Below the pieces are notes generated by a model. The model was not told the DNA's origin and did not search any database. It was given only the letters and a program-made list of their open reading frames with translations. Shown here in pieces: positions 1 through 21,656 of a DNA stretch of 21,656 nucleotides. Origin of the DNA: a virus; the IMG/VR virus record IMGVR_UViG_3300033144_002361, positions 1 to 21,656 of that record. One strand, given 5' to 3'. Both the position numbers and the translations under genes were made by a program. The number at the start of each line of letters is the position of its first letter. Positions within the stretch are counted from its first letter, which is position 1.

Positions 1-60
1 CACCCATCACAGAGAAATTCCCAATCCCCACGAAATCCCAATAAAAAAGTCCAAAAACCC

Positions 61-89
61 TTGACATGACCCGTTTTATGTGTTTTACT
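61..89 (+). promoter_or_regulatory. sigma70-type promoter with extended -10
   Basis: TTGACA at 61-66 is a perfect -35 box. After a 17-base spacer comes TTTACT at 84-89 (4 of 6 matches to TATAAT), preceded by TG one base upstream (81-82), as in extended -10 promoters. Transcription would start near 96. It is the only clear promoter I found ahead of the collinear gene array, so it may drive packaging and head genes, but a terminator-like hairpin begins about 13 bases after the predicted start (109-144). No experimental support is visible. Confidence 0.55.
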
Positions 90-108
90 TATTGTATCGT
101 AACAAATG

Positions 109-144
109 GAGGCAGTTCCCTGGCGGAGCTGTCTCTTTTTGTTT
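109..144 (+). terminator. Rho-independent terminator / attenuator hairpin
   Basis: An 11-bp stem pairs 109-119 with 125-135 (two G:U pairs) around the five-base loop CTGGC. It is followed at once by TTTTT at 136-140 and GTTT. This is a standard intrinsic terminator shape. It lies between the promoter at 61-89 and terS, so it either ends transcription arriving from an upstream gene or attenuates transcription from that promoter. Confidence 0.65.
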
Positions 145-184
145 GTATGCAACCCGGACAATGTATGACTAACTAGGAAAGTCT

Positions 185-772
185 ATGGGAAAGCGTCAAA
201 AAGATAAACCGTCCGACCTCGCCGAGAAACATTGGAAAGCTTTAGAGCTGATTCAAGAAGGCGGGCTTACGATGAAAGAGATCGCGAAGGCTTCGGATAT
301 AGAATATACGTACTTTACCGACCTTTACGCGGGCGACACCGAACGATGCGGACGCATTGCTGCAGTATTTCAAGCCGAAATAAAAAAAATCCACAAAAAG
401 ACAGATGGCAAAATAGCACAACTTATGAAAGAGTCGAAAGAACTGTGTCTTCAACAGATCGTTCGGGTCACTAAAGATATAAAGAAGAAGGTTCGTCTAT
501 CGAAAGACGACCAAAACATGCTTGTCAAGCTAACGACAGCTGTTGGCCGGATAACGCCGGAGATCAAAATTGACAAGTTCCAGTATAAATACGTAAAAGG
601 CTTGTCAGCGGAGGAGCTTATCAGTGAGTTCAAGCGTCTTGGAGCAGTTGCAGAAGGTCCACTTGACAGTAGATCAGTTCAAGAAGTTGAGTCGGGAGGA
701 TCAAGAAGTATACTTGGGGTTGATGAACGAGGAAGTGAATCTCATCAAATCCCGAAAGATAATCGATTATGA
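185..772 (+). CDS. terS: Small terminase subunit (probable)
   Basis: 195 residues. In tailed phages the small terminase recognises phage DNA and loads the large terminase at the portal. The assignment rests on position directly before terL, on size, and on a helix-turn-helix-like segment near residues 27-47 (LTMKEIAKASDIEYTYFTDL), followed by a long Lys/Glu-rich helical stretch (about 60-115) suited to oligomerisation. The ATG at 185 follows a weak purine-rich site (AGGAAAG). The last ~49 codons overlap terL in another frame and are Ser/Arg/Gly/Glu-rich and poorly hydrophobic, so that tail is probably disordered. The motif LSAEELISEFKRLG just before the overlap looks like a conserved C-terminal helix. 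Similarity of the HTH to other DNA-binding proteins leaves some doubt; context makes TerS the best call. Confidence 0.72.
   Translation: MGKRQKDKPSDLAEKHWKALELIQEGGLTMKEIAKASDIEYTYFTDLYAGDTERCGRIAAVFQAEIKKIHKKTDGKIAQLMKESKELCLQQIVRVTKDIKKKVRLSKDDQNMLVKLTTAVGRITPEIKIDKFQYKYVKGLSAEELISEFKRLGAVAEGPLDSRSVQEVESGGSRSILGVDERGSESHQIPKDNRL
610..616 (+). promoter_or_regulatory. Ribosome binding site deciding the terL start
   Basis: GGAGGAG at 610-616 lies 7 bases before the GTG at 624, inside terS. This supports the long terL start and the 149-base gene overlap over the later in-frame ATG at 723. Confidence 0.6.
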
Positions 773-2162
773 GCCGATGCCGAAGCAGATGGACTTCCAC
801 ACGTCCGGATGCATATGTCGAGCCCTCTTTGGAGGAAATCGAACAGGGAAGACAACATCAGGCGGTATGGAGTTCCTTTGGCATGTCACGGGCTTGTACC
901 CAGAATGGTACCCAAATGACCAAAGGTATCATTCCGCGGTTAAAGGTAGGATTATTGGGAAAGATTTTCAAAAAGGGGTAGGAGAGGTCATCATCCCTTT
1001 TCTTGAAGAATGGCTTGATATGAGCTTGGTTGCCAAGCAAACCAAGAATCCGATGGGAATCCCGGTAAAATGGATTCTGAAGAATGGTTCGGTCTTTGAC
1101 ATACTAACGCATGAACAGAACACAGAGCAGTTTGAGGGATGGAAAGGTCACATCGCTTGGTTTGATGAGCCCCCACCAAGGGACAAATATGTGGCCACTC
1201 TGCGGGGATTGGTTGATTTCCGCGGTAGGCGGTGGCTCACGCTTACCCCTCTTACGCAACCATGGATATATGATGAGATATATGCGAATCAGGATCCTAA
1301 CACATTTACCACTACGATGGATATACGGGATAACATATATCTCAAGGAAGAAGCTATTCAGGAGTTTGAGGACTCGCTCACCTATGAGGAAAAGGAAGCC
1401 AGGCTTCACGGCCGGTTCCTCCATCTCACTGGACTGATATATAAGGAATTTACGCCAGAGAGCCATATAATCGATCCTCCTGACATTGGTGAGGACTGGA
1501 CACGGTATATGGCGATTGACCCGCATGAGCGGACACCTACGGCTGTTCTATGGCTAGCTGTAGACCCGAAGGGCAATCATTACCTTTATGATGAGCTCTG
1601 GCTCAAAGATATGGATATAAAACAGATCTCCGATGCGATTCTTGCCCAAGAGGGTGAGCAATCTGCAAGGATAAGGCTTATCGACCCCCATGCCGATAAG
1701 GACAATATAGCTGCTGGTGGCTTTAATGTCCGCAAAGAGCTTATGAGGCACGGAGTATTTACCCAACGTGCGAATTCGGATCCCATGTTAGGTAAAGCGA
1801 GAATCAGGCAAGCACTCACACCAAGATTTTCTTCCCTGACCAAGCTCCGTGCCCCTCAGCTTAAGGTAAGTGCCTACTGCAAACAGACGATATTTGAGTT
1901 TCAGCACTACATATGGGACGAACACCGGAGAAACAAGGAAGAGTTTGATCCAAAAGACGTTGCGAAGAAGAAAAACGACCATTTTATGGATTGCTTACGC
2001 TACATTTACAATAGTGATCCAAGATATATTCCCCCGGAAGAAGAAGAGGATGAAATCCAATACAAAGGTAAATATACCAAGTCTCCTACTGTCTCAACTG
2101 GGGGGAGCTCTTATTATAAATTAGTTGATAACCCGAATCCTAACGGAGGAGGCGAATTTTGA
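624..2162 (+). CDS. terL: Large terminase subunit (ATPase and nuclease)
   Basis: 512 residues; the motor that pumps DNA into the prohead and cuts it. Residues 70-77 (GGNRTGKT) form the Walker A loop. HIAWFDEPP at 176-184 is Walker B, with D181 and catalytic E182, and TLTPL at 206-210 fits the ATPase coupling motif. The C-terminal RNase H-like nuclease shows its acidic residues in MAIDPHE (D299), IDPHAD (about 353-358) and KNDHFMDCLRY (D452, D456). The tail from about 470 is acidic then Gly/Ser/Asn-rich. The GTG start has the strong site at 610-616; ATG 723 is an alternative that would lose 33 residues and shorten the overlap with terS to 50 bases. All key motifs are intact, so the gene appears functional. 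Confidence 0.95.
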   Translation: MSSSVLEQLQKVHLTVDQFKKLSREDQEVYLGLMNEEVNLIKSRKIIDYEPMPKQMDFHTSGCICRALFGGNRTGKTTSGGMEFLWHVTGLYPEWYPNDQRYHSAVKGRIIGKDFQKGVGEVIIPFLEEWLDMSLVAKQTKNPMGIPVKWILKNGSVFDILTHEQNTEQFEGWKGHIAWFDEPPPRDKYVATLRGLVDFRGRRWLTLTPLTQPWIYDEIYANQDPNTFTTTMDIRDNIYLKEEAIQEFEDSLTYEEKEARLHGRFLHLTGLIYKEFTPESHIIDPPDIGEDWTRYMAIDPHERTPTAVLWLAVDPKGNHYLYDELWLKDMDIKQISDAILAQEGEQSARIRLIDPHADKDNIAAGGFNVRKELMRHGVFTQRANSDPMLGKARIRQALTPRFSSLTKLRAPQLKVSAYCKQTIFEFQHYIWDEHRRNKEEFDPKDVAKKKNDHFMDCLRYIYNSDPRYIPPEEEEDEIQYKGKYTKSPTVSTGGSSYYKLVDNPNPNGGGEF

Positions 2163-2224
2163 CACACGCACAGCAACAAAAAAGTAAACCTAAAGCACCG
2201 CGTAAGCGAAAGCCGAGGTACTGA
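2159..2224 (+). CDS. 21-residue basic micro-ORF
   Basis: A TTG at 2159 overlaps the terL stop and has an ideal ribosome site, GGAGGAGG at 2145-2152, six bases upstream. Its TGA (2222-2224) overlaps the ATG of the next gene. The 21-residue product contains a Gln run, then SKPKAPRKRKPRY, so it is very basic and could bind nucleic acid. It may be a true micro-gene, or a translated spacer that couples terL to the 2224 gene. Start, stop and Shine-Dalgarno are visible; expression and function are inference. Confidence 0.4.
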   Translation: MTHAQQQKSKPKAPRKRKPRY

Positions 2225-2622
2225 TGGCAGGATACAATATGGGAGTCGGAATAGGCGGAGATATGGGCCAGAGGACTAGTGGCTATGGCGGTATACTTGA
2301 CCAACAGTCAGGAAGTCAAGCTCAGGCACCACAACAAGAGGCTTATGGCGGATTACCGCAATCGATGGGCCCGGGACAGCAGTATGGTCAGCAAGACCAG
2401 ATACCCGGAGACTTTACTTCGCCTTGGATAGGCGGGTATCCCCAGATGAGCCGGAAGAAACGCTATCCTTGGCAACAGGACTATGAACAGCCGCAAGGCG
2501 GTATGCAAGGGATGCAGGCAGGACCCGGCTATTCGCCGCAGAGTGCTCCCTGGTTAGACGGAAATCATATGGAAGGGATAATGAGAAGGGGAATGTATGG
2601 CGGGGGTCAAGGAAATATATGA
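2224..2622 (+). CDS. Gly/Gln-rich low-complexity protein
   Basis: 132 residues, very rich in Gly, Gln, Met, Tyr and Pro (for example PGQQYGQQDQ and GGMQGMQAGPG), with a short basic patch MSRKKRYPW in the middle. There is no hydrophobic core, signal peptide or motif I can name. The composition implies an intrinsically disordered protein. It begins by TGATG overlap with the micro-ORF and overlaps the next gene by 26 bases, so it belongs to the terL-portal operon. A role in head assembly or as a minor virion protein is possible but rests only on position. Codon-level coherence and tight coupling argue that it is real. Confidence 0.6.
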   Translation: MAGYNMGVGIGGDMGQRTSGYGGILDQQSGSQAQAPQQEAYGGLPQSMGPGQQYGQQDQIPGDFTSPWIGGYPQMSRKKRYPWQQDYEQPQGGMQGMQAGPGYSPQSAPWLDGNHMEGIMRRGMYGGGQGNI

Positions 2623-2821
2623 TGAACTGGTTAAGTCCGGGTATACACAGAAGGATGCGGCTAAGGAAGCACAGAAGCGAACAGGACACGCGTTAGTTAC
2701 TCAAGCACCAATTAAATCCAAGAAGTTGAAGTTCACCAAAAAGGGCGTAACTTATGGTCAACAAGACTCACTCACAAAGTTCAAAGGCGGGAACCTCAAA
2801 AAGTACCGACCCTATGGTTAA
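2597..2821 (+). CDS. Small basic protein upstream of portal
   Basis: 74 residues. The ATG at 2597 has AAGGGG at 2585-2590 as ribosome site and lies inside the end of the Gly/Gln-rich gene. The first half is amphipathic and helical (VKEIYDELVKSGYTQKDAAKEAQKR), resembling a small helix-turn-helix or UBA-like fold by eye. The second half is very Lys-rich (IKSKKLKFTKKG). It overlaps the portal reading frame by 68 bases if the portal begins at 2754. I do not recognise a family. Its basic nature and position between terL and portal would suit DNA or portal contact, but this is inference. Confidence 0.6.
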   Translation: MAGVKEIYDELVKSGYTQKDAAKEAQKRTGHALVTQAPIKSKKLKFTKKGVTYGQQDSLTKFKGGNLKKYRPYG

Positions 2822-4649
2822 GTTTGTCGTCGAGGAATTCGAGCGGTATGAGAAGTTCCATGCTAAGCGATTCGAAGATGCTAAGAAGACTGTAGAGCAT
2901 TGGGAGAATGAACCGCCTAACCGTGAACACACTTGGATGAACCAGGTGCATGTACCAATTACCTTTGCAGCAGAACAGACTATTACTCCGCGTATCTTTG
3001 CAGCACTCTTCCCAAATGAAGCTCCCGTCGACGTGGCTACGTTCGGTGATTTCCCAGAAGAAGTTGGCAGGAAGATTAAGTTTCTCATACAACAACATTT
3101 TAGAACATCTGATGTCCAGGGTGAAATCATGCCTGGGCTTGCACAGAATACTTTACTTGGAACGGGGTACTTAGAGTCCCCGTTTCTTTTTAGGCGTGGC
3201 TGGATGATCGACGAGTACGGAGAGAGGAAAGAAGTCGTTACTGATTCCCGCCCGGACTGCATGGCAGTAAACTTTTTTGAAATGTATCCCCACCCAGCTA
3301 AAATGTATATGACGGATGGACTGCCTCTTATTCGCCGTCGCTTTTGCGATTCCGAATATCTTAAAGCCCTCGCAGAAAATCCTTCTTCAAAGTTCATAAA
3401 CCTCACAGAAGCCCTCAACTCAGAACAACCGTCAGGGGAGAAGACAGCATTACTCGATAAGGATGGTCAGAACTTCTTGGAAAAGAAGAAACGTGACGAA
3501 TACGAACTCCTTGAGTACTGGGGTGGGTGGGATTTATCTTATGTGAAGGATCAGAAGGTTATGAAGAAAAGGGCTGTGCCGCATCACATCGTTATTGTTA
3601 ATCGTAAAGTTAAGGTTCGCGGAGACTTAAATCCATACCAACATCAAAGACCGCCTTACATCAAGTATACGTTATTCCCTGATCAGAAGCCCAATTGGTT
3701 CGGCGTGGGAATTGGTAACGTTGGAATGCCAACCCAGGACCGGCTCAACAAAATAGTTAATCAAAGACTTGACAACGTTGACTTAGTCCTTAATAAGCAA
3801 GGATTCTATAATGGTAATGACCCACTCATCAATGTCAAAAGGTTACAAGTTGCAGCACCCGGAAAATGGCATAAATGCAGCGATACTGTTAACTCGATTA
3901 GATGGATGGACACCCCTGACGTTACAGCTAGTAGCTACAAAGAAGAAGAGTTGGCTAAATCTGATTATCGAGAAGCCACAGGAGCTACCGTCCCACTCAT
4001 GCCTTCGGACGAAGGTCAGCATAGAACTGCAGCGGGGATCTCATTGCTCCAAGGTGCTGCTGGAGTGCGATTCAGACCTATCCTTCGAAAAATGGAAACC
4101 GACCTCATCTCGGATCTAGCACAGATTTACCTCTCTAACCTCCAGCAATTTATGATTATGCCGGAGTGGGTGCGAGCTACGACCGTAGAAGGATCAGAAG
4201 AGAATATGGAGGTAGGACCAAAAGATATACGACAGCGGGTGAAATTCATTCCCACCGGTGTGTCTGAGACTATAAACAAAGAAGTCCAGATCGGCCAGCT
4301 TCTCCGGTTCAAGGAGATAACGGTGAACGATAGGACTATCAACCAAGCCGAACTCAATAGACGCATCGGTGAACTTATGGGGTTCAAGGGCCTTGATAAG
4401 CTTATTGTTAATCAAAAGCCTGTTAAGCAAGGTCTTGGACAACTACCACCGGAAGTGCAGGAGTACATACAGCAACGAATGGCTGAAGGAGCTTCTCCGG
4501 AGCAGATCCAGTTAGAGCTTCAAGGCAATCCCCCTATGCCTGGCGGAGGTAATGGCACACAAGCACCTCAGCAGAGTGCTGACATGCGTGGTCAAACGCC
4601 AGAAGTAGGACAACCAATACAAGGCCCGCAGGTGCCTCAACCAGCATGA
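2754..4649 (+). CDS. Portal protein
   Basis: 631 residues; predicted to form the dodecameric ring at one capsid vertex through which DNA enters and leaves. Evidence is size, place between terL and the scaffold/capsid genes, and portal-like segments: an N-terminal helical region (VVEEFERYEKFHAKRFEDAK), FAAEQTITPRIFAALFPNE, a beta wing region (about 130-300), GVGIGNVGMPTQDRLNKIVNQR as a stem-like helix (about 320-340), and RTAAGISLLQGAAGVRFRP later. The last ~75 residues are Pro/Gln/Gly-rich and probably disordered. Start: ATG 2754 has AAGGG at 2741-2745. An in-frame ATG at 2814 would remove 20 residues and reduce overlap with the previous gene to 8 bases, but it has no ribosome site at proper distance. 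The gene ends in an ATGA overlap with the next. Confidence 0.85.
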   Translation: MVNKTHSQSSKAGTSKSTDPMVKFVVEEFERYEKFHAKRFEDAKKTVEHWENEPPNREHTWMNQVHVPITFAAEQTITPRIFAALFPNEAPVDVATFGDFPEEVGRKIKFLIQQHFRTSDVQGEIMPGLAQNTLLGTGYLESPFLFRRGWMIDEYGERKEVVTDSRPDCMAVNFFEMYPHPAKMYMTDGLPLIRRRFCDSEYLKALAENPSSKFINLTEALNSEQPSGEKTALLDKDGQNFLEKKKRDEYELLEYWGGWDLSYVKDQKVMKKRAVPHHIVIVNRKVKVRGDLNPYQHQRPPYIKYTLFPDQKPNWFGVGIGNVGMPTQDRLNKIVNQRLDNVDLVLNKQGFYNGNDPLINVKRLQVAAPGKWHKCSDTVNSIRWMDTPDVTASSYKEEELAKSDYREATGATVPLMPSDEGQHRTAAGISLLQGAAGVRFRPILRKMETDLISDLAQIYLSNLQQFMIMPEWVRATTVEGSEENMEVGPKDIRQRVKFIPTGVSETINKEVQIGQLLRFKEITVNDRTINQAELNRRIGELMGFKGLDKLIVNQKPVKQGLGQLPPEVQEYIQQRMAEGASPEQIQLELQGNPPMPGGGNGTQAPQQSADMRGQTPEVGQPIQGPQVPQPA

Positions 4650-4855
4650 ACGTAGTACAAGCTAAAGAACTTAAGAACACCCTTCTTTGGGAAGAGTTTT
4701 GCAAAGAGGTGGATAAGAAGATCGCGTACGAAATGACTAAATTACAGACTGTAGCCCCTGAAGACTTACTGAGTGTTCAGATGAAGGTAGCATCCCTGCA
4801 GTCTGTTAAGAATATCCCCGATGATGTTATAGATCGGGAAGCCCCAGCGAGCTAA
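4646..4855 (+). CDS. Small helical protein between portal and scaffold
   Basis: 69 residues, starting in an ATGA overlap with the portal stop. It is mostly helical and charged (AKELKNTLLWEEFCKEVDKK, then a second helix near LLSVQMKVASLQSVK), has one cysteine, and no membrane segment or motif. Small proteins with this pattern often sit between portal and scaffold in environmental phages. I do not recognise a function. Coupling to the portal implies co-expression in similar amounts. Confidence 0.65.
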   Translation: MNVVQAKELKNTLLWEEFCKEVDKKIAYEMTKLQTVAPEDLLSVQMKVASLQSVKNIPDDVIDREAPAS

Positions 4856-4868
4856 TCGTTGCCCGGTC

Positions 4869-4887
4869 CGCCATGCCGTACATGGTG
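4869..4887 (+). other. Short stem-loop before scaffold gene
   Basis: A 7-bp stem (4869-4875 with 4881-4887, one G:U) around CCGTA sits in the 46-base gap just ahead of the scaffold ribosome site TAGGAGC. No T-run follows, so it is not a terminator. It may tune translation or mRNA stability of the scaffold gene, or be chance. Confidence 0.3.
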
Positions 4888-4901
4888 CAATAGGAGCTAT
4901 T

Positions 4902-5750
4902 ATGCCAGATCCAATACCAAATCCTAATGACGTAAAGCCCGCAGCCGGTACCGTCATACCGACTCCTCCAGGTGGGACACCTGCACAGCCAACTCCGGCG
5001 GCTGAACCAAAGCCAGGAGCTACTGTTATACCTACGCCTACACCGGTCACTCCGGCAATACCAGCGAGTGTAACAGCTACGCCTACACCCGGGGCGGTTA
5101 AACCGAGTGCATCGCCAACTCCCGGCGTTAAACCAGAGCCCGTGCCAAGTGGCACAGTACCCATCACTGCACTGCATGAAGAGAGGACAAAACGCCAAGC
5201 GTTGGAAACCGAAATGACGCAGTTGCGGGACATGGTGACACAACGTGGTTATCAGCAACAAGCAACACAAGAAGCTCAGCCCAATCAGATGCAAAAGGAG
5301 ATTGAGCAATTGTGGGACACTGATCCAAGGAAAGCAGTTCAAGCCGAGATAATGGTCGCTATGAACTGGAGAGACTCAGTTGAAGCTAATCTTAGCTCTC
5401 AAGCGAGTGAACTCTCAGGCAAGTACACAGACTTTAATACTTACCGGAACCAAGCTGAGACGTATGTGCGAAGCTTGCCGTTGGACCAAAGGTCTGACCC
5501 CAGGGTAATGGAGGTGGCGTATCTTGTTGTGAGAGGTCAAAACGTGGATAGCATCATGGAGAAGCAGAAGAATGATCTCTACCAGCAGTTCCAGAAGGGT
5601 GAGTTTGTAGGCACTACTCCCGCTCCCGGAACATTCACAGCACCGGCAGCTACCGGGGCGATACCGCTAACTCAAGATCAGATTAACGCTGCGACTGCGA
5701 TGGGTATGACACCGGAAGATTATGCCGGTCAAATACAGGCACCTAAATAG
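4902..5750 (+). CDS. Capsid scaffolding protein (probable)
   Basis: 282 residues between portal and major capsid genes, the standard place for a scaffold that guides prohead assembly and then leaves. Residues 1-88 are a Pro/Thr/Ala low-complexity arm (repeats such as VIPTPTPVTPAIP). Residues 90-118 form a coiled coil beginning ITALHEERTKRQALETEM. Residues 127-235 are helical and charged, ending VDSIMEKQKNDLYQQFQKGE. The C-terminal segment LTQDQINAATAMGMTPEDYA (256-275) is like the short helical tail by which scaffolds hold the capsid protein. The start follows TAGGAGC. The long proline arm is unusual. No protease motif is visible, so cleavage of the scaffold by a window-encoded protease cannot be inferred. 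Confidence 0.72.
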   Translation: MPDPIPNPNDVKPAAGTVIPTPPGGTPAQPTPAAEPKPGATVIPTPTPVTPAIPASVTATPTPGAVKPSASPTPGVKPEPVPSGTVPITALHEERTKRQALETEMTQLRDMVTQRGYQQQATQEAQPNQMQKEIEQLWDTDPRKAVQAEIMVAMNWRDSVEANLSSQASELSGKYTDFNTYRNQAETYVRSLPLDQRSDPRVMEVAYLVVRGQNVDSIMEKQKNDLYQQFQKGEFVGTTPAPGTFTAPAATGAIPLTQDQINAATAMGMTPEDYAGQIQAPK

Positions 5751-5977
5751 TGGGTATATTTACGAAGGACATAAATCCGAGAGCGTTTGGTACGCCTCTA
5801 GTATGTCCACATCCGAACAAGGATGACTACAATGAGAAGTGCGGTGCACAACGTTGGAAGCAGGATCACCAAGGTAGCACAGCAACTCGCATTCGGTACA
5901 CTTGCAAGGAATGTGGCAAAGGGCTTATCTACGACATCTCTAATATAAATCCCGAGCTGCCTATCATCCGTAAGTAG
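5750..5977 (+). CDS. Zinc-ribbon-like small protein
   Basis: 75 residues from a GTG that overlaps the scaffold stop by one base (TAGTG). Cysteines at 19, 31, 52 and 55 (the last two as CKEC), with a histidine at 21, are arranged like a zinc ribbon: knuckle, loop, CxxC knuckle. The charged loop (KQDHQGSTATRIRY) could contact nucleic acid or protein. No good independent ribosome site is visible, so translation probably depends on the scaffold gene. Its stop codon lies inside the hairpin at 5966-5988. Zinc binding is inferred from Cys spacing; function is unknown. Confidence 0.62.
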   Translation: MGIFTKDINPRAFGTPLVCPHPNKDDYNEKCGAQRWKQDHQGSTATRIRYTCKECGKGLIYDISNINPELPIIRK

Positions 5978-5988
5978 CCCTTACGGGT
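5966..5988 (+). other. Stem-loop at the end of the zinc-ribbon gene
   Basis: Nine pairs (5966-5974 with 5980-5988, one G:U) around the loop TAGCC, which contains the stop codon of the preceding gene. No T-run follows. It lies just upstream of the capsid-associated gene. It could mark an mRNA processing or stabilising point ahead of highly expressed capsid genes. Confidence 0.4.
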
Positions 5989-6012
5989 TCTGTAGGCTAA
6001 GGAGATAATTCA

Positions 6013-6843
6013 ATGGCAAAGTTTAAATATTGTATTGACGGATCAGAGTTGGTCATCAAAGACCTTCCTGCACAACCTGATACATACAACGACGGTGAGA
6101 TTCTGGCCGCTGGTGTCGCTGAAGATGGTGCGATCGCTAGTCAAGGAGTTGGAACCGGTGCGTTTGTAGGTGTATCAAATCAAGGCGAGACACTACCTGC
6201 CCAGAGTGGATATAGCTCTGCGGGTACTACACTCGGAAATGATGGGGCAACCCTTGCTGGAACGCAAGCAGCTGGAACTCTCGATACCTTAAAGGTCATC
6301 GTTAACCCGGGTGCGATTTACGCAATCCAGTATGACACAGACTCTCCAATTACTTGGGGAACTGTCACTGATACCACAATTCCTTACACCTGTACATCTG
6401 GTGTTGGTGTTGCTGGCTTTGGTGGAGGCTGGGCCTATTCAACTGATACTGGTGAGTTTGATTATGTTGTGAGTTCTGCTGTTGTGACAACGACTTGTAC
6501 GTTGACCACAGTTACCGGAACAAACACTGCGTCTAACACTGGTGTCTTGATTTCACAAGCAGGAACGGGATTAAGCCAAGTTGTGCCTTTAACGGCAGAT
6601 GCTTTACGCATTGAAGCTGGCGAGATCGACATTGATGGACTAACAGCTGGAACTGACTCTCTTGCTCTCACGATTCTTGAGAACAGAGTTGAGTCCGTTT
6701 TCCAAGGTAGCGAGATCATGCGACCAAAGAAAACTGCTGGTTCTGGTGGATTGGAAAATCAAGCAGTTCGAACACTAGGAACCAAAGACTTCACTAAGAT
6801 TTTCGCTTATGCGAAGATTGAAGGGAATGTCTGGAATAAATAA
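6013..6843 (+). CDS. Probable capsid-associated (decoration-like) protein
   Basis: 276 residues, immediately before the major capsid gene, with ribosome site AAGGAG at 5999-6004. It is rich in Gly, Thr, Ala and Val and predicted all-beta. The N-terminal part (ILAAGVAEDGAIASQGVGTG, then LDTLKVIVNPGAIYAIQYD around 93-112) resembles proteins found beside capsid genes in podovirus-like phages that fold as small beta barrels. The C-terminus has a more ordered charged part (GLTAGTDSLALTILENRVES, then RTLGTKDFTKIFAYAKIEGN). No helical scaffold or protease features are seen. A decoration/stabilisation role is inferred from position and fold type. Confidence 0.55.
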   Translation: MAKFKYCIDGSELVIKDLPAQPDTYNDGEILAAGVAEDGAIASQGVGTGAFVGVSNQGETLPAQSGYSSAGTTLGNDGATLAGTQAAGTLDTLKVIVNPGAIYAIQYDTDSPITWGTVTDTTIPYTCTSGVGVAGFGGGWAYSTDTGEFDYVVSSAVVTTTCTLTTVTGTNTASNTGVLISQAGTGLSQVVPLTADALRIEAGEIDIDGLTAGTDSLALTILENRVESVFQGSEIMRPKKTAGSGGLENQAVRTLGTKDFTKIFAYAKIEGNVWNK

Positions 6844-6856
6844 AAGGAGAAATTAA

Positions 6857-7753
6857 ATGGGCGTAATAGCTTCGGAAAACTTTGGGTATCTTTTGGACCC
6901 AGGTCTACGGAAGATCTTCATGGATGAGTATGCTCTTCCTGAAGGTCAGAAGGACAACCTGTTCGGACAAGAGAAATCCAACAAGGCAACCGAATACGAC
7001 CTCGGCGTTGGTGGTATGGGCGACTTGGAAGAGTTTGACGGCAACATTCCGTACGACGACTTCAAGCAGCAGTACCGCGTATCCTACAACCACAGGGAGT
7101 GGGTGAAGGGTATTAAAATCGAGCGTAGGCTCGTGGACGACGACTTGTATTCAATCATCAATAAAAGGCCGGCACAGTTGGCGTTGATCACCAAGAGAAC
7201 ACAGGAGAAGCATGGAGCCAGTGTTTTCAACAACGCTTTCAACACATCTGTATTTGCAGGTGGTGACGGACTGGCGTTGTGTGATGGAGCACATACCCGT
7301 GTAGGAACAACGACCACAAATAGCAATACTGGGAGCACCGCTTTATCTGCTACGGCAGTTGAAGCAACTCGTATTGATATGCGTGAGTTGACCGATGAGA
7401 CTGATAACTTGCTTATCTCTCGCATCGACACGTTGTTAGTTCCGCCTGCTCTTGAAGAGCAAGCATGGGAAATCGTGAACTCAACCGGTAAGATGGATAC
7501 TGCCGACAACAACGCTAACTTCCAAAAAGGGAAGTATAAGATTGTTGTTTGGGATTATCTCACAGACAGCAACAACTGGTTTGCGATCGATTCCAAGATG
7601 TGCAAAATGTACTTGAAGTGGTTCAACCGTATTCCTACTGAGTTTAACAAAGATAAGGACTTCGATACTTACATCAGTAAGTGGAGCACCTATTGCCGTT
7701 ATTCTTACGGGTTCTCGGATTGGACGTTCATTTTCGGGCACAACGTAGCGTAA
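6857..7753 (+). CDS. Major capsid protein
   Basis: 298 residues with a strong ribosome site (AAAAGGAGAAATTA). It is predicted to have the HK97 fold: an N-terminal arm, an extended-loop part with LEEFDGNIPYDDFKQQYRVS and YNHREWVKGIKIERRLVDDD (about 58-97), a spine helix (NKRPAQLALITKRTQEKHGAS), then the A-domain with GDGLALCDGAH, DTLLVPPALEEQAWEI and KIVVWDYLTDSNNWFAID. The phrase 'leaves X in loop, lists an array of T/N residues, then VPPALE...' is typical of capsid proteins of the gpT-like/HK97 type. The gene is followed by a stable stem-loop and sits after scaffold, as expected for the most abundant virion protein. No internal cleavage site is obvious, and the N-terminus is short, fitting a separate scaffold. 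Confidence 0.85.
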   Translation: MGVIASENFGYLLDPGLRKIFMDEYALPEGQKDNLFGQEKSNKATEYDLGVGGMGDLEEFDGNIPYDDFKQQYRVSYNHREWVKGIKIERRLVDDDLYSIINKRPAQLALITKRTQEKHGASVFNNAFNTSVFAGGDGLALCDGAHTRVGTTTTNSNTGSTALSATAVEATRIDMRELTDETDNLLISRIDTLLVPPALEEQAWEIVNSTGKMDTADNNANFQKGKYKIVVWDYLTDSNNWFAIDSKMCKMYLKWFNRIPTEFNKDKDFDTYISKWSTYCRYSYGFSDWTFIFGHNVA

Positions 7754-7760
7754 CCAATTA

Positions 7761-7784
7761 GGGGAGGGGAGAAATCCTCTCCCC
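7761..7784 (+). terminator. Stable hairpin after the capsid gene
   Basis: A 9-bp GC-rich stem (7761-7769 with 7776-7784, one G:U) around AGAAAT. The T-run (TTTTC, 7791-7795) begins six bases after the stem rather than at once, so termination is probably partial. A second short pairing (CCTTTT 7789-7794 with AAAAGG 7798-7803) covers the ribosome site of the next gene. Both would lower expression of downstream genes relative to capsid. Confidence 0.55.
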
Positions 7785-7811
7785 AAAACCTTTTCTAAAA
7801 AGGAGGACGAA

Positions 7812-8090
7812 ATGGCACAAGGACAGAACAAACTTCCACATTCAACTACTCGCCGGGGTTTTTCCACCCACAATTCAGTCGGAACAGACAACCTCTCCAA
7901 TCCAAACATGCCATCGGTGACTACGGTCAGCGGTGTTGTTGGTAATTTCCAACCGGGTATGCTTGAGATGAAAGAGGCAGACGGTACACCTCATTACATG
8001 TGGGTTGATTCCACAGGTGACTTGAGGATTCATACGTCTATACCTACCGATCCTGAGGCGGATGGAGCCATTGTGGGAACACAATCGTAA
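7812..8090 (+). CDS. Small virion-region protein
   Basis: 92 residues with ribosome site AAAAAGGAGG. The N-terminal third is polar and probably disordered (STTRRGFSTHNSVGTDN); the rest (SGVVGNFQPGMLEMKEADGT, HYMWVDSTGDLRIHTSIPT) forms a compact beta unit with conserved-looking Trp, Asp and Gly residues. The ending is Asp/Ala/Gly-rich. No membrane segment or known motif. Position right after the major capsid gene suggests a minor head or decoration protein, but I cannot assign a family. Confidence 0.62.
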   Translation: MAQGQNKLPHSTTRRGFSTHNSVGTDNLSNPNMPSVTTVSGVVGNFQPGMLEMKEADGTPHYMWVDSTGDLRIHTSIPTDPEADGAIVGTQS

Positions 8091-8125
8091 GTTAATAGGG
8101 GCCGGACTCTTCTCGCCCCGTTAAC
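8091..8125 (+). other. Intergenic stem-loop
   Basis: GTTAA (8091-8095) and GGGGC (8098-8102) pair with GCCCC (8115-8119) and TTAAC (8121-8125) across an internal bulge; the apical loop is 12 bases. No T-run follows. It occupies most of the gap before the 8148 gene and may be an mRNA stability or translation-control element. Confidence 0.35.
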
Positions 8126-8147
8126 TAACACAAACGAGGAGAATACT

Positions 8148-8597
8148 ATGGGACCAAGAGCAAAGAAGAAACCTACGTTAAGCGTTACGGAACTCGATGG
8201 ACTTAAGTCAGAAAAGAGAGACCTCGAGGGAGCTCTAGCCGATGCTGAAGGATTTGGAGCTGGTACGGCAGGGGAGCAGATTGATAAATCCAAAATCAAG
8301 GCGGAGATCGCTTACTACGATAGGGAGATTCACGAGGGTTCACCCGGGAGACTTACCGATAAGAAAAAGGATAGTATGTACCGGGAAGAGAAGCAATTAG
8401 AGGAGCAGTTCCAAAAGGGAATGCCAACTCGGTTCGAAATGAATCACCCGGGACAATGTCCTGGTGCAGTACGTAAACATAAGTTCTGGCTTAATCAAAA
8501 TGAAAAAAGTGGGCTCGTTAATAGATACCGAGAGATCCAACGTTCCCTAAGGCCAGGAGAAGAAAAGAGCATCGAAACATTAAGAAAGGATAAATAA
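8148..8597 (+). CDS. Charged helical protein of unknown function
   Basis: 149 residues, ribosome site GAGGAG at 8136-8141. It is highly charged and mostly helical: a Lys-rich start (GPRAKKKPTLS), a helix pair with likely coiled coil (LDGLKSEKRDLEGALADAEG, then DKSKIKAEIAYYDREIHEG), and a more ordered C-terminal part with HPGQCPGAVRKHKFWLNQNE and NRYREIQRSLRPGEEKSIET. No catalytic motif seen. Its end overlaps the next start (TAATG). In this position it could be an internal head protein or an assembly factor; that is inference only. Confidence 0.65.
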   Translation: MGPRAKKKPTLSVTELDGLKSEKRDLEGALADAEGFGAGTAGEQIDKSKIKAEIAYYDREIHEGSPGRLTDKKKDSMYREEKQLEEQFQKGMPTRFEMNHPGQCPGAVRKHKFWLNQNEKSGLVNRYREIQRSLRPGEEKSIETLRKDK

Positions 8598-8869
8598 TGG
8601 CTAACTCAGTTACCACTAATCCTATTGTACTCGATACCGCAGGTGTCGTATCAACGAATCCAATAACAATCAAAGCGATACAAGTTGTCTTCGGTGCGGC
8701 TGCACAAGTCGTACTGTTGTCAGATGCTAACGGTGCTGCAGTCTACGAAAGCGTAGGAACTGCCGAGCAACTGACAGACGGATTGACTGTTCCAGGTGGG
8801 ATAAAAGCTCTTAGCTTAACAGCGACGACTATAACCTCTGGTGCTACCGTCTATCTGTATCTCAAATAG
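8597..8869 (+). CDS. Small beta-rich protein
   Basis: 90 residues starting in a TAATG overlap. It is nearly all beta-forming residues with alternating hydrophobics (NPITIKAIQVVFGAAAQVVL, YESVGTAEQL, IKALSLTATTITSGATVYLYLK). It looks like a compact beta sandwich ending in a strongly hydrophobic edge strand, like small decoration or fibre-associated domains of environmental phages. No signal peptide. Function unknown; it is the first of a run of comparable small beta proteins ending at 13959. Confidence 0.65.
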   Translation: MANSVTTNPIVLDTAGVVSTNPITIKAIQVVFGAAAQVVLLSDANGAAVYESVGTAEQLTDGLTVPGGIKALSLTATTITSGATVYLYLK

Positions 8870-8881
8870 GGGAGTAATAAC

Positions 8882-9241
8882 ATGCGTAATGTAATGATTG
8901 CAGTAGTGTGCGGAGTCTTCCTAGTCTTTGCACAAACAGCATTTGCAAGCGGAGATTGGGATCCATGTGATTCTAAGCTTAAGTATATTGTCAATGAGTG
9001 CGGTTCACATCCCGATGCAGCCAAGAAGAAAATGGTTGCTGGAGTTGGTGCGGACATTCCGTTGATCATTCACGAAAAGATGAACGTTGATCAAGAGACA
9101 CGTTTTAATCTTAACGTTGATGACTTCGGTAAAGATGACATCTCAACGATGACTGTTTTTAAACCTCAGCTTGAAACAGGAATCCTTCAAACAGCTTGGG
9201 GTTTTCTGGCTGGTTTGAATCCGTTTAACCGAGGAGAGTAA
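8882..9241 (+). CDS. Exported protein with signal peptide
   Basis: 119 residues, ribosome site GGGGAG at 8869-8874. Residues 1-22 form a classic Sec signal peptide: Arg near the start, hydrophobic core (VMIAVVCGVFLVFAQ) and an AFA/S cleavage site. The mature part begins SGDWDPC and holds two cysteines (29 and 40) that could form a disulfide in the periplasm, then LIIHEKMNVDQETRFNLNVDDFGKD and a more hydrophobic end with GILQTAWGFLAGLNPF. There is no lipobox. An exported protein inside a virion gene run is unusual; possibilities include lysis control, superinfection exclusion or envelope modification. I do not recognise a family. Confidence 0.7.
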   Translation: MRNVMIAVVCGVFLVFAQTAFASGDWDPCDSKLKYIVNECGSHPDAAKKKMVAGVGADIPLIIHEKMNVDQETRFNLNVDDFGKDDISTMTVFKPQLETGILQTAWGFLAGLNPFNRGE

Positions 9242-9242
9242 C

Positions 9243-9464
9243 ATGGCTTTGATGCCTGACGCAAAGTTAAATAAGGATGAGGTTAATTACCGGCTACATG
9301 AGAAGTGTATGACCTGTAATTACTACTTCTATCCTACAAGTTGTGAAATTGTTGAGGGTAACATCTCTCAGGACGCTGTATGTAAGCGTTGGGAAGTGAA
9401 GCCTAAGACAGAGCCGATGGATGGCGAGGGCTACAAGGCTGAATATGATAAGGCCCAGTCATGA
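9243..9464 (+). CDS. Cys4 metal-binding-like small protein
   Basis: 73 residues; GAGGAG at 9230-9235 serves as ribosome site. Cysteines at 22, 25, 34 and 47 (KCMTCNYYFYPTSCEIVEGN followed by AVCKRWEV) make a C-x2-C-x8-C-x12-C pattern with a tryptophan three residues after the last cysteine. This pattern is seen in small phage proteins and resembles zinc or iron-sulphur (HiPIP-like) sites. It may be structural metal binding in a tiny domain. The C-terminal tail is charged and disordered. The metal and function cannot be told from sequence alone. It ends in an ATGA overlap with the next gene. Confidence 0.62.
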   Translation: MALMPDAKLNKDEVNYRLHEKCMTCNYYFYPTSCEIVEGNISQDAVCKRWEVKPKTEPMDGEGYKAEYDKAQS

Positions 9465-9790
9465 CACTCTTTCACAAGGAAGATCATACAGTTGCCGTCT
9501 CTGGGGGTGGTGGTTCATTCCAGGCTAACCACACCTGGAGAGGCATACTGTGGAATGTGATTATAGAGCCGACTACAAGCTCAAACACCTATCTCTGCAC
9601 AGTCACCAACAGGCAAGGGGAGGAGGTAATACGCTTTGATCAGACGGCAGTAAATGATCCCAACGATACCAATGAGGCTCTTGAGATGCCTACGTGTAGG
9701 AATGACAGTCCGTATACATTTACCTTTAGCACTGTTTCTATCGATGAGGATATTCGTGTTAGGACTGCGATCAGGGAGACTCCTTACTAA
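9461..9790 (+). CDS. Beta-rich virion-region protein
   Basis: 109 residues, starting in an ATGA overlap and ending in a TAATG overlap. A predicted beta sandwich: TVAVSGGGGSFQANHTWRGI, LWNVIIEPTTSSNTYLCTVT, NRQGEEVIRFDQTAV, then YTFTFSTVSIDEDIRVRTAI. The final strand pattern resembles fibre-associated or carbohydrate-binding beta modules. Two cysteines are present. No enzyme motif. A role as a small structural or adhesion module is inferred from neighbours of similar build. Confidence 0.62.
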   Translation: MTLFHKEDHTVAVSGGGGSFQANHTWRGILWNVIIEPTTSSNTYLCTVTNRQGEEVIRFDQTAVNDPNDTNEALEMPTCRNDSPYTFTFSTVSIDEDIRVRTAIRETPY

Positions 9791-10212
9791 TGCCAACTAA
9801 TATCGCAGAAGGATGGGGAAACAAGAGTACTACCGATGCAGAGGTTACTGGTGAAGTCGATACAAACATAACCGGTGTATCACTCATCTCTTTTCAGACC
9901 AACGGTACGGCAACGAGTGTGGCGGCAACAACGAAGACAACGATAGTATCTGCCACGTACTCTGCCACTTTTAACAATGTTGCTCTTATCAGTGTATCTG
10001 GTGGTAATTATGCTAAGTTCTTTCTAACCATAAACACTGTTGATATTGACATACGCAGGACAGGGCCAAATCTGAACTTAGAGTTTGATTTCAAGTCTAA
10101 CCCACTGGGGTTGTCAGCGTTGGATGTTGTTGACATCAAGGTGGAACATTTTAACACTGGAAGCCTCGTAGACTTTGAGGCGGTCATATACGGATATGCG
10201 AACACACCATAA
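9790..10212 (+). CDS. Beta-rich virion-region protein
   Basis: 140 residues linked by TAATG overlaps on both sides. The N-terminus is polar (NIAEGWGNKSTTDAEVTGEVDT is followed by an ITGVSLISFQTNG strand); the core alternates hydrophobic residues as in a jelly roll (VALISVSGGNYAKFFLTINT, IDIRRTGPNLNLEFDF, VVDIKVEHFNTGSLVDFEAV) and ends in an IYGYANTP strand. This is the pattern of small beta-sandwich phage proteins found near fibres. Function unknown; probable virion component. Confidence 0.62.
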   Translation: MPTNIAEGWGNKSTTDAEVTGEVDTNITGVSLISFQTNGTATSVAATTKTTIVSATYSATFNNVALISVSGGNYAKFFLTINTVDIDIRRTGPNLNLEFDFKSNPLGLSALDVVDIKVEHFNTGSLVDFEAVIYGYANTP

Positions 10213-10466
10213 TGGGCGATCTAGAAGTACAACAAACTTATTTAGTCAAGCCTAACGTCAAAGTTAATAAATTAAGGCTTGAACAACAGATTGCTGAGAA
10301 GAAGGCAAGAGTACAAACCCTGACAACACAAGCCTACGTGATTGTTGAAGGGCAGTTAAAGAAGATCGAAGCAGATAAAATCATGGCCGAGAGAGAATGC
10401 ATGGCCTTAATGAAGCAGTTGGATGACCTTGAACGTCGAGATGATGCAGAGGTTATTGATGTATAA
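10212..10466 (+). CDS. Coiled-coil small protein
   Basis: 84 residues, beginning in a TAATG overlap. After a short strand (QQTYLVKPNVKVN) nearly the entire protein is one long heptad-like helix (KLRLEQQIAEKKARVQTLTT, VEGQLKKIEADKIMAERECM, ALMKQLDDLERRDDAEV), so it probably forms a coiled coil dimer or trimer. No membrane segment. It might be a trimerisation or linker piece for adjacent beta proteins, but this is guesswork based on position. Confidence 0.65.
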   Translation: MGDLEVQQTYLVKPNVKVNKLRLEQQIAEKKARVQTLTTQAYVIVEGQLKKIEADKIMAERECMALMKQLDDLERRDDAEVIDV

Positions 10467-10484
10467 CCAAAGAGGAGGATAACG

Positions 10485-11402
10485 ATGGCTGATTCAGCTT
10501 TCAAAACCCAAGTATCAGCAGATGAGAATGCAAACACAGCGTCCAACGTTATGTTCATTCAAATCGCTGACGACGCTGGCAATGTTGCTGGTGTAACCAC
10601 AGGTGCACTCGATGTTAATGCAACTGTAACCTTAGAAACAGCATATGTCGATGACAGTGCGTTTACTATAGGTACCGACAAAGTCAATGCTCAGGGGTTC
10701 TTAGCTGATGAAACTGCAACCGACTCCGTAGACGAGGGAGACATTGGTCTTGCTCGCATGACTTTAGATCGTCGTATGATCACTTCCAGCGAACAGTCCG
10801 GAACGTGGAACATTGGAACAGTAGCAAGCATCACAGCTGATGTAAGCATTGATGATGGTGGAAACTCCATCACAGTGGACGCAGTTAATCTTGACATCAG
10901 AGACCTTCTTCATACCACTGATTCCGTAGCTTTAGGTGACGGAACAGGCGTATTTGTTGATGTTCTTGATGGAACGATCGATGCCTTGCAGGTAGCTATC
11001 ACTGATGGAACGGATCAATTAGGAATAAACGCTGACGGCTCTATCAACGTTGTTGTTGCTGGGTCTTCAGGTACAAAGGTTCACGACTACGCTTCTGCCA
11101 CACCGGCAGCCGCAGCTAGTGCTAACAATGACTACACAGTCGTTGGAACAACCTTTGAGCTTAGCAGAGTTCAATGGGCAGGTTCTGGAAAGATGAAAGT
11201 AGAAATCCAGACAGGTCCGCTTGCTACATTGGTAACGCAAGCCGTTGGGTTCACAGAGAAGGACACTGGTGATTACATTAAGTTTGATCCAGTAATTGTT
11301 GTTCCAGTTACAAGCACCGGTACTGTTCGGGTCATTATGACTAACCGACAGGGAGCAGGCGTGGACGTTAACTCAACCATTATGGGTAACGACATAGCGT
11401 AA
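10485..11402 (+). CDS. Large beta-rich structural protein
   Basis: 305 residues, ribosome site GAGGAGG at 10472-10478. Two parts are visible. Residues 1-190 hold loosely repeated short beta units with Asp/Gly turns (DDAGNVAGVTTGALDVNATV, VDDSAFTIGTDKVNAQGFLA, DSVDEGDIGLARMTLDRRMI, DGTDQLGINADGSINVVVAG), a pattern I associate with structural proteins of environmental phages. Residues 195-305 form a second beta domain (KVHDYASATPAAAASANNDY to VRVIMTNRQGAGVDVNSTIM). No catalytic motif. A likely virion surface or fibre component. Confidence 0.62.
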   Translation: MADSAFKTQVSADENANTASNVMFIQIADDAGNVAGVTTGALDVNATVTLETAYVDDSAFTIGTDKVNAQGFLADETATDSVDEGDIGLARMTLDRRMITSSEQSGTWNIGTVASITADVSIDDGGNSITVDAVNLDIRDLLHTTDSVALGDGTGVFVDVLDGTIDALQVAITDGTDQLGINADGSINVVVAGSSGTKVHDYASATPAAAASANNDYTVVGTTFELSRVQWAGSGKMKVEIQTGPLATLVTQAVGFTEKDTGDYIKFDPVIVVPVTSTGTVRVIMTNRQGAGVDVNSTIMGNDIA

Positions 11403-11412
11403 GGATAATTAA

Positions 11413-11574
11413 ATGAATAAAACCAAAACGAGAAAAGTAGAATCTGTGCCCCCAAAATCAGGTGAGATGCAGATTAACTTCGGGAATGTTGAGTATTCAA
11501 AAATCAAGTTATTGAATGACATTAGTAAAACCCTTCATAACATAGAGGAGCTACTGCGTGGCAGATCAGAATGA
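11413..11574 (+). CDS. 53-residue protein overlapping next gene
   Basis: ATG at 11413 preceded by AAGGATAATTAA; 53 codons end at TGA 11572-11574, overlapping the next gene's GTG start by 17 bases. The N-terminus is Lys/Thr-rich (NKTKTRKVESVPPKSGEMQI), then a short strand (NFGNVEYSKIKL) and an amphipathic helix (LLNDISKTLHNIEELLRGR). It fills an otherwise unexplained 155-base gap in a tightly packed operon, and its 3' end contains the GAGGAG used by the next gene. Function unknown. Confidence 0.6.
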   Translation: MNKTKTRKVESVPPKSGEMQINFGNVEYSKIKLLNDISKTLHNIEELLRGRSE

Positions 11575-12067
11575 CTTAACCACTAACGTAGCCCTCTATG
11601 AAGAGGGTAAGACCGACAGCGTAACACAGACAACTGACGGTGCTAAGGAGAGGCTTGACGTAACGTTGGGTGATAGCTTCTCTTTCCAGCTCCAAGCGTT
11701 TGCTCCGGTAACTGACTTTGACTCAACAGGGATAACGATAACAAGTTCAGCATGGTCAAGTCTTCTGTCGGTAACAAGTTCGAAGGGTAAGCTTGACTTT
11801 ATCGCGTGTGTCGGTGGTAGTTCTGGTTACAGGGTAAGGCTTACTGTTGATTCAACTGTGTGCTACGACATAGCAATGTCAGACCTTAATGCTATCGGGT
11901 TGTCCAACGCTACCAACGTGCCGATGTGGGCTGAGACAGCCAATAAGAACTTTAGGTATAACCCAAGCTCACCAGTTGATTTCGTAGATAATGTAACGAT
12001 TGAGGCACAAGCAACAGGAGCAGACGTTCTTCTTAAATACTTAATAACTCATAGGACGGCAGTCTAA
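11558..12067 (+). CDS. Beta-rich virion-region protein
   Basis: 169 residues from a GTG with GAGGAG at 11545-11550. After a polar start (DQNDLTTNVALYEEGKTDS) it forms an all-beta domain: SFSFQLQAFAPVTDFDSTG, LLSVTSSKGKLDFIACVGGS, SGYRVRLTVDSTVCYDIAMS, NFRYNPSSPVDFVDNVTIEA and LLKYLITHRTAV. The segment DLNAIGLSNATNVPMWAETA between strands looks conserved. It seems a jelly-roll-like structural module, possibly for ligand or capsid binding. It ends by TAATG overlap with the next gene. Confidence 0.62.
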   Translation: MADQNDLTTNVALYEEGKTDSVTQTTDGAKERLDVTLGDSFSFQLQAFAPVTDFDSTGITITSSAWSSLLSVTSSKGKLDFIACVGGSSGYRVRLTVDSTVCYDIAMSDLNAIGLSNATNVPMWAETANKNFRYNPSSPVDFVDNVTIEAQATGADVLLKYLITHRTAV

Positions 12068-12399
12068 TGGCAACAACAGATAAAGATCATGTGTTCATAG
12101 ATGAAGCCATACGGGTTAGTACAACCGTAAACTCTACTGTTGCCGATACCGGAGAGTTCAGTGCTGAGACTATCGTTGTGTATAACGACCTCGATAAGAG
12201 TGTTGATATACAGCTTCAGGGCTCTATGGATCAGACCAACTGGATAAACATAGGCAGTGCTTTTACCTTAACCACGCTGGAGAAGGACTACGCTACGGTA
12301 ACTGATTTCTTTCCTTGTTATCGTGTAACAGCCAAGTGTGCAACAAGCCCAACGAGTGGTGATCTTAATGTATGGATACTTAAAGCAGGAGCATCATGA
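12067..12399 (+). CDS. Beta-sandwich protein, carbohydrate-binding-like
   Basis: 110 residues, linked by TAATG before and ATGA after. The pattern FSAETIVVYNDLDKSVDIQL, QGSMDQTNWINIGSAFTLTT, then FFPCYRVTAKCATSPTSGDL and NVWILKAG resembles bacterial and phage surface beta-sandwich domains in which a 'QGS-D-TNW' strand turn is followed by 'YRV-A' and a 'SG-L-V' strand. I compare it, by memory only, with DUF6385-like domains. Two cysteines could pair. Probable structural or glycan-binding module. Confidence 0.62.
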   Translation: MATTDKDHVFIDEAIRVSTTVNSTVADTGEFSAETIVVYNDLDKSVDIQLQGSMDQTNWINIGSAFTLTTLEKDYATVTDFFPCYRVTAKCATSPTSGDLNVWILKAGAS

Positions 12400-12599
12400 G
12401 TTTAAATAAAGTTGGTGGAGGGAGACAAATTGAGAAATCTAAAATACTTAGGGTTACTCTTCCTCGTACTAATCCTAATATCAAGTCCGATATTGATGCT
12501 ATCCTCGACGACGGATGGCATCTTACAACCAGTACTTCTTTTGTCGATGGTGCAGATACCGAGATACTCTTCGTCTTTATCAAGCCCAAAAGAAACTGA
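12396..12599 (+). CDS. Small alpha/beta protein (DUF4177-like by eye)
   Basis: 67 residues, starting in an ATGA overlap. One compact unit: a strand (KILRVTLPRTN), a helix (NIKSDIDAILDDGWHL) and a final strand pair (TSTSFVDGADTEILFVFIKP). The 'ID-IL-DGWHL' helix followed by strand and 'FVFIKP' is the shape of small proteins of the DUF4177 kind, which have no known reaction. Most of its length is overprinted by the 12430-12708 reading frame. Confidence 0.6.
   Translation: MSLNKVGGGRQIEKSKILRVTLPRTNPNIKSDIDAILDDGWHLTTSTSFVDGADTEILFVFIKPKRN
12417..12424 (+). promoter_or_regulatory. Internal ribosome binding site for overprinted gene
   Basis: GGAGGGAG at 12417-12424 lies inside the 67-residue gene, five bases before the TTG at 12430. 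It has no use for the 12396 frame and is the main evidence for the out-of-frame start. Confidence 0.45.
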
Positions 12600-12708
12600 G
12601 GATGAGAGAATTGAACGGGTTCAGAAGTTGTTAAGGAGAGTAATGAGAATGAAGCTAGGAATTAAACCAGGCAAGGTTCAATACGTGGAGGGATGGGGAT
12701 GGCTATAG
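12430..12708 (+). CDS. Overprinted signal-anchor membrane protein
   Basis: 92 residues from TTG 12430, in a different frame from the 12396 gene, with a strong internal ribosome site. The product begins RNLKYLGLLFLVLILISSPI, a textbook signal peptide or N-terminal membrane anchor, followed by a Ser-rich linker and a charged helical tail (ETEDERIERVQKLLRRVMRM) ending YVEGWGWL. No lipobox cysteine. The non-overlapped part (12600-12698) would otherwise be an unexplained gap, and the end overlaps the next gene by 10 bases. The nested layout recalls Rz/Rz1-type lysis genes. A shorter alternative is ATG 12643 (21 residues, AAGGAG at 12633-12638). Confidence 0.5.
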   Translation: MRNLKYLGLLFLVLILISSPILMLSSTTDGILQPVLLLSMVQIPRYSSSLSSPKETEDERIERVQKLLRRVMRMKLGIKPGKVQYVEGWGWL

Positions 12709-12914
12709 CATGGGCAGGTGAAGTTAAATCAGTAGAGCAGACAGTAGCGATCATTGAAGCAGTAGGGAATGCGATACCGGAAGCAGCACCGGTTATGCAA
12801 GCGGAGCCTAACATGAACTTCTGGCCTCTACTTGCCATAGCAGTTATACCGGTTGTTCTTGCACCTTTCATAGCTATGTGGATTAAGAAGAGGATGCAAC
12901 ATGGGAAGCGTTGA
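12699..12914 (+). CDS. Small membrane protein (holin-like candidate)
   Basis: 71 residues. ATG 12699 is chosen over ATG 12693 because GGAGGG (12687-12692) touches 12693 but is properly spaced from 12699. The N-terminal half is amphipathic and Ala/Glu/Val-rich (VKSVEQTVAIIEAVGNAIPE), the C-terminal half is one membrane helix (FWPLLAIAVIPVVLAPFIAM, about 42-61) and a basic end (WIKKRMQHGKR). One TM with positive C-terminus is compatible with a holin or a small membrane accessory protein. Its end overlaps the next gene by 14 bases. Confidence 0.58.
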   Translation: MAIAWAGEVKSVEQTVAIIEAVGNAIPEAAPVMQAEPNMNFWPLLAIAVIPVVLAPFIAMWIKKRMQHGKR

Positions 12915-13161
12915 ACTATACGCCACAGGCGTAGGGACAGCCGTTGTAGTCATAGGAGCAGTCAGTGTTATAGCGAGAGACTGCCGGGGAAAGATAGCGG
13001 GTATGTATAAACGGTTTGATGAGCATAAGAAAGATCTCAGGGATACTCACGTTAGCAAGGAGGTACACGATCTTAAGTACATCCAGCTCAAAGGTGACAT
13101 TGATGAAATCAAAGGTGATGTCAAACAATTGTTAAGGAAAGCTAACGGAAAAAGTGGGTAA
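12901..13161 (+). CDS. Membrane-anchored coiled-coil protein
   Basis: 86 residues. Residues 7-24 (ATGVGTAVVVIGAVSVIA) are a membrane segment; after a Cys/Lys-containing turn (RDCRGKIAGMYKRFDEHKKD) the rest is a charged coiled coil (KYIQLKGDIDEIKGDVKQLL). This 'TM then coiled coil' design fits XhlA-like or i-spanin-like phage membrane proteins, though orientation cannot be proved. It follows the 12699 membrane gene with a 14-base overlap, suggesting joint function. Confidence 0.58.
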   Translation: MGSVELYATGVGTAVVVIGAVSVIARDCRGKIAGMYKRFDEHKKDLRDTHVSKEVHDLKYIQLKGDIDEIKGDVKQLLRKANGKSG

Positions 13162-13336
13162 CCTTTGGATTAAATTAAACTATGCAGACCTCCAAGTTGC
13201 TATGAGCAAGGTGGTTACTGCTCATATGGAGTTACAGGAGTTTTTAGATGAAGCAGCATCCTCGGAGAGCTGTCAGCCAGGAGTTTGCGAGAATGATGAT
13301 TGCCCTAATCGACAGAAAGATAAAGGAGAAGGATAA
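13154..13336 (+). CDS. Small acidic protein with Cys-rich tail
   Basis: 60 residues from a GTG overlapping the previous stop by 8 bases; the end shares TAATG with the next gene. The first 35 residues form an amphipathic helical unit (LNYADLQVAMSKVVTAHMEL, QEFLDEAASS); the tail has three cysteines (SCQPGVCENDDCPN) that could bind a metal or pair. The ribosome site is weak (AAGGA about 15 bases upstream), so it probably depends on translational coupling. An in-frame ATG at 13202 is an alternative start but lacks a ribosome site. Function unknown. Confidence 0.5.
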   Translation: MGNLWIKLNYADLQVAMSKVVTAHMELQEFLDEAASSESCQPGVCENDDCPNRQKDKGEG

Positions 13337-13539
13337 TGCCACAACCAGATCTACCAGAAGCAGCACAGAACAGGCCGACAGAGGCCCAGAAGAAAGCAGC
13401 ACCGACGGAGCACAAGACAGTCGGAACATTTAAGACAGCGGGCGGTCATCCAGACAGGAAGGTGGATGTTATCGCTAAAACCAAGCCTAATGCACAGGGT
13501 GGGTATGATACAACCCTTCACATGGGTGTGCCCAAATAG
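13336..13539 (+). CDS. Small polar protein of unknown function
   Basis: 67 residues, TAATG start with AAGGAGAAGGATA as ribosome site. The first half is Pro/Gln/Ala/Lys-rich and disordered (PQPDLPEAAQNRPTEAQKKA), the second half makes a short beta unit (TVGTFKTAGGHPDRKVDVIA, then GGYDTTLHMGVPK). No motif recognised. Confidence 0.58.
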   Translation: MPQPDLPEAAQNRPTEAQKKAAPTEHKTVGTFKTAGGHPDRKVDVIAKTKPNAQGGYDTTLHMGVPK

Positions 13540-13548
13540 GAGGATAAA

Positions 13549-13959
13549 ATGGCATCAGGAACTTATGACGTATTAAAAGTGGATCTCTATGATGGGAGTG
13601 TTAATCTCGCATCCGGAGGAGACACAATCACTGTGGCCTTGTATGACAATGTGCACGCGTTTAGTGCGGGTGATACTGTTTATACAAGCACCAATGAGTT
13701 ACCAACTGCAACAGGGTACACTCAACCGGGACAGACCTTAGCCGGTCAGACCATATCGTTGGCTACCAACACAGCAACGTTTGATGCTACAGACATTAGC
13801 TGGACATCAGCAACGTTCACTACAGCTCATGCAGTTATCTATGACACTACCAATACCAGTAGCCTTATGCACTCTATTGACTTCGGTGGAGATCAGTCGG
13901 TAACCGCGGGAACATTTACAATCGTTTGGAATGCAGCCGGAATATCAACCATAGCCTAA
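13549..13959 (+). CDS. Beta-rich structural protein
   Basis: 136 residues, ribosome site AGGAGG at 13539-13544. All-beta; the stretch TATGYTQPGQTLAGQTISLA, then FDATDISWTSATFTTAHAVI, YDTTN, MHSIDFGGDQSVTAGTFTIV and WNAAGIST is a recognisable pattern in many phage genomes, always near structural genes, with the hallmark 'AVIYD - - - IDFGGDQSV-AGTFTI-WNAAGI'. No enzymatic role is known to me. Predicted virion or fibre-associated protein directly before the LamG array. Confidence 0.7.
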   Translation: MASGTYDVLKVDLYDGSVNLASGGDTITVALYDNVHAFSAGDTVYTSTNELPTATGYTQPGQTLAGQTISLATNTATFDATDISWTSATFTTAHAVIYDTTNTSSLMHSIDFGGDQSVTAGTFTIVWNAAGISTIA

Positions 13960-13969
13960 GGAGAACCTG

Positions 13970-16900
13970 ATGGCTGGGAATGATAGTAATACAAAACTGC
14001 TGTTGCATGCCAACGCTGGAAACACCGTAAAGAGTGCGTTCTGCCATATGATCATGGAGAACAACACTGACAGCGGGAGTGGTGCGAATGCTGTCACTAA
14101 TATCGGTACGCCTACTTACACTGCTGGACAGATCGGTAATGCCCTTACCTTGACAACTGACCAAGCATTAAACATTGATGCTTTACGTACAGATATAATA
14201 AATGATACTACAGGTTCTTTCTCCTTTTGGGTAAACCCAGACGCAGTACCACCAGTAGGTTTTGGCGATATAATTACTTTTGGGGACACTAATGCAGATT
14301 CTGCCTTCAGTATTTCCCAATCATCAGTAGTAAATAGGTTAACTGTAGGCTTGCAGGAGAGTGCAGGAAATATAGTATCTTGGCTGATGCCAGTACTAAC
14401 TGCAACATGGCAACACATTGCTATTGTCCAAGATGGTGTGGCATTAAAAGTATATAGGAATGCCGTAGATGTTACAGACCCTAGTCCCACTGAAACTGGA
14501 ACAGGTACAATAGATAAGTGGTTTAGCTACGGAAGTGCTGTATGGGATAACGGGAGAATTGGATGTCGTGATTACGCCAGCCAACCAACCCAATTCTTCT
14601 TTGAGGGACAGATAGATGATGTTCGTTATTACCAAGCCTCAGTCCTTTCCCAAACAGAAGTAACAGCTCTCTACAACGCAGGTACTGGAACAGAGAACTC
14701 CATCATCATAGACGCTTCCACTCATGATGACCTTCCCTTCTCACACATGGCTCTTGAGGACAACACAGATGATGGTACTGGTGCTAATCCTGTTACGGAC
14801 ATTGGAACTCCTACGTACACAGCAGCGACAGGGGCTTCTCAGCCGACTCTTAACAATGCTCTTACCCTTGATGGTTCGACAGATGCTTTGAACATTGATG
14901 CTTTAGCTAATGACATTAAAACAGATACCACAGGGTCAGCATTCGCTTGGGTTAACACTAATGACATTTTAGGTGGCGAGAGAATCTTCACTATAACTTC
15001 TGACACAACAGATACCGAGTTCTATCTTCAAATTACAGGGTCTTCTCTTCAAGCATCTTTGGCAGAGGCTGGTGTTGAATCATGGAATATTACTGGTGGT
15101 GGAATATCAGCAAGCACTTGGCATCATGTTGGAATTGTCCATGATGGTAGAGCACCAAAGCTTTATCTTGACGGAGTTGAGGTGGGTTCTTTTGGTATAA
15201 CCACAGATACGTCTCAATGGCTAAATGACCTAGCATTGCTGGACACAGGAAGGATTGGTTGTAGGAAGGTAAACGGAACTCCTAACGGTAGTTTCTTTGA
15301 CGGACAGATTGACGACTTCAGATATTACAGACTTGCCTTAACACCAACCCAAGTAACCAACCTCTACAACTCTGGTACCGGTACTGAAACAGCCGCGACT
15401 TCAGGTGGCAACAATCCTCTCGTACAAACCTTTGCTGATGCTCAGATCCAAGAGAGTGTAGGTGGAGTACAGGTTGTTCCCGATGCTGAGAGCTTTGGTG
15501 GGTATGCCCAGTTTGATGGTTCGACTAGCTATTTGACTGTTCCTGATTCTACAGACTGGGATGTCGTGGGGAATGCTGGCGATGACTGGACAATAGATTT
15601 ATGGGTGAGGCACGATAGCGTTACTGGGTCAAAGCATTATATAAATCAATGGCAGGATGCCAGCAATAGATGGAATCTCCTCCATCAAAACACTAGAGGA
15701 ATTGGATTTAGTGCTCAGTCAACAGCTGACGGAGTCTTTGTTCAGATTACTTCTGCTGTTGGACAACCGGGTTTAATAGAGGACACAGAGTGGCATCACG
15801 TTGCTTTGATTAAAGTAGGTCAGGATTATGGAACGTATTTAGATGGCGTTATGTCGGGCTACGCCCTTGGAACTGCTACCGCGACATTTTCAGCTGTCTT
15901 ACAAATAGGACAGATTAACAGTATCCAATACTTCCCGGGGAGCATGGATGAGTGCAGGATTTCCTCAACCAATATATTCTCTGGTGCTCCTGACGCTGGT
16001 CTAACTGACACTATTACAGTTCCTACTTCTCCGGCTGTTGGCGGTGCTGCAACGCGTATACTCTTAGCTAATGATACTGACGTAACCACAGACACCGGAG
16101 TCAATACTCACACGGTAACCAACGTTAGCGGTAATGTTGACTTCAAGCCAGGTGGCAAGTGGAACAGTGCATCGCTTACGTTTGATGGGACAGGGGATTA
16201 CCTCTCTATTCCTGACTCGGCTAATTGGGATATACTCGGAAGCAATACATCTGACTACACTCTTGATGTGCAAGCGGCTCACAGTGGGAATCCTTCAGGG
16301 GCAGAACATTATTTAAGTCAGTGGGAAGATGCGAGCAATCTATGGTTATTTCTTCATAACAATGGCTTGCAGTTCTATGCCGCTGATGCAGGAAATGCGT
16401 ACTGGAGCTTTACTTCTGCTGGAGTTCTAGGTACAAAAATAGAAGATTCTAATTGGCATCACGCAGCCTTTATAAAAACTTCTTCCCGTTATGGTTTATA
16501 TCAAGACGGAGTTCAAGTTGCCTATCAATGGGTTCCCCAAACAATGACCTTATCTGCTCCACTAACTGTTGCACAAAGAGGCAACAATACGCAATTACTT
16601 ACAGGCAACATGGATGAAGTCCGAGTCCAAGCCGACAACTACTTCGTAGCCGCACCAAACTCTTTCCCTGCTGCTCCGTTGCTTATCTATGGAGATTCCT
16701 TGAAGGGTGGGTATGGAGAGTTTGACGGGACAGATAGGCTTACCATCCCTGATCATGCTGACTGGTCTTTTGGTACGGGGGACTTCGTAATAGAGACGTG
16801 GGTAAGGTTTATTGATAAAGCTTTCGATACTCGAGCCCCATTTTGGATGCACGACAATATCGCTGATGCGGACGAATGGGTAGCATGGAGGATTATTGCC

Positions 16901-19294
16901 AGCTCAGAGATATTGCAGTTCTTTGTGTACAATGGTACGGTTCTTGTATTAAACATTACAGATACATGGATACCAGAGAACGGTGTTTGGTATCACATCG
17001 CTGTAGTCAGGTCTAGTGGCGACATCACGCAATTTGTGAACGGTGTTGCATTGGGCAGTCCGGTAACCTTTGCATCTGCTTTTCCTGATCCCACAGGAGA
17101 TCCCGTTATTGGCCATTCAGATACTGAGGCAGATTTCTTGAACGCAGACCTCGATGAGTTCCGTGTATCTAAAGGAACAGACAGGGGATGGAGCTCAGGC
17201 TTCACGCCTTCAACGTCACGATACCTCTCCGACACTGACACAAAACTTCTTATTCACTTTGACCAAAGCGTTGCAGGAACATGGATTGACTACGGTAATA
17301 CCGTACACACGATCACTAACACTGGCGTAAACTCTTCTATACAGAATGAAGGGTATGGAGATTCTCCTGCGAGCATTGCTGGTACAGCAGCATCGATTCC
17401 GGTCACAGCGTTCACTCACATGGTTATGAATGGAGCAAGCACGGATACCGGGACAGGAGCCAACGCTGTTGTAGATATTGGCACACCTACATACACAGCC
17501 GGACACTTGAGCAGTGCATTGACGCTTAATGGTACGGATCAGGCTCTAAATCTTAACGCTCTTGAAATAGATATAGATACTGACACTGCTGGCTCAGTCT
17601 CGGCATGGTTTAACACGAATATAAACACAACAACTCAGACGATCTATGCCCTTAGTGATTTGAGTGCTACAAATGTTTGGATTAGAATTACTTTATTTAC
17701 TACAGGTAATTTAACTGTGGCTGCCTCTAACGCCGCTGGGACAGTGCAGTGGCGTCATGATTCTTCAGGGATAGTAGCGAGCACTTGGTATCACATTGTG
17801 GTTGTTCAGGACGGAGTTTCTCCGAAGATATATTTAGACGGGGCAGACATAACTAATCTTACAACAACGACAGATGAAACTTGGTGGAACAACAATGGGG
17901 TTGCTTTCTATGACAACGTCAGAATCGGTCAGCAAGGTGAATCTACTAATCTTAACTGGTTTGACGGACAGATAGACGACTTCCGTTATTACAGACAAAC
18001 TCTTAACGCTAAGAACATTGCAGACATCTATGCCTTAGGCGTAGGCACAGAGACCGACATGCACGTCGGCCCGATCAATGATGACACTGCTCTCTTCTTC
18101 GATGGCAACAGCGATTTCCTAACAGTCACCGATACCAGTGGTACGGATTATGACATTGTTGCAAGCACAACTGACAGTTGGACAATGGATGCCTGGATAA
18201 GGTTGGACGATGATGCTGGTGCAAAGACTGTTTTACAACAGGAAGAAGTCGGGTTGTTGATGTGGAGATGGTATCATGCTACTCCACCTTTTGGTATGAC
18301 GTTTGGTGCTTGGAATACTGCAGTTGTTATGACCAATGGGAATATGATTACTGGGAATCCTATACCCGTTGGTAAATGGACGCATGTTGCTTGGGTAAAA
18401 GTAGGAGACCAAGTAGGCATGTATACTGACGGAGTTCAAGATGCTTACGATACCGTTGCTAACCCAGGGGCATTTAATGCAAGTTTGTTTGTTGGTAAGC
18501 AAACAGCTGGAAGCTTTTTTGACGGCAACATGGAACAAGTCCAGATCACCAAGGCTAACAAGTTTGGGGTGGTGCCGTTGCCTGAGCCGTATCTTAAGTA
18601 TAATATGAATGACAACTTAGCAACGACAGTTGTTCTTGATACTGGATCTGGTGGGTTTAATGGAACAACGGTTGGCGGTAATACAGACACGTTCTCCACT
18701 ACTGGTAAATTGCCAACGGCAGCACCCTTAGGATTTAACTTTGATGGTGCGACTGATTGGATCACAGCTGATGGTGCTGTTGCGAGTATCGTAACAGATA
18801 CAACTGGAACACTCACAGCATGGATAAATCCAGATACGTTATTACTTGGAGATTCATATATCTTTGCATTATCAAATACTGTAGGAATTAACCCGGCAAC
18901 TGTTTTCTCTACATTCAGGACATTGTTGGGTAAGTTCAACTTCAATGTCTTCCAGAGCGGAGGTAACTTAACGACTATTACGAGCAATGGTATATTAGTA
19001 GCAGGTGCTTGGAATCATATAGCCGTTGTTCAAGACGGTGTTCAAGCGGTGCTTTATCTCAATGGAGTTGCTGACACAGCCACCGCAGCAATAGGTGGGT
19101 CGCATTGGTTTGCAGACATGGTATTCCTTACTCCTGACGTACTTCGCATTGGAGTTTTGACACGAAATATCGGAGAAACAGGGCATTACGCTGGGAAGCT
19201 TGATGATGTTAGGTATTACCGGAATGAAGCCTTGTCAGCATCACAGATACAATCTCTTTACAGCAGAGAATCAGAAGAGTGGGGAGAGATTTAA
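13970..19294 (+). CDS. 1,774-residue LamG-domain array, fibre-like
   Basis: ATG 13970 with AAGGAG at 13958-13963. Eight concanavalin-A-like LamG domains, approximate residues 23-243, 255-476, 510-674, 731-894, 913-1072, 1148-1364, 1376-1533 and 1542-1774. Each has a 'W-HI/HV-V-DG---YLDG' strand (examples: TWQHIAIVQDGVALKVYRNA, TWHHVGIVHDGRAPKLYLDG, NWHHAAFIKTSSRYGLYQDG) and ends in 'GQIDD-RYY' or 'GNMDE-R'. Domains 1, 2, 6 and 8 share a 'GANAV-DIGTPTYTAG...ALNIDAL..DI-TDTTGS' start (weaker in 8); domains 3, 4 and 7 share 'FDG--DYL--PDS-DWD'; domain 5 is intermediate. LamG domains usually bind glycans or proteins with calcium. Size, context and absence of a catalytic motif suggest a tail or capsid fibre that binds cell-surface sugars. 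Beta-strand-only, no coiled coil or signal peptide. Confidence 0.85.
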   Translation: MAGNDSNTKLLLHANAGNTVKSAFCHMIMENNTDSGSGANAVTNIGTPTYTAGQIGNALTLTTDQALNIDALRTDIINDTTGSFSFWVNPDAVPPVGFGDIITFGDTNADSAFSISQSSVVNRLTVGLQESAGNIVSWLMPVLTATWQHIAIVQDGVALKVYRNAVDVTDPSPTETGTGTIDKWFSYGSAVWDNGRIGCRDYASQPTQFFFEGQIDDVRYYQASVLSQTEVTALYNAGTGTENSIIIDASTHDDLPFSHMALEDNTDDGTGANPVTDIGTPTYTAATGASQPTLNNALTLDGSTDALNIDALANDIKTDTTGSAFAWVNTNDILGGERIFTITSDTTDTEFYLQITGSSLQASLAEAGVESWNITGGGISASTWHHVGIVHDGRAPKLYLDGVEVGSFGITTDTSQWLNDLALLDTGRIGCRKVNGTPNGSFFDGQIDDFRYYRLALTPTQVTNLYNSGTGTETAATSGGNNPLVQTFADAQIQESVGGVQVVPDAESFGGYAQFDGSTSYLTVPDSTDWDVVGNAGDDWTIDLWVRHDSVTGSKHYINQWQDASNRWNLLHQNTRGIGFSAQSTADGVFVQITSAVGQPGLIEDTEWHHVALIKVGQDYGTYLDGVMSGYALGTATATFSAVLQIGQINSIQYFPGSMDECRISSTNIFSGAPDAGLTDTITVPTSPAVGGAATRILLANDTDVTTDTGVNTHTVTNVSGNVDFKPGGKWNSASLTFDGTGDYLSIPDSANWDILGSNTSDYTLDVQAAHSGNPSGAEHYLSQWEDASNLWLFLHNNGLQFYAADAGNAYWSFTSAGVLGTKIEDSNWHHAAFIKTSSRYGLYQDGVQVAYQWVPQTMTLSAPLTVAQRGNNTQLLTGNMDEVRVQADNYFVAAPNSFPAAPLLIYGDSLKGGYGEFDGTDRLTIPDHADWSFGTGDFVIETWVRFIDKAFDTRAPFWMHDNIADADEWVAWRIIASSEILQFFVYNGTVLVLNITDTWIPENGVWYHIAVVRSSGDITQFVNGVALGSPVTFASAFPDPTGDPVIGHSDTEADFLNADLDEFRVSKGTDRGWSSGFTPSTSRYLSDTDTKLLIHFDQSVAGTWIDYGNTVHTITNTGVNSSIQNEGYGDSPASIAGTAASIPVTAFTHMVMNGASTDTGTGANAVVDIGTPTYTAGHLSSALTLNGTDQALNLNALEIDIDTDTAGSVSAWFNTNINTTTQTIYALSDLSATNVWIRITLFTTGNLTVAASNAAGTVQWRHDSSGIVASTWYHIVVVQDGVSPKIYLDGADITNLTTTTDETWWNNNGVAFYDNVRIGQQGESTNLNWFDGQIDDFRYYRQTLNAKNIADIYALGVGTETDMHVGPINDDTALFFDGNSDFLTVTDTSGTDYDIVASTTDSWTMDAWIRLDDDAGAKTVLQQEEVGLLMWRWYHATPPFGMTFGAWNTAVVMTNGNMITGNPIPVGKWTHVAWVKVGDQVGMYTDGVQDAYDTVANPGAFNASLFVGKQTAGSFFDGNMEQVQITKANKFGVVPLPEPYLKYNMNDNLATTVVLDTGSGGFNGTTVGGNTDTFSTTGKLPTAAPLGFNFDGATDWITADGAVASIVTDTTGTLTAWINPDTLLLGDSYIFALSNTVGINPATVFSTFRTLLGKFNFNVFQSGGNLTTITSNGILVAGAWNHIAVVQDGVQAVLYLNGVADTATAAIGGSHWFADMVFLTPDVLRIGVLTRNIGETGHYAGKLDDVRYYRNEALSASQIQSLYSRESEEWGEI

Positions 19295-20019
19295 TGCCAG
19301 TACCAACAGAAAAATTAGTTCAGAATACAATCACCGTACCGGTAGAGGAGTATGCAGTTGGTGACGTGCTGGTTGACGCTCCTGATACACCCTTTGCGTT
19401 ATCGCTATCACTTCTTGTTCCGATTGCTGCGTTGTCTCATTCTGTTCCAGGTCAGTTCCCGTTAATAATAGGGCTACAGAACCCTGCGGTGGACTTAGCT
19501 TTAGACGTTACACCAGCAACACAAGCTCTAACGCTGACTCTGAATGCTCCATCCTTGATCATTGATAGCAATGAGGATGCTGCGGGACCGCAGACACTAA
19601 CGTTGACATTGTTAGCTCCATCAATAATTGCAGATGCTAATATACTATTGCAACAGATCTTATTACCTTTTAGCTTGACTCTCTCTGGGCCTAACCAGTT
19701 AAGCCCGGGCATTGGATACTTGGGAGTGACAATTAAAAAATATATCAGCGATCCCATTAAGACAGGTGGTTGTGCTCAGTGTGGCACCTTCCTGTACGAA
19801 AGCGTACGAGGTCGACAAGTCAGAGGTGAAGTGGTCAAGCGTGGCCGGAACTTCGACTTAGACAAGGGACGAAGGGAGGACAGGTATGTGAGATGTGGCA
19901 GGTGTGGGTGGATAAATCATTTAGACAGAGCAGTTCATCATCAACCAGATAGTTCCCGGGCAGGCTGGGGACTCAAATACGAAGAGTTCGAAATTGTACC
20001 TAATGAACCATTTGAATAA
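19294..20019 (+). CDS. Beta-repeat protein with C-terminal Cys4 zinc ribbon
   Basis: 241 residues. ATG 19294 shares TAATG with the LamG stop and uses GGGGAGAG at 19281-19288; GTG 19279 is a less likely start five codons earlier. Residues 33-133 carry about four to five degenerate repeats of a '-LTLTL-AP--I-D-' strand (ALSLSLLVP, VDLALDVTP, LTLTLNAPSLIIDSN, LTLTLLAPSIIADAN, FSLTLSGPN), as in a stacked beta structure. Residues 156-241 switch to a basic, ordered domain with C160-x2-C163 and C201-x2-C204 (GGCAQCGTFLY and RCGRCGW), probably a zinc ribbon. The two halves seem a fusion. It could be an accessory or chaperone of the LamG protein. Function is inferred only. Confidence 0.62.
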   Translation: MPVPTEKLVQNTITVPVEEYAVGDVLVDAPDTPFALSLSLLVPIAALSHSVPGQFPLIIGLQNPAVDLALDVTPATQALTLTLNAPSLIIDSNEDAAGPQTLTLTLLAPSIIADANILLQQILLPFSLTLSGPNQLSPGIGYLGVTIKKYISDPIKTGGCAQCGTFLYESVRGRQVRGEVVKRGRNFDLDKGRREDRYVRCGRCGWINHLDRAVHHQPDSSRAGWGLKYEEFEIVPNEPFE

Positions 20020-20030
20020 GGAGATTAACC

Positions 20031-20231
20031 ATGGAAACAGATCCAAACTTTTTACAGGCAGTATTAAGTAACCAATGGGTCAGTTGGATTACGGCAGCAG
20101 TAACAGTCGCGGCAGCTATCACAATGGTTACACCATCAAAAGTAGATAATGAATGGTTACAGAAAATCGTTTCATTATTAAACTTGCTTGGTCTTAACAT
20201 AGGCAAAGCAAAGAATGCGGATGACAAATGA
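20031..20231 (+). CDS. Holin-like small membrane protein (candidate)
   Basis: 66 residues with AAGGAG at 20018-20023. An acidic/polar start (ETDPNFLQAVLSNQW), a single membrane helix VSWITAAVTVAAAITMVTP (about 17-35), and a charged amphipathic C-terminus (EWLQKIVSLLNLLGLNIGKA). The second stretch may be a membrane-surface helix. Small size, membrane segment and position before a lipoprotein gene fit a holin, but length and topology are not decisive. Ends in ATGA overlap with the next gene. Confidence 0.55.
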   Translation: METDPNFLQAVLSNQWVSWITAAVTVAAAITMVTPSKVDNEWLQKIVSLLNLLGLNIGKAKNADDK

Positions 20232-20422
20232 TACAGGCAATCGGAGCTTTCTTTAAAATAGTTCTATTCTTCTTGAACTTGAACGGAGAGTCAAACAAGA
20301 AGAAGGCTAAGGAGAAAGCTGAAATAGGAAAGGAGTTAGTCGATGCAATGTCGGAAACTAATAAAGCTCGGCGTGCTTCTCATGTCAACGCTGCTATTGG
20401 TAGGATGCGTAACGTTCGGTAG
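20228..20422 (+). CDS. Mini i-spanin-like protein (candidate)
   Basis: 64 residues from an ATGA overlap. A short hydrophobic N-terminus (IQAIGAFFKIVLFFLNLN, 2-19) is followed by a very charged helix (ESNKKKAKEKAEIGKELVDA, MSETNKARRASHVNAAIG) ending in a basic tail. This is the inner-membrane plus periplasmic-helix plan of an i-spanin, but much shorter than usual. Its last 80 bases overlap the lipoprotein gene, the arrangement seen for Rz/Rz1 pairs. Function is inferred from this pairing. Confidence 0.5.
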   Translation: MIQAIGAFFKIVLFFLNLNGESNKKKAKEKAEIGKELVDAMSETNKARRASHVNAAIGRMRNVR

Positions 20423-20543
20423 TAAGCAAGTTATGCTATATCCAATAGAGCCGACAGACATCTACTTCAAGGACAATGGAGATGTTTGCATGTCAGAGTT
20501 CTATTTCAACGAAGTATTGCAGGTGAAACTAAAGGAGAAATAA
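20343..20543 (+). CDS. Spanin-like outer-membrane lipoprotein (candidate)
   Basis: 66 residues. ATG 20343 uses AGGAG at 20331-20335, inside the preceding gene. Residues 1-21 form a lipoprotein signal (MQCRKLIKLGVLLMSTLLLV, then GC), with lipobox LVGC and the lipidated cysteine at 22. The mature 45 residues begin CVTFGSKQVMLYPIEPTDIY and continue with FKDNGDVCMSEFYFNEVLQV. A lipobox shows that the host has a lipoprotein pathway, and the overlap with a preceding TM gene fits an o-spanin that bridges to the outer membrane. It lacks the Pro-rich stretch of classical Rz1, so another envelope role is possible. Confidence 0.62.
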   Translation: MQCRKLIKLGVLLMSTLLLVGCVTFGSKQVMLYPIEPTDIYFKDNGDVCMSEFYFNEVLQVKLKEK

Positions 20544-20544
20544 A

Positions 20545-21300
20545 ATGAATCGAGGAACACTCAGGAGTAGAATTAGAAAGAAGTTGGGTGAGACTACCTC
20601 TGCGTTCTGGACGGATACTGAACTTGATGATTACATCAATGACGGATGCAGAGACATCGCCTTCAGAACGAAGTGCCTACGAGGTAACACTCATATTTCT
20701 ACGGACGATTGCTCACAGAACATTGTGGCTGAGGGATTTCAAGAGATCTCCTTCTTGTCAATTGATTCGGAGATCTATTCTGTTCTTGAAGTGTACTTCC
20801 ATGAAGCAGGTCAGAATTGGATTAAGCTGGAACCTTCTAGTCGGACAGAGTTGGACTTACTCAATGCCGGCTGGAAGGATGCAGTTGGTCGAACAGATCC
20901 ACAGGTTGCCTTCCCCGATATAACGTATAACTACCAGGACGAGGCGGGAACACCCACTCATTATTACTGGGATCGTGAGGAAGACTTGTTTGGGTGGTGG
21001 GTACCTACTGATACGGAACAGACAACTGCAGACAACATGCGTATCTACTACACCAAACAACATCCGAACATGTCCTCTGATGCTACTGTTCCTACTATTC
21101 CCCAAGCGTTGGAATTAGCTATCATAGATTACGGGATAGCTCAGGGTTTAGAAGACCGGCAGTGGCTTGACCGAGGCAATGACCGTTGGACAAAATACTA
21201 CGCACGTCTCGACTCCTACATGGCAGAGAGAAATCGTGAGGTAGAGGATGAAGACCTGATTATGAAGGGCTACAAAAACGTACAATATAGGAACTCATAA
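20545..21300 (+). CDS. Head-tail adaptor protein (gp4-like, probable)
   Basis: 251 residues, ribosome site AAAGGAG at 20532-20538. The N-terminus RGTLRSRIRKKLGETTSAFW, TDTELDDYINDGCRDIAFRT is the typical start of phage adaptor proteins that dock beneath the portal: a first helix, 'FWTD-EL-DYIN-G', and another helix. A central beta region (EISFLSIDSEIYSVLEVYFH, GWWVPTDTEQTTADNMRIYY) and a C-terminal helical part (VPTIPQALELAIIDYGIAQG, then DRWTKYYARLDSYMAERNRE) fit the family layout. It would extend the portal and hold the next closing protein. Its 3' end is inside the 60-bp tandem duplication; TAA is shared with the duplicate's ATG. Confidence 0.75.
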   Translation: MNRGTLRSRIRKKLGETTSAFWTDTELDDYINDGCRDIAFRTKCLRGNTHISTDDCSQNIVAEGFQEISFLSIDSEIYSVLEVYFHEAGQNWIKLEPSSRTELDLLNAGWKDAVGRTDPQVAFPDITYNYQDEAGTPTHYYWDREEDLFGWWVPTDTEQTTADNMRIYYTKQHPNMSSDATVPTIPQALELAIIDYGIAQGLEDRQWLDRGNDRWTKYYARLDSYMAERNREVEDEDLIMKGYKNVQYRNS

Positions 21301-21406
21301 TGCCTGATTCAGAACTACAACAATGGTATGTCAAGATAGCACCCGGATAGGAACTCATAATGCCTGATTCAGAACTACAACAATGGTATGTCAAGATAGC
21401 ACCCGG
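21287..21406 (+). repeat. Perfect 60-bp tandem duplication
   Basis: Bases 21287-21346 are repeated exactly at 21347-21406. The unit contains the last codons and stop of the adaptor gene and the ribosome site (AGGA), ATG and first 16 codons of the next gene. Copy 1 therefore makes a 16-codon ORF (21300-21350, stop TAG), and copy 2 gives the full gene at 21360. Because 60 is a multiple of three, copy 1 and copy 2 are in the same frame, parted by that TAG. It is recent or an assembly error, since no base differs between copies. Confidence 0.95.
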
Positions 21407-21656
21407 TATGAACAACAAGACCGAGGACTTAGACCTTGGAGACAAGTGGGTTCAGCTCGCACAGAACTGCCGGTTTGAGAATGAGCCGAGGTCTGTGACC
21501 AAGCGAGAGCCGGTTACTTATTACAACCAAGACTTCACTGGATTGATTGGTGGTGACGGTGATGCAGAGGTCTCCGGTCTATACCGGTTCTATGCCGGTG
21601 GAACTGGTTACTTTCTTATGGTGCACAAGACAACCTGTTACGTTGGGAACGATGCA
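21360..21656 (+). CDS. gp10-like stabilisation/neck protein, partial
   Basis: Ninety-nine codons are visible and the gene runs off the window. It begins MPDSELQQWYVKIAPGMNNK, then LGDKWVQLAQNCRFENEPRS, VTKREPVTYYNQ and beta repeats (SGLYRFYAGGTGYFLMVHKT). 'W-K-APG-N-KT--LDLGDKW-Q-AQNCRF' is the start I associate with the protein following the adaptor in podovirus-like phages, comparable with packaged-DNA stabilisation protein gp10 or other beta-propeller-type neck proteins. The start is in copy 2 of the duplication. Assignment by order plus beta-rich sequence is moderate. Confidence 0.6.
   Translation, partial: MPDSELQQWYVKIAPGMNNKTEDLDLGDKWVQLAQNCRFENEPRSVTKREPVTYYNQDFTGLIGGDGDAEVSGLYRFYAGGTGYFLMVHKTTCYVGNDA

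Follow-up and report, generated by a model that had tools for sequence, protein, structure and literature searches.

A small tailed-phage gene with a conserved C-terminal module very probably starts inside the +1 frame of a DUF4177-like neighbour

Does a short frame that begins inside one small phage gene and runs on past its stop codon encode a protein, and, if so, where does translation of that protein start? The question is raised by positions 12430-12708 of virus record IMGVR_UViG_3300033144_002361, which was analysed over its whole length of 21,656 nucleotides (the window). This 21.7-kb record belongs to a tailed phage with an SU10-like portal, a large terminase and a capsid protein. Displacement of a start codon is known to create same-strand overlaps in phase 1 (PMC2542354, PMC3887535). 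Among 338 prokaryote genomes, however, no co-directional overlap longer than 60 bp was judged real, and such long overlaps mostly reflect 5' ends predicted too far upstream (PMC2478687). Codon evidence therefore matters here.

The genes and sites of this locus all lie on the + strand. The enclosing gene (12396-12599; the host gene below) starts in an ATGA overlap with the preceding gene, behind a ribosome site (SD) of -6.6 kcal/mol, and codes for 67 aa with a predicted soluble b-a-b-b fold of DUF4177-like topology (AlphaFold2 pLDDT 81). Its maximal hydropathy (KD17) of 1.03 agrees with the initial annotation, which had described it as not membrane-like. The likeness to DUF4177 (PF13783) is one of topology alone, the window protein having no Pfam match, and the gene at the same position in contig L006 scores 15.7 bits against this family, below the cut-off of 25. 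Six contigs, the window included, have a small gene at this position with a common GW motif. The solved structures most like the host model (KCTD H1 domains, MinE and ACT-like domains, Z 6.5 or less) match it at the level of common arrangements, and no homology to them is proposed.

The overlapping gene (12430-12708) is in the +1 frame of the host gene, and from an inferred TTG start it has 92 codons before a stop that ends 109 bases beyond the host stop. It begins LRNLKYLGLLFLVLILISSPI, and its overprinted N-terminal part (12430-12599) carries the hydrophobic segment LGLLFLVLILISSPILM, preceded by two positive residues and with a KD17 of 2.67; TM segments were judged here and below by hydropathy alone. 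The 92-aa product has no cysteine and no lipobox. Upstream, the SD GGAGGGAG (12417-12424), which falls in the host codons for VGGGR and forms a duplex of -9.8 kcal/mol, is separated from the TTG by ACAAA. The strong ribosome site five bases before a TTG and the membrane-signal-like N-terminus that had drawn attention to this frame are thus both present. The space that it was said to fill beyond the host gene, an otherwise empty 99 bases, has that length if the next gene starts at ATG 12699, and measures 93 bases if it starts at ATG 12693.

Evidence that the frame is translated comes from its other end. Its last 37 codons (12595-12705), nearly all beyond the host stop, form a conserved module, TEDERIERVQKLLRRVMRMKLGIKPGKVQYVEGWGWL (12595-12708 with the stop), which ends KLLRR..RMKLGIKPGKxxYVEGWGWL and finds matches in contigs L001 (IMGVR_UViG_3300033388_003055; E 2.4e-15) and L006 (E 1.3e-11). 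These relatives were reached only via neighbour genes: L001 was found through the host protein, and L006, together with L005, L007 and L009, through flanking conserved genes. The three contigs share the pattern TE....KLLR...RM.L.I...K..YVEGWGWL. In the last 27 codons the window differs from L001 by 13 synonymous and 3 nonsynonymous codons and from L006 by 11 and 8, respectively, and this comparison of three sequences identifies the module as a protein-coding gene under clear purifying selection. AlphaFold2, given an alignment three sequences deep, predicts a helix (residues 57-76) followed by a beta-hairpin, with the last 30 residues at a pLDDT of about 90, and leaves residues 22-51 of the 92-aa product below 50. 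In a Foldseek search the module model matched no viral structure significantly, the module found nothing beyond chance matches in the phage collection, and the full 92-aa protein used alone as a query against viral contigs found nothing. A DNA pattern for YVEGWGW led back to L001 and L006 and otherwise hit four unrelated contigs. The host, 12067 and 12693 proteins had no match in the phage collection by tblastn, nor had the 11.5-13.5 kb region by blastn. Two scans of bacterial and archaeal genomes, one for each family, gave one 19-residue match for the 13336 family, in a genome without the module, and nothing for the 12693 family.

Conservation also extends upstream of the last 27 codons. Over the eight codons that precede them, window and L006 differ at third positions only (0, 0 and 5 differences at the three codon positions, with one two-codon gap set aside), and therefore translation begins upstream of 12595. 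Since the module frame has no ATG, GTG or TTG between 12550 and 12628, the gene very probably begins inside the host gene, with an overlap of at least 50 nt, unless it uses a rare start codon or is reached by frameshifting. The same codons bear on a shorter product initiated at ATG 12643 or ATG 12649, which would not overlap the host gene. Strong SDs stand before both codons (-9.2 and -9.6) and before ATG 7957 of L006 (-11.6), but the SD at the same place in L001 is weak (-3.7), those of 12643 and 12649 coincide with the conserved LLRR codons, and the codons ahead of these internal ATGs (TEDE..ERVQKLLRR), which include the eight-codon stretch with its third-position changes, are conserved as protein. 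We regard such a short product as improbable. Still less probable is a +1 ribosomal frameshift near the host end, by which the module would be fused to the DUF4177-like protein. It would fit the fact that in each of the three contigs the module is in +1 phase to the gene upstream; that phase, however, may be common by descent, or be expected by chance in one case out of three, no recognised +1 slippery site was seen by inspection at the host ends (AAC TGA G, AAT TAA C, AAG TGA A), and L001 has its own GTG just past the host stop, with an SD-like site of -5.6.

Eight start codons are available upstream of the module: TTG 12412, GTG 12415, TTG 12430, TTG 12493, ATG 12496, TTG 12541, ATG 12547 and GTG 12550. 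TTG 12430 is favoured because it is the only one with an SD (-9.8, as against -2.2 or weaker for the others), and it is further supported by the fact that the genes of this phage mostly have SDs, with a median of -7.2 over 35 called genes, most of which it exceeds. We infer that TTG 12430 is the best start of the gene, which would bring the probable overlap to 170 nt. Pairing of 12418-12425 with 12458-12465 could hide the SD, but such a hairpin is no stabler than those of shuffled sequence (z -0.37). The principal rival accepts the gene and places its start further in, at ATG 12547 (53 aa; the main version) or ATG 12496 (70 aa), perhaps with the help of ribosomes translating the host gene, so that the product would be soluble and the hydrophobic stretch an untranslated coincidence. 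These starts have in their favour that they are ATG codons, TTG being a weak start codon, that the 12547 product resembles that of L006 in length and hydrophilic character (KD17 0.03), and that 5' over-extension is the commonest annotation error (PMC2478687). On the other hand, neither of these ATGs has an SD (0.7 and -0.2 kcal/mol), although the phage relies on SDs for most of its genes, and there is no nearby host stop from which reinitiation could take place. An inner start is in our judgement unlikely, although it deserves more weight than a short product or a frameshift.

The features around TTG 12430 were also weighed against chance. Of the 1170 start-like codons that the + strand holds, 1.2% are preceded by an SD of -9.8 kcal/mol or stronger, and among 558 starts of unannotated ORFs of at least 25 aa (196 and 362 on the two strands of the window) TTG 12430 is the only one to combine an SD of -8 or stronger with a KD17 of at least 2.2. 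When the codons of the host gene were permuted synonymously, 7.5% of cases had no stop in the frame between 12430 and the host end, equal hydrophobicity was reached in 1.3-1.5%, and both together occurred in 0.06%. The effective significance of these figures is weaker, since the region was chosen for looking odd. An equally strong SD appeared in 68% of the permutations, owing to the VGGGR codons, and the +1 frame was hydrophobic even when permuted (median KD17 1.78). The SD and much of the hydrophobicity are thus by-products of the residues of the host protein, and the origin of the hydrophobicity is a further point in favour of an inner start. The +1 frame of L001 also reads LILISSLILI despite the stops that close it, and its KD17 of 2.25 equals its own null (permutation median 2.24).

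The relatives show which part of the gene is conserved. In L001 the module gene is an 80-aa frame opened by GTG (5209-5451), which begins just past the host stop at 5204, and its N-terminus is weakly hydrophobic (KD17 1.12); the frame that matches the overlap is closed by stops. Stops in close relatives had been named in the initial annotation as evidence against the gene. Those of L001 affect the overlap only, and L001 is not close, its host protein being 57% identical over the best segment (pS 0.80, pN 0.27). The module gene of L006 likewise overlaps the gene upstream of it in +1 phase; that gene is strongly divergent, and the N-terminus of the module product is hydrophilic. The hydrophobic overprinted N-terminus is therefore absent from both module relatives found, and the signal-like N-terminus is not a family feature. 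For the overlap region L001 is the sole relative that can be aligned, one that is itself non-overlapping and saturated at synonymous sites. With three sequences and no outgroup, gain of a start in the window line and an insertion in the L001 line are both possible.

The place occupied by the module gene varies between contigs. Its slot, flanked by the DUF4177-like gene on one side and by the conserved single-TM gene on the other, is a hot spot for the swapping of small envelope genes: at 1960-2193 in L007 and 7673-8029 in L009 it holds unrelated short lipoprotein-like ORFs with lipobox-like signals, and that of L009 is also opened by a TTG behind a strong SD (GGAGGA, -10.2). The TTG of L009 and the lipoprotein-like character of these ORFs both speak for an anchored product from TTG 12430. 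The gene that closes the slot in the window (12693-12914; 73 aa, one TM segment, KD17 2.72) is its conserved anchor in L001, L006, L007 and L009. The following gene (12901-13161) codes for an N-terminal TM segment (KD17 2.13) and then a charged region, with weak XhlA-like similarity far below cut-off (E 0.064). L001 shares the small-gene cluster with the window, yet nothing over its 40 kb matches the window capsid protein. The cluster may be exchanged among phages whose heads differ; alternatively, the L001 capsid gene may be too divergent or missing from the fragment. Downstream of the cluster in the window lies a 1774-aa protein (13970-19294) with several repeats of a domain common to virion structural and baseplate PHROGs, whereas a related 1325-aa protein of L003 lies upstream of it. 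Near the end of the window, a 60-bp tandem duplication (21287-21413; 2.1 copies, 97% identical) copies the start region of the 21360 ORF together with its ribosome site.

Membrane peptides nested in the genes of soluble proteins are familiar from phiX174, where E lies in D, and from MS2 L, and the lambda spanins Rz and Rz1 combine an out-of-frame overlap with a signal-bearing product. Leviviruses have sgl genes that encode small membrane proteins in the +1 frame of rep, the gene of a soluble protein (PMC7693330). The window frame resembles sgl and phiX174 E in having an SD (-9.8) and a hydrophobic segment (KD17 2.67) in an alternative frame, and lambda Rz/Rz1 in its out-of-frame overlap and signal-bearing product. 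A lysis function, one of the roles named in the initial annotation, could also draw on the membrane-protein neighbours and on the L001 slot, since homologs of the membrane and lipoprotein genes at 20031-20543 of the window are found about 1 kb away from it. The differences weigh more. Unlike sgl, the hydrophobic part is followed by a conserved soluble module, and it is on this module that conservation falls, in a dsDNA tailed phage. Unlike Rz, the enclosing gene does not code for an i-spanin with N-terminal TM segment and periplasmic coiled coil, given its predicted b-a-b-b fold and maximal KD17 of 1.03, and the nested product lacks a lipobox cysteine and matches no spanin or other lysis family. 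A probable Rz/Rz1-like pair that fits better lies elsewhere in the window, with an N-terminal hydrophobic segment and charged helix at 20228-20422 and an out-of-frame lipoprotein ORF at 20343-20543 (LLLVGC; phrog_8971 Rz-like spanin, E 0.0062). Furthermore, among 158 levivirus ORFs chosen by length, SD and TM segment, a minority was active on expression (PMC7693330). The lysis claim thus finds no support here, and of the explanations considered it is the least probable. L001 has a pair similar to that at 20228-20543, at 6452-6649 and about 6576-6770 (phrog_456, E 0.017). The single-TM protein at 20031-20231, which matches phrog_9685 (E 6.1e-08) and weakly DUF7940, is a possible holin; its L001 homolog (6237-6452) adjoins the slot.

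Start-shift overlaps offer a closer parallel. In those of PMC3887535 and PMC2542354, as in the window, the downstream gene is in +1 phase, its body lies beyond the upstream stop and its start falls in the upstream gene; moreover, the L001 homolog has a non-overlapping start (GTG 5209) and the same conserved body beyond the upstream stop. The locus differs in that its overlap has a length (at least 50 nt, probably 170 nt) that is unusual among credible cases and in that the borrowed stretch encodes a strong hydrophobic segment. What had been taken for an overprinted gene is real and very probably does start in the host gene, but only its N-terminal part, about 57 codons, is overprinted: the locus is a case of a small gene whose start codon has shifted into its neighbour, and not of a gene overprinted along its full length.

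The account that we favour, and consider on the whole somewhat better than evenly placed, is that the small gene with the 37-aa module, between the DUF4177-like and single-TM genes, starts at TTG 12430 in the +1 frame of the former and yields an anchored membrane or envelope accessory protein. The SD provided by the VGGGR codons of the host gene would drive synthesis of the 92-aa protein from this TTG. To judge from its hydropathy and preceding charges, the overprinted N-terminus would act as an N-in signal anchor that inserts in the inner membrane and holds the helix-hairpin module there, plausibly as a lineage-specific device of the window phage. The most likely role would be that of a small accessory protein of the membrane or envelope, produced along with the two predicted membrane proteins encoded next to it (12693 and 12901); the nearness of the L001 cluster to homologs of the 20031-20543 genes would fit such a role. 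Against this account stand the weakness of TTG as a start codon and the finding of only two module relatives, neither of which has the hydrophobic overprinted start. As a less likely reading, the conserved soluble module may more than once have taken new N-termini from the +1 frame of whatever small gene lay upstream, and in the window lineage it would have met a ready-made anchor, because the residues of the host protein impose an internal SD and make the +1 frame hydrophobic.

The YVEGWGWL module names a family of small phage proteins that appears to be undescribed, and an N-terminus drawn from a DUF4177-like gene appears to be without precedent as well. A start within the neighbour is supported by conserved codons together with the absence of any later start codon. 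If TTG 12430 is indeed that start, the locus would be a clear case of a membrane-targeting sequence obtained from the alternative frame of a neighbour, with its SD and much of its hydrophobicity supplied by the residues of the protein encoded there.
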